Below the pieces are notes generated by a model that was not told where the DNA came from, did no database searches, and saw only the letters and a program-made list of their open reading frames with translations. DNA of 64,000 nucleotides from Gracilinema caldarium DSM 7334 (GTDB taxonomy: Bacteria; Spirochaetota; Spirochaetia; Treponematales; Breznakiellaceae): the NCBI RefSeq assembly GCF_000219725.1, contig NC_015732.1, positions 868,001 through 932,000 of the forward strand, given 5' to 3'. Below are positions 1 through 64,000 of the stretch, one piece after another (positions within the stretch are counted from its first letter, which is position 1; the number at the start of each line of letters is the position of its first letter). The position numbers were made by a program, and so were the translations under genes.

Positions 1-333
1 GGCGAATTCCCTGATCGGGTGTTTACCGTTGAGGTTCTTAATGGCACGCCAAGTATTGGACTAGCAAGAAATACATCAGAATTGTTAAAGGGTTTCGGTT
101 ATGATGTTCTTTCATATGGCAATGCTGATCGAAATGATTATGAAAAGACCATCATTATTGATCGATCGAAATATCCCGAAGTTGCACAAGCTTTAGCAGA
201 TGTAATCAAATGTAAAAATATCACAACAAGCAATAATATCGATACACCAGAAATGTCCCAGGATTTGAATTATTCTGCGGATTTTACACTTATTATAGGG
301 AAGGATTTTAATGGACGATATGTTACATACTAA
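1..333 (+). CDS. LytR C-terminal domain protein, 3' part only
   Basis: The reading frame is open from the first base of the window, so the gene starts upstream. The visible 110 residues open with a beta-strand of the form VEVLNGT, followed by a helix and a V-LSYGNA strand. This pattern fits the LytR_C domain found at the C-terminus of LytR-CpsA-Psr proteins or on its own in spirochaetes. The family is tied to the cell envelope and, in full-length members, to attaching glycopolymers to peptidoglycan. The catalytic LCP domain is not in this window, so enzyme activity cannot be judged. The stop codon lies 23 bases inside the next gene (rsfS), so the two are probably translationally coupled. Confidence 0.6.
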   Translation, partial: GEFPDRVFTVEVLNGTPSIGLARNTSELLKGFGYDVLSYGNADRNDYEKTIIIDRSKYPEVAQALADVIKCKNITTSNNIDTPEMSQDLNYSADFTLIIGKDFNGRYVTY

Positions 334-682
334 AGAGACAGAAATTGCCTGTAATCTCGCTAAGCTTATTTTTGAACATAAAGGCCAACGGGTAGTTGTA
401 TTGGATTTAAGATCTTTACATACATGGACTGACTTTTTTATAATCAGTACCGTTACGAGTAGTACTCATCAGCAAGGTTTACAGCGGCATATAAAAGAAT
501 TTGCTCAGGCAGAACATATCGATATTTTGCGACGGCAGCGAAAAGCTCCTGCAGAGGACGAATGGACCCTGATTGATATGGGCACTATTGTGGTACATCT
601 TATGACCGAAAAGGCCCGTATGTTCTACGATTTAGAGCGGCTCTGGAGCGAAGCACCGATACTGTGGAAAGCTGAATCGTGA
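311..682 (+). CDS. rsfS: Ribosomal silencing factor RsfS (DUF143)
   Basis: This 123-residue protein matches RsfS/Iojap in length and motifs. It has the strand VVVLDLRSL, the conserved W-T-D-F-F-I-I patch near residues 38-44, and the C-terminal GTIVVHLMTEKARMFYDLERLW block. RsfS binds ribosomal protein L14 and blocks subunit joining when nutrients are scarce (family knowledge). The gene overlaps the upstream LytR_C gene by 23 bases, and an alternative ATG lies three codons later at 320. A stem-loop follows the stop codon. Confidence 0.92.
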   Translation: MDDMLHTKETEIACNLAKLIFEHKGQRVVVLDLRSLHTWTDFFIISTVTSSTHQQGLQRHIKEFAQAEHIDILRRQRKAPAEDEWTLIDMGTIVVHLMTEKARMFYDLERLWSEAPILWKAES

Positions 683-695
683 AATATAAAAAATA

Positions 696-725
696 AAGGA
701 CTGCCTTGAATCTATGGCAGTCCTT
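696..725 (-). terminator. Stem-loop terminator, mainly for the minus-strand acidic gene
   Basis: A perfect 10-bp stem (AAGGACTGCC/GGCAGTCCTT) encloses a 10-base loop between two convergent genes. An A/T-rich run lies on the left side, so the U-tract is on the minus-strand transcript. It may also stop rsfS transcription in the other direction. Confidence 0.75.
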
Positions 726-771
726 GATAAGAGTTCAGTACCCTAAACTTTAGGCAGGAACGTACAACGCT

Positions 772-1107
772 TTATTCATCAAAATCGTCGTAATCGACAT
801 CGTCGTCGTAGTCGTAATCCTCGTCTTCGTCGTCGAAGTCTTCATCTTCATCATCAAAGTCATCTTCATCATCAAAGTCGTCTTCATCGTCGAAATCATC
901 TTCGTCGTCGAAGTCGTCTTCGTCGTCGAGGTCGTCAAAATCTTCGTCTTCACCCTCATCTTCGAAGTCATCATCAAAATCATCATCGAAGACAGCCATG
1001 GGGAAGGGAAGTCCGTCATACTGCTCACCGGTCACTGGGATCAGGTTGAGCATATCATCATTATTGATGGTCTCATAAAGAACCATAGCATACTCCATAA
1101 ATAACAA
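772..1107 (-). CDS. Asp/Glu-rich repeat protein of unknown function
   Basis: I do not recognise a family. The first 40 residues are ordinary (…VLYETINNDDMLNLIPVTGEQYDGLPFPMAVF). From about residue 41 to the end the protein is almost only Asp, Glu and Phe/Tyr, built on a six-residue unit DDFDDE repeated several times, so the DNA carries 18-bp imperfect tandem repeats. Net charge is extremely negative. Start choice is open: a TTG at 1107 lies 6 bases after an AAGGG ribosome site, while ATGs at 1098 and 1086 lack good spacing. The N-terminal half resembles a small folded or docking part with a disordered acidic tail. Such tails can bind cations or basic proteins, but nothing here proves a role. 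The gene stands alone between rsfS and ispE. Confidence 0.6.
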   Translation of the reverse strand: MLFMEYAMVLYETINNDDMLNLIPVTGEQYDGLPFPMAVFDDDFDDDFEDEGEDEDFDDLDDEDDFDDEDDFDDEDDFDDEDDFDDEDEDFDDEDEDYDYDDDVDYDDFDE

Positions 1108-1303
1108 ATATTACCCTTGAAACATAAGGGAGAGTATTACCATCTGTCAACAGGTATTTTTCGCAATTTTAATATTTTCGCTGGAAAAATGCATGTAATA
1201 TATCAAAAATCTTTAAAACTACTAAAACTGCATGCTTCACAGCTCATTAATAAGATACGCAGTGCAGTATATTCTGTCAATATATATGAGAAAGGTCAGG
1301 GGC

Positions 1304-1331
1304 TTTACAAAAGTCTATTTTTAAGTATAAT
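1304..1331 (+). promoter_or_regulatory. Sigma-70 type promoter of ispE
   Basis: TTTACA at 1304-1309, 16-bp spacer, TATAAT at 1326-1331. Transcription would start around 1338, only a few bases before the ispE ATG at 1344, and no Shine-Dalgarno is present. The 196 bases upstream (1108-1303) hold nothing else I can support. Confidence 0.6.
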
Positions 1332-1343
1332 AAGACGCCGATC

Positions 1344-2267
1344 ATGGGAGATGGTATACGAGTTGCGGCACCTTGCAAAATCAACCTCCATCTCGGAATA
1401 TTTGATCGAAGATCCGATGGGTATCATCCGATCGAAAGTATTTTTCAAATGCTCGATTTTGGTGACACTATCTGGATTGAATCTTTGAAAAAAAGCTCTG
1501 GTATTGAACTTCATATGGAAGGTTCGGTTCCAATGAAGGATGTGGTGCCGCCTGAGCAAAATAGTATATATACAGCAGTTCGTCTGTTCCAAATGGAATC
1601 TGGCTGTGAAAGTGGATGGTATATCCGTCTCAATAAACATATTCCTCTTGGTGCGGGGTTGGGGGGCGGGTCGGCCGATGCCGCTGCAGTGTTACTAGCA
1701 CTTAATCAAATTTGTGGTAAACCATTTTCAGATATCAGTTTGGAACATTTTGCTGCTAAGCTTGGAAGTGACGTTCCCTTTTTTATAAAAGGTGGGACTG
1801 CATATGTAACCGGACGGGGTGAGCGTATTTCACCTATTTCGGTGACCACTTCTTGGGCTGTATTACTAGTAAATCCCGGAATTCATAGTAGTACTCCAGA
1901 GGCTTTTCGTTTATTGGATACAGTGCGAAGTGAAACCAGAGTATGTACTAAACCTCTGTTGGGTAGGGATGTATTAGTAAGGTTGCTGGAAAGCCATCCG
2001 CAGCATTGGACTTTTTACAATGATTTTTTAGAGGTGTTTCTAAAACACGGTACATTGGAGGTTCAACAAACCTATCAGGCGATTTTACGGGAACTTAGGG
2101 AAGCAGGGGCGGATTTTGTCAATCTTTCTGGCTCTGGTTCAACCTGTTTTGGTGTTTTTGCTGATCACGATAAGGCCAGAAAGACGCTTCAAAACATGAA
2201 AGGTCGATGGCCTTTAGTAGAATTAACCTTTCCTCTTGCGCGTAAGGTGAATCCAGTAGTAGAATAG
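1344..2267 (+). CDS. ispE: 4-diphosphocytidyl-2-C-methyl-D-erythritol kinase
   Basis: This GHMP kinase of the non-mevalonate isoprenoid pathway phosphorylates CDP-methylerythritol at the 2-hydroxyl, using ATP in the cytoplasm. The 307-residue length is normal. Visible motifs are the N-terminal APCKINLHLGI segment (substrate site), the ATP-binding glycine loop PLGAGLGGGSADAAA near residues 99-113, and the C-terminal LSGSGSTCFG loop near 262-271. The start at 1344 lies about six bases after the expected transcription start of a good promoter and has no Shine-Dalgarno, so the mRNA may be leaderless. The next gene, spoVG, follows after 40 bases with its own strong ribosome site. Confidence 0.95.
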   Translation: MGDGIRVAAPCKINLHLGIFDRRSDGYHPIESIFQMLDFGDTIWIESLKKSSGIELHMEGSVPMKDVVPPEQNSIYTAVRLFQMESGCESGWYIRLNKHIPLGAGLGGGSADAAAVLLALNQICGKPFSDISLEHFAAKLGSDVPFFIKGGTAYVTGRGERISPISVTTSWAVLLVNPGIHSSTPEAFRLLDTVRSETRVCTKPLLGRDVLVRLLESHPQHWTFYNDFLEVFLKHGTLEVQQTYQAILRELREAGADFVNLSGSGSTCFGVFADHDKARKTLQNMKGRWPLVELTFPLARKVNPVVE

Positions 2268-2307
2268 TTTGTACAACTATACCTGGGCCTAAAAAGAGGA
2301 GAGCGAC

Positions 2308-2589
2308 ATGGAGATCACCGACATCAGGATCCGCAAGGTGGCCGGAGAAGGGAAGCTGAAAGCATACGTAACGGTTACATTTGACGACTGCTTTGTTGTT
2401 CATAATGTAAAAATTATCGAAGGCAAAAGCGGTGTATTTATCGCTATGCCGAGCAGAAAAACCCGCTCTGGGGAGTATAAGGATGTAGCACATCCGATTC
2501 ATCCTGAGTTTCGGGCTGAACTGCAAAAGAGAATCCTGGATGTGTATGATTCTGGAAATGTTCAGGATGATCCGACCGTAGAGTTGTAA
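2308..2589 (+). CDS. spoVG: SpoVG family regulator
   Basis: This 93-residue protein has the full SpoVG signature: MEITDIRIRKV at the start, a VTFDDCFVVHNVKII core, and the GVFIAMPSRKT…HPI block. SpoVG proteins are small dimers that bind DNA and RNA and adjust gene expression. In Borrelia the homologue is known to bind nucleic acid. An AAGAGGAGA ribosome site sits just before the ATG. The gene lies between ispE and tRNA-Gln, a housekeeping setting that argues for a general regulatory role, not a sporulation role. Confidence 0.95.
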   Translation: MEITDIRIRKVAGEGKLKAYVTVTFDDCFVVHNVKIIEGKSGVFIAMPSRKTRSGEYKDVAHPIHPEFRAELQKRILDVYDSGNVQDDPTVEL

Positions 2590-2595
2590 GTATTT

Positions 2596-2667
2596 TGGGA
2601 CGTCGGCAAGTGGTAAGCCACCGGGTTTTGGCTCCGGCATTCGCAGGTTCGAGTCCTGCCGTCCCAG
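2596..2667 (+). tRNA. tRNA-Gln (TTG anticodon)
   Basis: Full cloverleaf: 7-bp acceptor stem TGGGACG/CGTCCCA, D-arm, 5-bp anticodon stem CCGGG/TCCGG with loop TTTTGGC (anticodon TTG), and a T-arm with GGTTCGAGTCC. The discriminator base is G. The CCA end is not encoded (GTTA follows). Confidence 0.95.
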
Positions 2668-2716
2668 TTATGTTTTTTAATATTTTGATAGCGTTGGTAA
2701 GGTAAGGAGTTATATA

Positions 2717-3349
2717 ATGGATCATGTTGTTCTTACTGCTCAGAAACGAGCTGTTACTGGGTCTGCTGATGCTGCCCGTCTGCGACGCAATGGGAAAATT
2801 CCGGCGGTCGTATATGGACGTTCCGGACAGGCTATGTCAATTGTGTTGGATGCTCTTGATTTTGGAAGAAAAATAAAGGGTGTTTCTGAAAGTACCCTTT
2901 TAAATCTTTCTATCGATGGTGCTCAGCACGAAGTCTTTATTAAAGATACCCAGCGGGATATTTTCAAGGGTTCTTTTATTCATGTTGATTTTTATGAGGT
3001 TGAGAAAGGAAAGACTGTTCATGCAAAGGTGCCTGTCCGTGTGATCGGTACCGCTGAGGGGGTTCGCCTTGGTGGTATTTTGGAAGCTCCACTCCATGAA
3101 CTTGAAGTTGAATGTCTTCCCAAGGATCTTCCAGAACATATCGATATCGATGTGACCAACCTTAAAGCTAATGAAGCTCTCCATGTGCGGGATCTGAAAC
3201 TTGCCTCCGAAATTAGGGTTTTAACCAACCCTGAACAGGTAGTTGCATTGGTTAAATTTGCCAAAGCTGAGGCTGCCGCTGAAACTACAGTAGAAGCTGC
3301 TGCAGAAACAGCTGCTCCTGCAGTTGCAACTGAAGCCCCTAAAGCATAA
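2717..3349 (+). CDS. rplY: 50S ribosomal protein L25 (Ctc/TL5 type)
   Basis: A 210-residue L25 of the long Ctc form. The N-terminal 5S-rRNA-binding domain (residues 1-95) shows the typical RRNGKIPAVVYG motif. The C-terminal TL5 domain (about 96-185) carries LGGILEAPLHELEVECLPKDLPEHI. An Ala/Glu/Thr-rich tail of about 28 residues ends the protein. It binds 5S rRNA in the central protuberance of the large subunit. The ribosome site AAGGAG is 7 bases before the ATG. In many bacteria pth follows L25, but here tilS does. A strong stem-loop closes the gene. Confidence 0.95.
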   Translation: MDHVVLTAQKRAVTGSADAARLRRNGKIPAVVYGRSGQAMSIVLDALDFGRKIKGVSESTLLNLSIDGAQHEVFIKDTQRDIFKGSFIHVDFYEVEKGKTVHAKVPVRVIGTAEGVRLGGILEAPLHELEVECLPKDLPEHIDIDVTNLKANEALHVRDLKLASEIRVLTNPEQVVALVKFAKAEAAAETTVEAAAETAAPAVATEAPKA

Positions 3350-3365
3350 GGGCCTTTTTTTAAGT

Positions 3366-3415
3366 AAAGCCGGCCGGGGCAGGATGAATTATCCATCTCT
3401 GTTCCGGCTTTTTTA
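3366..3415 (+). terminator. Rho-independent terminator after rplY
   Basis: AAGCCGG (3367-3373) pairs with CCGGCTT (3404-3410), with inner pairing GGAT/ATCC, and is followed by TTTTATT. It ends right before tilS, so tilS needs read-through or its own promoter. Confidence 0.75.
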
Positions 3416-3436
3416 TTGGAACTCCTAGGATATCCT

Positions 3437-4939
3437 ATGAACAACGGGCCAGCGGATTTAAAACTTTCAGTAGCCGCTGTACTCCAAAGATATTCATCAC
3501 AGTTAGCAGGTACAACAGTATTACTTGCCCTTTCTGGCGGCGCAGATTCTGTTTCCCTCTTATATATATCTGCTACTTTGCAAAAACAGTTCGGCTTTTT
3601 ACTTCGCTGTATTCATGTTAACCACCGGCTTCGTCCGGTAGAAGAAACCGATATAGATGCAAATATTGTTCGAGCCCATTGTCAAAAACTCAAGGTTCCC
3701 CTTACTATTGTGAACATTGCACCTGGAGTAATTGAGTCCTATGCGGAACAACATAAGACCGGTATAGAAGCTGCGGCCCGTCATTTTCGTTATCGGGCTT
3801 TAAAACGCCAAATGCGTCGATGGTCGGGAACCTGGCTTTTTCTAGGCCACACCAGGGATGATGCGCTGGAATTGGCTTTAATGCGGTTTTTACGGGGAGC
3901 TGGCCCCAACGGTTTGGCCCGTCTTCCTGAGCGACGGGGGAATATTGTACGGCCATTGGTGTATACAAGCCGAGCTGAGATAGAAGACTATGTAAGAGAC
4001 CGGAATATTGAGTATGTTTATGATTCAACCAACAGAGATAATCATTATCTGAGAAATCGAATACGGAATGTTCTCATACCCCTTTTAGACAGGGAATTCC
4101 CATTTTGGCGTACCGGTGTATTGGAAGCGTCCTTTATCCAATCTCAGGTGTCTTTTTTTTTAAAGGATGCTGCACAAAACAATATTTCATGGCAGGGCTT
4201 TGTTGATAGTACCTTGCAGGGCTATCAAACAGTCTGTGAAAACTTTTTTAAGCAACCCCTTATGGTCCGTGAAGAAGCATTATTTAGGGCTATAGATGTG
4301 GTATCATCGAAGAAATCGGAGGCTTTCTCTTTGAATTATCTTAATCCTGATGGAATAAAGTTAGGATGTGCCAAAACGGTTCGACGAAGCTCGGTGCGGA
4401 AGTTCGCGCTTGGAGAAGTTCAGACCCTCGATCTTCCCAATTGCAGGCTGATACGGTCCGGGGAATGGGTCAAAGTTCAGGAAAAACCACAACTTGTTAG
4501 TGCTACTGGCTTTTCGATGACGTTCACCACTTCAGGTACCTATAGGGTAAAGAATGTACGTATTTCTATTCAACCTATGCAAGCTCTAGTACCCGATAGA
4601 ACAAAGACGAACGGTCAGATGATCTTCTTACCCTGTGTGTTCCGTACCCCTCAGGCTGGAGATCGGATTATGTATCGTGGCCGCATGCGTACCCTTGCAG
4701 AAGTCCGACAGCTTGAGATAGGTGACACCAGGGATGAGGCATACAGATCCGAATACTACATAGCGACACATTATATCTTTGAAGATACTTTAGGTATTGC
4801 CGTTTACATGCTTATAGATATACATTCAAAGGTACACATCTACTGGCGGGAACCTGTTTCTCCGACAGTGGAAAAAATAGCCAGTTTTATGCTAGAAATA
4901 CAGATACGGGGGAACCATGCTCGACGATCAAAAAGATAA
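3437..4939 (+). CDS. tilS: tRNA(Ile)-lysidine synthase
   Basis: TilS attaches lysine to C34 of tRNA-Ile(CAU) using ATP, converting its codon reading from AUG to AUA. The PP-loop ATPase signature SGGADS is near residues 32-37, and the N-terminal domain continues with HVNHRLR and the FLGHTRDDALELALMRFLRG block typical of TilS. The longer C-terminal part (to residue 500) fits TilS substrate-binding domains. I chose the ATG at 3437 because an AGGA site lies 6 bases upstream. A TTG at 3416 in the same frame overlaps the terminator tail and is less likely. The last 23 bases overlap ftsH, which suggests coupled translation; tilS-ftsH adjacency is common in bacteria. Confidence 0.93.
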   Translation: MNNGPADLKLSVAAVLQRYSSQLAGTTVLLALSGGADSVSLLYISATLQKQFGFLLRCIHVNHRLRPVEETDIDANIVRAHCQKLKVPLTIVNIAPGVIESYAEQHKTGIEAAARHFRYRALKRQMRRWSGTWLFLGHTRDDALELALMRFLRGAGPNGLARLPERRGNIVRPLVYTSRAEIEDYVRDRNIEYVYDSTNRDNHYLRNRIRNVLIPLLDREFPFWRTGVLEASFIQSQVSFFLKDAAQNNISWQGFVDSTLQGYQTVCENFFKQPLMVREEALFRAIDVVSSKKSEAFSLNYLNPDGIKLGCAKTVRRSSVRKFALGEVQTLDLPNCRLIRSGEWVKVQEKPQLVSATGFSMTFTTSGTYRVKNVRISIQPMQALVPDRTKTNGQMIFLPCVFRTPQAGDRIMYRGRMRTLAEVRQLEIGDTRDEAYRSEYYIATHYIFEDTLGIAVYMLIDIHSKVHIYWREPVSPTVEKIASFMLEIQIRGNHARRSKR

Positions 4940-6806
4940 TATCCCATCCCGACCACCGGTTCAGGGGGGGCGAGGCAGTCGTTTTGCTTTGCTTTTTTTT
5001 ATAATAGTTTCAGGCCTTTTTATTACCTATTTTTTAAACAATGATAAACCGGTTACTCAGGAAGTACCCTATTCCACTTTTGTGATGCGTTTGGACAGGA
5101 ATGAAGTGGATGCGGTAAAAATAATTGATGGAAATGAAATTCAAGGTACCTTTAAATCACCAAATGGTGATGTAGTTCAGTTTAAAACACTTATTCCGTA
5201 TCAAGACCCGGAACTGATTCCTTTGCTTAAGCAAAAGGGGGTACGTGTTTCCGGTTCTGTCAGCGGAATCAGCCCCATGATGATTTTTCTTGAATTCCTT
5301 CCCTGGCTCGTTGGCTTTGTGTTTATTTGGCTCATGTTCAGGAATGCCCAGGGGGCAGGTAATAAGGCCTTCCAGTTCGGGAAAAGCCGGGCAAAGCGAT
5401 ATCTGGATGCCGGAAAACGGATAACCTTTGCAGATGTAGCTGGTCAGGAAGAAGCCAAGTATGAGCTGCAGGAAGTGGTTGCCTTTTTAAAAAATCCTCA
5501 GAAGTTTACCAAAATGGGGGCAAAGATACCCAAAGGGGTACTTCTGGTTGGTATGCCTGGTACGGGAAAAACACTTCTGGCTAAGGCGGTGGCCGGTGAG
5601 GCGGGGGTTGCATTTTTTCATATGTCAGGCTCCGATTTTGTTGAAATGTTTGTTGGTGTGGGTGCAAGCCGTGTTCGAGACCTTTTTGAACAGGGCCGCA
5701 GAAATGCCCCCTGTATTATTTTTATCGATGAACTTGATGCGGTAGGTCGTACCCGCGGAGCTGGCTATGGCGGCGGCCATGATGAACGGGAACAAACCTT
5801 AAACCAGATGCTGGTTGAAATGGACGGCTTTGATTCCAAGGATGGTGTGATTATTCTGGCTGCAACTAACCGGCCCGATGTTCTGGACCCGGCTCTCTTA
5901 CGTCCCGGACGTTTTGATCGTCAGGTTGTGGTAGCAATGCCGGATATTAAAGAACGGGAAGCCATTTTCAGAATCCACGCCAGTAAAGTGCCTCTCGGAA
6001 GCGATGTAGATTTTGTCCGTCTCGCCAGGGCAACCCCCGGTACCAGCGGCGCTGATATTGCGAACCTTGTGAATGAGGCCGCACTCTTTGCAGCCCGCAA
6101 GGATAAGTCGGTTGTCGAGATGGCAGATTTTGAAGAAGCCCGGGATAAAATACTCATGGGTGTGGCGAGAAAATCCCTTGTAATGTCCGATAAAGAACGC
6201 CGAATGACCGCAATCCATGAATCAGGTCATGCACTACTGCATTATTACCTTAAAAATGCCGATCCTTTACATAAGGTCACGATTGTACCCCATGGCAGGG
6301 CTCTTGGTATGGCTATGTCTTTACCCGAAGAAGATTCCTATAGCAGGACCCGTGGATGGATAGAGGACCGAATTACGATTATGTATGGTGGTTGGGCTGC
6401 GGAGAATTTAATTTATAACGAGACCACTACTGGTACGAAACAGGACATTCAACAGGCTACTGAGCTTGCCCGACGTATGGTTTGTGAATGGGGTATGGCC
6501 GATGATATTGGGCCTATCTCCTACGGACAGGAAGAAGAACCCATCTTTATCGGTAAGGAAATAGCCCGCCATAAAGATTACTCAGAAGATATGGCACAAA
6601 AAATTGATCATGCAGTAAAAGCGGTTCTTTCCAGGGCTTTGGAAACTGCTCAGACTATCTTGCAGCGGGAACGGGAAAAACTTGAGCTTTTAGCGGACAG
6701 CCTGATGGCCCGGGAGACCCTAACGGATGATGAAGTTCGGTCTCTGCTTGGTTTACCACTCCGACAGGCAACTTCAATCGAAGGAGCATCGGTACAGGCA
6801 GAATAA
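4917..6806 (+). CDS. ftsH: ATP-dependent zinc metalloprotease FtsH
   Basis: Membrane-anchored AAA+ protease that degrades misfolded membrane proteins and short-lived regulators. Two membrane segments (about residues 24-40 and 122-142) flank the periplasmic FtsH-ext domain. The AAA module has Walker A GMPGTGKT (about 212-219; most FtsH have GPPGTGKT), Walker [12 protein letters not shown], and the second region of homology ending RPGRFDR. The peptidase domain has the zinc site HESGH starting at His434. The 629-residue length is typical. Its start lies inside tilS. The Met in place of Pro in Walker A is a mild oddity and probably tolerated. Confidence 0.97.
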
Positions 6807-6818
6807 AGAGGAGCATGT

Positions 6819-8405
6819 ATGAAAGGAAGGTTCCTGTTTTCCGGAATAATGATAGTACTATGCTGTTTAGCCTCAGGACCTTCCCTTTCTGCACAGGTTG
6901 ATGAAACACCCCTTGCGCAAGTATACGTTGAGGGAGCTCTGAAAGCCCTTCATGATGGACGATGGCAGGACGCAGAAGCCCTGCTCGAACAGGGGACTGA
7001 TTTTTCTTCCGCTTCATCGGATCTCTCATACCTCAAGGCTTTAGTAGGGCTCCAGCTTGGCCGGCCTTTAGGCGCTGTACTCGCAGCTCTGCGCCAAGCC
7101 AGGGATACTGACCGATGGCAGCGGTACTCCGCAGAATCTGCTTCTTTGCTGGAGGCTCAGGCGTTAATCCAGATGCGCCAGTTTGAAACAGCCCAGCAGT
7201 TGCTGCAGTCACTCTTCTCTACAGCGGATGTACTGTATTATCAGGCAAAAATTGTAGCTCTTCAGCAAAAACAAGGCTTATTTACCCAGCTTATCTGGCA
7301 GGCGGTACAAAGCTATCCACTGGATCCCCGATTCGCAGCACTTTATTTTAATTACATGCAACAAAACCGCCCGGGGACGCTCGATCAACGTCTGGTTGCC
7401 CTCTTATTAAGCCGACTGCCCATGTTACAGGAAACTGATCCCGGATTAGCGATTCTGGCTCTTCCTTTTATACAGAATATTGATGAACGACGCCGTATTA
7501 TAGAAGAATACCGCGCCCATAATACTGATATGCTGTTTATGCTGCCTCAGGCTCTGGAATTAGGTGTTATCGATGAAAGGACTGCCAGTACTGAACTGGC
7601 CGTTCATCAAACTATACCGGTAGAACTGATCCGTCAGGTATGGGCCCAATTACGCACTGAAGGAAGCCGTCGTTATTTTTCAGAAACCTTTTCCCGCTAT
7701 TCAGGTAGAATTACTGAAGACTCCGATAGAGATGGTATCAGTGAAGTAGTCGTTGAATATAACCAGGGCAGGATACAAACCTATCATTTTGATGCGAATC
7801 AGGATAGGATTGATGAAATCCGAATCACCTTTGAACAGGGTATACCTAAAGAAGGAACCATTGCCCCTTATGAAGGCTCACTAGAAGCCCGGCTGTTCTG
7901 GAAGTCGTACCCCCTCGTGGAACAATGTATCGCCGGTACTGTTACCTATATTCCAGGACCTGCGAGTTTCAGCTATGCGCCTTTTACCCTCAAGCCTATT
8001 GTAGGCAGCTATCCTGAAATCACCCTGCTGTTTCCTGAACGGGAAAAGCTGCTGCCGCGGCTGACAGAGCGGGCTCTCGTTTCCTTTGCTGCAAAAATTA
8101 TACGGCCTGGAAGTCTTGCAAAAGACTCAATTGAAACCATAGAACTTAAAAACAGCCTGCCTTTACGTTCTACTGAAACGTTACAGGGGCGCATTATTTC
8201 CATCCTTGATTTTTCTTTGGGTCAACCTTCAATACAACGGATGGATATGGATCTGGATGGACGGATGGAAACGGTGCGACGCTTTCGCAAAGGGACGGCG
8301 CAACTCGATCCGGTTGAGGCGCTGAATTATCAGCAGCGATATGAATCAATAGAAAGCGACTGGGATGGTGATGGTATCTATGAGGACCGTGAAACAATCC
8401 GATAA
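6819..8405 (+). CDS. Secreted helical-repeat protein with Asp-rich Ca-binding-like loops
   Basis: I do not recognise a named family. A signal peptide (about residues 1-25, ending near LSAQ) shows export. Residues 30-270 are rich in short amphipathic helices of TPR style (alternating Ala/Leu, with YVEGALKALHDGRWQDAEALL as a first unit). The second half has four copies of a D-x-(D/N)-x-D-x-x-x-E loop: DSDRDGISE and DANQDRIDE near residues 304-330, DMDLDGRME near 476, and DWDGDGIYE close to the C-terminus. These look like thrombospondin-3/EF-hand-like or FG-GAP-like metal loops. It lies 12 bases after ftsH with an AGAGGAG site, so it is probably in the ftsH operon, and a second exported repeat protein (the HtrA-like protease) follows. 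A periplasmic or surface role is an inference. Confidence 0.75.
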   Translation: MKGRFLFSGIMIVLCCLASGPSLSAQVDETPLAQVYVEGALKALHDGRWQDAEALLEQGTDFSSASSDLSYLKALVGLQLGRPLGAVLAALRQARDTDRWQRYSAESASLLEAQALIQMRQFETAQQLLQSLFSTADVLYYQAKIVALQQKQGLFTQLIWQAVQSYPLDPRFAALYFNYMQQNRPGTLDQRLVALLLSRLPMLQETDPGLAILALPFIQNIDERRRIIEEYRAHNTDMLFMLPQALELGVIDERTASTELAVHQTIPVELIRQVWAQLRTEGSRRYFSETFSRYSGRITEDSDRDGISEVVVEYNQGRIQTYHFDANQDRIDEIRITFEQGIPKEGTIAPYEGSLEARLFWKSYPLVEQCIAGTVTYIPGPASFSYAPFTLKPIVGSYPEITLLFPEREKLLPRLTERALVSFAAKIIRPGSLAKDSIETIELKNSLPLRSTETLQGRIISILDFSLGQPSIQRMDMDLDGRMETVRRFRKGTAQLDPVEALNYQQRYESIESDWDGDGIYEDRETIR

Positions 8406-8455
8406 ATGAGTATTATATGTTGTAACCTATCTGGATATAAAGGACTTTTGAGATT

Positions 8456-10264
8456 ATGAATAACAAAAGAATTTATTATTTTATTTTCATTTTTACCGTT
8501 GTATTTTTGTCTCTATCCTGTGTATCAGCGGCACAGCGATTAACACCACCGCAGTATTCAATGCAGTTGAGAATATCAGATATTGAAAAGCTCATACAGG
8601 ACTCTCCAACAACGGCTATTCAGGCTATAGAAGTTTTCAAAGCCCGGTATACTATGATAGATACATCTCAACAGCAAGATCTGGATAGCATGTTTCAAAA
8701 GGCTTCAGAACGATTGGTTGAACAAACCAAAGAGGCCATTGCACAGAAAGAATGGAAGAGAGCCCGATCTTTGTATCGATCTGTATCTATTCTAGGACTA
8801 TCAAATCAAATTTCTGGTGTAACTGAATCTGAGCTTTTACTTTCGCAGGCTCAGGATTATTTATCCCAAAATCGAAATTTAGAAGCTTTCCTTGCTTTTG
8901 TTCAAGCATCACAGGCAGGGGCTATCATTCATGCTGATACGGCCTATCCCTTTTTTACAAGGGCTTTAGAACTCAAGCTCAGGCCCTTGGCTCTCTTTGT
9001 GTATCATTTAGCACTCCAGAACGATACAAGGGTTACTGAATCGGAGAAGCTGTATTTACAAAGTCGAGATAGTACTGCAGATATGATTCGGGGGGTAGCT
9101 ACTGTTTTGGTGGATCGCGGAATCCGAATAGAAAAAGGTCGATCCTATGCGGATAGGGTTTTAGGGTCTGCCTTTTTTATAGACAGAAGTGGACTACTTA
9201 TCACTAATTATCATGTTATAGCAAGTGAGGTTGATCCTGAATACAACGGAGTATCTCGAATGTATATCCGTATGGGAGATAGTTCAAGTCCTCGAATTCC
9301 TGCCAAGGTAATTGGCTGGGATCCCATTATGGATTTAGCGGTTATAAAAGCAGAAGTTATGCCAGATTATGTCTTTTCGGTTATTGGTACCGATGTAGCT
9401 CAGGTAGGTGATAAGGTCTATGCTATCGGTTCTCCTGCAGGACTTGAAAAAACAGTAACCTCAGGTATTATCTCTGCTTTAAATCGCCGTCTATTACAAT
9501 TGGGGGATGTGATCCAATTAGATGCAGCAGTAAATCATGGGAATTCCGGTGGCCCGGTGGTGAATGAGCAGGGGAATTTACTAGGAGTAGTATTTGCTGG
9601 TGTTGAACAGTTTCAGGGTATTAACTTTGCTGTCCCGGTTCAGCGCCTTGTCTCTGCCTTACCTGCGCTACTTTCAGGTGGACAAGTCGAACGGCCTTGG
9701 CTAGGCCTTGTTCTTGGTGAAGAACGGGATAGCGTAGGTATTATATATGTAGCGCCTAATACACCGGCCTATGAACAAAATATACCAGTAGAACGTAAAA
9801 TAGTTCGATTGAATGGGAAAACTGTTGAAGCTCCTCAAGGTATGAGAATTTCTTATTTACAAGATCAATTATTATCATGCCAGCCTGGTGAATTGGCTTC
9901 ATTAATGACTGATGATGGCAAGAGATGGCTTTTTACATTAACCAATCGTCCACTAAAGCCTTTAAAGGATGCTATTAAACTCGATACAAAAGAACGTCTG
10001 ACTGCACCTCTTTTTGGTATGATTCTGTCTCCTGGCTTTGGATCCCATCTAAGTCCTCAGTACCAAATTAAAAAGATTATGCGGGGTTCAATTGCGGATG
10101 AAAGCGGACTATCTGAAAATGATCCTTTATCGATACACGGTTTTGTAGTTGATGAGAAAAAAGGATTTGCTTATATGGATATTTCTATTAAAAAACGAAA
10201 AATGGGTTATTTAGAAGTAATGATGCGCCTTTATGGAGGTATTGAAATATCTGATACGCTATAA
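8456..10264 (+). CDS. HtrA/DegP-like serine protease, predicted lipoprotein
   Basis: A trypsin-fold protease with an unusual N-terminal half. A signal sequence with a LSLSC lipobox (Cys22) predicts a lipid-anchored periplasmic protein. Residues 40-215 form a helical, TPR-like region. The protease domain shows the full triad: His253 (ITNYHV), Asp293 (MDLAVIKAE) and Ser364 (NHGNSGGPVV). Residues 415-600 look like one or two PDZ-type domains (WLGLVLGEE…, then MRGSIADESGLSENDPL). The length, 602 residues, exceeds the usual 350-500 because of the N-terminal repeats. It probably cleaves or chaperones misfolded exported proteins, as DegP and DegS do. The preceding gene is also an exported helical-repeat protein. 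No clear Shine-Dalgarno beyond AAGGA 12 bases upstream. Confidence 0.85.
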   Translation: MNNKRIYYFIFIFTVVFLSLSCVSAAQRLTPPQYSMQLRISDIEKLIQDSPTTAIQAIEVFKARYTMIDTSQQQDLDSMFQKASERLVEQTKEAIAQKEWKRARSLYRSVSILGLSNQISGVTESELLLSQAQDYLSQNRNLEAFLAFVQASQAGAIIHADTAYPFFTRALELKLRPLALFVYHLALQNDTRVTESEKLYLQSRDSTADMIRGVATVLVDRGIRIEKGRSYADRVLGSAFFIDRSGLLITNYHVIASEVDPEYNGVSRMYIRMGDSSSPRIPAKVIGWDPIMDLAVIKAEVMPDYVFSVIGTDVAQVGDKVYAIGSPAGLEKTVTSGIISALNRRLLQLGDVIQLDAAVNHGNSGGPVVNEQGNLLGVVFAGVEQFQGINFAVPVQRLVSALPALLSGGQVERPWLGLVLGEERDSVGIIYVAPNTPAYEQNIPVERKIVRLNGKTVEAPQGMRISYLQDQLLSCQPGELASLMTDDGKRWLFTLTNRPLKPLKDAIKLDTKERLTAPLFGMILSPGFGSHLSPQYQIKKIMRGSIADESGLSENDPLSIHGFVVDEKKGFAYMDISIKKRKMGYLEVMMRLYGGIEISDTL

Positions 10265-10304
10265 AAAGAATATCAAACAAATTTTGAAGGCCCTATTTTA
10301 ATCA

Positions 10305-10332
10305 TTGCATTCTTAAAAACTTCGATTATACT
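10305..10332 (+). promoter_or_regulatory. Promoter of the chemosensory operon
   Basis: TTGCAT at 10305-10310, 16-bp spacer, TATACT at 10327-10332. Only 6 bases separate the -10 box from the ATG at 10339, and no Shine-Dalgarno is visible, so the first mRNA may be leaderless. Confidence 0.55.
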
Positions 10333-10338
10333 AAAAGT

Positions 10339-10695
10339 ATGACGAAGCAACAACAGACTTCAATCAATGATCTGACTATTAATCTTGAATGGAAGGGCTC
10401 GCTTAGTATAGAACATGCAAGGGGCTTACATCAAGATTTGTTGGAAGCTTTTACGAAGCATCAGACCATTTACCTAGACCTGTCCAATGTAACCGATATG
10501 GATAGCTCAATTATACAATTAATATGTGCTGCTATTAAAGAAGCCCCTACACAAAAAAAGGCATTTCATCTTACCGGTACACTACAAACGTTACTTCAGA
10601 CAAAATTAAAACGCTATGGGTTTATAATGAAAGAAACATCAATCGCTGAAGAACTAGAAAAGCAATGGTCTATGCAAAATCAGGGGTCCTTATGA
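10339..10695 (+). CDS. STAS-domain protein (anti-anti-sigma type), first gene of che cluster
   Basis: This 118-residue protein has a STAS fold pattern: strands around NLEWKGSLSIEHA and TIYLDLSNVTDMDSSIIQL, then helices and a last strand FHLTGT. The motif D-S-S at about residues 54-56 places a Ser where SpoIIAA-type proteins are phosphorylated. Its stop overlaps the cheA ATG in an ATGA, so it is made together with CheA. In family terms it could bind a kinase-like ATPase domain, and CheA itself contains such a GHKL domain. Whether it modulates CheA or another partner is inference. Confidence 0.8.
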   Translation: MTKQQQTSINDLTINLEWKGSLSIEHARGLHQDLLEAFTKHQTIYLDLSNVTDMDSSIIQLICAAIKEAPTQKKAFHLTGTLQTLLQTKLKRYGFIMKETSIAEELEKQWSMQNQGSL

Positions 10696-12797
10696 TAGAT
10701 AAATTTAAAGATGCTTTTAAAGAAGAAGCTACTGATTTGTTAAGTACCTTAGAAAATCAGCTGTTAGAACTTGAACAGGATCCAAACAATAATGAGACCA
10801 TTTCTGCAATCTTTAGAGCTATGCATACCATAAAGGGATCCGCGGCAATGTTTGGGTTTGATGAGATTGCACGATTTACTCACCAGGTAGAAAATGCTTT
10901 TGATAGACTCCGAAATGGACTTATTCCTGTTAGCAAGCGACTTATCGATATAACGCTTCGGGCTCGAGATGTAATCAGTACCCTTCTTGTGGATCCAAAT
11001 GCTGATATACAACAGGAGATGAACTTTTTAGAACAGGAATTTAATACTTTGGGAGCACAAGAAGTAAACGAGAAAGATAGGACAGAATCTAAAAAACAGA
11101 ACGTTGATATAGATCAGCCTCAATCTAAATCCGAAGGAATGATAACCTATCGGATCTATTTTGCTCCTAAAGAGGAACTTTTTAAGAATGGGACAAATCC
11201 ACTTCGGCTGATTGAAGAGCTTTATGAATTAGGTCATCTTTCTGTTATTGCACGAAAAAGTACCATACCAATTCTATCACAACTCAATCCTGAGTCTTGT
11301 TATATAAGCTGGGATATTACTCTCACAACAGATAAGGGGATTGATGCAATCAAAGATGTTTTTATTTTTGTAGAAGATATTGCCAACATTGATATTACAC
11401 CCACAGATCAGATTGATAAAGTTAAACGAATTGGTGAAATTCTAGTAGACCGTGGAATCGCAAGTCCTGAGGTAATTGAAGATGTCGAACAAGATAAACG
11501 TAAAATTGGAGAAATCTTAGTTGAGAAACAAATTGTAAAACCTGAGGATATTCAAAGTGCCTTAGTTGAACAGGAACACTTAAAACAGTTGAAAGAACGA
11601 CAGGAAATAACAACAGCGTCTATTCGGGTTCCCAGTCATCGTTTAGATGCTCTCGTAGACCTTGTAGGTGAGTTGGTCACCCTGCAAGCCCGGCTCGCAC
11701 GGACTGCAGTTACTATTCAGGATGGTAGCCTTACGACAATCTCTGAACAATTTGAACGATTAGTTTCTCAATTGCGAGATACAACCATGGGTATACGTAT
11801 GCTACCCATCGGAACTACCTTTAATAGGTTTCGCCGTCTTGTACGAGATCTGTCTTCTCAATTAGGCAAAGAAATAAATCTCATTACTGAAGGTGAAGAA
11901 ACTGAGCTTGATAAAACGGTGATTGAAAAATTGACCGATCCATTGGTACATATTATCAGAAATAGTGTAGATCATGGGATTGAAAAACCTGAAGAACGGG
12001 AAGAAAAGGGAAAACTACGTAGTGGGACTATAAGCCTTTCAGCATTTCATTCTGGAGCGTATGTGCTTATAAGAGTGAGTGATGATGGTGCTGGTATGAA
12101 TAGGGAACGAATTTATGCAAAAGCTATCGAAAAAGGTTTGATAGCTGAAACAACACCACTTACTGCATTAAGCGACCAGGATATCTTCCAGCTCATTTTT
12201 GCTCCAGGTTTTTCTACAGCTACCAACGTAACAAATGTATCTGGTCGTGGTGTTGGTATGGATGTGGTGAAACGACAAATCGATTCTCTTGGAGGTTCGG
12301 TAATTATTGAATCGAGCCTTGGGAAGGGTACCAATATTACCCTGAAAATCCCCTTAACCCTCGCCATCATCGATGGTCTTCTTGTTCGAGTTAGTAATGA
12401 ACTCTATGTAATACCGCTTTCTGTAGTTGACGGTTGTGTCGAAATACAACGGGATGAATTACAACTTAAGCAAAAGTCACGTTCAATTATTACCTATCGT
12501 CAACGAGTTTTGCCCTATATAGCATTACGGGAGCTCTTTACTATTCCAGGAACCAAACCTGCCATTGAACAGATTGTGGTTGTGAATGCTTTAGATACAA
12601 CGATAGGATTTGTTGTAGATCAGGTAATTGGTGATTATCAAACTGTTATAAAACCTCTCGGTCTTCTTTTTAAAAAGAACGAAGGTCTCTCCGGTGCTAC
12701 GATCCTTGGTGATGGTACGGTTGCCCTTATTGTTGATGTAAATCGTCTTGCAAGTCTAGTACAACAACAGGAAGCAAAAAATATAAAGGTTCTTTAG
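10692..12797 (+). CDS. cheA: Chemotaxis histidine kinase CheA with internal MshEN-like repeats
   Basis: Central kinase of the chemotaxis array; it autophosphorylates on an HPt histidine and passes phosphate to CheY and CheB. Domains in order: HPt P1 (residues 1-105, with His45 in MHTIKGSAAMFGF); a P2-like region (about 150-240); two tandem IGEILV repeats at 246-267 and 271-294; dimerisation P3 (about 305-370); GHKL ATPase P4 with HIIRNSVDHGIE, DDGAGM and GRGVGMD; CheW-like P5 to residue 701. The two repeats resemble the MshEN nucleotide-binding motif, though the first lacks its terminal Leu/Gln spacing and the second has Gln in place of Gly. The start at 10692 follows AGGGG and overlaps the STAS stop, so upstream in-frame starts are rejected. 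Confidence 0.95.
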   Translation: MIDKFKDAFKEEATDLLSTLENQLLELEQDPNNNETISAIFRAMHTIKGSAAMFGFDEIARFTHQVENAFDRLRNGLIPVSKRLIDITLRARDVISTLLVDPNADIQQEMNFLEQEFNTLGAQEVNEKDRTESKKQNVDIDQPQSKSEGMITYRIYFAPKEELFKNGTNPLRLIEELYELGHLSVIARKSTIPILSQLNPESCYISWDITLTTDKGIDAIKDVFIFVEDIANIDITPTDQIDKVKRIGEILVDRGIASPEVIEDVEQDKRKIGEILVEKQIVKPEDIQSALVEQEHLKQLKERQEITTASIRVPSHRLDALVDLVGELVTLQARLARTAVTIQDGSLTTISEQFERLVSQLRDTTMGIRMLPIGTTFNRFRRLVRDLSSQLGKEINLITEGEETELDKTVIEKLTDPLVHIIRNSVDHGIEKPEEREEKGKLRSGTISLSAFHSGAYVLIRVSDDGAGMNRERIYAKAIEKGLIAETTPLTALSDQDIFQLIFAPGFSTATNVTNVSGRGVGMDVVKRQIDSLGGSVIIESSLGKGTNITLKIPLTLAIIDGLLVRVSNELYVIPLSVVDGCVEIQRDELQLKQKSRSIITYRQRVLPYIALRELFTIPGTKPAIEQIVVVNALDTTIGFVVDQVIGDYQTVIKPLGLLFKKNEGLSGATILGDGTVALIVDVNRLASLVQQQEAKNIKVL

Positions 12798-12803
12798 AAA
12801 CAA

Positions 12804-13661
12804 ATGGACCCTCTCTTTTCAATGGATACATTAAAGGAATCAGACTTTCACCGGCTTGCTCATTTTATTGAAAGTCATTTGGGCATTAAAATGCCGCCAT
12901 CGAAACGGGTAATGCTTGAAAGTCGTTTGCAAAAACGCTTGCGACTTTTAAAGTATCCTACATTTTCTCAGTATATCGACTTTGTTTTTAGCGATGAGGG
13001 TGCCCGCTCTGAACTGTATCATATGATAGATGCGGTAACTACAAATAAAACCGATTTTTTCAGAGAAGCGGACCACTTTGATTTTCTTTTAAATACGTGG
13101 CTTCCAAAGCAGAGATCCCTCTGGCATGCATCGAAACCTTGTAAAATATGGTCCGCAGGCTGTGCCAGTGGTGAAGAAGTATATACCCTCATGATTGTTA
13201 TGGAAGAGTATAAACGGCAAAATGCTTTCTTTTTTTATGAAATTCTTGGAACCGATATTTCGGTAAAGGTTTTGCAAGAGGCAATCAATGCAGTTTATGA
13301 AGAAGCAAAAATCATCAATCTTCCATTAGAATATAAGAAGCGATATTTTTTAAAAAGTAAAAACATCGATCGTCATGAAGTACGGATAAAACCAGAGTTT
13401 AGAAATAAGGTCCACTTTGAACGCTTAAATTTAATGGATGGGCAGTATCCTTTTAAACAACCCTTTGATATTATTTTTTGTCGAAATGTCATAATCTATT
13501 TTGACAGAAAAACCCAAGAACAGCTCGTCAAGCACTTGTCGTACCATCTAAAAGATGAGGGTCTTCTGTTCCTTGGGCATTCAGAATCCATGACCGGTAT
13601 GGATTTGCCTCTTAGCCTGGTAGCTCCAACAATCTATTGTAAAAATAAGGAGTATCCATGA
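12804..13661 (+). CDS. cheR: Chemotaxis protein methyltransferase CheR
   Basis: CheR methylates glutamates of chemoreceptors using S-adenosylmethionine, adapting the array. The N-terminal helical domain (residues 1-85) and the SAM-binding domain are both present. [10 protein letters not shown] is the canonical CheR block, the SAM motif GCASGEE is at about residues 119-125, and [13 protein letters not shown] is the later conserved strand. At 285 residues it is a standard, single-domain CheR without TPRs. It starts 6 bases after cheA with no strong ribosome site, which suggests coupling to cheA. Its stop overlaps cheB in an ATGA. Confidence 0.95.
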
Positions 13662-14737
13662 TAGGTTCGCATATTAAAGTTTTAATTGTGGACGATTCAG
13701 CAGTGGTTCGTCAAACTTTATCCGAAGTTCTGGAATCAGATCGTCTTATTAAGGTTATTGGGACTGCTATGGATCCTATTTTTGCTCTAAAAAAAATACA
13801 AGAAGAACGACCCGATGTCATTATTTCGGATGTCGAAATGCCGCGGATGGATGGACTAAGTTTTTTAAAACAAATTATGTCGGAAAAACAACCCATACCG
13901 ATTGTTATTTGTTCCTCAAAAACTGAAACTGGCAGTGAAAACGCCCTCAAGGCTCTGGAATATGGTGCTGTGGATATCATTCAGAAACCAAAATTGGGGA
14001 CCAAGGAATTTCTCGAAGAGTCTAAGGTCCGAATCTGTGATGCCGTTAAGGCTGCATATCACGCAAAAGTAAGGCCCCTTCCTCAATATAGTTCACCTCC
14101 GGTTCAGCCAAAGCTTACAGCCGATGTAATCCTCCCTAAACCCGAACCTATCGCTGGAAATCTTGAAACTACAGAAAAGATAATTGTGGTCGGAGCCTCT
14201 ACAGGTGGTACCGAAGCATTACGGGAATTCCTGGAAGTACTCCCTGTAGATGCACCAGGGATTGTTATTGTACAGCATATGCCTGAGCATTTTACTACTG
14301 CCTTTGCCAAGCGCCTCGATGGGCTATGTAAAATATCGGTAAAAGAAGCAGAGGATAATGATACAGTGCTTCGGGGCCGTGCACTGATTGCACCGGGAAA
14401 CAAACACACGCTGCTTAAACGAGCTGGAGCCCGTTATTATGTAGAAGTAAAAGACGGCCCATTAGTATGCCGGCATCGCCCTAGTGTGGATGTACTATTC
14501 CGTTCTGCAGCGCGATATGCTGGTAAAAATGCAGTCGCAGTGATTATGACCGGAATGGGTGATGATGGAAGCCGGGGTATGAAGGAACTTCATGAGGTAG
14601 GGGCCTATACTATTGCTCAAGATGAAGCAACCTGTGTGGTCTTTGGAATGCCCAATGAAGCAATTAAAGTGGGAGCTGTAGATATCGTATTGCCGTTACC
14701 CAAGATTGCCTTGGAAGTTTTGAGAAGGGCTTATTAA
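13658..14737 (+). CDS. cheB: Chemotaxis response regulator / methylesterase CheB
   Basis: CheB removes receptor methyl groups when phosphorylated by CheA. The receiver domain (residues 1-125) has DD at 12-13 and phospho-acceptor Asp58 ([11 protein letters not shown]). After a Pro-rich linker the esterase domain shows Ser181 (GASTGG), His207 (QHMPEHF) and the C-terminal [11 protein letters not shown] block holding the catalytic Asp. The full length of 359 residues is standard. AAGGAG precedes the ATG, which overlaps the cheR stop by four bases. Confidence 0.96.
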
Positions 14738-14757
14738 ATTAAGATGGCTATTTATAT

Positions 14758-14786
14758 TTGATAAAATGATCAAAATGTTTCATACT
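14758..14786 (+). promoter_or_regulatory. Internal promoter before cheY
   Basis: TTGATA at 14758-14763, 17-bp spacer, CATACT at 14781-14786, in the only sizeable gap of the che cluster. It could supply extra CheY and CheW. CheY starts 27 bases downstream with an AAGGGGG site. Confidence 0.45.
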
Positions 14787-14812
14787 AAAGGTTGTAGTGA
14801 AGGGGGATTTTC

Positions 14813-15187
14813 ATGGCTAAGCGAATTTTGGTGGTAGATGATTCTGCAGCAATTCGGCAGAGTATTACCTATGTATTGCAACAGGGCGGCTATGAAGTAA
14901 TCGAGGCCAAGGATGGTCAGGATGGCTTGGATACTTTAAACACTATTCAGCCACCAGATTTAATCATTACCGATGTTAATATGCCTAATTTAGATGGAAT
15001 TGGATTTATCCGCCGTGTTCGTGACCAGATTAAAATGAAATTTATACCAATTGTAGTACTTACCACTGAATCTCAGGGGGACAAAATGAATGAAGGGAAA
15101 GAAGCCGGTGCAACCGCTTGGATCGTAAAACCCTTTAATGCGGACAAATTATTAGCAGTAGTGAAAAAGGTCATAGGTACGGCTTAA
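14813..15187 (+). CDS. cheY: Chemotaxis response regulator CheY
   Basis: A 124-residue stand-alone receiver. Acidic pocket Asp9-Asp10, phospho-acceptor Asp54 (IITDVNMPNLDG), switch Thr in VVLTTES and Lys in IVKPF are all present. Phospho-CheY normally binds the flagellar switch, in spirochaetes at both cell ends (family knowledge). The neighbours make it the output of this CheA. Ribosome site AAGGGGG. Confidence 0.93.
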   Translation: MAKRILVVDDSAAIRQSITYVLQQGGYEVIEAKDGQDGLDTLNTIQPPDLIITDVNMPNLDGIGFIRRVRDQIKMKFIPIVVLTTESQGDKMNEGKEAGATAWIVKPFNADKLLAVVKKVIGTA

Positions 15188-15188
15188 T

Positions 15189-15647
15189 ATGGCAGAACAA
15201 TATTTAACTTTTGATATACAGAATGAACGCTATGGAATATTAGTAAGCCAAGTTGAAGTTGTATTGGAAATGTTGCCTATAACGAGAGTGCCAAACAGTG
15301 CCCCTTCTATATTAGGTGTGATTAATCATAGGGGATCGGTAGTCCCTGTGTTGGATTTACGCCCTATCTTCGGAATAACCGTCCAAGATACTATTATGGG
15401 TACTTCAATTATTATTGCGGAAATGAAATATGCCAATGAAGAGGTTCCCCTCGGTATTTTGGCAGATCAGGTGTATGAGGTAATTTCTATACCAGATGAG
15501 GATATAGAAGCGCAACCTTCTATCGGAAAAACGATTAAAGAAAGTTTTATTTCTGGTATTGCAAAAGTTCAAGATCAGTTTGTAATTCTCTTTTCCCTAG
15601 AACGAATATTAAATGTTATATTAAAAGATCAACTTATTCTAAAATAG
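15189..15647 (+). CDS. cheW: Chemotaxis coupling protein CheW
   Basis: A 152-residue CheW-like domain that bridges CheA and receptors. Typical blocks are YLTFDIQNERYGILVSQVEVVLEM near the start (shown only in part), RVPNSAPSILGVINHRGSVVPVLDLR in the middle, and ILADQVYEVISI. It begins one base after the cheY stop codon, so the two genes are coupled. No chemoreceptor gene is in the window. Confidence 0.93.
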   Translation: MAEQYLTFDIQNERYGILVSQVEVVLEMLPITRVPNSAPSILGVINHRGSVVPVLDLRPIFGITVQDTIMGTSIIIAEMKYANEEVPLGILADQVYEVISIPDEDIEAQPSIGKTIKESFISGIAKVQDQFVILFSLERILNVILKDQLILK

Positions 15648-15655
15648 GGTATATT

Positions 15656-17518
15656 ATGCCTAAAATAATAATATGTGAGGATGAAAATATTGTCGCATTA
15701 GATATTAAACGACATTTGGAACGATTTGGCTATGAAATATTTGGAATATATGATAACGCTGAAGAGGCCATCTCAGTAATTGCCACATCAAAGCCTGATC
15801 TAGTATTGATGGATATTCAACTAGCTGGTTCCATGGATGGGCTTGAAGCGTCGACCATCATTTTTCAAAAGTATAATATACCGGTCATCATGCTGACCGC
15901 CTACGCTGATGATATTACCCTCTCTAGGGCGAAGGATGGTCTTCCCTTCGGCTATATTATAAAACCCTTTGAAGACAGGGAACTCAAAACAGCCATAGAA
16001 ATTGCTCTTTTCCGGCATGAGATGGATGGGAAACTACGTAAAAGTGAGGAACGTTATCGAACGCTTTTTGAAAAAGCCCCAACGGCTAATTTCACAGCCG
16101 ATGAAAAGGGAACCATTACAGACTGCAATACCACCTTTATTTCCTTACTTGCAATAAAAGAAAAAAAACAGGTAATTGGGCAGCCAATTTTTTCATGGTT
16201 TGTAAATTCCGATACGGGTAATCGTCTCTGGCAATCCTTTTTACATCATACCCATAGTGTTGCTCAGGATTGGGAATTGAATAAATCTGATGGAACAAGA
16301 ATCTTTGTGCTGGCTACGCTTTCAACCTTACCAAAGACAGATAATAATGCTGTAGAAATTCAGGGTTACCTTTTGGATAATACAGAACGTCGGGATTTGG
16401 AGAATCAACTAAGACAGGTACAAAAAATGGAAGCTATTGGCCGGCTTGCCGGTGGGATTGCCCATGACTTTAATAATATTATCACTGCCATTATGGGGTA
16501 TGCCAATCTGCTTCGGGAAGATATTCAGGATAATCCGGATTTACAGGAAGAAGTTGATGGAATTCTCTCAGCGACCCAGCGGGCGGTGAATCTCACCCGG
16601 CAATTACTATCTTTTTCCCGCAAACAAGCAATTGAGGCTAAAGTTGTAAATGTTCACGAAATATTAAAAGAACTGGAAAAGATGATTCAGCGGTTGGTCA
16701 ATGAAAATATAAAGGTTTCCATGGTACTGAATGCTGATACACCATTTATCTCGATTGATCCTGGTCAATTTGAACAGACAATCGTAAATTTAGTAGTTAA
16801 TGCCCGGGATGCAATTATGGGCAATGGATCTATCATTATTCAGACAAAAAGTGTTATCTGTGATAATTCATGCCATCAACATGGGTTAAAACAGGGTAAA
16901 TGGCTGCAGATCATTGTTAAAGATACGGGCTGCGGCATAGCTCCAGAAGATTTACAGCATATTTTCGAACCCTTTTTTACCACGAAAGATAAAGACAAAG
17001 GTACTGGTCTTGGCCTTTCAACGGTCTATGCCATAATCAATCGAAGCGGCGGCCAGATTGCCGTAGAAAGCGCTCCCGGTGAAGGGACCACCTTTTTTAT
17101 CTATCTGCCTGAAGTGGAAAATATAGTTGTTCAACAACCTGATATTCCTCAAACTATAGAACAAAAAAGACGCTCAGGAACGATCATTGTGGCTGAAGAT
17201 GATGCTTACATTCGAGGGCTCATTTGCAGGCTCCTCGAAAAAAGCGGGTACCGGGTCCTTGAGTCCGAAAATACTGAAGAAGCCATTCGGTTGGCCAGCG
17301 GGGAATCGGATTTCATGTTGCTCACCGATATCGTAATGCCCCATATGAATGGCTATGAACTTGCATCACGGTTGGGCGAAAAAAAAACTGATTTAAGGGT
17401 CCTTTTCATGTCAGGGTATCAGGATAGGTCTTTCATTGTACCTGAAAAGGCGTTGCCAGCTAAAAATCTTTTTCTTGAAAAGCCCTTTTCCCATGAAGCT
17501 CTACTTGGGGCTTCCTGA
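15656..17518 (+). CDS. Hybrid histidine kinase, 3' end altered by an insertion sequence
   Basis: Soluble REC-PAS-HisKA-HATPase-REC protein. The first receiver has Asp53 (LVLMDIQLAG). PAS occupies about residues 130-255. The kinase helix with His270 (GGIAHDFNNI) is followed by an ATPase domain with N-box VNARDAI and the GTGLGLS loop. A second receiver holds Asp558 (LLTDIVMPHMNG). No membrane segment is visible. The reading frame runs from the host gene into the insertion sequence at 17507: the natural ending E-A-L-D-K-L-A-A-L is replaced by G-A-S and a stop. Only nine residues are lost, from the last helix of the final receiver, so function may persist. It is the last gene of the che run and may feed into it. 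Confidence 0.88.
   Translation: MPKIIICEDENIVALDIKRHLERFGYEIFGIYDNAEEAISVIATSKPDLVLMDIQLAGSMDGLEASTIIFQKYNIPVIMLTAYADDITLSRAKDGLPFGYIIKPFEDRELKTAIEIALFRHEMDGKLRKSEERYRTLFEKAPTANFTADEKGTITDCNTTFISLLAIKEKKQVIGQPIFSWFVNSDTGNRLWQSFLHHTHSVAQDWELNKSDGTRIFVLATLSTLPKTDNNAVEIQGYLLDNTERRDLENQLRQVQKMEAIGRLAGGIAHDFNNIITAIMGYANLLREDIQDNPDLQEEVDGILSATQRAVNLTRQLLSFSRKQAIEAKVVNVHEILKELEKMIQRLVNENIKVSMVLNADTPFISIDPGQFEQTIVNLVVNARDAIMGNGSIIIQTKSVICDNSCHQHGLKQGKWLQIIVKDTGCGIAPEDLQHIFEPFFTTKDKDKGTGLGLSTVYAIINRSGGQIAVESAPGEGTTFFIYLPEVENIVVQQPDIPQTIEQKRRSGTIIVAEDDAYIRGLICRLLEKSGYRVLESENTEEAIRLASGESDFMLLTDIVMPHMNGYELASRLGEKKTDLRVLFMSGYQDRSFIVPEKALPAKNLFLEKPFSHEALLGAS
17501..17507 (+). repeat. Left copy of target-site duplication
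   Basis: CTACTTG occurs here and again at 19156-19162, bracketing the insertion sequence. The exact duplication is 6 or 7 bases because the element may begin with G. Confidence 0.8.
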
Positions 17519-17570
17519 AAAACAAACAACTCTTTACAAAAGAAGCAAATACAGAGATAATCTCAATAAG

Positions 17571-17614
17571 AAGTGCACGGAAGAAAGGGGTAAGGCCTTA
17601 AAAAGCGTGCACTT
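17571..17614 (+). promoter_or_regulatory. Inverted repeat upstream of the transposase start
   Basis: AAGTGCACG (17571-17579) and CGTGCACTT (17606-17614) are a perfect 9-bp inverted repeat ending about 15 bases before the transposase ATG. In transcripts entering from the kinase operon it would form a hairpin next to the GGGG ribosome site and could limit transposase translation, as known for IS10 and IS50. Confidence 0.5.
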
Positions 17615-17629
17615 TACTATGGGGTAACG

Positions 17630-19093
17630 ATGTATAAGGAAAAGGAACAGGTACCTGAGTTTGAAGACTTTTATGTACCCTTCGGAGGACATTTACGAGA
17701 AGATAATCGATGGGTACGATTAGCCGCAATTATTCCATGGGAAGAGATAGAAGCTGAATATAAAAAATGTTTTTCAAAACGAATTGGAAGAACAGCCAAG
17801 ACCGTACGGCTCGCCTTGGGATCATTATTGATAAAAGAGAAATTACAATTAACAGATGAAGAAACGGTAGAAACAATACGAGAGAACCATTACCTGCAAT
17901 ATTTTTTAGGATATGAATCTTACAAAGATGAAAAACCCTTTGATCCAAGCATGATGGTTCATTTTCGAAAACGGCTTGGACCTGATGCAATAGCAAAGAT
18001 AAATGAGTTGATAGCGAAACGGTATCAAGAACAGGTAGAAGCAGAATCTGAAAAAAAACAGAACAAAGAAAACCAAAAGGATGACCATGATCATGGAAAT
18101 CGAGGGCAACTCATTATAGATGCCACGTGCGTCCCCCAGGATATCCGGCATCCCCATGATGTCACTTTATTGGATGAAGCGCGAAGGAAAACAGAAAAGA
18201 TAATTGATACGTTATATGAAGCGAGTGAGCTCACCATAAAACCACGAACCTATAGAAAACAGGCCCGTATCAAATATCTCAATTTTATACGAGGGCGACG
18301 AAGAACAAAAAAAGAAATACGCAGAGCGATTCGGACCCAACTCCAATACATACGACGTAATTTACGGACTATCAATGAATTACAAAACAAGGTTCCCAGT
18401 ACAACGTTGAGTGCAAAACAGCGACGTGATCTTATCGTGATACATGAGGTTTACCGGCAACAGGTACAGATGTATAAGGGAAAGACCCATTCGATATCGG
18501 GAAAAATCGTCAGTATCAGTCAACCCCATGTACGACCAATAGCCCGAGGTAAAGCAAAAGCGGCCTTTGAATTCGGAGCAAAACTATCAGCATCGATGAC
18601 CGAACACGGGATGATTTTTATAGATCGATTACAATGGGAACCCTATAACGAACAAGAAGATTTGCCAACACAAATAGAAAAATATAAGAGGCGATGTGGT
18701 CGATATCCGGAATCGGTGCATGCCGATAAAATATATCGGACACGAGCAAACCGAGCCTATTGTGAAGCTCGAGGAATACGATTGTCTGGACCACCCTTAG
18801 GCAGACCGATTAAAGAAACATTAGAGAATAAAAAGATAGTACGACAGCTACGAAAGATTCAAAGACTTGACGAAGCCATTCGACAAGCGATTGAAGGTGG
18901 CTTTGGATATATGAAACGAAAGTTTGGTCTTGGTACAATCTATGAAAAATTACGCGAAACTAGTGAAACAGCAATTATGGTATGTGTATTGCTGACCAAC
19001 TGTGAAAAGATCCTGAGGGATCTTTTTATGCGCTTTTTATTTTTACTTGGTTTTAAACCTCATAAATCATATTTGAAAGTTTTAGTATACTAA
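17630..19093 (+). CDS. Transposase of the IS5/IS1182 type
   Basis: A full-length 487-residue DDE transposase. The N-terminal DUF772-like domain (about residues 30-110) has the block QYFLGYESYKDEKPFDPSMM. Candidate catalytic residues are Asp in IIDATCVPQDI, Asp in SVHADKIYRTRAN and Glu in IEGGFGYMKRKFG. A charged linker between about 140 and 260 is rich in Lys/Arg/Gln. No frameshift or stop is seen, so the element may still be active. The reading frame starts at ATG 17630 after a GGGGT site. Base use is more AT-rich than that of lepA downstream. Confidence 0.88.
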   Translation: MYKEKEQVPEFEDFYVPFGGHLREDNRWVRLAAIIPWEEIEAEYKKCFSKRIGRTAKTVRLALGSLLIKEKLQLTDEETVETIRENHYLQYFLGYESYKDEKPFDPSMMVHFRKRLGPDAIAKINELIAKRYQEQVEAESEKKQNKENQKDDHDHGNRGQLIIDATCVPQDIRHPHDVTLLDEARRKTEKIIDTLYEASELTIKPRTYRKQARIKYLNFIRGRRRTKKEIRRAIRTQLQYIRRNLRTINELQNKVPSTTLSAKQRRDLIVIHEVYRQQVQMYKGKTHSISGKIVSISQPHVRPIARGKAKAAFEFGAKLSASMTEHGMIFIDRLQWEPYNEQEDLPTQIEKYKRRCGRYPESVHADKIYRTRANRAYCEARGIRLSGPPLGRPIKETLENKKIVRQLRKIQRLDEAIRQAIEGGFGYMKRKFGLGTIYEKLRETSETAIMVCVLLTNCEKILRDLFMRFLFLLGFKPHKSYLKVLVY

Positions 19094-19155
19094 ATTAAAC
19101 CCATTTTAACGTAAAAAAGTTTTGAAATATCATTTTTAGACATTTTCAGTAGGCC

Positions 19156-19191
19156 CTACTTGAAGCCTTAGACAAATTAGCCGCTCTGTAA
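19156..19191 (+). other. Displaced 3' end of the hybrid kinase gene
   Basis: Starting with the right copy of the target duplication, this stretch reads L-L-E-A-L-D-K-L-A-A-L-stop in the frame that continues the kinase after its HEA residues at 17494-17502. It therefore holds the nine lost codons and the original TAA at 19189-19191. The following gap to lepA holds the lepA promoter and nothing else evident. Confidence 0.85.
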
Positions 19192-19271
19192 CTATGAAGT
19201 GCCTCATAATCGAACCAGAGGACCTCTAAAATTGCAGTTTTAAAGGCCCCCATAGGTTGCTGTCCTTACCC

Positions 19272-19300
19272 TTGAGGTTTTATGTAAATTCCGGTATAGT
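19272..19300 (+). promoter_or_regulatory. Promoter of lepA
   Basis: TTGAGG at 19272-19277, 17-bp spacer, TATAGT at 19295-19300. The lepA ATG is at 19309, 8 bases after the -10 box, with no Shine-Dalgarno, so the mRNA start is expected at or within two bases of the ATG. Confidence 0.6.
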
Positions 19301-19308
19301 CCGGCCAT

Positions 19309-21114
19309 ATGAGTGAAACTGCGCATATTCGGAATTTTTGTATTATTGCCCACATAGATCATGGAAAATCCACCTTGGCGGATCGGCTGATCCAGAAGGC
19401 TAAACTGGTGGATGACCGTAATTTTCAAAATCAGATCCTGGATAATATGGATATTGAGCGGGAACGGGGTATAACCATTAAGAGTCAGGCTGTTACCATT
19501 CCCTATACGAGCAAGAACGGCCAGAATTACGAGCTCAATTTTGTTGATACCCCCGGGCATGTGGATTTTACCTATGAGGTGTCTCGGGCTATCAGTTCCT
19601 GTGAGGGAGCCCTGCTTTTGGTTGATGCAACCCAGGGCGTGCAGGCACAAACCCTGTCGAATATGTATCTTGCCCTGGAGCATAACCTCGAAATCATACC
19701 GGTTATCAACAAAATTGATATGGCCGCCGCCGATGTGGAATCCACCAAGCATCAGATTGAGCACGACCTGGGCCTCGATGCGGAACATGCCCTGCTGGTT
19801 TCAGCCAAACAGGGGATTGGGATTGATGAACTTTTCGAAGCAATTGTAGAACGTATACCAGCGCCAAAGGGCAGTTCTGATAAACCCCTTCAGGCGCTGA
19901 TCTTTGACTGCCACTATGATCCCTATCGGGGTGTTATTGTGCATCTGCGGGTGTTCGAAGGCCGCATTAAACCGGGCATGAAAATCCGTTTTATGAACAA
20001 TAATGCTGAGTACGAGGTAGAAACCGTTGGTGTATTTAAGCTGGCTCTAGTAGAACAGCCGGAACTGCGGGCCGGAAGTGTTGGTTACATGATTGCAGGC
20101 ATTAAAACGGTAAGTGATGTCCGGGTTGGTGATACGGTAACCGATGCAGAACATCCCTGTGAGAAGCCCCTTCCTGGGTTTAAAGAAGTAAAACCAGTTG
20201 TGTTCTCATCAATCTACCCGGTGGATTCCAACGATTATGAGGAACTCAAGGATAGCCTGGAAAAATTAAAGCTTAATGATGCATCTCTGGTCTACGAAAA
20301 GGACTCATCGGCGGCCCTTGGGTTCGGTTTCCGCTGTGGTTTCCTGGGTCTGCTGCATCTGGAAGTTGTTCAGGAACGACTGGAACGGGAATTTGATCAA
20401 TCTATCATATTCACCGCTCCCTCGGTAAAATACAAGATTCATCTTCGCAACGGTGAGGAAATCTATGTGGATAACCCCACCGAATATCCCGATGAAGGTA
20501 AAATCGAAAGCGCCGAAGAGCCCTATATTCGAGCTTCCATCATCACCCCGACCACCTATTTGGGGGCAATTATGAGCCTCTGCACCGAAAAACGGGGTGT
20601 TCAGACCAACATGACCTACCTGGATGAAAAGCGGGTGGAACTCGTGTATGAAATGCCCCTGGCGGAGGTCCTTTTTGATTTTTATGATAAACTGAAAAGC
20701 ATCAGCCGGGGTTATGCGAGCTTTGACTATGATATTACGGGGTATAAACCCACGGAACTTGTAAAGCTTGATATCCTTTTAAATGGTAAGGTTGTTGATG
20801 CCCTGTCCCAGCTTGTCTACAAGGGAAATGCCTATGAACGGGCCCGGACCATCTGTGAGCGCCTCCGGGACGAGATTCCCCGTCAGCAGTTCAAGATTCC
20901 GATACAGGGCGCCATTGGCAGTCAAATCATCGCCCGGGAGACGGTAAATGCCCTCCGTAAGGACGTCCTCGCCAAATGTTATGGCGGTGACATTACCCGG
21001 AAGCGGAAACTGCTGGAAAAACAGAAGGAAGGCAAAAAGCGCATGAAGATGGTAGGTGATGTGGAGCTGCCTCAGAATGCCTTCCTCGCAGTCCTGAAGT
21101 CTAAAGATGAGTAA
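19309..21114 (+). CDS. lepA: Elongation factor 4 (LepA)
   Basis: Ribosome-bound GTPase that back-translocates or remodels stalled ribosomes. G1 [10 protein letters not shown]2 region [13 protein letters not shown]3 DTPGHVDF and G4 NKID are intact, and the C-terminal LepA-specific domain with [17 protein letters not shown] is present. The 601-residue length is exact for the family. The start [10 protein letters not shown] matches LepA N-termini, and there is no ribosome site before it. Its last 14 bases overlap the convergent DUF115 gene. Confidence 0.98.
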
Positions 21115-22861
21115 GGCTCGTCTCCACCACCTTGATGAAATAATCCAGCTCTGCACGAACCCGTTTTAAAAAGCTGATGTCACTGGTTCCGGGGCGCTGC
21201 CTGCCGGCGGCGGCGCATTCCGGGAAATGGGCCCACAGGTAATCGCAGGTGTCCAGGAGCTGGTCAAGTTCGCCCGCCGCCGCCGGAGCTTCGCCGGAGA
21301 GAATGGCCCGTAACCGGGTGAGTGAAGTCAGTTCTGAGGTGAGTAAAACCCGGAAGGCTGCAACCTTGTCGTTGTGCTGAGCGGCTGTTGTATCACAGGC
21401 TGTCATTGCGGGGCCTTTGTTGTCCTGAGTCGGGCTGATTATGGCATGAAAGGCTGCGGTCCCTGGGCTGTTATCTGCCAGGGCTATAGCTGCTGCGGAT
21501 TTGTCAGAGTAGGCCGCAACCGCTGGGTTTTCATCAATATGACCTATGAGTTCTTCCAGAGTTCCCTTGCGGATCTGCAGGTCAAGACCCCAGGGGCGTA
21601 AATCTATAAGCCGGTTTTGCCCCGAGAATTCTCTGATAAACAGTTCCTGGTATCGCTGCAGTGCCCGGTCAGTGAAAAGCAGTCGGCCACGTTCATCAAT
21701 ATGTGTTGAAAGATCTTGCTTAAATACAGCTGAGAGAGAACTCAGCGGAGCCAGCCGATTTTGACTGCCGTAGATTCTCTGATAACCGGGACTGGCTTTG
21801 GCATGGTAGAGGTGTGGTGTAAAGGCAAAATCGAGCCCTGCGATGTATACCGGACCACGGGTAAGAGATAGTGCAATAGAGGTTGCCGTAAGTCCAACGG
21901 AACCTAAAGGCGGGATAAGGATAGGCAGCAGCTGAGCTTGTTCAAGTCTGGTTAGAAAGCCAAGTTCAGTCCAGGGGGTATAAAAAAAATATACCTTTTC
22001 TTGAGCAGTCTGGATAGTATCGGGATGGGCTGATACGTCCATGGCCAGGGCAAAATCTGCCGTTTTATAACCGATAAAATCCTTGAGGTTCCAAATTTGA
22101 GCTTCCAGTGCAACCACCAAATCCACCGGTATACCCCTAGATATACATGATTGCAGTGCCGTATCAACACAGATGATGCGAAAGGTACGCTTTTCATTGT
22201 TGAGTATATAAGGGTATGTATGCAGAAGCCGGTCAAGGAATTCATCCAGGCTGGGACCTGCCCCTAAAACAAGTACCGGTGTTGTGCCAAAGCTGAGCTG
22301 GTCCAGCGAAGGTCGATGGGCTAGGGCTGAAAGATTTCGCAGGGTGTTTCTCGCATAGAGCCGACCCATCCGGGTAAGGGTCATTGCGTTGAACCAGTCG
22401 ATGGCTAGGTCTTGCTGCAGTGTGTGAAATAGCTCTCTGTATTTCTGTTCATATAAGGTCCAGCCTGCGTTCAGGGTTACCAGCTCTAGGCGGCGAAAAT
22501 GACGGGGCCCCCAGGTTTTTCGAACAAAATGACAGAGTTCTGCTTCGGTTTTTATACAGATATAAGGAACTGTAGGGGCAATGGTTTGGTAGAACACTTC
22601 TTTTGTTACGGAGAAAAGGGCAGGGTCTACCTCAAGGGCTATTAGAGCTGAATCCTCAGGTAAGGAATTTAAGATGACCGGAATCCCATAGCCAAAGAGG
22701 GGCGAGGCCACGAGATAGAGGGTTCGTTGTTTAACAGTATAGGTAGCAGCTGTCTTTTCAGACTGTGCTATGGGATCAATGATTGAAAGGAGGGTTTTTC
22801 CTCGATATGAAAGTGAAAGACCCCGCCGCGCAGGACGCGGCTGGGGAACTTCATGGGTCAT
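21101..22861 (-). CDS. DUF115 / MAF_flag10 family protein (6-hydroxymethylpterin pyrophosphokinase MptE-like fold)
   Basis: A 586-residue protein whose middle part carries the DUF115 signature: [17 protein letters not shown] at about residues 206-222, then [24 protein letters not shown] and, further on, [17 protein letters not shown]. Family members in flagellated bacteria take part in flagellin glycosylation or motility, whereas archaeal MptE makes pterins, so the exact role is open. The last 100 residues are Ala-rich and variable. It starts 8 bases downstream of the PpiD-like gene on the same strand, so the two form an operon, and it ends over the lepA stop. Confidence 0.72.
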
Positions 22862-22869
22862 AGGAGTAG

Positions 22870-24408
22870 TTAATTATTCGATGCCATAAAGGTGCGGACG
22901 AAGGTGTCGAAGAACTGATCCTTCAGTTTTTTGCTGTTTAGGAAGTAGTTCCGCAGGGTCCGCTCGGAATACTGGCTGGCAATGTAGTTGTAATAGTAAT
23001 CAATAATGGTGGAGGTAGAATCCTCAGCCTTAGTTTCTGAGACTGGATTCAGGACAATAATATTGTCCCCCACTACGATGGGTTTTGAAGGACTTTGCAG
23101 GGGCGTAGAAAAGGCGGTCTTCCAGAAAGTTTCATTAGTGGAAGCTCCTGAAAGTTCTGGGATATTCTGGGTATTCAAGCCTTTTAAGATTTCTACATCC
23201 CCATAGTTAAGTGCTATTGGCCCAAAGGATTTCTTGGTTAACGAAAGGGCTGAAACAGCATTGGTAAAGCTCATGGTACGGGCTTTTTCGGCAAATTCGT
23301 TGGCTTTAGCAATGAGGTAGTCTTCGACTTTTCCCTTTTCAAAGGACATCATATAAGATCGAGCTTTAGTAAGCAGAGCCGAATCCGGAATACTTATTAT
23401 ACGAGGTTCTTCTTCTGCACGATAGAACACCCAGCCCGCTGAGCCCTTGATGAGTTCACTTAACGTGCCTTTGCTGAGACTCAGAACCTTTTCTCTGGCG
23501 GCTATGTCAGTAATTTCAGTAGCAAGTTCAAAGGCATATTTCAAGCCTGTATCGCCGCCCTTATCGGCATATTCATCTTTCGAGTGGGTTTTTGCAGCGT
23601 CTTCAAAACTGACTGAGCCGTTTTTTACCGACTCATATACCTTTTTAGCATCCCCCTCACTGGAACTAATGGTAATCTTGGAAAGATGTACCTGCTTAAA
23701 CAGGTTAGGATTAGAGATTACAAAGGCACTTACTTCACTGTCAGGATAGGAAGCGAGGGGAAACACAACCATGTCAAAACTCCGTTCAGGGGATGCCATG
23801 GACTTTATAAAGTCCTTTTCTTGAGTTGAGATACGGAGATTCAGGGTGTCTTCCATGTACCGTTCTAATGCAATCTGACCTTCCAAGTCTCGCCGCAGGT
23901 TCATCCGGTCTGCTTCAGACATAGCCTTATAGCGGGCGGCAGAAAATTTGCCATTTTCCTGGAATACCGGCAAGGTAGCCATCCTTTTATCCACAAGCCC
24001 CTGGGGAGTGGTGTATCCTGCTTTTTTCATTTCCTGAAGGGCTGCAGTCTGAACAACCGTACTTTCAAAGGCTGCCCGCCAAACCTGGAATGCTACATAC
24101 TGGTTATTCTGGTCCTTCCCAGAAGACCGAAGTTGTTCGCTATAATAATCCCTTTGCTGGGCAAAGTAGTTTCCAGGATAAAATTCTATAGGAATGCCGT
24201 CATAGGACCCGAAGGAAAGGCGTCCTCCCGCTGCGAGACTGTTAGCTTTTGGTGCCATGGCCGGAACCAGCACAAAGGCAATTACGGTGAAAAGGGTGAT
24301 AAGAATGGACCCCGTATAAAGGGCTGGATGGGCTTTAAACCGACGGACAAATTCCTGCCATCCTGAAAGCTCATTCTGAACAACAGGCTTTTTCTCTTTT
24401 GATGCCAT
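22870..24408 (-). CDS. PpiD/SurA-like membrane-anchored peptidyl-prolyl isomerase
   Basis: A 512-residue protein with a short cytoplasmic N-terminus, one membrane segment (about residues 33-54, LYTGSILITLFTVIAFVLVP) and a large external part, as in PpiD. A SurA_N-like helical region spans about residues 60-200. A parvulin-like domain follows at roughly 235-330, containing VKNGSVSFEDAAKTHSKDEYADKGGD and KGTLSELIKGSAGW; the second of these blocks is the most typical. It should help exported proteins fold. The catalytic activity of the parvulin domain cannot be judged by eye. A promoter is visible at 24479-24507. Confidence 0.8.
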   Translation of the reverse strand: MASKEKKPVVQNELSGWQEFVRRFKAHPALYTGSILITLFTVIAFVLVPAMAPKANSLAAGGRLSFGSYDGIPIEFYPGNYFAQQRDYYSEQLRSSGKDQNNQYVAFQVWRAAFESTVVQTAALQEMKKAGYTTPQGLVDKRMATLPVFQENGKFSAARYKAMSEADRMNLRRDLEGQIALERYMEDTLNLRISTQEKDFIKSMASPERSFDMVVFPLASYPDSEVSAFVISNPNLFKQVHLSKITISSSEGDAKKVYESVKNGSVSFEDAAKTHSKDEYADKGGDTGLKYAFELATEITDIAAREKVLSLSKGTLSELIKGSAGWVFYRAEEEPRIISIPDSALLTKARSYMMSFEKGKVEDYLIAKANEFAEKARTMSFTNAVSALSLTKKSFGPIALNYGDVEILKGLNTQNIPELSGASTNETFWKTAFSTPLQSPSKPIVVGDNIIVLNPVSETKAEDSTSTIIDYYYNYIASQYSERTLRNYFLNSKKLKDQFFDTFVRTFMASNN

Positions 24409-24478
24409 AGGGTTATGTACCTCTCTGCATTGAAGCTCGACGTGTACGGTATTATAAAAAACGCACCGTAGGCACTAA

Positions 24479-24507
24479 AACATAGCATGCCGATAAAGGG
24501 TCGTCAA
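24479..24507 (-). promoter_or_regulatory. Promoter of the PpiD-like / DUF115 operon
   Basis: Read on the minus strand: TTGACG (24507-24502), 17-bp spacer, TATGTT (24484-24479). Transcription would start near 24472, giving a leader of about 65 bases before the ATG at 24408. Confidence 0.5.
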
Positions 24508-24576
24508 TGACTTGGCCTTATTCCTGAAATAGCACGGATGCATACTAGCATGCTATACTTGGAGTGGGAGTGACAG

Positions 24577-25219
24577 ATGTACCGCTTTTCTTTTTGTCTA
24601 TTATACAAATACCCCCTGTTTTTAATTATTACCTTATGTGTATGTTTAATTCCTGTTTATACCGCCTTGAAGTACAGGTAGATCCGCCGCAGGTGGTAAT
24701 TTATGTGGTAATTTATATCGATGGAAAAATATGTCATATAGATGAGCCTATCCTGCTTCCCTGGCCTAGGGATGTTCATACCCTAAAGGCTGAAGCCCCC
24801 TATTATACATCTCCAATCACGATAGAACTTCCTGCGGGTATCCATCGTATACGACTACATCGAGAAGGATTTGTTGATGAAGTGTGTCGAATTCAGGTTT
24901 CTTCCGCAGTACCTCTGGTTTTTCATTATTGTATCCTGCCGTGGCCCGAACAATCCAACATCATATCTGCTCCGAAGTCCCGAAGTGGGATTATTTCAGT
25001 GATCGATGTAAACAATCACAACATACTCTTGCAATTTTCTGCTGGAAACCAGCCCACTGGTCTTGTTATCAGCCCTTCAGGTACCTATCTGGCTCTCTCC
25101 AATTTTCTGGATAATACGGTTGAACTTTTAAGATTAAGGATTTTTTGGGAAAAAGTGCTGTTATTCATACTGAATCAGATTTTATCTATCCTCCTAATGT
25201 GGTGCATGAAATGGATTAA
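24577..25219 (+). pseudogene. Frameshifted exported PEGA/beta-propeller-like protein
   Basis: Three frames together read as one gene. ATG 24577, with GGGAG six bases upstream, gives a signal-peptide start (MYRFSFCLLYKYPLFLIITL…). That frame stops at a TAG after about 34 codons. From about 24664 the next frame continues with LEVQVDPPQVVIY, a PEGA-like unit (IELPAGIHRIRLHREGF) and a propeller blade (PTGLVISPSGTYLALSNFLDNTVEL). At the T6 run 25141-25146 it shifts again, and a third frame gives LGKSAVIHTESDFIYPPNVVHEMD and stop at 25219. Both shifts are consistent with loss of one base. A 12-base tandem duplication (24693-24716) doubles the residues VVIY. Even repaired it has only one or two blades, so it is also a truncated copy. 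Sequencing error cannot be excluded. Confidence 0.7.
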
Positions 25220-25246
25220 TTTAAATAAATTTCTTAGCAAAACTGC

Positions 25247-25275
25247 TTGACATAAAAATAGTATTTCGATATATT
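25247..25275 (+). promoter_or_regulatory. Promoter of tRNA-Asp
   Basis: TTGACA at 25247-25252, 17-bp spacer, TATATT at 25270-25275, 12 bases before the mature tRNA end. A near-consensus stable-RNA promoter. Confidence 0.75.
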
Positions 25276-25287
25276 CACAGCCGTTAC

Positions 25288-25361
25288 GGGGGCGTAGCGA
25301 AGCTGGTTATCGCGCTGGCCTGTCAAGCCGGAGATCGCGGGTTCAAGCCCCGTCGCTCCCG
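25288..25361 (+). tRNA. tRNA-Asp (GTC anticodon)
   Basis: Acceptor stem GGGGGCG/CGCTCCC (one G-U pair), anticodon stem CTGGC/GCCGG with loop CTGTCAA (anticodon GTC), T-arm GGGTTCAAGCCC, discriminator G. CCA is not encoded. Confidence 0.95.
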
Positions 25362-25362
25362 T

Positions 25363-25393
25363 AAAGCCCGTCCAATATTGGACGGGCTTTTTT
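25363..25393 (+). terminator. Rho-independent terminator after tRNA-Asp
   Basis: AAAGCCCGTCCAA pairs with TTGGACGGGCTTT around a two-base TA centre, followed directly by more T. A very strong hairpin. Confidence 0.9.
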
Positions 25394-25429
25394 CCATATA
25401 GACCTTAATACAAAATCAATGACAAAAGA

Positions 25430-25502
25430 CGGGCTGTAGCGCAGGGGCTAGCGCGCTTGGTTCGGGACCAAGATGTCGGCGGTTCAAATCCGCCCAGCCC
25501 GA
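25430..25502 (+). tRNA. tRNA-Pro (CGG anticodon)
   Basis: Acceptor stem CGGGCTG/CAGCCCG, anticodon stem CTTGG/CCAAG with loop TTCGGGA (anticodon CGG), T-arm CGGTTCAAATCCG, discriminator A. CCA is not encoded. Confidence 0.95.
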
Positions 25503-25511
25503 GAACAGAGA

Positions 25512-25542
25512 GGAACTGCTAAAGTTGGCAGTTCTTTTTTTT
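25512..25542 (+). terminator. Rho-independent terminator after tRNA-Pro
   Basis: GAACTGC (25513-25519) and GCAGTTC (25528-25534) form a hairpin followed by eight T. Confidence 0.85.
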
Positions 25543-25579
25543 GCAGCCAATATCATGAGCAAATAGAGATACAAGCGAG

Positions 25580-25645
25580 GGGCGGGCGGATTTGAACCGG
25601 AGCCTGCGCCGAGCGCATGCAAGGAAAAGGGGCCAGGATGGCCCC
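25580..25645 (-). repeat. Inverted tRNA-like 3' fragment and adjacent GC hairpin
   Basis: On the minus strand, CGGTTCAAATCCGCCC (25599-25584) repeats 16 bases of the tRNA-Pro T-arm and 3' side (25480-25495), followed by GCCCC like an acceptor strand. No matching D-arm or anticodon arm is seen, and the outer T-stem pairs are lost, so it is not a functional tRNA. A GGGGCC/GGCCCC hairpin lies beside it at 25629-25645. The fragment may be a relic of recombination at the tRNA gene. Confidence 0.5.
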
Positions 25646-25700
25646 GTCAGCAGGCGGAGGCGTTATTTCAGATGACTCTAAAATCTCAACATAATATGTA

Positions 25701-25728
25701 TTGACAATTATAACACATTAAATATTAT
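25701..25728 (+). promoter_or_regulatory. Promoter of the frameshifted ankyrin-like gene
   Basis: TTGACA at 25701-25706, 16-bp spacer, TATTAT at 25723-25728. The ATG at 25735 is 6 bases further on with no Shine-Dalgarno. Confidence 0.55.
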
Positions 25729-25734
25729 AAAAAT

Positions 25735-26110
25735 ATGAATCGATTAACTATAAAAAAATATATATTATGGGTCTTTCTGATCATACCGCTGTTTGTTGTT
25801 GCTCATCCAATAACTCGTACAAAATTGATAAATGATCAAATCTATAATGCTATTCTTGAAAACAGGCTCGATGACCTATTACTTCTTCTTAAAGAGTCAA
25901 AGGATTTATTTAAACGAAGAAACAACCGATGGAAAATCAATATTCGACGCCGTTTTTGTGTTTAATAATTGTGAGGCCGCAGAAATATTATTCCAAAACC
26001 ATATAGATATATTTAAAAAAGATAAACATGGAGAAAGTATATGTGATAAGGTAAAGCAATCAAAGAATCGTACATTGCAGAATTTATTAAAGAAATATTA
26101 CCCTTTGTAA
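25735..26110 (+). pseudogene. Small exported ankyrin-like protein, broken by a frameshift
   Basis: ATG 25735 opens a signal peptide (ILWVFLIIPLFVVAHP) followed by IYNAILENRLDDLLLLLKESKDL, an ankyrin-type helix pair. Near 25908-25914 the frame must move by one base: the next frame continues LNEETTDGKSIFDAVFVFNNCEAAEILFQ and KDKHGESICDKVKQ, a second and third ankyrin-like unit, to the stop at 26110. Removing one T from the TTATTT run restores an uninterrupted reading of about 125 residues. The family assignment is tentative. The 232-base gap after it holds a weak terminator and the promoter of the next gene. Confidence 0.6.
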
Positions 26111-26148
26111 TAGTTTTAAGTAAACTTTATCTACATAATGAGCTAGTA

Positions 26149-26174
26149 AACTTCTTGCTGAAGGTTTTTTTTAA
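26149..26174 (+). terminator. Weak terminator-like hairpin
   Basis: CTTC (26151-26154) pairs with GAAG (26160-26163), extended by AA/TT with a bulge, followed by a run of eight T. Confidence 0.4.
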
Positions 26175-26273
26175 ACATTTAGTCTCTTAGAACTCTACCA
26201 TAGTTTATTTGTTTTAAAAAGCTAACCGCATCTTTTATATACGCCCTTTATTTTAAATAAAATTCATTTACTT

Positions 26274-26301
26274 TTGTGAGAAAGTATTGGTATCTTATAA
26301 T
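26274..26301 (+). promoter_or_regulatory. Promoter of the aldo-keto reductase gene
   Basis: TTGTGA at 26274-26279, 16-bp spacer, consensus TATAAT at 26296-26301. The gene follows at 26343 with a TAGGAG ribosome site. Confidence 0.5.
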
Positions 26302-26342
26302 TGGTTGAGATATATCAATCAATAAAGATTTAGGAGTGTTGT

Positions 26343-27329
26343 ATGGAATATCGGAGACTAGGTTCAGCGGGAGTAAAGGTTTCTGCCCTGTCACTCGGGT
26401 CCTGGGTTACCTATGGGTCTCAGGTTGATATAGATGCCGCGGCGGCGATGCTTAAAGCTGCATATGATCAGGGGGTTAATTTCTTTGATAATGCTGAATC
26501 CTATGCGGGTGGCAAATCTGAAGAAATCATGGGAGCGGCCCTGAAAAAGCTGGGCCTTCGCAGGTCGAGTTATCTGGTCAGTACCAAATTTTACTGGGGA
26601 CTTCATGAAGGTCCAAACGAGAAAAATACCCTGAACCGGAAATATCTCATGCAGGCTATCGATGGTTCTCTGAAACGTTTTGGACTTGAATATGTGGATC
26701 TTGTCTTCTGTCATCGCCCTGATCCCAATACCCCTATGGAAGAGGTCGTTTGGGCGATGAATGATATGGTTGCTTCAGGCAAGGCTCTGTATTGGGGTAC
26801 CTCTGAATGGAGCGCAGAGGAAATCCGTCAGGCCTGGGAAATAGCAGACCGGCGTAATCTTCGTAAGCCCCAAATGGAACAGCCCCAGTACAACCTGCTT
26901 TTTAGAGACCGGGTTGAAAAGGAATATCAGCGGCTTTATGGTGATATTGGCCTTGGACTTACTACATGGAGCCCACTAGCTTCGGGAATTTTATCCGGTA
27001 AATATGCCAAGGGAATTCCCGCCGGTTCCAGGCTATCATTGCCAGGCTATGAGTGGCTCAAGGACCGGTTCCCCCAGGACGTGCTGACTTCGACCGCTGC
27101 CCTGGATCCCATTGCCCGGGATCTGGGTGCCACAGCATCCCAGCTTGCAATTGCCTGGTGTGTGAAAAATCCCCATGTCAGTACGGTCATTACCGGGGCA
27201 AGCCGTCTGGAACAGCTTGATGAAAATCTGAAAGCCCTGGACTTGGTACCAAAACTTACCCAGCCGGTACTCGATGCGATTGACCAGGCCCTTGCTCCGG
27301 CTCTTGCCATCATGAGAAATCACGTATAA
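26343..27329 (+). CDS. Aldo/keto reductase (KCNAB / YghZ-like group)
   Basis: A 328-residue TIM-barrel oxidoreductase that would reduce aldehydes or ketones with NADPH. The AKR tetrad is visible: Asp in NFFDNAESY, Tyr in the same block, Lys in LVSTKFYWG and His in [10 protein letters not shown]. The N-terminus [19 protein letters not shown] (in part) and the C-terminal [16 protein letters not shown] cofactor loop match the potassium-channel-beta-like group. It seems monocistronic, with its own promoter. The substrate is unknown. Confidence 0.9.
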
Positions 27330-27370
27330 AAGGACTGTTATACTAGAGCCTTCATCATCTTGAATAAAAA

Positions 27371-27395
27371 GGGTTTCCTGTTAAGCAGGAAACCC
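27371..27395. terminator. Stem-loop after the aldo-keto reductase gene
   Basis: GGGTTTCCTG and CAGGAAACCC form a perfect 10-bp stem with a 5-base loop. The flank has A5 on the left and no T-run on the right, so the classic U-tract is on the minus transcript. Confidence 0.6.
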
Positions 27396-27455
27396 TAGCA
27401 CGTGTTATACTAGTAAGTGTTATACTGTTAAAAAAGAAGTGATGGAGGCAAAGGT

Positions 27456-28421
27456 ATGAAACGCAGTTTTTTCTTCATATTGATGAGTGTAATAGCTATG
27501 GCGCTGTTTTCCCAGTCCATAGCAAAACCAACGGCTGAGCTCACCCAGTTCCAGATAAAGGCAATTTCTCTCCGTGATGTGACCTTCCAGTTTGAATTGA
27601 CGGTAAGTAATCCCTATCCATTAGGATTAAGTTTCTCAGGCATGACCCTTGACTTTTCAGTAGAAGGTTCTAAGGTCTTCAGTGCCGCTAATCAGGGAGG
27701 TTTTAGTGTACCTGCTAAAGGTAAAAAGTCAAATCAGTTTACAGTCCAATTAGCATACGAAGATATTTATAAGCTCGTTAAAAATTATTCAGAAAAAGAA
27801 TGGCTTAACACAGTAATCAATGGCAAATTGACCATTCCGCTGCCCAAGGTGCCGGGTGTACCGGCAGATATCAGTTTTAACTATAAGCTGGAGAAAAAGA
27901 TTCCTGCCATAAAGCCAGAAGTAGCTATTACCGGTTTTACTGTAACGCCTCCTACTGCGGCAGAAGTATCTGCGGCTTTAGTTAAGGCAGGTAAAAAGGC
28001 AGATCCTGACAAAGCCAGGGGGGCTATCGCGGATGTTTTAGCAGGTAAAAAGCCCGCGGCCCCGGTCATCGACCCGGCCGAATTGGACCTGCCCCTGAAG
28101 GTGAGTTTTACTATCCAAATCCGCAATGATGCCCGGGGGCCCATCAATTTTAATGCGCTCAATTATGAATTGTTTATTAACGGAGAGAGTCTTGTAGTCG
28201 GAGAAAGCAGTTCCATTTCCCAAAAGGGCCAGGAAGTGCTCATTACCGTGGCGAATACCTTTAGTACCAAGAGGCTTACTGCGTCGGTGAAGCGTCTGTT
28301 TACAGATAAAAAGGGCAGTTTCCGGGTGAAGGGAAGTACCAGCATCAAACTGCCCGATGAGATCAGTTCGAAACCGATTCCCCTGGGCTTTGATGAAAAG
28401 GGGGCCTTTACCCTGAAATAA
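27456..28421 (+). CDS. Exported LEA-type-2 (WHy) domain protein
   Basis: A 321-residue protein with a signal peptide (about residues 1-22, ending near SQSIA). Two beta-sandwich LEA_2/WHy-like domains are visible: residues 25-155, with VTFQFELTVSNPYPLGLSFSG, and about 165-315, with VSFTIQIRNDARGPINFNALNY. The N-P-Y-P-L and N-N/D-A patterns are typical of LEA14-like repeats. Such proteins occur in the periplasm of bacteria, and their role is not well defined. Between the domains is a Lys/Ala/Pro-rich linker. GGAGG precedes the ATG, and a terminator follows at 28516. Confidence 0.75.
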   Translation: MKRSFFFILMSVIAMALFSQSIAKPTAELTQFQIKAISLRDVTFQFELTVSNPYPLGLSFSGMTLDFSVEGSKVFSAANQGGFSVPAKGKKSNQFTVQLAYEDIYKLVKNYSEKEWLNTVINGKLTIPLPKVPGVPADISFNYKLEKKIPAIKPEVAITGFTVTPPTAAEVSAALVKAGKKADPDKARGAIADVLAGKKPAAPVIDPAELDLPLKVSFTIQIRNDARGPINFNALNYELFINGESLVVGESSSISQKGQEVLITVANTFSTKRLTASVKRLFTDKKGSFRVKGSTSIKLPDEISSKPIPLGFDEKGAFTLK

Positions 28422-28515
28422 GGGAGTCTTTAAAAACTGAAAGTTTGTGAGGTTCTCATAAACATTTATTTAGTTCTATCTGGTGCCCGCAGTCTATGGC
28501 CAGTTATTCACCGGG

Positions 28516-28546
28516 GGCTCTCCCTGCAGAGCCTTGTAATTTTTTA
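28516..28546 (+). terminator. Rho-independent terminator after the LEA-type gene
   Basis: GGCTCT (28516-28521) pairs with AGAGCC (28528-28533), followed by TTGTAATTTTTT. Confidence 0.65.
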
Positions 28547-28591
28547 ATTTTCCTCTTGTACTGTCCAGAAATTCTTTAGTAGCATACAGGC

Positions 28592-29143
28592 ATGGATGGC
28601 TGGTCACCAATAGAATTTACCTATGATTTACAACTGTTTCGCCTGTCTATTCGTGCCTATTTTTCGATGGTTCATGTTAAGCTCTACCGTGAAGGGGTCT
28701 TGGTATATCGTGAAGGATTCCCCATAGACCTGTGGCAACACAACCACTATAGCCATGAATTTTGGGTACGAATTGACCAGAAGTCATATTGTATTAATAT
28801 AAGATTTGGTAAAACAGATTATTCATCATTGAGCTATAGTGTGGTTGTAAATAATACCCTAGTAGCGGGCGAAGAGCCAAAGAAGCTTGAGCTCATTACT
28901 GATATGGCAGACCTGCAAAAGAAGGAGAAAAACCCCTTTATTATTTCATTTATACTTTTCAGTCCCCTATTTGCTATTCTGATTTCAGATTATATCAATC
29001 ATTCAATGAAAAAACCTCTGGATTATCTTATTATATGGATTCTTACGTTGACGATTAGTCAGACTATAGAAATGTTTTTTCAGAAAGCAGCTCAGCTTTT
29101 TAAACGGCTTATAGCAATAATCAATCGATTCGGTGTGGAATAA
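28592..29143 (+). CDS. Small membrane protein of unknown function
   Basis: I do not recognise this 183-residue protein. Residues 1-105 are a soluble, beta-rich region with two similar YREG turns (LYREGVLVYREGF). Residues 120-165 hold two hydrophobic segments (FIISFILFSPLFAILIS and YLIIWILTLTISQTIEMFF), so the protein is probably anchored by a C-terminal hairpin. A -10-like TAGCAT (28580-28585) ends 6 bases before the ATG and no Shine-Dalgarno is present; the -35 TTGTAC would need an 18-bp spacer. Base use is AT-rich. Confidence 0.6.
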   Translation: MDGWSPIEFTYDLQLFRLSIRAYFSMVHVKLYREGVLVYREGFPIDLWQHNHYSHEFWVRIDQKSYCINIRFGKTDYSSLSYSVVVNNTLVAGEEPKKLELITDMADLQKKEKNPFIISFILFSPLFAILISDYINHSMKKPLDYLIIWILTLTISQTIEMFFQKAAQLFKRLIAIINRFGVE

Positions 29144-29183
29144 ATAAAATACAGAAATTTTTGTTGTTTATTGAAAATTTTAA

Positions 29184-29212
29184 TTGACAAAAAGAAAAAG
29201 CCATCCCATAAT
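29184..29212 (+). promoter_or_regulatory. Promoter of the ribose operon
   Basis: TTGACA at 29184-29189, 17-bp spacer, CATAAT at 29207-29212. It leads straight into an operator and the rbsR gene. Confidence 0.8.
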
Positions 29213-29224
29213 GTGTAAAGGATA

Positions 29225-29238
29225 TGGAAGCGGTTACA
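29225..29238 (+). promoter_or_regulatory. LacI-family (cre-like) operator over the rbsR ribosome site
   Basis: TGGAAGCGGTTACA matches the pattern TGWAANCGNTNWCA at all but one position, with the central CG. It covers the GGAAG Shine-Dalgarno and ends one base before the ATG, so a bound RbsR would block the operon just downstream of its promoter. Confidence 0.6.
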
Positions 29239-29239
29239 T

Positions 29240-30214
29240 ATGTCTACCATGTATGATGTGGCACAACAGGCCGGTGTCTCAGTTGCTACGGTTTCTCGAT
29301 ATTTTAATGGAGGCTATGTGAGCCCTGCGGCTCGAGAAGCGATTGATGCTGCGGTGAATGTTTTAGCCTATAAACCAAACCGGATAGCCCGGACCCTTTC
29401 AAATAAATCATCCCAAATCATTGGACTTGTAGTTCCGAGTGTTACAAACCCATTTTTTCCTGAACTTGCACGGGCTGTAGAAGGCGAAGCGAGTAGAAAG
29501 GGGTACCAGGTAGTGCTTTGTAACGCAGAGGGTTCTATAGAAAAGGAGAAAGCCTTTATCGATTCCCTGACTTCGAGTTTTGCAAGCGGGATTATTTCTT
29601 CCACCGGAAATTGTGGGGATTATTATGAAAAAAATGGTATCCCGGTAGTATCGGTTGATCGTGAACTGGGCACTGGCGCACCTCATGTTACCTCAGATAA
29701 TTATTTTGGTGGAAAAATCGTTTGCGAACATTTACTAGAGCGGGGTTGTCAAAAGTTGGCATTTATTGGGGCATCTGTTGAGTCGACCAGTCAGCGATAT
29801 CGTCGTGAAGGTTTTTTTGATAAAGCGACACAGATGGGGCTTCCCATGCCAGCGCTCTTTACTGCCGATGAGACCGATGAATATCAAATCTTGAATAAAG
29901 AGGGAGAGCAGCTTTCGGTTTATGACGGTATCTTTGCATGGAACGATTTTGCTGCAATTCAGGCAATTCGGTCTTTGCATCAGGTGGGGGTAAATGTTCC
30001 TCAACAAGCTCTTGTGGTTGGATTTGATGATATACATATTGCAAAATTGTATACCCCATCACTTAGTACTGTTGCTCAACCAATTTATGAAATGGGTCGA
30101 GCAGCGACAGAGTTACTATTACGGCAAATTGCTGGTGAGAAGTTACAAGGTGTTACCTATTTGTTAAGCGTTTCTCTTATAGAACGAGAAACAACGAGGC
30201 ACAAAGTAGTATAA
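29240..30214 (+). CDS. rbsR: LacI-family repressor of the ribose operon
   Basis: A 324-residue LacI/GalR regulator. The N-terminal helix-turn-helix (YDVAQQAGVSVATVSRYFNG) and hinge (KPNRIARTLSNK) are followed by a periplasmic-binding-protein-like effector domain with IGLVVPSVTNPFF and the C-terminal DDIHIAKLYTPSLSTVAQP block. Being first in an operon with all ribose genes, it is taken as RbsR, which would release DNA on binding ribose. The operator overlaps its own ribosome site, which implies autoregulation. The gene order R-D-A-C-B-K places the regulator first. Confidence 0.9.
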   Translation: MSTMYDVAQQAGVSVATVSRYFNGGYVSPAAREAIDAAVNVLAYKPNRIARTLSNKSSQIIGLVVPSVTNPFFPELARAVEGEASRKGYQVVLCNAEGSIEKEKAFIDSLTSSFASGIISSTGNCGDYYEKNGIPVVSVDRELGTGAPHVTSDNYFGGKIVCEHLLERGCQKLAFIGASVESTSQRYRREGFFDKATQMGLPMPALFTADETDEYQILNKEGEQLSVYDGIFAWNDFAAIQAIRSLHQVGVNVPQQALVVGFDDIHIAKLYTPSLSTVAQPIYEMGRAATELLLRQIAGEKLQGVTYLLSVSLIERETTRHKVV

Positions 30215-30245
30215 GCGCAATATAAGTCGAGTGAGGAGGAAGTTG

Positions 30246-30641
30246 ATGAAAAAGCTAGGGATTTTGAATTCTGCAATTGCTACTGTTCTAGCCCATATGG
30301 GACATACTGATATGATCACTATTGCTGATTGTGGATTACCAATTCCGGATACAACCCAACGAATCGATCTAGCGGTGAAGAAGGGACTTCCTTCATTTTT
30401 AGATGTGCTTGATGCGGTTCGTGAAGATATGGTTGTTGAAAAGATAACTCTGGCAGAGGAGATAAAAATTTATAATGCAGAAATGTACAATAAAATAAAA
30501 AATCGTTTTCCCAATGTCGTAATTCAATTTATAAGCCATGAGGAGTTCAAAGTCTTAACAGTACAATCTAAAGCGGTCATTCGGACCGGAGAGGCTAGCC
30601 CCTATGCTAACATCGTTCTTCATTCTGGTGTCAATTTTTGA
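30246..30641 (+). CDS. rbsD: D-ribose pyranase
   Basis: A 131-residue RbsD that interconverts pyranose and furanose forms of ribose so that ribokinase can use it. Conserved blocks: MKKLGILNSAIATVLAHMGHTD with the catalytic His, IADCGLPIP, and the end ASPYANIVLHSGV. The ATG at 30246 lies 5 bases after GGAGGA. An in-frame GTG at 30231 overlaps that site and is rejected. Confidence 0.95.
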   Translation: MKKLGILNSAIATVLAHMGHTDMITIADCGLPIPDTTQRIDLAVKKGLPSFLDVLDAVREDMVVEKITLAEEIKIYNAEMYNKIKNRFPNVVIQFISHEEFKVLTVQSKAVIRTGEASPYANIVLHSGVNF

Positions 30642-30650
30642 GGGTAACCT

Positions 30651-32126
30651 ATGAAATTAGAAATGTTAGGGATCTGTAAAAGCTTTGGTCCTATTCAGGT
30701 ATTAAAAAATATGAAACTTGAGATTTTACCCGGTGAGATTCATGCATTGGTTGGAGAAAATGGAGCCGGTAAATCAACCTTAATGAAAATTGTCGGTGGG
30801 GTTATTCAAAAAGATGCAGGGGAAATTCGGATTAATGACAAGCTTGTAGAGATTAATAAGGTTCGGGATGCTGAACGGTTAGGAATTGCTATTATACATC
30901 AAGAGTTGAGTGTAATTCCCGATATGACCATTACTGAAAATGTTTTTCTTGGTAATGAACTACGTACTCTTTGGGGGTTGGTGGACGAAAAAACAATGAA
31001 TCGGGAGGTGACAAAGGTTCTTGGTAAATTAGGGCTGGATGTTAACCCAAAAGAACGCTGTAAAAATTTGGGAGTTGGCCAATTACAGTTAGTTGAAATC
31101 GCGAAAGCCCTTATCCATAGAGCTCAACTTATTGTTATGGATGAACCAACCAGCGCCTTAACTGACTACGAAATTGAAAGACTATTTACCATTATACGGT
31201 CCTTAAAACAGGATGGGGTGTCCTTCGTGTATATATCCCATCGTTTGGAAGAGCTCTTCACCATTTGTGATCGTCTTACTGTTTTACGGGACGGTGAATA
31301 TATTGGAACATCAACTATTAAGGAGCTTTCATTTAATCAAGTTATATCTATGATGGTTGGACGAGAAATTGGAGATCGATTTCCTAAAAAGACCAATAGA
31401 CCCGGTGCAACTATACTAGAAGTTCACAATTTAAGTAGTACCAGTAAATTTCATAACATTTCTTTTAACCTGAGAAGGGGCGAAATTCTTGGAATAGCAG
31501 GTCTCATGGGAGCTGGTAGAACAGAGCTTGTTCGTGCGCTATTTGGTGCAGAACCAGCAGATTCAGGAGAAATTTGGCTAAACGGAAAACGTGTTACCAT
31601 CAAATCCCCAAAAGACGCAATGGCCCTTGGTTTGGGGTTTGTGACCGAAGATCGAAAAACTGAAGGGCTGTTTATAGACTTTTCATTGCATTTTAACATT
31701 ATCGCAACAAATTTTAAAAAATTGTCAACTTATGGGCTATTACATCAACAAAGGATTGTCCCCTACGTGGAGTCGCTTATCCAATCATTACGGGTTAAAA
31801 CATCATCTATCTATGAAACTGCTAAAAATCTATCCGGAGGCAATCAACAAAAAGTGGTGGTTGCCAAGTGGCTTGGAAGAAAACCTACCATACTTATTTT
31901 AGATGAACCAACCAGGGGTGTTGATGTGGGAGCAAAACGAGAAATTTATGAAATCATGAATGATTTGGCACATCAGGGTGTTTCTATCATTATGGTTTCC
32001 AGTGAGTTACCAGAAATAGTTGGTATGAGTGATCGTGTGTTGGTGCTCAGGCTTGGACATCAGGCCGGGATGCTTGAATCTGATATTACCCAGGAACGTA
32101 TTATGAGCCTGGCTACGGGAGTATAA
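30651..32126 (+). CDS. rbsA: Ribose ABC transporter, double ATP-binding protein
   Basis: 491 residues with two ABC domains, as is typical of pentose importers. The first has Walker A GENGAGKST and signature LGVGQLQLVEIAKAL. The second has a degenerate GLMGAGRTEL loop and signature LSGGNQQKVVVAKWL, with Walker B ILILDEPTRGVDVGAK. The degenerate second Walker A is normal for this subfamily. It follows rbsD by 9 bases and is spaced 2 bases from rbsC. Confidence 0.95.
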   Translation: MKLEMLGICKSFGPIQVLKNMKLEILPGEIHALVGENGAGKSTLMKIVGGVIQKDAGEIRINDKLVEINKVRDAERLGIAIIHQELSVIPDMTITENVFLGNELRTLWGLVDEKTMNREVTKVLGKLGLDVNPKERCKNLGVGQLQLVEIAKALIHRAQLIVMDEPTSALTDYEIERLFTIIRSLKQDGVSFVYISHRLEELFTICDRLTVLRDGEYIGTSTIKELSFNQVISMMVGREIGDRFPKKTNRPGATILEVHNLSSTSKFHNISFNLRRGEILGIAGLMGAGRTELVRALFGAEPADSGEIWLNGKRVTIKSPKDAMALGLGFVTEDRKTEGLFIDFSLHFNIIATNFKKLSTYGLLHQQRIVPYVESLIQSLRVKTSSIYETAKNLSGGNQQKVVVAKWLGRKPTILILDEPTRGVDVGAKREIYEIMNDLAHQGVSIIMVSSELPEIVGMSDRVLVLRLGHQAGMLESDITQERIMSLATGV

Positions 32127-32128
32127 CT

Positions 32129-33061
32129 ATGAAACAATTTCATTTTACAATTCCTCAGCAGTATAGTTCATTAATTGGATTACTTTTATTAGGTCTTCTC
32201 TTGTCTATTCTTTCCCCTCATTTTTTAACGATTTCTAATCTAATGAATATTTTGAATCAGGTTTCGTTAAATGGACTTGTAGCTGTTGGTATGACCTTTG
32301 TAATCCTTTCAGGAGGCATAGATCTTTCTGTAGGATCCGTGCTAGCACTATCCGGAGCACTTGTTGCAACCCTGCTTAAATCTGGTATATCTGATGTTGT
32401 ATCCATAGTAATCGCAGTTATCTTAGGATCTCTCTTTGGACTTTTGAACGGTGTCTTTATTTCTTTTTTTAATCTTCAACCATTTATCGTATCTATGGCA
32501 TTTATGACCATGTTTAGAGGTGCTACGTTTGTATTTACACAGGGGCGACCGATTACCGGCCTGGGTGATAGTGGCATGTTTGTCGCTGTTGGTCGCGGTG
32601 AGATTGTAGGTGTGCCCTGGTCTGGCATTATTCTTCTTATATCCTTTATAGCTACAGCCTTTATTCTTAATAAGACTGTGTATGGTAAGGGAATTTATGC
32701 AATTGGTGGTAATGCCGAAGCAGCTCGTCTTTCAGGTTTACCAGTAAAACGGCTTAGGGCAAGTGTATACGCTATTTCTGGTTTTTTCGCCGCTTTGGCA
32801 AGCATTATTCTTACGTCGAGACTCGATTCTGCACAACCTTTGGCCGGCCAAGGCTATGAACTGGATGCGATCGCCGCGGTTGTACTTGGCGGTACCAGCC
32901 TATCTGGTGGCAGGGGCTATATGGTCGGTACCATTATCGGTGCTTTTATCATTGGTATTCTTAACAATGGTCTAAACCTGTTGGAAGTATCTTCATTTTA
33001 CCAACAGATAGTTAAAGGTGCAGTCATTTTATTGGCGGTCCTTTTAGATCGCCGGAAATGA
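32129..33061 (+). CDS. rbsC: Ribose ABC transporter permease
   Basis: 310 residues with 8-10 hydrophobic segments. Typical RbsC landmarks include VAVGMTFVILSGGIDLSVGS, VYGKGIYAIGGNAEAARLSGL and DAIAAVVLGGTSLSGG, all near known conserved loops. It forms the membrane channel with RbsA and RbsB. It is separated by two bases from rbsA, with no independent ribosome site needed. Confidence 0.95.
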   Translation: MKQFHFTIPQQYSSLIGLLLLGLLLSILSPHFLTISNLMNILNQVSLNGLVAVGMTFVILSGGIDLSVGSVLALSGALVATLLKSGISDVVSIVIAVILGSLFGLLNGVFISFFNLQPFIVSMAFMTMFRGATFVFTQGRPITGLGDSGMFVAVGRGEIVGVPWSGIILLISFIATAFILNKTVYGKGIYAIGGNAEAARLSGLPVKRLRASVYAISGFFAALASIILTSRLDSAQPLAGQGYELDAIAAVVLGGTSLSGGRGYMVGTIIGAFIIGILNNGLNLLEVSSFYQQIVKGAVILLAVLLDRRK

Positions 33062-33081
33062 TACATTGAGAGGAGGAAGCT

Positions 33082-33969
33082 ATGAAAAAGCTTCGGACAG
33101 TAACTCTTGTCGCATTGGCAGGAGCAGCAATTCTTATCGGTTGCGGCGGAACAAGTGCTCCGTCCAAAAAAATCGGTCTCGCCATTTCAACATTGAACAA
33201 CCCCTTCTTTGTAACCCTTAAGGAAGGAGCAGAGGCGAAGGCTAAGGAATTGGGTTATGAGTTGGTGGTTACCGATGCCCAGGATGATCCTGCTAAGCAG
33301 GCTGGCCAAATTGATGACTTGATTCAAAAAAAGGTCAGTATCATTTTGTTGAATCCCTGCAACTCTGATGCAGCAAAGACCATGGTAGAAAAGGCTACAA
33401 AGGCAAAAATACCCGTCATTTCTGTTGACCGGGGTGTCAATGGTGCTACTGTCCTTTCTCATATTGCATCCGATAATGTGGCGGGCGGTGTAATGGCTGG
33501 TGAAGAACTACTTGCTTTGGTAGGAGAGGGCGCAAAAGTCGTAGAACTTCAGGGAATTCCTGGCGCTTCTGCTACAGTAGACCGGGGAACTGGTTTCCAT
33601 CAGGCCGTTGATGGTAAATTAAATGTTGTAGCTAGCCAGAGTGCGGACTTTAATCGAGACAAAGGCTTTACAGTCATGCAGAATATCATCCAGGCAAACA
33701 AGGATATTAAAGGTGTTTTTGCCCATAATGATGAAATGGCCCTTGGTGCTGTTCAGGCCTTGGAAGCTGTAGGCATGAAGACTGTGGTTGTTATCGGTTT
33801 TGATGCAACCGATGATGCTGTTGCAGCGGTAAAAGCAGGAAGAATGAAGGCCACTGTTGCCCAAAAACCTGCTCTTATTGGTTCAATGGCAGTAGATACG
33901 GCGGTTAAATATCTGAAGGGTGAAACCGTATCTGCAAAGATCCCCGTACCGCTTGAACTGGTAAAATAA
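33082..33969 (+). CDS. rbsB: Ribose-binding lipoprotein
   Basis: A 295-residue binding protein with signal sequence and lipobox LIGC (Cys21), so it is lipid-anchored rather than free in the periplasm. Conserved features: KIGLAISTLNNPFFVTLKEGA, DAQDDPAKQAGQIDDLI, SVDRGV and GVFAHNDEMALGAVQALE, as in RbsB. AGAGGAGG precedes the ATG. Confidence 0.95.
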   Translation: MKKLRTVTLVALAGAAILIGCGGTSAPSKKIGLAISTLNNPFFVTLKEGAEAKAKELGYELVVTDAQDDPAKQAGQIDDLIQKKVSIILLNPCNSDAAKTMVEKATKAKIPVISVDRGVNGATVLSHIASDNVAGGVMAGEELLALVGEGAKVVELQGIPGASATVDRGTGFHQAVDGKLNVVASQSADFNRDKGFTVMQNIIQANKDIKGVFAHNDEMALGAVQALEAVGMKTVVVIGFDATDDAVAAVKAGRMKATVAQKPALIGSMAVDTAVKYLKGETVSAKIPVPLELVK

Positions 33970-33994
33970 GCTAAATACTTTTAGGAGTCCCCCC

Positions 33995-34867
33995 ATGCGC
34001 ATGCTTAACTTTGGTTCACTAAATATAGACTATGTATACCGGGTTGATACCTTTTTAAAGCCTGGTGAAACCAAGGCGGCGAAATCCCGTGCTGTTTTTG
34101 CAGGGGGCAAAGGTTTGAACCAATCCCTCGCCATGGCAAAGGCGGGTCTTCCGGTCTATCATGCGGGTAAAGTTGGTGCAGAGGGGGACTACCTGGTTGA
34201 TACGCTACAAAAGGGTGGGGTAAATACGAGCCTTATCGGTCGTTCCGATGAGCCTTCGGGGCATACCATAATACAGGTGGACGACCAGGGGCGGAACTGC
34301 ATCCTTCTTTTTGGTGGAGCAAACCAGGATATAGATGAAACCTATATTGATGAGGTCCTTGCTTCTTTTGGCCAGGGGGATTACCTGGTATTGCAAAACG
34401 AGATTTCCCTGGTACCTCTTATTATTGAAAAGGCAAAAGCTCAAGGACTTTTCATCATCCTCAATCCCTCACCATATACAAAAGAAATTCTTACCTATCC
34501 CCTGGAATTCATCGATATGTTCCTGTTAAACGAAATTGAAGCCGAGGGTTTTACGGGGCAGACGGACCCTCGCAAAGCTCTGGATGCACTCTGTACCCGA
34601 TTCCCCCATGCTCACATGGTACTCACCCTTGGCGAGAAGGGCGCTCTTTGGGGACGGGGTACCGAAGTCCTGTTCCAAAAAGCCTACCCGGTTAAGGCTG
34701 TGGACACCACCGCCGCAGGGGATACCTTTTCCGGCTATTTTATTGCCGGTCTTGTGGAAGGCCTTGCTGTGTCCCAGTCCCTGGACCTGGCTGCCCGGGC
34801 GGCTTCGCTTTGTGTCAGCAGGCCCGGTGCTGCAGATTCCATCCCATGGCGGCGGGAGCTGGGATAA
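33995..34867 (+). CDS. rbsK: Ribokinase
   Basis: A PfkB-family sugar kinase of 290 residues that phosphorylates ribose to ribose 5-phosphate. Blocks: FGSLNIDYVYRVD, the substrate loop FAGGKGLNQSLAMAKAG, and the ATP/anion-hole motif DTTAAGDTFSGYF with the catalytic Asp. TAGGAG precedes the ATG. It closes the operon, and no clear terminator is visible before the next gene. Confidence 0.94.
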   Translation: MRMLNFGSLNIDYVYRVDTFLKPGETKAAKSRAVFAGGKGLNQSLAMAKAGLPVYHAGKVGAEGDYLVDTLQKGGVNTSLIGRSDEPSGHTIIQVDDQGRNCILLFGGANQDIDETYIDEVLASFGQGDYLVLQNEISLVPLIIEKAKAQGLFIILNPSPYTKEILTYPLEFIDMFLLNEIEAEGFTGQTDPRKALDALCTRFPHAHMVLTLGEKGALWGRGTEVLFQKAYPVKAVDTTAAGDTFSGYFIAGLVEGLAVSQSLDLAARAASLCVSRPGAADSIPWRRELG

Positions 34868-34954
34868 AGCCTAAAACCGGCCAGCCCTTCATCAATTTGG
34901 AATTTCCAGTTCTTTACTGCAACCTTCGCACTTGAATGGTAGTCAAAATAAATT

Positions 34955-35773
34955 ATGAAACAAGTACCACGACACGTTCGCTCCTTTGAGGCCCGTTATT
35001 ATGAGCTGGATAACCAGGGGGAACTAATCCCTACTGCGCTGATAAGTTTGTTCGAAGAAACGGCTGTTTCCCATTTGGGTATCACCGGGTGGAATGTATA
35101 CCGTCTCCTGGATGCCGGTTTTTGTTGGATTCTTTTGCAGGGTAGTTTTTCTATGATTCGATACCCTCGTTACGGCGAGCGGTTCACCATAGAAACCTGG
35201 GTCCCAGCTCAGCGGCACTTTTATGGTCTCAGACAATTCGAGATAAAGGATGCACAGGGCCTAAACATCGGTAGTGCCCAGTCGATTTGGCTTTTCTATG
35301 ATATAGGACGGCAACGACCTGCCACTCCTCTTACGGAAATTCTAGAGATTTGGCAGCCTGATCCCGCCCTTGTTCTACACCGGGAAACCTATTCCATAGA
35401 TCTACCGGAAAACGTGAGCGAGTTGCCAGACTTTGAAAGATTCCGTATTCAGCCCTGCGAAGTCCGCAGTTTCGATATTGATACCAATAACCATGTTAAC
35501 CATGTGCGATACATCGAATGGGTTCTCGATTCGGTTCCAACTGAGATTCGTCAGAAGTATCGGCTCAGATCTCTGAAAGGCCAGTATTTGCACGAAATAG
35601 TACTTGGCCAGCAGGTTTTACCCTATGCCAAAAAACAGGAACAAAATTCTCTACAGATTGATGAAGTGACCCTGCTTTTGGCGGTATATGCGGGAATCAA
35701 TAGTGCCCATTTAGCTCATCAAGATTCCCGCCTTGCTGCCAGTGCTATAAGCAACTGGGTTCTAAAAGCTTAA
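34955..35773 (+). CDS. Acyl-ACP thioesterase (FatA/FatB type)
   Basis: A 272-residue double hot-dog protein that would release fatty acids from acyl carrier protein. The first hot-dog half covers about residues 8-140 with EETAVSHLGITG and LLQGSFSMIRYPRYGERFTIETW. The second starts near 160 and carries the hallmark DTNNHVNHVRYIEW, where Asn and His are part of the catalytic network, later followed by Glu in the strand with YLHEIVLGQ. It is monocistronic, and no Shine-Dalgarno is visible before its ATG. Confidence 0.85.
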   Translation: MKQVPRHVRSFEARYYELDNQGELIPTALISLFEETAVSHLGITGWNVYRLLDAGFCWILLQGSFSMIRYPRYGERFTIETWVPAQRHFYGLRQFEIKDAQGLNIGSAQSIWLFYDIGRQRPATPLTEILEIWQPDPALVLHRETYSIDLPENVSELPDFERFRIQPCEVRSFDIDTNNHVNHVRYIEWVLDSVPTEIRQKYRLRSLKGQYLHEIVLGQQVLPYAKKQEQNSLQIDEVTLLLAVYAGINSAHLAHQDSRLAASAISNWVLKA

Positions 35774-35826
35774 AAAGAGACCTCCCCTGTGAGATTTTAA
35801 AAAAAAGCAACCGTATATAATATATA

Positions 35827-35865
35827 TTGACTCATTTTCTTATTGTTGCTATATTTTGAAACAAT
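35827..35865 (+). promoter_or_regulatory. Promoter with overlapping inverted repeat
   Basis: TTGACT at 35827-35832, 17-bp spacer, TATATT at 35850-35855. An ATTGTT-N12-AACAAT inverted repeat (35842-35865) overlaps the -10 box and could be the site of a dimeric repressor, for example of the ArsR type. No such regulator gene is adjacent. Confidence 0.55.
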
Positions 35866-35885
35866 GACACATTTAGGAGGATCCT

Positions 35886-36119
35886 ATGAAGATACAGATT
35901 TTGGGAACCGGCTGTGCTAAATGCCAACTGCTTGAAAAAAATGCCCGGGAAGCTGTTCAGGAACTGGGGATTAATGTCGAAATCGTCAAGGTTTCGAATA
36001 TCGATGATATTATGTCCATGGGTGTCATGATGACCCCCGCTTTGGCTATCGATGATGATGTAAAGTTTGTCGGTAAAGTTGTCACAAAAGATCATATTAA
36101 AGAACTGTTAGCGAGGTAA
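35886..36119 (+). CDS. Small thioredoxin-like disulfide protein
   Basis: A 77-residue glutaredoxin-size protein (redox-active disulfide protein 2 family, MTH895-like). The active-site motif is C-x-x-C in GTGCAKCQLLEKN, and the cis-Pro loop is MMTPALAIDD. AGGAGG stands before the ATG. It is four bases from the following permease gene, and pairs of these two families are commonly found together, so it probably serves the permease with reducing power or metal/metalloid binding. Confidence 0.88.
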   Translation: MKIQILGTGCAKCQLLEKNAREAVQELGINVEIVKVSNIDDIMSMGVMMTPALAIDDDVKFVGKVVTKDHIKELLAR

Positions 36120-36122
36120 ATC

Positions 36123-37307
36123 GTGGCTTCTAAAGAAATGTCTCCTAATAAAGCCCTCTGTATTGTAGCTCTGGTGTTCCTTGGTGCTTACTTTATTCCC
36201 TTTGATGCACCCCGGGTTGCGGGTGCTATTCAGGAAGCCTTTTTAATGCTGAGTGAATATGCCCGTGAGCATGTTCTGCTTTGTGTTGTCCCTGCCATGT
36301 TCATTGCCGGTGCTATCACGGTGTTCCTGAACCAGCGGGCGGTTATTCGGTACTTGGGACCTAAGGCTCCTAAGGCTTTAGCTTATGGTGTGGCTTCTGT
36401 CTCCGGTGCAATCCTTGCGGTGTGCTCCTGCACGGTTCTGCCTCTTTTTAAGGGTATCTATAAAAAAGGCGCTGGCCTCGGTCCTGCGGTGTCCTTCCTC
36501 TATTCTGGTCCTGCCATCAATATTCTGGCTATTGTTATGTCCTATAAGATATTCGGATGGAAGCTCGGGACTGCACGTATGGTGGGAGCGATCCTCTTTG
36601 CGATTGTTATTGGGCTCCTCATGCAGCTGATCTTCCGCAAGAGCGATGAAGAACGATTGGCCGACGAGCGGATGTTTAAATATGAAAAATCTGAAGGTGA
36701 ACGAACCCTGAGGCAGATGATTGTCTATATGGTGTCCATGATTGGTATTCTGGTCTTTGTAAACTGGGCTAACTCCAAGGGGACCTCTGCTATATGGGAT
36801 GCCATTTATAACGCAAAATATTGGATTACCGGTGTTTTTGCCCTCATGCTGATCTACAGTCTGTATAAATGGTTTACCAAAGATGATCTTTATACCTGGG
36901 TCATAGCTACCCGAGACTTTGCGCTCCAGATTTTACCCTACCTTTTTGGCGGTGTTTTGGTAGCAGGTTTTCTGCTTGGCCGTCCTGGCCATGAAGCGCT
37001 CATGCCAAATGCCTGGGTAGCAGCACTGGTGGGTGGCAATTCGCTCTTTGCAAACTTCTTTGCTGCTATCGCGGGCGCTTTTATGTATTTTGCAACCCTG
37101 ACTGAAGTTCCGATCATTCAGGGGCTTCTAGGGAGTGGTATGGGACAGGGGCCTGCCTTGGCACTTTTATTAGCCGGCCCTTCGCTTTCCCTGCCTTCTA
37201 TGCTCGTCATTGGTGGTGAACTAGGTTGGAAAAAGACTGTAGTCTATGTAACCCTTGTGGTGGTACTTTCTACTTTGGCGGGTCTGCTCTTTGGAATGAT
37301 CGCATAG
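36123..37307 (+). CDS. DUF318/ArsP-family permease
   Basis: A 394-residue membrane protein with 8-10 hydrophobic segments. Landmarks of PF03773: AVCSCTVLPLFKGIYKKGAGLGPAVSFLYSGPAINI (shown for location near residues 99-134, the CSC motif at about 101-103), and the mirrored C-terminal ALALLLAGPSLSLPSML. Homologous ArsP proteins export trivalent organoarsenicals; other members have unknown substrates. The start is GTG. It is preceded four bases upstream by the thioredoxin-like gene and followed by a strong hairpin. Confidence 0.85.
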   Translation: MASKEMSPNKALCIVALVFLGAYFIPFDAPRVAGAIQEAFLMLSEYAREHVLLCVVPAMFIAGAITVFLNQRAVIRYLGPKAPKALAYGVASVSGAILAVCSCTVLPLFKGIYKKGAGLGPAVSFLYSGPAINILAIVMSYKIFGWKLGTARMVGAILFAIVIGLLMQLIFRKSDEERLADERMFKYEKSEGERTLRQMIVYMVSMIGILVFVNWANSKGTSAIWDAIYNAKYWITGVFALMLIYSLYKWFTKDDLYTWVIATRDFALQILPYLFGGVLVAGFLLGRPGHEALMPNAWVAALVGGNSLFANFFAAIAGAFMYFATLTEVPIIQGLLGSGMGQGPALALLLAGPSLSLPSMLVIGGELGWKKTVVYVTLVVVLSTLAGLLFGMIA

Positions 37308-37317
37308 GTACGGTTAT

Positions 37318-37344
37318 CTGGCTCCCGAGAGTCCCGGGAGCCAG
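37318..37344. terminator. Stem-loop between convergent permease and xylanase genes
   Basis: CTGGCTCCCG pairs with CGGGAGCCAG (10 bp) around a 7-base loop. Neither side has a long T-run, but its position between two converging genes favours a shared terminator. Confidence 0.65.
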
Positions 37345-37351
37345 AGTCTGA

Positions 37352-38368
37352 TCATTTATAGTTCGCAATAAGTTGTTTCATTTTTTCGTAAACTGGTTTG
37401 GGAGTCTTATCTTTGGTAAAGGGATGGGCACTCCCGTAGCCGGCAAAGGTGCCTGGAATCCAGCTGTAAGCATCGGTATAGCCCCAGAGAACAAAAGAAG
37501 AAACCCGCTCTTCCAAAGCAATCCTTAATAAATCCATGTATATCTTTTCCTGGGCGGCTTCCTTTTCAGGGGTCACCGGCAGTTTAATCCGTACATCTAC
37601 TTCGGTAAATGACACCGAGAGGCCTAAATCTTTAAACCGTTTGATATTTGCTCTGAGGGCGTCTTCCCGAATTGGTTGTTCGGCCATCACATGTAATTGG
37701 AAACCGACCCCGTCAATAGGAATGTTTCGATCTACCAAGTCCTTGACAAGTTGATAAAATGCATCTCCTTTAACAGTGCCGGCATACTCATTGTTGTAAT
37801 CATTCAGAATAAGTTTAACCGATGGATCTGCTGCACGGGCTGTTTGAAATGCCATATCGATATAATCTCTGCCAATTGTTTTCATCCAGATGGAATTGCG
37901 CAACTGGCCATTATCATCAATTATTTCATTGCAGACATCATATTCATAGAATTTACCCTTATAACGGGTTAAAACCTGGGTGATAGTTTCTTTAAGTACT
38001 TGAATTGCCTTTTCTTTATCAGTCAGATTACTAATAAAAGGCGGGTTCTGATTGTGCCAGACAAAGGTGTGCCCCCGAAGTTTCATTTTGTTCGATTCTG
38101 CAAATTGTACCAGCTTATCCGGGTCAGACCAGTTCCAGAAGGATTCTGTGGGGCGCAGGTACTGTAATTTCATGATATTTTCTGCGACGAGAATGTTAAA
38201 ATTATCCTGCACCAGCTTTGAGTCCTTGGGATCTAAAAGATCACTGGGTCGAACAGCCACTCCGAAGAGAAATTGCTTGCTATCAGTAACAGTTCGCATT
38301 GTTTGGGGCCTACAGGAAACAAGAATAATACAAAAAATGGTAAAAATGGGCCAGTAGTTCTTATTCAT
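37352..38368 (-). CDS. GH10 endo-1,4-beta-xylanase, predicted lipoprotein
   Basis: A 338-residue family 10 hydrolase that cuts xylan backbones. The acid/base Glu lies in YDVCNEIID and the nucleophile Glu in VSFTEVDVRI; WHNQNP and ILNDYNNEY are further GH10 blocks. I chose ATG 38368 because it gives a clean signal peptide with lipobox ILVSC (Cys19), which would anchor the enzyme in the envelope. The longer start at 38437 adds 23 charged residues before it and lies over the plus-strand promoter of the glucanase gene. A weak promoter TTTACA-N17-CAAGAT sits 7 bases upstream of the chosen ATG. Confidence 0.9.
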   Translation of the reverse strand: MNKNYWPIFTIFCIILVSCRPQTMRTVTDSKQFLFGVAVRPSDLLDPKDSKLVQDNFNILVAENIMKLQYLRPTESFWNWSDPDKLVQFAESNKMKLRGHTFVWHNQNPPFISNLTDKEKAIQVLKETITQVLTRYKGKFYEYDVCNEIIDDNGQLRNSIWMKTIGRDYIDMAFQTARAADPSVKLILNDYNNEYAGTVKGDAFYQLVKDLVDRNIPIDGVGFQLHVMAEQPIREDALRANIKRFKDLGLSVSFTEVDVRIKLPVTPEKEAAQEKIYMDLLRIALEERVSSFVLWGYTDAYSWIPGTFAGYGSAHPFTKDKTPKPVYEKMKQLIANYK

Positions 38369-38375
38369 GGTTCTT

Positions 38376-38404
38376 ATCTTGCCATCGATTGCGTACTCTG
38401 TAAA
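38376..38404 (-). promoter_or_regulatory. Weak promoter of the xylanase gene
   Basis: Minus strand: TTTACA (38404-38399), 17-bp spacer, CAAGAT (38381-38376), 7 bases before the ATG. The -10 box matches only three consensus bases. Confidence 0.35.
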
Positions 38405-38427
38405 CTCTTTTTTTACAATTATGGTAG

Positions 38428-38456
38428 TTGACACCATATATCCTTGCCTCTAGTAT
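38428..38456 (+). promoter_or_regulatory. Promoter of the GH16 glucanase gene
   Basis: TTGACA at 38428-38433, 17-bp spacer, TAGTAT at 38451-38456. It lies in the shared region between the divergent xylanase and glucanase genes. Confidence 0.65.
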
Positions 38457-38477
38457 TTTTATAAGGGGCGTTCCGGA

Positions 38478-39329
38478 ATGAAAGGTACGAAAGGGCTATT
38501 ATTTTTCAACATAAGCGGCTCTTTATTTTGGGGGCGTATAGGTATGACCATTGCCGTTGTCCTGAATTCCTGTTCTAATTCTTCAGTTCCCGATCCTGGT
38601 ACTGCCTATGTCCCTGAAGGATATACATTGGTGTGGCAAGATGAGTTTAACTTTGCTGGTGCACCGGACCCAGAAAAATGGGGGTATTCGCTTGGGGGTA
38701 ATGGCTGGGGCAATGGAGAAGCTCAATTTTATACGGATAAACGGACTAATTCATGGGTTGATCAGGGTCACCTTACCATAAAAGCCCGTAATGAAAATGG
38801 ATTATGGACCAGCGCCCGATTAAAAACCCAATACAAGGCAGACTGGACTTATGGTTATATCGAAGTCCGGGCAAAACTTCCCAGAGGAATTGGTACCTGG
38901 CCTGCCATTTGGATGCTACCCTCCTATGATTCCTATGGTGGATGGCCCCGGTCCGGTGAGATTGATATTATGGAACATGTCGGTTTTGATCCGGATGTGG
39001 TGCATACAACGGTACATACCCTGTCCTACAATCATAAAATTGGTACTCAGAAAAATCACCATGCAAAAATAGAAGGTGCAACGGATGGGTTTCACCTCTA
39101 TACAATCCTGTGGGATACAGAGTCCATACAATGGTTTATCGACGGTAAGCTCTTTTATCAATTTAAAAATGAACATGCAACTTATGCAGAATGGCCCTTC
39201 GATAAACCTTTTTACTTAATTATGAATTTGGCCATAGGAGGCTCTTGGGGTGGTCAGAAAGGAATTGATAAAAACTTAAAAGAAGCAAACCTGGAAGTAG
39301 ATTATGTCCGCGTGTATCAGAAATTATAA
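38478..39329 (+). CDS. GH16 endo-beta-glucanase (laminarinase/lichenase type), predicted lipoprotein
   Basis: A 283-residue family 16 hydrolase. Catalytic motif GEIDIMEHVG has Glu161, Asp163 and Glu166, spaced as in laminarinases with the extra Met bulge (ExDxxE). VWQDEFN, WGYSLGGNGWGNGEAQ-like and FDKPFYLIMNLAIGG blocks complete the jelly-roll. The signal sequence ends in VVLNSC (Cys32), suggesting lipid anchoring. It probably cleaves beta-1,3 or mixed-linkage glucans. It is divergent from the xylanase gene and ends 13 bases inside the next, convergent gene. Confidence 0.92.
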   Translation: MKGTKGLLFFNISGSLFWGRIGMTIAVVLNSCSNSSVPDPGTAYVPEGYTLVWQDEFNFAGAPDPEKWGYSLGGNGWGNGEAQFYTDKRTNSWVDQGHLTIKARNENGLWTSARLKTQYKADWTYGYIEVRAKLPRGIGTWPAIWMLPSYDSYGGWPRSGEIDIMEHVGFDPDVVHTTVHTLSYNHKIGTQKNHHAKIEGATDGFHLYTILWDTESIQWFIDGKLFYQFKNEHATYAEWPFDKPFYLIMNLAIGGSWGGQKGIDKNLKEANLEVDYVRVYQKL

Positions 39330-39991
39330 CTGATTTCGAAATCGACTCCCGGTCCTTCCTGAGGATTCGGGGGTAAAAAGTTAATACTGGCCCTTGTATT
39401 GAGCAACGAAAAAAATGGCCCCCGCTCAATTTGAGATAATAGTTCCTCTGCTAAACGGGAGCTCACTTCTTTATGACAGCGAAAACGTAACCGGTCCCGT
39501 CTTTCAAGTGTATAGGCACTAATGTGCACCGATTCTGAAATAGTAAAAAGACCAGCAAAAATATCTGAAATGCAAATAGCAGTTAAAAGAGCTGTTTGGG
39601 TATCCATGGTATGATGCCATTGGGAGGAACTGTCTTTTTCAAAAAATGACTCTACATGAATGCCCCCTGGTGGAAGGCTGAATTCATGTGGATTAGTTAT
39701 GATAGCTAATAGAATGTCATAAAGGGGGATAGCTCTATAGTTTTTTACAGCATCCTGCAGGTGATCATCTATGTAGGAGAGCATTTTAATGCGTCGTTTC
39801 AGACTGGTTCGATCCCCGCCGGAGACCGTATCCATGTCAATGATACTCAGAAGAAGCTGTCTCGTATTCCGATGATGGAATTCTCTTTCTTCAAGTTCTT
39901 TTTCGAGTTCTGTGATTTTAATAAGCAGTTTGTCATACGATGCACGACACTGTTGTAAAGCTTGTTCTAATTTTTCTATTGTCTCCCCCAT
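39317..39991 (-). CDS. Hypothetical coiled-coil protein
   Basis: No family recognised. 224 residues: an N-terminal coiled coil (residues 1-42, LEQALQQCRASYDKLL…ELEKELEERE), a helical middle (about 55-115), and a mixed C-terminal part with VHISAYTLERRDRLRFRCH. No signal peptide or membrane segment. It lies 25 bases downstream of the DUF362 ferredoxin gene on the same strand, so it is probably co-transcribed with it. Its end overlaps the GH16 gene. Confidence 0.6.
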   Translation of the reverse strand: MGETIEKLEQALQQCRASYDKLLIKITELEKELEEREFHHRNTRQLLLSIIDMDTVSGGDRTSLKRRIKMLSYIDDHLQDAVKNYRAIPLYDILLAIITNPHEFSLPPGGIHVESFFEKDSSSQWHHTMDTQTALLTAICISDIFAGLFTISESVHISAYTLERRDRLRFRCHKEVSSRLAEELLSQIERGPFFSLLNTRASINFLPPNPQEGPGVDFEISYNF

Positions 39992-40016
39992 GGTTCCCCT
40001 CCCACTGGCGGCTACA

Positions 40017-41141
40017 CTATTCTACCACGATTAATTCATAATCCTGTCTACCTAATCCTATGTGTTCTGCATAATCTAGGCCCAGTTTCCAGTTGGTATG
40101 AGGCTGGGCCAGGGTGAAACGATCGGTCTCTTTCGTAAGGCCAGTCTGAGCTGCATGGCCGATACAGCTAGCGGGGTTTACCGGTGCATTATTAACGAGA
40201 TCTACCGAAGCCCGATCCAGTGCAACCGGGTCGAAGCTGGCTGCGATACCAATATCCCCCACAATCGGCACATCGTTCATGGACCAGCAGTCGCAGTTTG
40301 GGGATACGTTCATGATAAAATTGATATGAAAGGCCGGTTTGCTTTTCACCACCGCCAGAGCATATTCGGCAATTTTTTCCTGAGCCCCAACAGAATCCCA
40401 TTGAGGTTGGGCAGCATCGTACATACAAACCGCTACACACTGGCCACAACCAACACAGCGCTGGTAATCGATAACCGCCTTTTTATTTTCCAGATGGATA
40501 GCGTCCTGAGCGCAGTTTTTTACACAGATACAGCACCCAATGCAGTGTTCAAGATTGATCTTTGGTTGCCCATTGGAGTGCATTTCCATCTTGCCGCCTA
40601 TGGAACCGGAACCCATGCCAAGATTTTTTATCACTCCCCCAAAACCGGTTAGTTCGTGGCCCTTAAAATGGTTCATCGAGATAAGCACATCGCTTTCTGC
40701 AATAGCCGAGCCAATTTTAGCGGTTCTACAATGTTTCTGGTTTATTTCTATTTCCCGATATTCGGTTCCTTTAATACCATCGGCGATGATAACTGGACAT
40801 CCGGTAGCCAAGGGGTTAAAGCCATTTTCAAAAGCACTTTCGATATGGTCTACACCATTGGCACGGCGCCCCTTATAGAGTGTATTAGCATCGGTAAGGA
40901 AGGGAAGGGCTCCCTGCTTTTTAAGCAATTGTACAAGCCGCAGCACATAGTTAGGTCTAATGTACGCCAGGTTGCCCGGTTCGCCGAAATGGATTTTAAT
41001 GGCGGTGAGTTTTTTATCAAAATCTATACTTAGGATCCCTGCTTTCTTAATAAGGGCTTCGAATTTGTCCAGTAGATTTTTACCCGGTTTGGTTCTGAGG
41101 TTGGTCAGGTAAACGACAGGTTTTTGTATTGTTGTATTCAT
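40017..41141 (-). CDS. DUF362 protein with two 4Fe-4S clusters
   Basis: A 374-residue protein. The DUF362 part (residues 1-185, and again from about 260) includes KIHFGEPGNLAYIRP and ISMNHFKGHELTGFGGVIKNLGMG. A ferredoxin insert near residues 190-245 shows two full C-x2-C-x2-C-x3-C motifs: CIGCCICVKNC and CVGCGQCVAVC. The role is unknown; related proteins are found in anaerobes and could handle electrons for an unidentified reaction. A promoter-like TATCAT ends six bases before the ATG and no Shine-Dalgarno is present. Confidence 0.85.
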   Translation of the reverse strand: MNTTIQKPVVYLTNLRTKPGKNLLDKFEALIKKAGILSIDFDKKLTAIKIHFGEPGNLAYIRPNYVLRLVQLLKKQGALPFLTDANTLYKGRRANGVDHIESAFENGFNPLATGCPVIIADGIKGTEYREIEINQKHCRTAKIGSAIAESDVLISMNHFKGHELTGFGGVIKNLGMGSGSIGGKMEMHSNGQPKINLEHCIGCCICVKNCAQDAIHLENKKAVIDYQRCVGCGQCVAVCMYDAAQPQWDSVGAQEKIAEYALAVVKSKPAFHINFIMNVSPNCDCWSMNDVPIVGDIGIAASFDPVALDRASVDLVNNAPVNPASCIGHAAQTGLTKETDRFTLAQPHTNWKLGLDYAEHIGLGRQDYELIVVE

Positions 41142-41147
41142 ATGTAA

Positions 41148-41177
41148 ATGATAGGGGTAATTGCTTGGGTTTGTAAA
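41148..41177 (-). promoter_or_regulatory. Promoter of the DUF362 gene
   Basis: Minus strand: TTTACA (41177-41172), 18-bp spacer, TATCAT (41153-41148), then 6 bases to the ATG at 41141. Confidence 0.45.
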
Positions 41178-41202
41178 GAGCTCTTTTTTTTGAAATTTTT
41201 AC

Positions 41203-41231
41203 TTGCGTTTTTGTAATAGTAGAGTTATAGT
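41203..41231 (+). promoter_or_regulatory. Promoter of the disaccharide operon
   Basis: TTGCGT at 41203-41208, 17-bp spacer, TATAGT at 41226-41231, immediately followed by a palindromic operator. Confidence 0.7.
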
Positions 41232-41255
41232 GTTACTAACATGCGTTAGTAACGC
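41232..41255 (+). promoter_or_regulatory. Palindromic operator of the disaccharide operon
   Basis: GTTACTAAC, four bases (ATGC), then GTTAGTAAC: a perfect 9-bp inverted repeat beginning right after the -10 box. A second, overlapping palindrome GCGTTA-G-TAACGC occupies 41243-41255. The LacI-family gene at 44586 in the same operon is the likely binder. Confidence 0.75.
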
Positions 41256-41318
41256 ATATAGACCCATTAAGTATAATGATACTACATAGGGTCTACATAA
41301 AACCAATTGGAGGTATCT

Positions 41319-42626
41319 ATGAAACGGCTTGCAATGACCTTCGTCATGGCTGTGGCGGTATTCGGCCTTGTGTATGCAAGTGGCGGAACCGAACAGACAT
41401 CAAAGAGCGCCGGTGGTCAAAAGACCATCAATTTCCTGGCTGTGTGGGGCGGTCAGGAAGCAGAAGTGTTCAAAGCGATGGTAAAGCCCTTTGAGGAACG
41501 CACCGGTATTAAGGTTGAGCTGGAAGCAACCAGGGACTTGGATGCGGTTATCACTACCCGGGTTGAGGCGGGGAACCCCCCAGATTTGGCTGCACTTCCT
41601 GGTCCTGGAAAGCTGGTAGAACTAGCTAAAGCTGGTAAACTGGTTGATCTTTCCCAGGTTTTCGATATGGCTGAATTTGATAAAAACTACTCCAAGGGCT
41701 GGAAAGACCTTGGGACTGTAGATGGCAAGCTCTATGGTATTTTTGCGAAAGCAGCTATCAAAGGTCTTGTTTGGTATAATCCGAAAACCTTTAAAACTGC
41801 TGGTATGACCCCTCCCACGAATACCTGGACCTGGAATGATATGATGGCCTATGCCAAGCAAGCCCAGGAAAAGGGACTGGCTCCTTGGGCTATCGGCGTT
41901 GAAAGCGGTGCGGCTTCTGGCTGGGTAGGGACTGACTGGCTGGAAAACATTTTCCTCCGGGTCAATGGTCCTGAAAAATATAAAAATTGGTATGAGGGTA
42001 AGCTTGCATGGACGAGCCCTGAAGTCCGAAAAGCATGGGAAATCTGGGGCCAGATCATAGCTGATTCCAAGATGATCTATGGCGGTTCCAATTATGTCAA
42101 TTCAACAAACTTTGGCAATGCCCATGAACCCCTCTTTACCAATCCTCCCAAGGCTTTGTTCCATCATCAGGCCAGCTTTATTCAGAGCTTTATCACCAAT
42201 CAGTTTCCCAGCCTAAAACCGGTAGAAGACTTTGATTTTGTAGCCTTCCCCAGCATCGACGCAAAATATGCCAAGGCTGTGGAGGGGGCTGCGGATGTTA
42301 TAGGGGTATTTAAGAATACTCCTGAAGTTCGCGCCTTTGTGAATTATCTTGCCAGTGCAGAAGCTCAAGCTTATTGGGCTGCAGGAACTGGTGCTCTTGC
42401 AACCAATAAAAATGTTTCCCTGGTGTTCTATCCCGATGCGCTTACCAAACGAGCTGCGGACATTATGAACAAGGCTGAAATTGTAGTCTTTGATGCTTCC
42501 GATATGATGAAACCCGAAATGAATGCCGCCTTCTGGTCTGCGGTGGTAAGCTATATCGAAAATCCCAAAAACCTGGATTCTATTCTCGCTGGGCTCGAAA
42601 AGGTCCGCAAGGATGTATATAAATAA
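41319..42626 (+). CDS. Sugar ABC transporter substrate-binding protein
   Basis: A 435-residue family-1 (MalE/UgpB-like) binding protein. The N-terminal signal (MKRLAMTFVMAVAVFGLVYA) is followed by SGGTE, a start often seen in treponemes. INFLAVWGGQEAEVFKAMV and PPDLAALPGPG are standard binding-lobe segments. ATG 41319 is 5 bases after GGAGG; the earlier in-frame TTG overlaps that site and is rejected. The GH65 gene downstream suggests a maltose-like, kojibiose-like or trehalose-like disaccharide. A terminator follows, which would keep this product more abundant than the permeases. Confidence 0.93.
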   Translation: MKRLAMTFVMAVAVFGLVYASGGTEQTSKSAGGQKTINFLAVWGGQEAEVFKAMVKPFEERTGIKVELEATRDLDAVITTRVEAGNPPDLAALPGPGKLVELAKAGKLVDLSQVFDMAEFDKNYSKGWKDLGTVDGKLYGIFAKAAIKGLVWYNPKTFKTAGMTPPTNTWTWNDMMAYAKQAQEKGLAPWAIGVESGAASGWVGTDWLENIFLRVNGPEKYKNWYEGKLAWTSPEVRKAWEIWGQIIADSKMIYGGSNYVNSTNFGNAHEPLFTNPPKALFHHQASFIQSFITNQFPSLKPVEDFDFVAFPSIDAKYAKAVEGAADVIGVFKNTPEVRAFVNYLASAEAQAYWAAGTGALATNKNVSLVFYPDALTKRAADIMNKAEIVVFDASDMMKPEMNAAFWSAVVSYIENPKNLDSILAGLEKVRKDVYK

Positions 42627-42644
42627 AAGGTAAATAGAATGGAT

Positions 42645-42675
42645 AAGCCGGAGCCGAGAGGATCCGGCTTTTCTT
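42645..42675 (+). terminator. Partial terminator inside the disaccharide operon
   Basis: AAGCCGGA (42645-42652) pairs with TCCGGCTT (42663-42670), followed by TTCTT. It lies between the binding-protein gene and the permease gene, so only a share of transcripts would continue. Confidence 0.75.
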
Positions 42676-42703
42676 ATCAGTACAGTGTAAAAGGCGGAAT
42701 ATA

Positions 42704-43684
42704 ATGCATATCAATTATTTTCTTATTGCGGTTCTGGCAATTGCGATTATACCCCTCATTATTTGGGCTTATTTGTTAGTGACGGAAATGGTGGTATCCA
42801 GGGCGCCAAGGAGGGTTTCCAGGAATCTTCGTCCCTGGTTGTGGCTTCTACCAGCTCTGTCCTTGCTTTTTGTCTTCCTGGTATACCCCGCATTACACAC
42901 AGTTGCTTTGAGTTTTCTCGATGCAAAGTCCGCCAATTTTGTTGGTCTAGCGAATTATATTTATATTTTTACCGATCCCAACATGCTTATTGTACTTCGC
43001 AATAATGTGCTATGGCTGGTGCTCTTTACACTCTTCTGTCTATTTTTCGGTCTTTTAATTGCCCTACTGGCGGATCGGGTACGGTATGAATCGGTTGCAA
43101 AGGCCTTTGTTTTTTTACCTATGGCAATTTCCTTTGTAGCTGCGGGTGTTATATGGAAGTTTATGTATGAATATCGGCCTGCGGGCTCCCCGCAAATTGG
43201 AACGGTGAACGCCTTCCTTACGACTATTAACCCTTCCTTTGAACCTAAAGCCTGGCTCTTTGATCGTTCCACTAATAATATTGCCCTTATTGTTGTTGGT
43301 ATCTGGATGTGGACCGGTTTTGCTATGGTTATTCTTTCTGCTGGTTTAAAGGGTATTAGCGAAGATCTTCTTGAAGCTGCCCGTATCGATGGGGCAGATG
43401 AGTTTATCATATTTTTTAAAATTATCCTTCCCCTCCTCGTACCGACGATTACGGTGGTGGCAACCACCCTGATTATAAATGTACTTAAGGTGTTTGATAT
43501 TGTGTATGTAATGACCAATGGGAATCTGGGAACCGAAGTCATAGCTAACCGGATGTACAAAGAAATGTTCAATTATCGTAACTACGGCCGGGCTAGTGCC
43601 ATCGCAACACTTCTGCTTTTGGCGATTATTCCGGTAATGGTGATGAATATAAAGCGATTCAATGCGGAGGGATCCCATGAGTAA
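42704..43684 (+). CDS. Sugar ABC transporter permease, MalF type
   Basis: A 326-residue permease with an extra N-terminal hydrophobic segment (residues 4-27) and five to six further segments. The cytoplasmic EAA loop is EAARIDGADEFIIFFKIILP at about residues 222-241. It forms the channel with the following MalG-type gene, whose start overlaps its stop by 8 bases. No ATP-binding gene is linked, so an orphan shared ATPase must serve. Confidence 0.93.
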   Translation: MHINYFLIAVLAIAIIPLIIWAYLLVTEMVVSRAPRRVSRNLRPWLWLLPALSLLFVFLVYPALHTVALSFLDAKSANFVGLANYIYIFTDPNMLIVLRNNVLWLVLFTLFCLFFGLLIALLADRVRYESVAKAFVFLPMAISFVAAGVIWKFMYEYRPAGSPQIGTVNAFLTTINPSFEPKAWLFDRSTNNIALIVVGIWMWTGFAMVILSAGLKGISEDLLEAARIDGADEFIIFFKIILPLLVPTITVVATTLIINVLKVFDIVYVMTNGNLGTEVIANRMYKEMFNYRNYGRASAIATLLLLAIIPVMVMNIKRFNAEGSHE

Positions 43685-44549
43685 ATCTGTCAATGCTCTT
43701 GATGCACGGTACCGGAAAGCCCTTGCAGCTATTCCTCTGCATCTTGTACTCATCATTGCCTGTATTGTCTGGATGGTTCCCTCGGTGGGGCTATTCATCA
43801 GTTCCTTTCGGCCAAAGAACCTGATAGCTATCAGCGGCTGGTGGGACGCCTTTACAAGCCCCTTTTCCTTTACACTAGATAACTATATTCATGTTATTTC
43901 TCAGGGAAACATGGGAAGGAGTTTTATCAACAGTCTTCTTATTTCGGTTCCTTCTACGATTATTCCCATTTTTATCGCCGCTGCCGCGGCCTATGCCTTT
44001 GCATGGATGCGGTTTCCCCTGCGGAAAACCCTCTTTTTGCTGGTCGTAGCTCTTATCGTGGTTCCTCTGCAGATGACCATGATTCCCGTTCTGCGGATCT
44101 TTAACCGCCTTGGCTTTACCGGCAGCTTTACCGGCATCTGGCTTGCCCACACAGCCTATGGGCTCCCCTTCGCGGTATACCTTTTACGGAACTTTATTGC
44201 CCAGCTGCCGGGATCTATAATCGAATCCGCTGAAATTGATGGGGCTTCTCATCCGCTCATATTCCTCAAGCTGATTCTCCCCACATCTATTCCGGCAATT
44301 TCTTCGCTCGCTATTTTCCAGTTTATGTGGGTCTGGAATGATCTTCTCATTGCCCTTGTGTATCTGGGAGGAACCCCCGATGTGGCACCCATGACGGTTA
44401 CTATAGGGAATCTTGTTAATTCCTATGGTGGAGGATGGGAATATCTTACTGCAGCAGCATTTATTTCCATGGCGCTACCCCTTGTGGTCTTCTTTGGATT
44501 ACAGCAATATTTTGTAAAGGGCGTTCTGGCCGGTTCGGTCAAGGAATAA
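43677..44549 (+). CDS. Sugar ABC transporter permease, MalG type
   Basis: 290 residues, about six hydrophobic segments, EAA loop ESAEIDGASHPLIFLKLILP and C-terminal QYFVKGVLAGSVKE, a standard MalG ending. The ATG at 43677 has GGAGGG upstream. The earlier in-frame start at 43662 is not supported. Confidence 0.93.
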   Translation: MSKSVNALDARYRKALAAIPLHLVLIIACIVWMVPSVGLFISSFRPKNLIAISGWWDAFTSPFSFTLDNYIHVISQGNMGRSFINSLLISVPSTIIPIFIAAAAAYAFAWMRFPLRKTLFLLVVALIVVPLQMTMIPVLRIFNRLGFTGSFTGIWLAHTAYGLPFAVYLLRNFIAQLPGSIIESAEIDGASHPLIFLKLILPTSIPAISSLAIFQFMWVWNDLLIALVYLGGTPDVAPMTVTIGNLVNSYGGGWEYLTAAAFISMALPLVVFFGLQQYFVKGVLAGSVKE

Positions 44550-44585
44550 CGCAAGTATCCATGTTATAATAAGGATATATGGCAG

Positions 44586-45659
44586 ATGAAAAAACGAATG
44601 GTTTCAGCATCCGATGTGGCAAAGCTCGCAGGGGTATCTCGAACAACCGTATCCTTTATTTTAAATAATACCCCAGGGAAACACATCAGTGAGGCAACTC
44701 GACAGCGGGTGCTGCAAGCAGCAACTGCACTGGAATATGTTCCCGATGAAGATGCGGTGAGTGTGGCCCGGAGAACCCACTTTACCATCGGCTTTTTTAT
44801 CAGCCATTCAAGTTCTATCTTTACCGATGCCTATATTATTAGGTTGATTGATGGCATGGCGCTGGTGTTCAACAAACACCGATGCCGGCTTGTTTTGCAA
44901 CCCTTACGGCAATCACAGACCAATTATGTGGAACTGGTTCGTTCTCAATCACTAGATGGAGTTATTCTTATCAACACCCATACGAATGATCCGGGTATCT
45001 TTGAGTTGGAACAGGCGGGTATTCCCCTAGTAGTGATTGGTTCTGTAGAAGGGCTCCACATTCCTCAGGTTGATATCGATAATACTGCTGCTGCCAGGGA
45101 AATGGCTGAACATCTTATATCATTGGGGCATTCCAGGATCGCCATGATTGTGCATGCACCGGTTTCTTATTATGCTGCAGCCCATCGTCTTGCAGGCTAT
45201 ACTGCGGCTCTAAATGCTGCAGGATTACAGGTTCGGCAGGAATATATCAAAATTGCGGATTTTACCGAAGCTTCAGGTTATAGAGCTATGCGGGAACTCC
45301 TCGACGTAAAAGAAAGGCCCACCGCAGTGTTTGCAGGTAACGATGTGGTAGCCTATGGTGCCATGCAGGCAATTCAGGATACGGGCTTGTCTATCCCTGA
45401 TGATATATCTCTCGCTGGTTTTGATGACGATTATCTTTCCCGTTATTTAAACCCGCCGCTCACCACGGTTACCCAACCTGCGGCCGGCCTTGGTGAAGCA
45501 GCAGCACGTTTGGTCCTTAAACAAATATTTTCTCCATCACCAAAAACAAATATGACAGAGCTTAATACTTCGGATGCTTCAAATATTCATAGAATTATTT
45601 TGCCCACGGTGCTTGCACTACGGGAATCTTGCAGGAGTCTACAGCATGAGCAGCAATGA
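44586..45659 (+). CDS. LacI-family regulator of the disaccharide operon
   Basis: A 357-residue LacI/GalR protein. Helix-turn-helix SASDVAKLAGVSRTTVSFIL, hinge-like EYVPDEDAVSVARR and effector domain with IAMIVHAPVSYYAA and GFDDDYLSRYLNPPLTTVTQP. It sits between the permease and the GH65 gene and shares the operon, so the palindrome at 41232-41255 is its likely operator, giving feedback control. The GH65 gene begins 14 bases before its stop. Confidence 0.92.
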   Translation: MKKRMVSASDVAKLAGVSRTTVSFILNNTPGKHISEATRQRVLQAATALEYVPDEDAVSVARRTHFTIGFFISHSSSIFTDAYIIRLIDGMALVFNKHRCRLVLQPLRQSQTNYVELVRSQSLDGVILINTHTNDPGIFELEQAGIPLVVIGSVEGLHIPQVDIDNTAAAREMAEHLISLGHSRIAMIVHAPVSYYAAAHRLAGYTAALNAAGLQVRQEYIKIADFTEASGYRAMRELLDVKERPTAVFAGNDVVAYGAMQAIQDTGLSIPDDISLAGFDDDYLSRYLNPPLTTVTQPAAGLGEAAARLVLKQIFSPSPKTNMTELNTSDASNIHRIILPTVLALRESCRSLQHEQQ

Positions 45660-48600
45660 TCAATATGAATGGAAAATCATCGAAAATTCCTGGAATAAAA
45701 AAAAACTCGGCAAAGACGAAACCCTCTTTACGTTGGCCAATGGTCACCTTGGTTTACGGGGAGATTTTGATGAACCTGAACCGGCTTTTCATCGAGGAAC
45801 CTATATCAATGGCTTTTTCGAAAAGGAACCCATCGTATATGGCGAAATAGCCTATGGTTATGCAGAACATCATGAAACGATTCTGAATCTTCCTGATCCA
45901 AAACAGGTTCGACTCTATGTAAATGAGACAGAATTCCGCCTCGATCAGGTTCAATTGGGATTTTACCAGCGATATCTGGATATGAAACATGGGCTTCTCG
46001 TCCGGGAACTTGAAGCTCTTCTTCCAAATGGCTGCAGTATACGGTTAAAAAGCCGACGTATTGTAAGTTTTAGCCGAGAAACCCTCGGTGCTCTGGAATA
46101 TCAGTGTACACTCTTAAAAAGTCCTGAGAACAAACCTGTATCCATCCGTGTGGAATGTCCGCTGGAAGCCCTTGCTTCGAACCGAAAAGCTGAAAAGGAT
46201 CCCCGGGTCGGATCAAAATTTTCCCGGCACCCCTATCGAATAAGTTCTCTAAGTGTTGATGAACATTCTGCAGCTTTAAGCCTTGAGACCCATCGTAGTG
46301 GTCTTGCAGTAGGAATGGTACTGCACTATCAAATGGTTGCTCATAATGATATGAAGGCTTCCTATAAGCGTTCTGATCATACTATTGTCCATAATTGGGA
46401 AGGTGTTCTGATCCCTGGGGGAACTTTTACATTATATAAATATTTTTCTTATAATATGGGAAATGCAGGTGAACAGGATGTTCTTCAATACCAAAATAAA
46501 CAGGTTATTCAAAATGCCTTGGCTGCTGGTTATAATCAGTTGGTTCAAGAACAGCATGAGTATCTTAAGGCCTTCTGGAATCATGCAGATATTCTCATAG
46601 ATGGTGATCCGGAGATACAACAGGCAATTCGTTTTAATATTTTTCATATTCTGCAATCTTCTGGCCGCTCAGGAAAAACCAGTATAGCTGCGAAGGGATT
46701 AACCGGTGAAGGGTATGAGGGCCATTATTTCTGGGACACTGAAATTTATGTATGTCCCCTCTTTACCTATACCAAGCCCGAAATTGCTCGCAGCTTGCTG
46801 GAATATCGCTATGCCATACTCGATAAAGCCCGGCAGCGGGCTCACACCATGGCAGAAAAAGGGGCTCTCTTCCCCTGGCGTACTATTGATGGTGAAGAAA
46901 CCAGTGCCTACTATCCTGCGGGAACAGCCCAGTACCATATCAATGCGGATATTGTTTATGCTATGGAAAAATATTGTATGGCCTCTGGGGACCGGGAATT
47001 TTTATATAACCAGGCGGCTGAGGTTGCGGTAGAAACTGCTCGGCTCTGGTTATCCCTGGGGCACTTTGGACCGGATGGAAAATTCCGTATTGATTGTGTA
47101 ACTGGTCCTGATGAATATACTGCCTTAGTCAATAATAATGCGTACACGAACCTCATGGCAAAAAACAACCTTCTTTTTGCTTGTAAGACCCTGGGACAAT
47201 TACAAAAAGATGAGCCTAATCTTTATAAACGTTTTTGTGAGCGTCTTGCGATACAACATGATGAACCTGAGCAATGGGAAAGGGTTGCCCATTCGATGTA
47301 TATCCCCTTCGATGCAAAAACAGGCATTTATCCCCAGGATGATTCTTTTATGCACAAGGAACCCTGGCCCTTCGACACAACCCCGCGGGATAAGTACCCC
47401 CTTTTGCTGCATTTTCATCCTCTGGTAATTTACCGACATCAGGTTCTGAAACAACCTGACCTTGTGCTTGCCCAGTTCCTGCTTTCTGAACAATTTACTC
47501 TGGCAGAAAAGATTCGAAATTACTGGTTTTACGAAAAGCTGACCACCGGCGATTCCTCTCTTTCCCATTGTATCCAGAGCATCATGGCTGCAGAGATTGG
47601 AGATGAAACAAAGGCCTATGATTACTTCCTGAAGACGGTTCGAATGGATCTGGATGATGTTCATGGCAACAGTCAGGATGGTATCCATACTGCCGCGATG
47701 GCCGGGAGTTGGCTCTCAATTATCTATGGTTTTGCGGGGTTTCGGGATCGTCCTCGCCAGGGAACCGATGTGCGGTACTCCTTTAATCCCAGATTGCCTG
47801 CCCAATGGAAACGGCTCGTAGTTTCTTTACAATTAGAAGATTATATCCTTAAGGTTGATGTAGGTCGTCACGTGGTACAGTACAGTTTATTAGAAAAGGA
47901 TTCAGAGACTAAGCTGGCTGCTTTAGCTGTACAGTCCAAAGATGAGCACACTGACTTGAAAGGTCAGTCAGCAGGTGAATTAAGGGGTCTTCCCATTGTA
48001 CATCGCAACCAATTGCTCGCCCTGTATCCAGGCGATTCGGTGACGATATCTCTTAAACCTGTTTTGCGTGCTGTTATGTTTGATTTAGATGGAGTCATAA
48101 CTGATACTGCCCGTCTCCATTTTAAGGCCTGGAAACGTCTTACTGATGAGCAGGGCTGGTCCTTCGACGAAAAATTAAATGAAAACCTAAAAGGAATTTC
48201 CCGGATCGGCTCATTAGAAATTATCCTAAACTATAACAAAGTATCCCTTACCCCTGAAAAGAAACACCTATTTGCTGAACGGAAAAATAGTTACTATAAC
48301 GAATTACTTGTTGATCTTGGGCCCCAGGATATACTGCCGGGCATTCAGGAACTACTTATGGAATTAGGGAAAAAGGGTGTAAAGCGAATGATTGCTTCGG
48401 CAAGTAAAAATGCACTTCGCATTATTAACCAATTGCAATTAGGCCCGATTCCTGGTCCATATTTTGAAGGCATAGTGGACCCTGATTCTGTAACTTGTGG
48501 TAAGCCAGATCCAGAGCTTTTTCTACAAGCTTCAGAACGAGCTAATGTTGATCCTAGGGATTGTATTGGCATCGAGGATGCTCAGGCTGGTATCGACGCA

Positions 48601-48723
48601 ATTAAGGCTGCAGGGATGATTGCCATTGGAGTTGGGCAGGGTCTTAAGCATGCGGATAAAACTATACATGATACAAGAGAACTTTCATATTCTTTTTTAG
48701 AAAAAGTTTTTGAGAGATACTAA
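45646..48723 (+). CDS. GH65 disaccharide phosphorylase fused to beta-phosphoglucomutase
   Basis: A 1025-residue two-enzyme protein. The first 790 residues are a GH65 phosphorylase (maltose, kojibiose, trehalose or nigerose type): N-terminal domain with ENSWNKKKLGKDETLFTLANG, catalytic barrel with HYFWDTEIYVCPLF, general acid Glu490 in GPDEYTALVNNNAYTN, and the C-terminal SLSHCIQSIMAAEIG. From about residue 808 a HAD-family beta-phosphoglucomutase follows, with nucleophile Asp813 and Asp815 (MFDLDGVITD) and the late IEDAQAGIDAIKAAGM. Together they turn a disaccharide plus phosphate into glucose and beta-glucose 1-phosphate, then glucose 6-phosphate. ATG 45646 lies after AGGAG; the 24 codons upstream belong to the LacI gene. 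The exact disaccharide is not decided. Confidence 0.93.
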   Translation: MSSNDQYEWKIIENSWNKKKLGKDETLFTLANGHLGLRGDFDEPEPAFHRGTYINGFFEKEPIVYGEIAYGYAEHHETILNLPDPKQVRLYVNETEFRLDQVQLGFYQRYLDMKHGLLVRELEALLPNGCSIRLKSRRIVSFSRETLGALEYQCTLLKSPENKPVSIRVECPLEALASNRKAEKDPRVGSKFSRHPYRISSLSVDEHSAALSLETHRSGLAVGMVLHYQMVAHNDMKASYKRSDHTIVHNWEGVLIPGGTFTLYKYFSYNMGNAGEQDVLQYQNKQVIQNALAAGYNQLVQEQHEYLKAFWNHADILIDGDPEIQQAIRFNIFHILQSSGRSGKTSIAAKGLTGEGYEGHYFWDTEIYVCPLFTYTKPEIARSLLEYRYAILDKARQRAHTMAEKGALFPWRTIDGEETSAYYPAGTAQYHINADIVYAMEKYCMASGDREFLYNQAAEVAVETARLWLSLGHFGPDGKFRIDCVTGPDEYTALVNNNAYTNLMAKNNLLFACKTLGQLQKDEPNLYKRFCERLAIQHDEPEQWERVAHSMYIPFDAKTGIYPQDDSFMHKEPWPFDTTPRDKYPLLLHFHPLVIYRHQVLKQPDLVLAQFLLSEQFTLAEKIRNYWFYEKLTTGDSSLSHCIQSIMAAEIGDETKAYDYFLKTVRMDLDDVHGNSQDGIHTAAMAGSWLSIIYGFAGFRDRPRQGTDVRYSFNPRLPAQWKRLVVSLQLEDYILKVDVGRHVVQYSLLEKDSETKLAALAVQSKDEHTDLKGQSAGELRGLPIVHRNQLLALYPGDSVTISLKPVLRAVMFDLDGVITDTARLHFKAWKRLTDEQGWSFDEKLNENLKGISRIGSLEIILNYNKVSLTPEKKHLFAERKNSYYNELLVDLGPQDILPGIQELLMELGKKGVKRMIASASKNALRIINQLQLGPIPGPYFEGIVDPDSVTCGKPDPELFLQASERANVDPRDCIGIEDAQAGIDAIKAAGMIAIGVGQGLKHADKTIHDTRELSYSFLEKVFERY

Positions 48724-48724
48724 C

Positions 48725-48783
48725 ATACTTGAATTTCTTATGGGCTCCTCGAATATGTTGCGAGGGGCCACCAAGTATTTTTA
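48725..48783 (+). terminator. Terminator of the disaccharide operon
   Basis: Nested stems: outer ATACTTG/CAAGTAT, inner GGCTCCTCG/CGAGGGGCC (one G-U), then a T-run. Confidence 0.85.
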
Positions 48784-48837
48784 GAGGTTTTAGAGAATAA
48801 TGTTGACGATTTTAATAATTGATGTAAGACTAAAGTA

Positions 48838-50505
48838 ATGTTTACTTACACACCCTATATATGGCCCTTACTCATTGCAACGGTACTCTGCATTGTCATT
48901 GCTTTTTACGTACAAAAGTACCCGGAAACGCCGGCTTCCAGGCCCTTTATTTATATGATGTGGGTTGGTGCAGGGTGGACTGCCTTTTATGGTCTTTCGA
49001 TCATTACAGTATGGTATCCTTTACGATTATTCCTTTCTATGGCCATGTACATTCCATCCCGGCTTATGGCTCCAGTAATTCTCTATATGGCCCTTGAATA
49101 TACTGGAAAAGGTCGTTGGATAACCACAAAGCATGTGATATTGGTGTTGCTCATCCCGATTATTGCAATTTTGGCTTCCATGACGAGTCCATGGCATACA
49201 CTGTTTCGCTATAATTTTGTACTTGATGCAACAGGGAGCTTACCCATTCTTTATTATACCCCAGGGCCAATTTTTACACTCAGTAATATTTATAATTCCG
49301 TTGTTATTCTTGGTTCACTAGTTATTATGTTGAGTTCCTTACAAGATCGGGCACTTAAACCCCAATCTACGTTATTATTAATGATTGGTATTTTAATCCC
49401 CATCATTGTTGAAATTTTGTTTATAAATAATATCACTCCTATCAAAGGTTATAATCTTGCAGCCAGTACTGTTGTTTTTACTGGAGGAACCTATTTAGTA
49501 GCCCTTATGAAGTATCGGCTTTTCGGTTTTGTTCCTATTGCCCGCTCTACTGTGTTAGAGCACATCTCCGATTTAGTGATTGTATTTGATAATCAGGCTC
49601 AAATTGTCGATGCTAATCCTGCAGCCATTCAGGCTATCGGCCTGAATCCTAAGGGGTATGTAGGCATTCCTAATGACTATCTTCCAGGCCATTGGGGCAC
49701 CTTTTTTAAGATCCAGGCTGAATTAGGTCCTGGGCAACGGGATGTGGAACTACTCATAAAGGATGAACAAAAGATATTTGACCTTACGGTTAAAAATATA
49801 GTAGATAGCCGGGCTCGATCACTTGGTATTCTTTTTTTATTGCATGATATTACAAATCTTCGTATCTCTGAACAAAAGATTAAACAATTACTTGATGAAA
49901 AAACCTTACTTCTACGAGAAGTTCATCATCGAATTAAAAATAATTTAAGTGTAATTGGGAGCTTATTATCTTTGCAATCTGAAACTGTACAGGATGAAGC
50001 CGCAAAAAATGCCCTCCTCGAAGCCCGCAATCGTGTTCAGAGTATGTCCATACTGTATGACAAGCTGTACCGTTCCGATGGATCAAAGGAGATGCCTCTG
50101 GATGAATACTTATCCCCCCTCATTGATAAATTGGTATCTATGTTTCCACTCCAACCGTATGTTAGGATTATTAAACAAATAGAACCCATTGTGATTAATG
50201 CAAAAATTCTTTTTTCTCTTGGAATCATCGTTAACGAACTGCTTACTAATGCATTAAAATATGCCTTTGCACCTGGAGAATCAGGTGCCATTCAGATTGT
50301 ATCTTCAATGCAGGGGGATCTTGTTACTATCAGCGTTATCGACAGCGGCGGTAAATATTCGGACAATGTGGCTAGTTCTACTGCAGGTTTTGGTTTGCAG
50401 GTGGTTCAACTCATGGCAAAACAAATAGGTGCTCAATTTAAAATTTATACGAGTACGAATGGGAAGGCTGCAACGATCGCAGATATATCATTTTATAAAG
50501 GGTAG
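48838..50505 (+). CDS. Membrane histidine kinase (7TM-PAS-HisKA_2-HATPase)
   Basis: A 555-residue sensor. The first 230 residues hold about seven hydrophobic segments of the histidine-kinase 7TM type. A PAS domain follows (about 235-340: VLEHISDLVIVFDNQAQIVDANPAAIQAI, cited in part). The kinase helix belongs to HisKA_2: LLREVHHRIKNNLSVIGSLL near residues 356-375, with the tandem His pair. The GHKL ATPase closes the protein with NELLTNALKYAFAPGE and GFGLQVVQLMA. No response regulator lies next to it. Promoter match is weak (TTGACG and AAGACT), the -10 box is 6 bases before the ATG, and there is no Shine-Dalgarno. Confidence 0.9.
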   Translation: MFTYTPYIWPLLIATVLCIVIAFYVQKYPETPASRPFIYMMWVGAGWTAFYGLSIITVWYPLRLFLSMAMYIPSRLMAPVILYMALEYTGKGRWITTKHVILVLLIPIIAILASMTSPWHTLFRYNFVLDATGSLPILYYTPGPIFTLSNIYNSVVILGSLVIMLSSLQDRALKPQSTLLLMIGILIPIIVEILFINNITPIKGYNLAASTVVFTGGTYLVALMKYRLFGFVPIARSTVLEHISDLVIVFDNQAQIVDANPAAIQAIGLNPKGYVGIPNDYLPGHWGTFFKIQAELGPGQRDVELLIKDEQKIFDLTVKNIVDSRARSLGILFLLHDITNLRISEQKIKQLLDEKTLLLREVHHRIKNNLSVIGSLLSLQSETVQDEAAKNALLEARNRVQSMSILYDKLYRSDGSKEMPLDEYLSPLIDKLVSMFPLQPYVRIIKQIEPIVINAKILFSLGIIVNELLTNALKYAFAPGESGAIQIVSSMQGDLVTISVIDSGGKYSDNVASSTAGFGLQVVQLMAKQIGAQFKIYTSTNGKAATIADISFYKG

Positions 50506-50570
50506 GCATTTACCACCTTGCGGTGTTTATCAAATCTCGATATGCTGAGAATGACCCTGTTTATAGGGCC

Positions 50571-50600
50571 TTCAGGTGCCTGGAACCTGAATATTCTAAT
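50571..50600 (+). terminator. Stem-loop after the kinase gene
   Basis: TTCAGGT (50571-50577) and ACCTGAA (50585-50591) form a 7-bp hairpin followed by TATTCTAATTTT. A smaller ACCCT/AGGG hairpin precedes it. Probably a terminator or leader structure between the kinase and FKBP genes. Confidence 0.5.
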
Positions 50601-50605
50601 TTTAC

Positions 50606-51313
50606 ATGGATAATCCTATGAAAAAGACCGTATTATCAATTTTTTTAGCATCCACTGTACTTTTTGCCTGTAATGCCAAAGGTTCCGCCGATGCATCCAA
50701 AGACACCAATGCAACAAAGCCAGCATCTAAATCAGATACAAGCTATGCAGTTGGTATGGCCCTAGGAAAAAGTGTCAAGGATACTGGCCTAGAACTCGAT
50801 TACAATGCCTTTTTACAGGGGTTTAAAGATAACATGGAAGGTAAAAAACTGAAGCTGACCGAAGAGCAGGCCAATTCTTATATTCAGGAAGCCATTATGG
50901 CAGCTCAGACCAAGAAAGCTGCAGACAATAAGGTTAAAGAAACAAAGTTTCTGGAAGATAATGGTAAGAAGCCTGGAGTAAAGACTACCGACAGTGGACT
51001 GCAATATGAAGTTATTTCCGAAGGTACCGGTGCAAAACCTCAGGCTACTGATACGGTAAAGGTTCATTATACCGGTACTCTCATGGATGGAACCAAATTT
51101 GACAGCTCCGTCGACCGCGGTGAACCGGCAACGTTCCCTCTGGATCAGGTTATTCCTGGCTGGACTGAGGGTATTCAGCTTATGACCGTGGGAAGTAAAT
51201 ATAAACTATATATCCCTTCAGCCCTTGCCTATGGTGAAAGTGGTGCAGGTAACGTTATTCCACCAAACGCTCCGCTTATTTTCGAAGTAGAACTCTTAGG
51301 TATTGAAAAGTAA
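50606..51313 (+). CDS. FKBP-type peptidyl-prolyl isomerase lipoprotein
   Basis: A Mip/FkpA-like envelope foldase of 235 residues. The signal sequence has lipobox LFAC (Cys22 from this start). An FKBP_N dimerisation part covers about residues 40-115 (YAVGMALGKSVKDTGLELDY and the helix after it). The FKBP domain follows from about 125, with VKVHYTGTLMDGTKFDSS, PATFPLDQVIPGWTEGIQLM and YGESGAGNVIPPNAPLIFEVEL. The second ATG at 50618 (MKKTVL) is an equal start candidate. No strong ribosome site is visible for either. Confidence 0.94.
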   Translation: MDNPMKKTVLSIFLASTVLFACNAKGSADASKDTNATKPASKSDTSYAVGMALGKSVKDTGLELDYNAFLQGFKDNMEGKKLKLTEEQANSYIQEAIMAAQTKKAADNKVKETKFLEDNGKKPGVKTTDSGLQYEVISEGTGAKPQATDTVKVHYTGTLMDGTKFDSSVDRGEPATFPLDQVIPGWTEGIQLMTVGSKYKLYIPSALAYGESGAGNVIPPNAPLIFEVELLGIEK

Positions 51314-51363
51314 CAAATCACCATTACAATCTGCACATCCTTGTGGTGATGCCTGCTTTAAGC

Positions 51364-51400
51364 AAAAGCCCCCACACCAATTCAGGCAAAGGGGGCTTTT
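51364..51400 (+). terminator. Rho-independent terminator after the FKBP gene
   Basis: AAAAGCCCCC pairs with GGGGGCTTTT (10 bp) around a 17-base loop. A second inverted repeat GGGAGCCT/AGGCTCCC lies just after it (51402-51439) and may stop the convergent gene. Confidence 0.85.
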
Positions 51401-51468
51401 AGGGAGCCTATGTCTAGTACTGTGCAGACGGAGGCTCCCAAATCCTGTGGTTTTGAGGTCTCAAGGAC

Positions 51469-52653
51469 CTATTTTACTGCCAGATACGCTTTTATAACTT
51501 CTGCACAGTTGTTGTGATTGATCTTAACAATTCCCATTTCTCGTTTTGCATTATCTGGTGAATCCGATGCATGGGCAGTGTTAACCATGACATTACTACC
51601 AAATTCGCGACGGACTGTTCCCATGGGAGCCTTAAGCGGATCAGTTGGTCCAAGTACATCCCGGATCTTATTAACCGCATTTTCGCCTTCATAAATAAGT
51701 ATCATACATTTAACCGAACCGGGCTGATTCATTTCTTCTACTGGGCACTTACTAGGTTTTTGCCCCGACATAAACTCAACAATTTGTTCAAATTGATCAA
51801 GAGCATATTCAACCCCAAAGTTTTCAGTAAGAGCTTTCTCTGTGGTTTCGCTCAGGCTAATTTTAAATTCTGCTTCCAATAGTTCTTTAGCCTTTTTACC
51901 AAACACAGGGCTGAGTTTATTTTTTAGGGCATCCTTTACCGGTCCATAAAATTCGAGGGCTTCGGCAATAGAAAACCGATGTACTTTTATTGCGATGATA
52001 CGCAAACCGGTACGGGAGAACATATCGATGATGGTCCCTGGGCGGGAAGAATTATATTTCCAGTTATCAGGTTTTAGAATGACCAAGGTTCGTTCAATCT
52101 TTGAAGGATCCTGATATACTACGTTTTCAATGATATTAGGCTGATCTTCAAGGAATCGTGCGAAGAGGGCCAGGTTCTGATCTGCCGCTTCCTGACTGCG
52201 TGGTGTTAAAACTGCAGGTTCCAGGTAAGTTACTTTGCTTGGATCATTAGGATCAACAATCATATCCGCATAGGTGTCCCTGATGGTTTCACCGGTAATC
52301 GATTCAATCCCCATGTTTTCCGGATAAAGGGCGCCGACAATATCAGAGAGTTTCCGAACCGCATCGGTACCCCGGAAAAGTAATAGTAACGAGCGATGTT
52401 TTCGACCCCCAGAAGGGGCTAGATGGTTGAGCACATAATCTGCAAGCAGGTCTGCTGCTTTCGGATTTGCGGGATCTTTTTGATTGCGTATTAAACCGGC
52501 ATATTCCTTTACAAAGGCTTCGTCAGGGGCAATCATCTGGGCGCCTACCAATTCGAGATCCAGGCGAGATAGTAGGCGGGCAATCACACCACCGGTCCGG
52601 CTTTTTGCAATAGTGTAGGGGGTAACCAAAACGTATGAAAGGGTTTGTTCCAT
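51469..52653 (-). CDS. Tandem nucleoside-diphosphate-kinase-domain protein
   Basis: A 394-residue protein, more than twice the size of a usual NDK (about 150). The second half is a recognisable NDK: RTLVILKPDNWKYNSSRPG at about residues 188-206, an internal insert, and the active-site block NTAHASDSPDNAKREMG with His361. The first half (1-185) looks like a diverged copy: SYVLVTPYTIAKSRTGGVIARLL matches the NDK N-terminus and LLLFRGTDAVRKLSDIVGA the middle strand, but no N-x-x-H-x-S-D-S is present. It should make NTPs from NDPs through the C-terminal half, while the first half may be regulatory. AGGAG precedes the ATG, with a good promoter further upstream. Confidence 0.85.
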   Translation of the reverse strand: MEQTLSYVLVTPYTIAKSRTGGVIARLLSRLDLELVGAQMIAPDEAFVKEYAGLIRNQKDPANPKAADLLADYVLNHLAPSGGRKHRSLLLLFRGTDAVRKLSDIVGALYPENMGIESITGETIRDTYADMIVDPNDPSKVTYLEPAVLTPRSQEAADQNLALFARFLEDQPNIIENVVYQDPSKIERTLVILKPDNWKYNSSRPGTIIDMFSRTGLRIIAIKVHRFSIAEALEFYGPVKDALKNKLSPVFGKKAKELLEAEFKISLSETTEKALTENFGVEYALDQFEQIVEFMSGQKPSKCPVEEMNQPGSVKCMILIYEGENAVNKIRDVLGPTDPLKAPMGTVRREFGSNVMVNTAHASDSPDNAKREMGIVKINHNNCAEVIKAYLAVK

Positions 52654-52678
52654 ATATAAAAACTCCTATAAAGATTTA

Positions 52679-52707
52679 ATAATAAACAAATATTTCTGGT
52701 TTGTCTA
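52679..52707 (-). promoter_or_regulatory. Promoter of the tandem NDK gene
   Basis: Minus strand: TAGACA (52707-52702), 17-bp spacer, TATTAT (52684-52679), giving a leader of about 20 bases with AGGAG. Confidence 0.6.
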
Positions 52708-52754
52708 TTAAGTTATTTTATAGTATAAAAATGCATAAATATTTAAATTATTCA

Positions 52755-52783
52755 TTGACAATCTATATTTATACAATTATTAT
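52755..52783 (+). promoter_or_regulatory. Promoter of the liv-pro operon
   Basis: TTGACA at 52755-52760, 17-bp spacer, TATTAT at 52778-52783. The divergent NDK promoter is 48 bases away. Confidence 0.8.
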
Positions 52784-52808
52784 GCATCGAGAGACAGGAG
52801 GAAGTCTT

Positions 52809-53969
52809 ATGAAAAAGCGTTTTGGTTTAATTTTAGTTACAGCCTTAGCACTAAGCCTCGTTACAGTCTTGGTGAGCTGCGGCGGAAAAGCCCAGTCGGA
52901 TGTCATCAAAATTGGTGTATTTGAACCCTTAACGGGAGCCAATGGTGCCGGTGGTGCCGATGAAGCAGAGGGTGTCAAGCTGGCAAACCTGCTCTATCCA
53001 ACTGTTACTGTTGGTGGCAAGGAATATAAAATTGAACTTGTGGTAGCAGACAACAAATCTGACAAGGTGGAAGCGGCCAATGCAGCCACCATGCTGGCCC
53101 AGAAAGCTAAGGTGAATGCAGTGATCGGAAGCTGGGGTTCTTCTCTTTCCATGGCTGGGGGCCCCATTTTTGCGGAAGCCAAAATCCCCGCAGTTGGTGC
53201 TTCCTGTACCAATCCCAACGTGACCAAAGGCAATGAATATTACTTCCGAGTTTGTTTTATCGACCCCTTCCAGGGTGATGTCATGGCCAACTATGCCTTT
53301 AAGAATCTAGGCGCAAAAAAGGCTGCCATTATCCGTGAAGTGTCCAATGATTATTCGGTCGGACTGGCTAAATTCTTTATGGATAGTTTCATCAAACTGA
53401 CCGGGGATCCGAATGCTATCGTTGCCCAAGCAGACTATAACACCAATGACCAGGACTTTAATGCCCAGCTTACTAATATCAAAAAAGCTAAGCCCAATGT
53501 CATTTTTGCTCCCGGTAACTTTACTGAAAGTGCCCTGCTCATAAAACAGGCCCGCCAGCAGGGTATCACCACTCCGTTCCTGGGCGGTGATACCTGGGAT
53601 GAGGCTGCCTTCCTGGAAGTAGGCGGCAAGGAAGTTGAAGGGGCGGTGTTTTCCACCTTCTTCGCCAATGATGTGCCGATCAATGGCACCAGTGCGGTCT
53701 TCCTAAAGGAATTCCGGGCTAAGTTCAATAAAGAACCCGCCGCCGTTGCTGCCCTTGGTTTCGATGCCTACCTGGTCATCCTTGATGCAATTAAGCGGGC
53801 CAATTCGGTAGATCCGGTAAAGATCCGGGATGAAATTGCCAAAACCACGAACTTCGAAGGGGCCGCTGGTTCCATCAGTATCAATGCGGATCGGAATGCC
53901 GAAAAGGACGCGGTTATAAAAGTTGTAAAGGACGGAAAATTCCAGTATCTGACCACGGTAAAGCCATAA
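52809..53969 (+). CDS. livK: Branched-chain amino-acid binding lipoprotein
   Basis: A 386-residue binding protein of the HAAT importer. Start MKKRFGLIL at 52809 follows AGGAGGAAG, and the lipobox is LVSC (Cys24). Blocks IKIGVFEPLTGANGAGG, VIGSWGSSLSMAGGPIFAEAKIPAVGASCTNP (by position, residues 98-129) and GGDTWDEAAF are typical. The frame remains open upstream, but those codons lie over the promoter. The natural ligand may be Leu/Ile/Val or another amino acid; the following pro genes do not settle it. Confidence 0.93.
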   Translation: MKKRFGLILVTALALSLVTVLVSCGGKAQSDVIKIGVFEPLTGANGAGGADEAEGVKLANLLYPTVTVGGKEYKIELVVADNKSDKVEAANAATMLAQKAKVNAVIGSWGSSLSMAGGPIFAEAKIPAVGASCTNPNVTKGNEYYFRVCFIDPFQGDVMANYAFKNLGAKKAAIIREVSNDYSVGLAKFFMDSFIKLTGDPNAIVAQADYNTNDQDFNAQLTNIKKAKPNVIFAPGNFTESALLIKQARQQGITTPFLGGDTWDEAAFLEVGGKEVEGAVFSTFFANDVPINGTSAVFLKEFRAKFNKEPAAVAALGFDAYLVILDAIKRANSVDPVKIRDEIAKTTNFEGAAGSISINADRNAEKDAVIKVVKDGKFQYLTTVKP

Positions 53970-54066
53970 AACCACAAGGGATTTTCAGAAGCCCCTCGGA
54001 CTGATGCCGTCAGGTCTCTGAGATCCCTGTTGTAAAGTGTGGCCGGTTTTAAATGCCGGTGAATCC

Positions 54067-54108
54067 GGGGTGTTTCGTTTGCATAAAAGAGGCGAAGCAC
54101 CCCCTTTT
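54067..54108 (+). terminator. Attenuating hairpin between livK and livH
   Basis: GGGGTGTTTCG (54067-54077) pairs with CGAAGCACCCC (54093-54103; one G-U), followed by C and TTTT. It would make livK mRNA more abundant than the permease mRNA. Confidence 0.65.
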
Positions 54109-54121
54109 ATATGAAGGAAAT

Positions 54122-55015
54122 ATGGATCTATCAACCTTTTTGCAGTATGTAGCAAATGCCCTCTCCCTGGGCAGTCTCTATGCCCTCATCGCTATCGGCT
54201 ACTCCATGGTGTATGGGATCCTGAGGCTCATCAATTTTGCCCATGGGGATGTATTCATGTTGGGGGCCTATATTGCGTTTTATCTAGTCTCATCGTCCCT
54301 CATGCCCTGGTGGGTAGCTTTCATCGTAGCCATTGGCCTTACCTGTCTTTTTGGCATTGGCCTCGAACGGGTCGCCTATCGCCCCCTCCGGGATTCTCCC
54401 CGGATTTCCATTATGATTAGTGCCATCGGGGCTTCCTTTCTTATAGAAAATCTGGCGATTGTACTCTTCGATGCCCGTCCCAAGGCCTTTAAGGTGCCTG
54501 AACTTTTTTCCACCGTCGTCACCCTTGGCGGAGTTTCTATTGTCAGTGTGAGTTTCTTCATTCCCCTCATTACCTTTGCCCTTTTAGGAATATTGCTTTT
54601 TATTGTTCATAAAACGAAAACCGGTATGGCCATGCGGGCTGTTTCGACCGATCAGGATGCGGCCCGGCTCATGGCTATTGATGTTGATAAAACGGTATCC
54701 TTTACCTTCGGTATTGGATCCCTCCTTGCAGCTGTGGGTGGAATTATGTGGTCCTTAAAATATCCTCAACTTCTTCCGCTGATGGGTGTTATGCCGGGGC
54801 TTAAATGTTTCATCGCCGCAGTTATCGGCGGTATCGGCTCCATTGGTGGGGCGGTTCTTGGCGGCTTTCTTCTGGGAATTATAGAAATTATGACCGTCGC
54901 GTTCTTGCCGGATCTTACCGGTTACCGGGATGCCTTTGCCTTTATCCTGCTTATTGTGGTTCTGCTGGTGCGGCCTACTGGGCTTCTCGGAAAGAACCAG
55001 GGGGAAAAGGTATGA
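54122..55015 (+). CDS. livH: Branched-chain amino-acid ABC permease LivH
   Basis: 297 residues, about eight hydrophobic segments. LivH landmarks: NALSLGSLYALIAIGYSMVYGILRLINFAHGD near the start (residues 12-43), GMAMRAVSTDQDAARLMAIDVD, and GGIGSIGGAVLGGFLLG. ATG 54122 is preceded by AAGGAA. The longer open frame upstream runs through the attenuator and is rejected. The stop overlaps livM in an ATGA. Confidence 0.95.
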   Translation: MDLSTFLQYVANALSLGSLYALIAIGYSMVYGILRLINFAHGDVFMLGAYIAFYLVSSSLMPWWVAFIVAIGLTCLFGIGLERVAYRPLRDSPRISIMISAIGASFLIENLAIVLFDARPKAFKVPELFSTVVTLGGVSIVSVSFFIPLITFALLGILLFIVHKTKTGMAMRAVSTDQDAARLMAIDVDKTVSFTFGIGSLLAAVGGIMWSLKYPQLLPLMGVMPGLKCFIAAVIGGIGSIGGAVLGGFLLGIIEIMTVAFLPDLTGYRDAFAFILLIVVLLVRPTGLLGKNQGEKV

Positions 55016-56067
55016 AACAGAAAACCCTGCTCTCGCTTGGAGCTTCAGCCCTTTTTATTGTTATTCTTGTTCTGGCCGATGCCTTGCTGGACCCCTTCTC
55101 GATGCAGATCTTTAAGCTCTGTGCCATCAATATAATTCTGGCCCTTTCGTTAAACCTGCTCAACGGTTTTACGGGACTCTTCTCCCTGGGCCATGCGGGC
55201 TTCATGTCTATTGGGGCCTACACCTGTGCCCTTCTTACCATGACTGCTGCCCAAAAAGAGATGAACTTTTTTCTAAAGCCCATCGAGCCCTTTTTGGCCC
55301 ATATCACCATTCCCTTTCTGCCGGCTCTCCTCATTTCAGGCTTCGTAGCTGCCTTTTTTGGTTTTATCATCGGTGCCCCGGCTTTACGGCTTCGGGATGA
55401 TTATCTAGCCATCGCTACCCTGGGATTTTCTGAAATTATCCGGGTTGTTTTTACAAACCTTCAGACGATTACAAATGGATCGCTGGGAATTAAGGGCTTA
55501 CCCCGATTTACCACCATGTGGTGGGCCTGGGGGACTGCAATTGTCACGGTGGTGCTGATTGTCAGTCTTATCCATTCCAGTTATGGCCGTGCCTTTAAAG
55601 CAATTCGTGATAATGAAATTGCGGCAGAAGCCATGGGGATTAACGTCTTTAGAATGAAACTCATGTCTTTTATTATTTCATCCTTTTTTGCCGGAATCGG
55701 CGGAGCCCTTCTGGCCCACCACCTTACCACCATAGATCCGAAACAGTTCATGTTCCTTAAAACCTTCGACATCCTGCTGATCGTGGTTTTGGGGGGTATT
55801 GGGTCCATATCGGGATCCATCATAGCCGCTATCGTCGTTACCATATTGATGGAAGCCCTCCGGTTCCTGGATGGGCCCCTGAATTTTATTTTCTTTACGA
55901 CCCCGGGTATACCTGGCATCCGGATGGTGGTGTTCTCCATCCTCCTCATGGTGGTTATCCTGTTCCGCCAGCAGGGGCTAATGGGTCGCAAGGAATTATC
56001 CTGGGATATGCTGGAAGGCTGGGTTCAGAACTTCGTACGCTTAGGCCAGAACCGGAAGAGGAGCTAG
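55012..56067 (+). CDS. livM: Branched-chain amino-acid ABC permease LivM
   Basis: 351 residues with 8-9 hydrophobic segments. Landmarks: ALSLNLLNGFTGLFSLGHAGFMSIGAY, RDDYLAIATLGFSEIIRV, FKAIRDNEIAAEAMGINV and VLGGIGSISGSIIAA, each matching LivM positions. The start is the ATG within the ATGA overlap with livH, after GGGGG. The open frame further upstream is a livH shadow. Confidence 0.95.
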   Translation: MKQKTLLSLGASALFIVILVLADALLDPFSMQIFKLCAINIILALSLNLLNGFTGLFSLGHAGFMSIGAYTCALLTMTAAQKEMNFFLKPIEPFLAHITIPFLPALLISGFVAAFFGFIIGAPALRLRDDYLAIATLGFSEIIRVVFTNLQTITNGSLGIKGLPRFTTMWWAWGTAIVTVVLIVSLIHSSYGRAFKAIRDNEIAAEAMGINVFRMKLMSFIISSFFAGIGGALLAHHLTTIDPKQFMFLKTFDILLIVVLGGIGSISGSIIAAIVVTILMEALRFLDGPLNFIFFTTPGIPGIRMVVFSILLMVVILFRQQGLMGRKELSWDMLEGWVQNFVRLGQNRKRS

Positions 56068-56069
56068 CT

Positions 56070-56840
56070 ATGGCATATCTACTTGAAACAAAGCAACTCA
56101 CCATGAAATTCGGAGGCCTGACTGCGGTTTCGGACCTGAATATCGAAATAGACCAGGGACAGATTATTGGGCTTATCGGTCCGAATGGCGCCGGGAAAAC
56201 CACAGCCTTTAATATGATTACCGGTGTATATAAACCCAGTTCTGGTCAGATCCTGTTTAAGGGGCATCATATTGATGGAATGAAACCGCACAGGATTACC
56301 GCTATGGGTATCGCCCGGACCTTTCAGAATATACGGCTCTTTAAGGAAATGACGGTCCTGGAAAATGTACTGGTAGCACACCACTTCAGGATGGGAACTA
56401 ACCTGATTGAATCGGTTATGAAACTCCCTTCCTATACAAAAAAGGAACAGGAATCCCGCGAACTGGCTCTGTCGCTCCTTGAACGGCTAAGCCTCGCAGA
56501 TCAGGCCTACGAACGTTCTACCTCTTTGCCCTACGGGAAACAGCGGCGCCTCGAAATTGCCCGTGCTCTGGCTACAGGCCCGACCCTGCTCCTCCTCGAT
56601 GAACCTGCGGCAGGAATGAACCCCCAGGAATCCCGGGATTTAATGGACTTTATTTTTAAGATCCGGGAAGATTTTAAGCTGACTATCCTGCTTATTGAAC
56701 ATCACATGCAGGTGGTTATGGGCGTCTGTGAGCGAATGTATGTACTCGATTATGGTGTAACCATTGCCCATGGAAGCCCTGAGCATATAAGAAAGAATCC
56801 AAAGGTTATCGAAGCCTATCTGGGGGCAGACGCATGCTGA
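56070..56840 (+). CDS. livG: Branched-chain amino-acid ABC ATPase LivG
   Basis: 256 residues: Walker A GPNGAGKTT, the LivG-specific GIARTFQNIRLFKEMTVLENVLVA, signature LPYGKQRRLEIARAL (Tyr for Ser-Gly at the usual LSGG, as common in LivG), Walker B LLLLDEPAAGMNP. AGAGGAG precedes the ATG. Confidence 0.95.
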   Translation: MAYLLETKQLTMKFGGLTAVSDLNIEIDQGQIIGLIGPNGAGKTTAFNMITGVYKPSSGQILFKGHHIDGMKPHRITAMGIARTFQNIRLFKEMTVLENVLVAHHFRMGTNLIESVMKLPSYTKKEQESRELALSLLERLSLADQAYERSTSLPYGKQRRLEIARALATGPTLLLLDEPAAGMNPQESRDLMDFIFKIREDFKLTILLIEHHMQVVMGVCERMYVLDYGVTIAHGSPEHIRKNPKVIEAYLGADAC

Positions 56841-57544
56841 AAATAGAGAATCTGTCGGTTCATTATGGTGGTATACATGCTTTACAGGGAATAAGCCTGG
56901 AAGTGCCTGCCGGAAAAATAGTAACCCTGATTGGTGCAAACGGGGCAGGGAAGAGTACCACCCTGAATACCATTATAGGACTGGTGAAAAGTTCATCCGG
57001 TTCAGTTATTTTCGAAGGAAAGAATATCCTGGGTCAGCCGACCAAAAATCTGGTTGAACAGGGTTTGGTGCTGGTTCCTGAGGGGCGGCGGATTTTCCCG
57101 AATCTGACGGTTCAGGAAAATTTAACCCTCGGAGCCTATGCCCGTACCGACGATGAACAGGTAGAAAAGGACCGGGAACGGGTCTTTACCCTGTTCCCGC
57201 GCCTTAAGGAACGAATCAGACAAAAGGCAGGAACCCTTTCAGGGGGTGAACAGCAGATGCTCGCCGTCGGCCGGGCCCTCATGAGTAATCCCAAGGTCCT
57301 CATGATGGACGAGCCTTCTCTGGGGCTTGCACCTATAATCGTTGGGATGATTTTTGATATTATCAAGGAAATAAACAGCACCGGCGTTACGGTGCTTCTG
57401 GTGGAACAGAACGCCAAGGCCGCCCTGGAAGCGGCAGACCTGGCCTATGTCCTTGAGACCGGCCGGATTACCCTATCCGGCAGCGGCAGGGAACTCTTAG
57501 CCGATGACCGGGTACGGAAGGCTTATTTGGGAGAGGCAGAATAA
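56834..57544 (+). CDS. livF: Branched-chain amino-acid ABC ATPase LivF
   Basis: 236 residues: Walker A GANGAGKST, signature LSGGEQQMLAVGRAL, Walker B VLMMDEPSLGLAP, and the C-terminal LLVEQNAKAALEAADLAYVLETGRI typical of LivF. It overlaps livG by 7 bases and is followed after two bases by proA. Confidence 0.95.
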   Translation: MLKIENLSVHYGGIHALQGISLEVPAGKIVTLIGANGAGKSTTLNTIIGLVKSSSGSVIFEGKNILGQPTKNLVEQGLVLVPEGRRIFPNLTVQENLTLGAYARTDDEQVEKDRERVFTLFPRLKERIRQKAGTLSGGEQQMLAVGRALMSNPKVLMMDEPSLGLAPIIVGMIFDIIKEINSTGVTVLLVEQNAKAALEAADLAYVLETGRITLSGSGRELLADDRVRKAYLGEAE

Positions 57545-57546
57545 TC

Positions 57547-58818
57547 ATGGGAAATCTTACAGGTGTGTTTACTATCCTCAGGGAAGCCCAGAAACAGTTA
57601 GCCCTTGCCGGTAGAAAAGAAAAGGATGAGGGCCTTCAGGCGGTGATGAACGCCATCGATGAGGACCGGGAAGCTATACTTGCCGCAAATAAACAGGATG
57701 TAGAACGGGCCCGCGCTTCGGGCATGAAAGAAGCTCTCGTAGATCGTCTTGCCCTGAATGACAAACGTATCAATGAGATGATTGCAGGCGTCGAAGTTGT
57801 TCTCCGTCAGGAAGATCCCATCGGCCGGGTTCTCGATGGCTGGACCTTGCCTAATGGTCTCTTTATTGAAAAGGTCACGGTGCCCCTCGGAACCTGTGCC
57901 ATCATCTACGAATCCCGCCCTAATGTAACGGTAGACGCCTTCTGCCTGGCGTACAAGGCGGGCTGTTCCATTTTACTGCGGGGCAGTTCTGCCGCCCTCG
58001 AATCGAACCGGGCTCTGGTGGCCTCGATCCGGCGGGCCCTTGCATCGGTGAACCGCTTCCCTGACACGGTTGCCCTGGCCGATTCGGGAAGCCGGGATGA
58101 GGTAGACGAAATTCTTAGCGCCCGGGGCCTGGTGGATGTGGTTATCCCCCGGGGCGGCCGGGACCTCATCCGCCGGGTGGTGGACAATGCCCGGGTTCCG
58201 GTTATAGAGACAGGAGAGGGCAACTGTCACATCTATGTAGAGCCCAGTGCCGATTTCCAAAATGCTGTTGATATCGTCGAAAATGCAAAAATCCAGAAAC
58301 CCGGAGCCTGCAATGCGGTGGAAACCCTGCTGGTACATCGGGATGCGGCGGAGGTTTTTATACCCCTCGTGGCTCAAAGACTTGCTGGACGGGTCCTGCT
58401 TCGCTGCTGTGACCGAAGCCGTGCCGTGCTGGAAAAGGCTCAAAACATTCCATCCAGTCTCAAGATTGAGCCTGCGACTGAAGCAGACTGGGCTACGGAA
58501 TATCTGGACTACATCCTGGCGGTTAAGGTTGTCGATTCCCTCGACGAAGCCATCACCCATATTAACCGCTATGGGACAAAACATTCAGAGGCAATTTTAA
58601 CCAATGACCTTGCCGCAAGTCAGGAGTTTGAAAAGCGGGTTGATGCAGCCTGTGCCTACACCAATGCATCTATTCGCTTCACCGACGGCGGCCAGTTTGG
58701 TTTCGGAGCCGAACTGGGCATCAGTACCCAGAAATTCCACGCCCGGGGGCCTATGGGACTTGAAGCCCTGACAACAATCAAGTATCGTGTACGAGGTACA
58801 GGTCAAATACGGGAGTAA
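57547..58818 (+). CDS. proA: Gamma-glutamyl phosphate reductase
   Basis: 423 residues; reduces glutamyl 5-phosphate to glutamate 5-semialdehyde with NADPH, the second step of proline synthesis. The active-site Cys is in AKIQKPGACNAVETLLVH, and IYESRPNVTVDAFCLAYKAGCSILLRGSSAA (by position, residues 118-148) and RFTDGGQFGFGAELGISTQK are conserved. It begins right after livF in the same operon. Gene order A-B-C differs from the more common B-A. Confidence 0.96.
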   Translation: MGNLTGVFTILREAQKQLALAGRKEKDEGLQAVMNAIDEDREAILAANKQDVERARASGMKEALVDRLALNDKRINEMIAGVEVVLRQEDPIGRVLDGWTLPNGLFIEKVTVPLGTCAIIYESRPNVTVDAFCLAYKAGCSILLRGSSAALESNRALVASIRRALASVNRFPDTVALADSGSRDEVDEILSARGLVDVVIPRGGRDLIRRVVDNARVPVIETGEGNCHIYVEPSADFQNAVDIVENAKIQKPGACNAVETLLVHRDAAEVFIPLVAQRLAGRVLLRCCDRSRAVLEKAQNIPSSLKIEPATEADWATEYLDYILAVKVVDSLDEAITHINRYGTKHSEAILTNDLAASQEFEKRVDAACAYTNASIRFTDGGQFGFGAELGISTQKFHARGPMGLEALTTIKYRVRGTGQIRE

Positions 58819-58833
58819 AACACGAGCACCACT

Positions 58834-59637
58834 ATGATTCCTCAATTAATAGATCAATCCCGGAAGATTGTTATAAAAGTCGGTTCCAATACACTGGCAG
58901 ACAAACAGGGACACATCAACCGGGCCTTTCTTTCGGAGTTCGCTGAACAGGTTGCAGGCCTTCTGCAGAAGGGCAAGCAAATTGTCCTCGTTTCTTCCGG
59001 AGCCCGAATTGCAGGTATTTCCACCATCGGTAAATGGGAACGAAAACGGGACATCCACTACAAACAGGCCCTCTGTGCTGTCGGCCAGGTCGAACTTATG
59101 GAAGCCTGGCGCAAAGCCTTTGAACCACACCAGATTCATATCGGCCAACTGCTCCTCACCGCCGATGATTTTTCCAACGATATTCGTACCCTCCACATGC
59201 GCAATACCCTCTTTACCCTGGTTGATGAAGGGGTAGTACCCATTATTAATGAAAACGATTCGGTTTGTGTTGATGAAATTAAAATCGGCGATAACGACAA
59301 TCTGGCCGCTTTGTCGGCCATACTTTGGAGTGCCGATCTCCTGATACTCTTTAGCGATATCGATGGGGTTTATACCAAGAATCCCAAGGAACATCAGGAT
59401 GCGGAACTTATCGAGATGGTTCAGGATCTTTCGGCCTTGAAGGCTTCCATCTCAGTGGGCAGTACCAACAGCTTCGGAACCGGCGGTATTGCAACCAAGC
59501 TGGAAGCGGCTGAAAAGGTGCTTTCCTATGGTATACCGATGATTCTTGCCCATGGCGGCAAAAACCGGGTACTCGAATCCCTACAAAGGGGGGAACAGCG
59601 GGGGACCGCCTTTATTCCAGCGGGAGGTAAACCGTGA
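58834..59637 (+). CDS. proB: Glutamate 5-kinase, short form without PUA domain
   Basis: 267 residues; phosphorylates glutamate at the gamma-carboxyl. IVIKVGSNTLADKQG at the start, VSSGARIAGI, ENDSVCVDEIKIGDNDNLAA and GTGGIATKLEAAEKV form the amino-acid-kinase core. The usual C-terminal PUA RNA-binding-like domain of about 100 residues is absent. Its stop overlaps the proC GTG start. Confidence 0.95.
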   Translation: MIPQLIDQSRKIVIKVGSNTLADKQGHINRAFLSEFAEQVAGLLQKGKQIVLVSSGARIAGISTIGKWERKRDIHYKQALCAVGQVELMEAWRKAFEPHQIHIGQLLLTADDFSNDIRTLHMRNTLFTLVDEGVVPIINENDSVCVDEIKIGDNDNLAALSAILWSADLLILFSDIDGVYTKNPKEHQDAELIEMVQDLSALKASISVGSTNSFGTGGIATKLEAAEKVLSYGIPMILAHGGKNRVLESLQRGEQRGTAFIPAGGKP

Positions 59638-60464
59638 GCTACACCATAACCTGTATCGGAAGCGGAAATATGGGCGGTGCTCTCATGAAAGCCGCCGCCC
59701 GGGCGATCGGCGGGGCGGCCATTGGGGTAACTGACGCGGACACCAAAAAGGCTGCGGCCTTTGCGGCGGAGCTGGGCGGCGGCGCCCTGGCGGCGAACAC
59801 TGAGGCCGCGGCGGAGGGCCGGTACGTGCTCCTCGCGGTGAAACCTCAGGTGGCGCAGGCGGTGTTGGCAGAAATAGGGCCGGTGCTGGCCCGGCGGCTG
59901 CAAAGCCGTTCGCCGGCGATCCTCGTATCCATTGTGGCGGGTCTTTCCATCGATACAATGAAGCGCAATCTTGCAGCCGCAGGATGCCCGGAAACTCAGC
60001 CCATCATCCGCCTTATGCCGAATACCCCAGCCCTGGTTGCCAAGGGAATGATTGCCCTGGCTCCGTCCCCAGAGGTAAGCCCTGAAGCGGTACAGGCATT
60101 GGAGCACATCCTCAGCCAGGCAGGGCTTATCGACCGGATCGATGAAAAATATATGGATGCGGTGACGGCCCTCTCAGGTTCGGGCCCTGCCTTTGTGTAT
60201 CTCTTTATCGAAGCCCTTGCCGACGCAGGGGTTCGAGCGGGCTTGAGCCGGGACAAGGCCCTGCGCTATGCAAGCCGGACCGTGCTGGGCGCGGCAGCCA
60301 TGGTGGAAGAAACGGGCCAGCATCCGGGTGTGCTTAAGGATGGGGTCACCTCCCCGGCGGGGACTACCATTGCGGGTATTGCGGCCCTGGAAGATCGGGG
60401 GTTCCGCGGGACTGTTATGGCTGCGGTGGATGCTGCATTCCGCCGGGCACAGGAACTGGGCTAG
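59634..60464 (+). CDS. proC: Pyrroline-5-carboxylate reductase
   Basis: 276 residues; makes proline from pyrroline-5-carboxylate. Rossmann motif ITCIGSGNMGGALMKAA, VLLAVKPQ, IIRLMPNTPALVAKGM and the C-terminal SGSGPAFVYLFIEALADAGVRAGL, VTSPAGTTIAG. The start is GTG inside the GTGA overlap with proB. The first 250 bases are distinctly GC-rich (runs of GCC/GGC), unlike most of the window. It ends 20 bases from a convergent gene. Confidence 0.95.
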   Translation: MSYTITCIGSGNMGGALMKAAARAIGGAAIGVTDADTKKAAAFAAELGGGALAANTEAAAEGRYVLLAVKPQVAQAVLAEIGPVLARRLQSRSPAILVSIVAGLSIDTMKRNLAAAGCPETQPIIRLMPNTPALVAKGMIALAPSPEVSPEAVQALEHILSQAGLIDRIDEKYMDAVTALSGSGPAFVYLFIEALADAGVRAGLSRDKALRYASRTVLGAAAMVEETGQHPGVLKDGVTSPAGTTIAGIAALEDRGFRGTVMAAVDAAFRRAQELG

Positions 60465-60483
60465 GAATATGGTTATCAATACA

Positions 60484-61428
60484 TCAATAATAGACGATCC
60501 TATAGGAACCGATGGTAACAAAGCCAAGCCGTTCATAGAGCCGGATGGCGGGCAGATTCCGTTTTTTTACAAAGAGACTCACCCCATAACCTTGCTGTTG
60601 AATCCGCGCCAGTAAGGTGCCCACCACAGAGGATGCAATACCACGGCCGCGGAATTCGGGCTGTACATAGACTCCGCCGATTTGTTTATACCGATAGGCG
60701 GTGGCGTTGGTATTTGCCTTGGCCACTGGCAGCCCCTCATATGCTGCATACACAATCGTTTCTTCTGAAAGTATTTTTGCTAAGCCCCGGCGACAGGACG
60801 CTTGGTTAAATGTGCTATGGGCAGGGATAACCTCTTCCTGTTCATAGGCCGCCTGGAGGGGATAGAGGAGGTCTGCCACAGCGTGACCGGCTAAAGCCCC
60901 TTCGATAGATACCTGCCTGATAGAAGCCTGTTTGATAGAGGTACGCCCGATAGCAGCCAGTTCGATAAGGGTGAGTCCCTCAGGCTGCGGCGGCTTAAGG
61001 ACCGGAGTGTCCAACTGCATGAGGTAATAATCAAACTGATCCTGAATTCGGTATCCCTCCTGTTCAAGCGCCTGTTCTGCAATTTTGACATCTTGCTCAA
61101 GGCCCTGAAGTGAATAAATTCGTTTCGAAAAGGGCAGGTTGATGAATCGTCTGAGAACCCTCTGAGCCCTTTCCGCATCATAATCCAGGAAAAAGGGATG
61201 GAGAATCTGGCCTGAGCGAAAGATAAAGCTCTGGATATGGTTTAAGTTATCCATGCCAATCAGTATATGATTTCTTCCCGGAAGTGAGGTTTTGGTACTG
61301 CGTTCTCTAAAAGCTCTAAAACGACTTGCGGCGGCTACGAGGTATGGTTCATGATTTTGTAAAAATTGTGAAAAACTATCATAATCTTGTGAATGAGCTG
61401 TTCGCCAGTGAAGGCTATGAGGTGTCAT
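60484..61428 (-). CDS. GNAT-family acetyltransferase
   Basis: 314 residues. The C-terminal 120 residues are a GNAT fold: IGGVYVQPEFRGRGIASSVVGTLL carries the acetyl-CoA loop R-x-x-G-x-G/A, and VSLFVKKRNLPAIRLYERLGFVTIGSYRIVYY (residues 283-314) the last strands. The first half is longer than in small GNATs and diverged, possibly a second degenerate GNAT unit. The substrate is unknown. It starts 5 bases after the GH3 gene and belongs to the trxB-GH3-GNAT operon. Confidence 0.85.
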   Translation of the reverse strand: MTPHSLHWRTAHSQDYDSFSQFLQNHEPYLVAAASRFRAFRERSTKTSLPGRNHILIGMDNLNHIQSFIFRSGQILHPFFLDYDAERAQRVLRRFINLPFSKRIYSLQGLEQDVKIAEQALEQEGYRIQDQFDYYLMQLDTPVLKPPQPEGLTLIELAAIGRTSIKQASIRQVSIEGALAGHAVADLLYPLQAAYEQEEVIPAHSTFNQASCRRGLAKILSEETIVYAAYEGLPVAKANTNATAYRYKQIGGVYVQPEFRGRGIASSVVGTLLARIQQQGYGVSLFVKKRNLPAIRLYERLGFVTIGSYRIVYY

Positions 61429-61433
61429 GGGGG

Positions 61434-63128
61434 TTATCTCCCCAGGTTTTTCATAGCAAAGGGCAATTTGCCCTGCATGGGAATGCGGCCCAGGAGGGCA
61501 GAAAAGACTGCGATAAAGGACTCCCGGGAATAGCTATACACCGCAATACCGCTGGTATTCCAGGTTACCCGCTGAAGATACACCGGAGACAGGGCTGAAA
61601 TCACAATAACTCGTTTCCCTGAATAGCGGATGCTCTGTAAAAGGTCGACCCCATATCCGTTGGCAAGACAAAAAATGATCGTATCTGCCTGTTTTGCCTG
61701 GGACTGGAAATTGAGCTTATCCTGGGGAGAGCTTTCTTCTGAATAGGAAAATTTAAATCGCTGTGCATTGGGATAGGCCAGGAGACCCACGGACAGGAAA
61801 TCCTCAAAGGAGGCCGCCAATAGCACCTTGCCTGCCTTGCTTGGTTCGAGGGGGCTTGGATCGGTACCCGATACCAGGGTTATGCTTCTTGCTGCCAGGT
61901 CAAGAAAAAAAGCCTTGCCCTGAGGATCAGGGATACGTTTTTTAATTTCATCAGCCTGTGGAAACAGGGGTGGGGCAGTGTCCCCTTTGAGATGGGTGAG
62001 CTTTAGGATCAGGGTCCTGCGGGCTGCATCTCTGACCCGTTCCCGGAACTTAGGTTCCCGTTTCATGGCATCAAGCAGATTGTTCCAAACCGGGTCGGAA
62101 AGGTTCGGGGTTTTAGACATCATCAGGATATCGTTTCCTGCTTCTAGGGCCAGTTTAGCAGCCCGTGAGAGGCTTCCTGCCGGTATGGTGACACCATTCA
62201 TCAATAAATCATCGGTGATAACAAGCCCCTTAAACCCTATGGTTTCTCTCAGAATGGTGGTGATAAACCAGCGACTCAGCGACGCTGGTTCGCTCCCTCC
62301 CCTGGTGTTGGGAAATGCGAGGTGGCCCGTCATAATGGCAGGGATCCCTTCCTTGCTGAGCATACGGTAAGGAAGCAATTCCCGGTTCCACAGGGTCTCA
62401 AAATTGGCCTGGATGTGGGGAAGAATCCCATGGGAATCCAATTCCGTGTCTCCGTGTCCGGGATAATGTTTGGCTGTAGGAATTACCCCGGCCTTTTCCA
62501 GACCCTTTGCAAAGGCGATGCCTAAAATTCCTGCGGTTACAGGGTTATCGCTAAAAGCCCGAGGACCAATCAGAACCGACTGCTGGTTCGTAAACAGATC
62601 CACCGAAGGGGCAAAATTCATATTGATGCCCAGCGCCGCCAGTTCCCGGCCAATATAATACCCGGAAAGATAGGCATCCCGGGGAACCCCAGAGGCACCG
62701 ATGGCCATATTTCCCGGGGTTTCGCTGGTAATGCCCTTTACATGGCGGATCCAGCCACCCTCCTGATCGGTGGCAACGAGGAGAGGGATCTTTTTATCAC
62801 TTTGTTGTGCCGCTTTTTGTAAAACTCCAACGGTGTTGGCCAGCCGGTAGGTGTCTTCGGTATTCCATCCAAAGATTTTTATGCCGCCTATATGCCGTTT
62901 CTGAATCCAGTCTATGATAGCCGGTGAAGGATCAGCGCCTACCCAGCCCAGCATGAAGGTCTGAGCCAGGGCTTCCTCATCGGACATGGCGGCGAGGAGT
63001 TTTTCTGCCAGTTCTTCGGGTTTTCCGGGGCTGTAAAAATGTTCAGCCCCGAAGCCCCGATAGCTTTGCAGTGAGAATAGTACTAGCAGGATTGCAATGA
63101 AAACTTTTTTATATGCTCTCAATATCAC
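61434..63128 (-). CDS. GH3 beta-N-acetylhexosaminidase-like hydrolase, exported
   Basis: 564 residues with a signal peptide (about 1-26). The GH3 catalytic domain shows VATDQEGGWIRH, TAKHYPGHGDTELDSH (the His/Asp dyad specific to NagZ-like enzymes) and nucleophile Asp in GLVITDDLLMNGV. Beyond residue 360 a second domain of the (alpha/beta) GH3-C type follows. NagZ releases GlcNAc from muropeptides or chitin-derived sugars, and export here points to cell-wall or chitin debris outside. The start is GTG 63128, overlapping the trxB stop in a GTGA. Confidence 0.9.
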   Translation of the reverse strand: MILRAYKKVFIAILLVLFSLQSYRGFGAEHFYSPGKPEELAEKLLAAMSDEEALAQTFMLGWVGADPSPAIIDWIQKRHIGGIKIFGWNTEDTYRLANTVGVLQKAAQQSDKKIPLLVATDQEGGWIRHVKGITSETPGNMAIGASGVPRDAYLSGYYIGRELAALGINMNFAPSVDLFTNQQSVLIGPRAFSDNPVTAGILGIAFAKGLEKAGVIPTAKHYPGHGDTELDSHGILPHIQANFETLWNRELLPYRMLSKEGIPAIMTGHLAFPNTRGGSEPASLSRWFITTILRETIGFKGLVITDDLLMNGVTIPAGSLSRAAKLALEAGNDILMMSKTPNLSDPVWNNLLDAMKREPKFRERVRDAARRTLILKLTHLKGDTAPPLFPQADEIKKRIPDPQGKAFFLDLAARSITLVSGTDPSPLEPSKAGKVLLAASFEDFLSVGLLAYPNAQRFKFSYSEESSPQDKLNFQSQAKQADTIIFCLANGYGVDLLQSIRYSGKRVIVISALSPVYLQRVTWNTSGIAVYSYSRESFIAVFSALLGRIPMQGKLPFAMKNLGR

Positions 63129-64000
63129 CGATATGCTTCACCTCTGAGTTCATCAATATACTGGGATGCACAGTGGGCTGCAATAGCCCCTTCTCCGGCG
63201 GCGACGACTACCTGACGGAAGGGGCTAGAGCGGACGTCTCCGGCGGCAAAAAGCCCCTTAATCGATGTTTCCATCCGCTGGTTGGTTACAATATAGCCGG
63301 CTTCGTCCTTTTCAGCCTCAGGGACCAGGTCAGTCTGGGGAATAGAGCCAACAAAAATAAAGACCGCTTCTGTGTTATCCTCATAACGCTCTCCCGTATC
63401 GGTTTGTTCCAGAACCACGGACCGGACCTTGGTGTCCCCTTTAATTTCCACAATCCGGGTATTAAAGTGAACCTGAATGTTTTTATTATGCAGTACCCGA
63501 TCGGCTAGAGCCTTCTGGGCCCGGAAACGGTCCCGCCGGTGTATCATAACGATTTGGTTTGAAAGGTTGGAAAGATACTGTGCTTCGTCGCAGGCCGCGT
63601 CGCCGCCGCCGACCACATACATCTTTTTCCCCTTAAAGAATGGTCCGTCGCAGGTGCCGCAGTAGGAAACGCCGCGGCCCTGAAATTCCATTTCACCGGG
63701 GACTTCCAGGTGCCGGTGTTTGGCTCCCGTTGCAAGAATAACCGCCGGTGCGGTCATCGTATCTCCGGAGCCCAGGTAGGCAGTAAAGAGGTTACCCTGT
63801 TTTTCGAGCTTGGTTACCGTATCATTAACAAATTCAGCACCGAATTTTTCTGCCTGTCGGTGCATGTCCTGGGCAAATTCAAAGCCGCTTTTGGGTTCCA
63901 CATAGCCGGGATAGTTTTCCAGGTGATCAATCAGTAGGGCCTGACCACCCGGGGCCATTTCTTCGATCATAACAGTTCTTAAATTTGCCCGGGCTCCATA
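63125..64000 (-). CDS. trxB: Thioredoxin reductase, 5' end outside the window
   Basis: The reading frame is open to the window edge (residues YGARANLRTV precede the first Met), so the N-terminal FAD-binding GxGxxG lies beyond base 64000. The visible 291 residues include EEMAPGGQALLIDHLENYPG, the redox motif CGTCDG, the NADPH-binding GGGDAACDEAQYLS and the FAD-tail GLFAAGDVRSSPFRQVVVAAGEG. It moves electrons from NADPH to thioredoxin. It is the first visible gene of an operon with a GH3 enzyme and a GNAT protein. Confidence 0.96.
   Translation of the reverse strand, partial: YGARANLRTVMIEEMAPGGQALLIDHLENYPGYVEPKSGFEFAQDMHRQAEKFGAEFVNDTVTKLEKQGNLFTAYLGSGDTMTAPAVILATGAKHRHLEVPGEMEFQGRGVSYCGTCDGPFFKGKKMYVVGGGDAACDEAQYLSNLSNQIVMIHRRDRFRAQKALADRVLHNKNIQVHFNTRIVEIKGDTKVRSVVLEQTDTGERYEDNTEAVFIFVGSIPQTDLVPEAEKDEAGYIVTNQRMETSIKGLFAAGDVRSSPFRQVVVAAGEGAIAAHCASQYIDELRGEAYR

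Follow-up and report, generated by a model that had tools for sequence, protein, structure and literature searches.

What is the role of a bacterial protein in which two nucleoside diphosphate kinase (NDK) domains follow one another in a single chain, one of them apparently live and the other apparently dead? NDK is a near-universal enzyme that balances the nucleotide energy supply of the cell. The question is raised by an open reading frame of 394 residues in Gracilinema caldarium DSM 7334, lying in the stretch of 64,000 nucleotides (positions 868,001 to 932,000 of contig NC_015732.1) that we analyzed and call here the window. This frame consists of two NDK domains in tandem. The whole protein matched the Pfam family PF00334 with 108.8 bits, and this was the sole family listed at E-values up to 10. 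The features of the gene are given below in window positions.

51469..52653, minus strand: tandem NDK gene, 394 amino acids, ATG start, stop codon included (open reading frame and spirochaete survey)
52129..52653, minus strand: N-terminal half, residues 1-175, a putative NDK-fold pseudo-domain without the catalytic His (Pfam, hhalign profiles, structure model)
51526..52104, minus strand: C-terminal half, residues 184-376, NDK domain with the catalytic residues (PF00334 match, alignment)
51796..51942, minus strand: helical insert in the C-terminal half, residues 238-286 (model and alignment)
51571..51573, minus strand: catalytic His361 within NTAHASDS of the C-terminal half (sequence, alignment)
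52219..52221, minus strand: Glu145, invariant in 105/105 rows, at the strand end where the NDK catalytic His sits (register taken from secondary structure only)
52663..52667, minus strand: AGGAG, likely ribosome-binding site, 9 bases before the ATG (by reading)

The C-terminal half: catalytic set and insert

The protein comparison was based on 105 aligned rows (101 distinct). They comprise the 28 rows of alignment A1, where the window protein is joined by 27 further full-length rows of 55-81% identity to it, and 77 of the best 80 contig loci; three of these loci (L040, L041 and L088) were left out, and some rows represent one gene present in two collections.

The C-terminal half alone reached 93.4 bits against PF00334, above the curated cut-off of 27, and its profile aligned with the profile of canonical spirochaete NDKs at an hhalign E-value of 7e-29. 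For the residue check we assumed that the NDK set consists of the catalytic His plus the nucleotide-binding K, Y, R, T, R and N. The residues K194, Y236, R331, T337, R348, N358, H361, S363 and E372 were each present in 105/105 rows, and D364 in 100/105. Catalytic activity as an NDP kinase is accordingly what we would predict for this half, which keeps the full catalytic set. The Asp three residues past the catalytic His is replaced by Ala or Ser in five double NDKs (L008, L042, L070, L085 and L095), four of which, all except L085, come from assemblies where a second copy was seen. With the NCBIfam models the double protein scored at most 100.8, where the equivalog cut-off is 155, and all six listed models remained below their own cut-offs.

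The preliminary description of this locus had noted the NTAHASDS motif together with an insert, and both are there. The insert, between Gly237 and Gln287, measures 49 residues in 103 of the 105 rows and 48 in the other two. In the full-length model (pLDDT 84.8, pTM 0.84) it is part of helices 229-263 and 269-296; residues 345-357 of this model, just ahead of the active His, have pLDDT under 50. Mean column entropy was 0.82 bits for the C-terminal half minus the insert vs 1.35 bits for the N-terminal half, so the C-terminal half, insert aside, is the more conserved one.

The N-terminal half: fold kept, catalytic residues lost

The N-terminal half of the window protein matched PF00334 with an E-value of 2.7e-4 and 21.3 bits, which is under the curated cut-off of 27. 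The same family was found at E <= 0.01 in 20 of 28 N-terminal halves, the window protein included, with no other Pfam family listed; one of the 28 exceeds the curated cut-off (28 bits). The N-half profile aligned with that of 27 canonical spirochaete NDKs with an hhalign score of 43.6 (probability 90.5%), while 200 column-shuffled controls had a mean of 13.9, a standard deviation of 2.6 and a maximum of 23.9, and the reversed profile scored 17.7. Aligned with the C-half profile, it scored 35.1 (hhalign probability 56%) against a maximum of 28.9 in 200 shuffles.

The second line of evidence is structural. Modelled alone, the N-terminal half had pLDDT 86.1 and pTM 0.84, and its 50 listed structural matches had Z-scores of 14.3-15.5 over 127-141 residues; for example, 3pj9 was aligned over 131 residues with Z 15.4 and rmsd 2.5. 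By entry title 47 of these matches are NDKs, and the remaining three are ciliary-assembly chains, named by entry title only. An unrelated fold for this half, the outcome that would have spoken against the preliminary description, is ruled out by the model and its structural matches.

Could the resemblance be due to chance, a frameshift artefact or a decaying gene? The sub-threshold Pfam score of the window protein (21.3 of 27 bits) points in that direction. Against it stand the 27 full-length relatives of 55-81% identity, the 47 NDK titles among the 50 listed structural matches and the shuffled controls that were exceeded, and we give this explanation a practically negligible probability.

What happened to the catalytic residues of this half? 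As canonical NDK numbering for the pairings we took K12, Tyr52, R88, T94, R105, N115 and H118, and T11, S103, L109 and R125 were paired with K194, R331, T337 and R348 of the C-terminal half by the N-vs-C profile alignment. The K12 position is occupied by T11 (Thr in 101 and Ser in three of the 105 rows), that of R88 by S103 and that of T94 by L109, the last two being variable, while the equivalent of R105 is retained as R125 in 105/105. Position 51, perhaps the NDK Tyr, is Tyr in 96 and Phe in nine rows. No conserved His or Asn was found at the N-half site in the 105 rows: between residues 136 and 157 a stray His occurs in 29 of them, none conserved and none in the window protein. Glu145, by contrast with such stray residues, is invariant, and its pairing with the catalytic His follows from secondary structure only because the profile alignments end before it. 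The N-terminal half thus keeps the NDK fold and, judged by these alignments, looks dead: the catalytic Lys, one Arg of the two, the Thr and the His are gone.

The claims made earlier from the letters of this DNA have thus stood well. A double NDK with one intact and one His-less copy had been proposed, and the catalytic set lies in the C-terminal half with no conserved His in the N-terminal one; the retained fold pattern of the latter was confirmed by the profiles and by the separate model (best Z 15.5). Structure prediction, suggested there as a check, aligned the N-terminal half alone with NDK structures, and the interpretation of the 394-residue protein as a catalytic domain plus a pseudo-domain is supported.

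Distribution among spirochaetes and beyond

The double NDK was detected in 29 of 392 genomes of the spirochaete phylum, complete in 28 and cut at a contig end in one. The 29 carriers hold 31 copies (genomes G221 and G326 have two each), and 30 of these are full length, the 31st ending at a contig edge. Neither a lone N-terminal half nor a lone insert-bearing C-terminal half was found among the matches listed in this 392-genome survey, the cut contig aside. The protein forms a family conserved among spirochaetes and is no one-off. By their titles, the named members belong among others to Treponema, Sphaerochaeta, Sediminispirochaeta and Gracilinema, and a metagenome-assembled genome (MAG) titled Treponema (Gracilinema) caldarium (L036) has a double NDK 91% identical to that of the window. 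A scan of contigs gave at least 547 confirmed relatives, and among the best 80 of them 79 are labelled spirochaetes and one Desulfovibrio. The latter (L084) is a 3.4-kb MAG contig where two of three neighbour genes fall in clusters common to spirochaete loci; it is probably a misbinned spirochaete contig.

Two further observations concern copy number. In a Sphaerochaeta MAG two double-NDK genes adjoin each other on the same strand (L038:4705-7188), and L049 and L095 are two copies on one contig.

Phages and plasmids yielded no double NDK: tblastn matched 38 plasmid and 13 phage records, none of them over 80% of the query, and the 10 rows listed for each of the two collections match mainly the C-terminal half. 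Nine stretches of viral contigs fit an N-half pattern, and none was confirmed.

The preliminary description had also called for a survey of spirochaetes for a normal short ndk gene, with a divided result. The window genome, a single contig of 3,239,340 bases, does have an ordinary short NDK (G000:C1:540506-540907, 183.4 bits, usual motifs), as do eight other carriers (G209, G255, G262, G304, G309, G348, G360 and G365), but in 20 of the 29 carriers no short NDK was detected and the double protein is the sole NDK found. These 20 genomes, only four of which are single contigs (G324, G356, G369 and G385), fall in four family labels (f1, f10, f12 and f19). Genomes without the double protein have a PF00334 match in 253 of 363 cases; double and short NDKs are thus anti-associated, with a Fisher p of 5e-5 that ignores shared descent. 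PF00334 was matched in 282 of the 392 genomes, and in 12 of 14 control genomes, and since 110 of the 392 have no match at all, a missing short NDK is no proof that the double protein does its job.

The canonical NDKs of spirochaetes have a peculiarity of their own. KPD is the usual form of this motif in canonical NDKs, and 19 of the 27 spirochaete sequences (L001, L116-L120 and L123-L135) have KPG instead.

For some NME proteins a role as protein-histidine phosphotransferase or scaffold has been proposed. The double NDK might serve mainly in this way and leave metabolism to the short NDK where one is present. The nine genomes that keep both proteins, that of the window included, would agree with such a division of labour, and so would the ciliary and gamma-tubulin-ring roles of NME7, the nearest architecture, as given in PMC13256974. 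The 20 genomes with no short NDK and the invariance of the full catalytic set argue the other way, and we regard this reading as quite improbable.

Origin and gene neighbourhood

From 16 of the 28 N-terminal halves, 16 of the 28 C-terminal halves and the 27 canonical NDKs we obtained a tree in which each group lies on one side of a branch, with support of 100/100 for the N-terminal halves, 98/92 for the C-terminal halves and only 83/81 for the canonical group; the program warned that the long N-half and C-half branches meet, so the order is unsure. Since the N-terminal halves, the C-terminal halves and the ordinary NDKs of spirochaetes each fall into a group of their own, the tandem duplication is probably old, as far as these sequences allow a judgement. 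The tree lends no support to a recent origin of the double protein by duplication of the short NDK found in the same genome.

In the window the double NDK gene is convergent with a gene for an FKBP isomerase, which is frequent nearby in relatives as well (35 neighbour slots). A gene for an EF-G-like GTPase occupies 24 neighbour slots in other loci. In general the neighbourhoods vary, with EF-G-like, FKBP isomerase, transporter and various other genes, and no constant operon partner was found among 78 of the 81 loci with an anchor open reading frame, the same three loci being left out as above. This variation without a fixed partner fits a stand-alone housekeeping gene. At 45574-48723 the window also has an open reading frame of 1049 amino acids, which by reading resembles a fusion of a GH65-type disaccharide phosphorylase with a C-terminal HAD beta-phosphoglucomutase.

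Proposed function

The explanation that we consider probable is a working NDP kinase in which the live C-terminal half is accompanied by the dead N-terminal half as a built-in dimer partner, and which has replaced the short NDK in many spirochaetes. According to this scheme, an old tandem duplication would have given one catalytic domain, now the C-terminal half, and one pseudo-domain, now the N-terminal half. Judging from its invariant residues, the C-terminal half would move the gamma phosphate from an NTP to an NDP via phospho-His361, in the ping-pong manner of ordinary NDKs. The N-terminal half, its fold kept, is predicted to pack on the C-terminal half as the NDK domains of FAP67/NME7 do, and the match with FAP67 suggests that the chain forms a pseudo-dimer with a single active site. 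Gene presence would agree with the double protein having superseded the short NDK in many spirochaetes.

The dead half is perhaps an additional regulatory site. If the N-terminal half acted as a regulatory sensor, an effector would bind in its altered pocket (TPY, SRTGG, ETIRDTYAD and YFEPAV) and switch the C-terminal half on or off; this is compatible with the pseudo-dimer kinase and adds a function to it. The most conserved stretches of the N-terminal half do include the equivalents of K12, R105 and, presumably, H118, and E145, P146 and V148 are each present in 105/105 rows. A plain packing partner would not obviously need such conserved stretches. These residues may instead serve oligomer contacts, however, and the seven catalytic-equivalent positions taken together showed no significant excess of conservation (random sets were as conserved in 1308 of 10000 draws) because the equivalents of R88, T94 and N115 vary; three pairings in this test are uncertain, that of Tyr52, which shifts by one between alignments, and those of Asn115 and His118, which lie outside the aligned part. 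An earlier pocket test with p of 5e-12 is not trustworthy because its segments were picked after the invariants had been seen. On balance a sensor seems possible and rather doubtful. We would call unlikely a more specific version, namely a bacterial NME7-like allosteric NDK which replaced the ordinary enzyme in several spirochaete families and whose dead half forms a second ligand site, with the invariant Glu located about where the catalytic His would be, that senses a metabolite and gates the live half.

If the built-in dimer partner is the correct explanation, what could be learned from it? According to PMC13256974, NDKs form hexamers or tetramers made of head-to-tail dimers. A natural pair joined in one chain, with only one of its sites live, would cleanly test the need of NDKs for symmetric oligomers, and it would also test why dead halves of enzymes are retained.

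Comparison with known systems

With the canonical bacterial NDKs (PF00334; NCBIfam PRK00668 and relatives) the double protein shares the catalytic residues of its C-terminal half. It differs from them in having two domains per chain, one of which looks dead, in its separate group in the tree and in the insert of the C-terminal half, which is about 40 residues longer than the canonical linker. None of the papers listed in our literature searches, which covered few subscription journals, described a tandem NDK of bacteria in which one half is dead.

Among single NDKs listed in the search with the full-length model, the long chain of Pyrobaculum aerophilum NDK (1xqi, 195 residues) stands above the others, with Z 13.8 and the longer alignment of 152 residues, although it has a single domain. 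Residues 220-315, the insert region, had no match among PDB sequences, so an insert common to 1xqi is not shown. Most single-NDK rows of this search span residues 1-4 to 387-393 and thus do not tell which half fits, while 3pj9, 4ane and 1k44 cover the N-terminal half only.

By the predicted model, FAP67/NME7 of eukaryotic cilia comes closest in architecture among the solved structures. FAP67 (6u42_5O), which is the NME7 of algae, was aligned with both halves together, over 272 residues between model positions 1 and 382, with Z 20.5 and rmsd 3.7, and two further chains of ciliary doublets, which from the entry titles we take for NME7, gave Z 20.6 (9cpc_4V) and Z 19.1 (9e78_0W). The identity between FAP67 and the double NDK is 15% over the structural alignment. 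NME7 is reported to have an active NDK domain A and an inactive NDK domain B in one chain (PMC13256974), preceded by an N-terminal DM10 domain (PMC13256974, PMC7024210). Compared with this description, the double NDK has no DM10 (only PF00334 is listed, and the NDK matches of its N-terminal half start at residues 1-4), and the order is reversed, the active domain coming first in NME7 and the catalytic set second in the double NDK. The double NDK and NME7/FAP67, eukaryotic proteins of NME group II, have in common two NDK domains per chain, one live and one apparently dead, in a similar predicted arrangement. This tandem layout, known from proteins of eukaryotic cilia, is now seen in bacteria as well.
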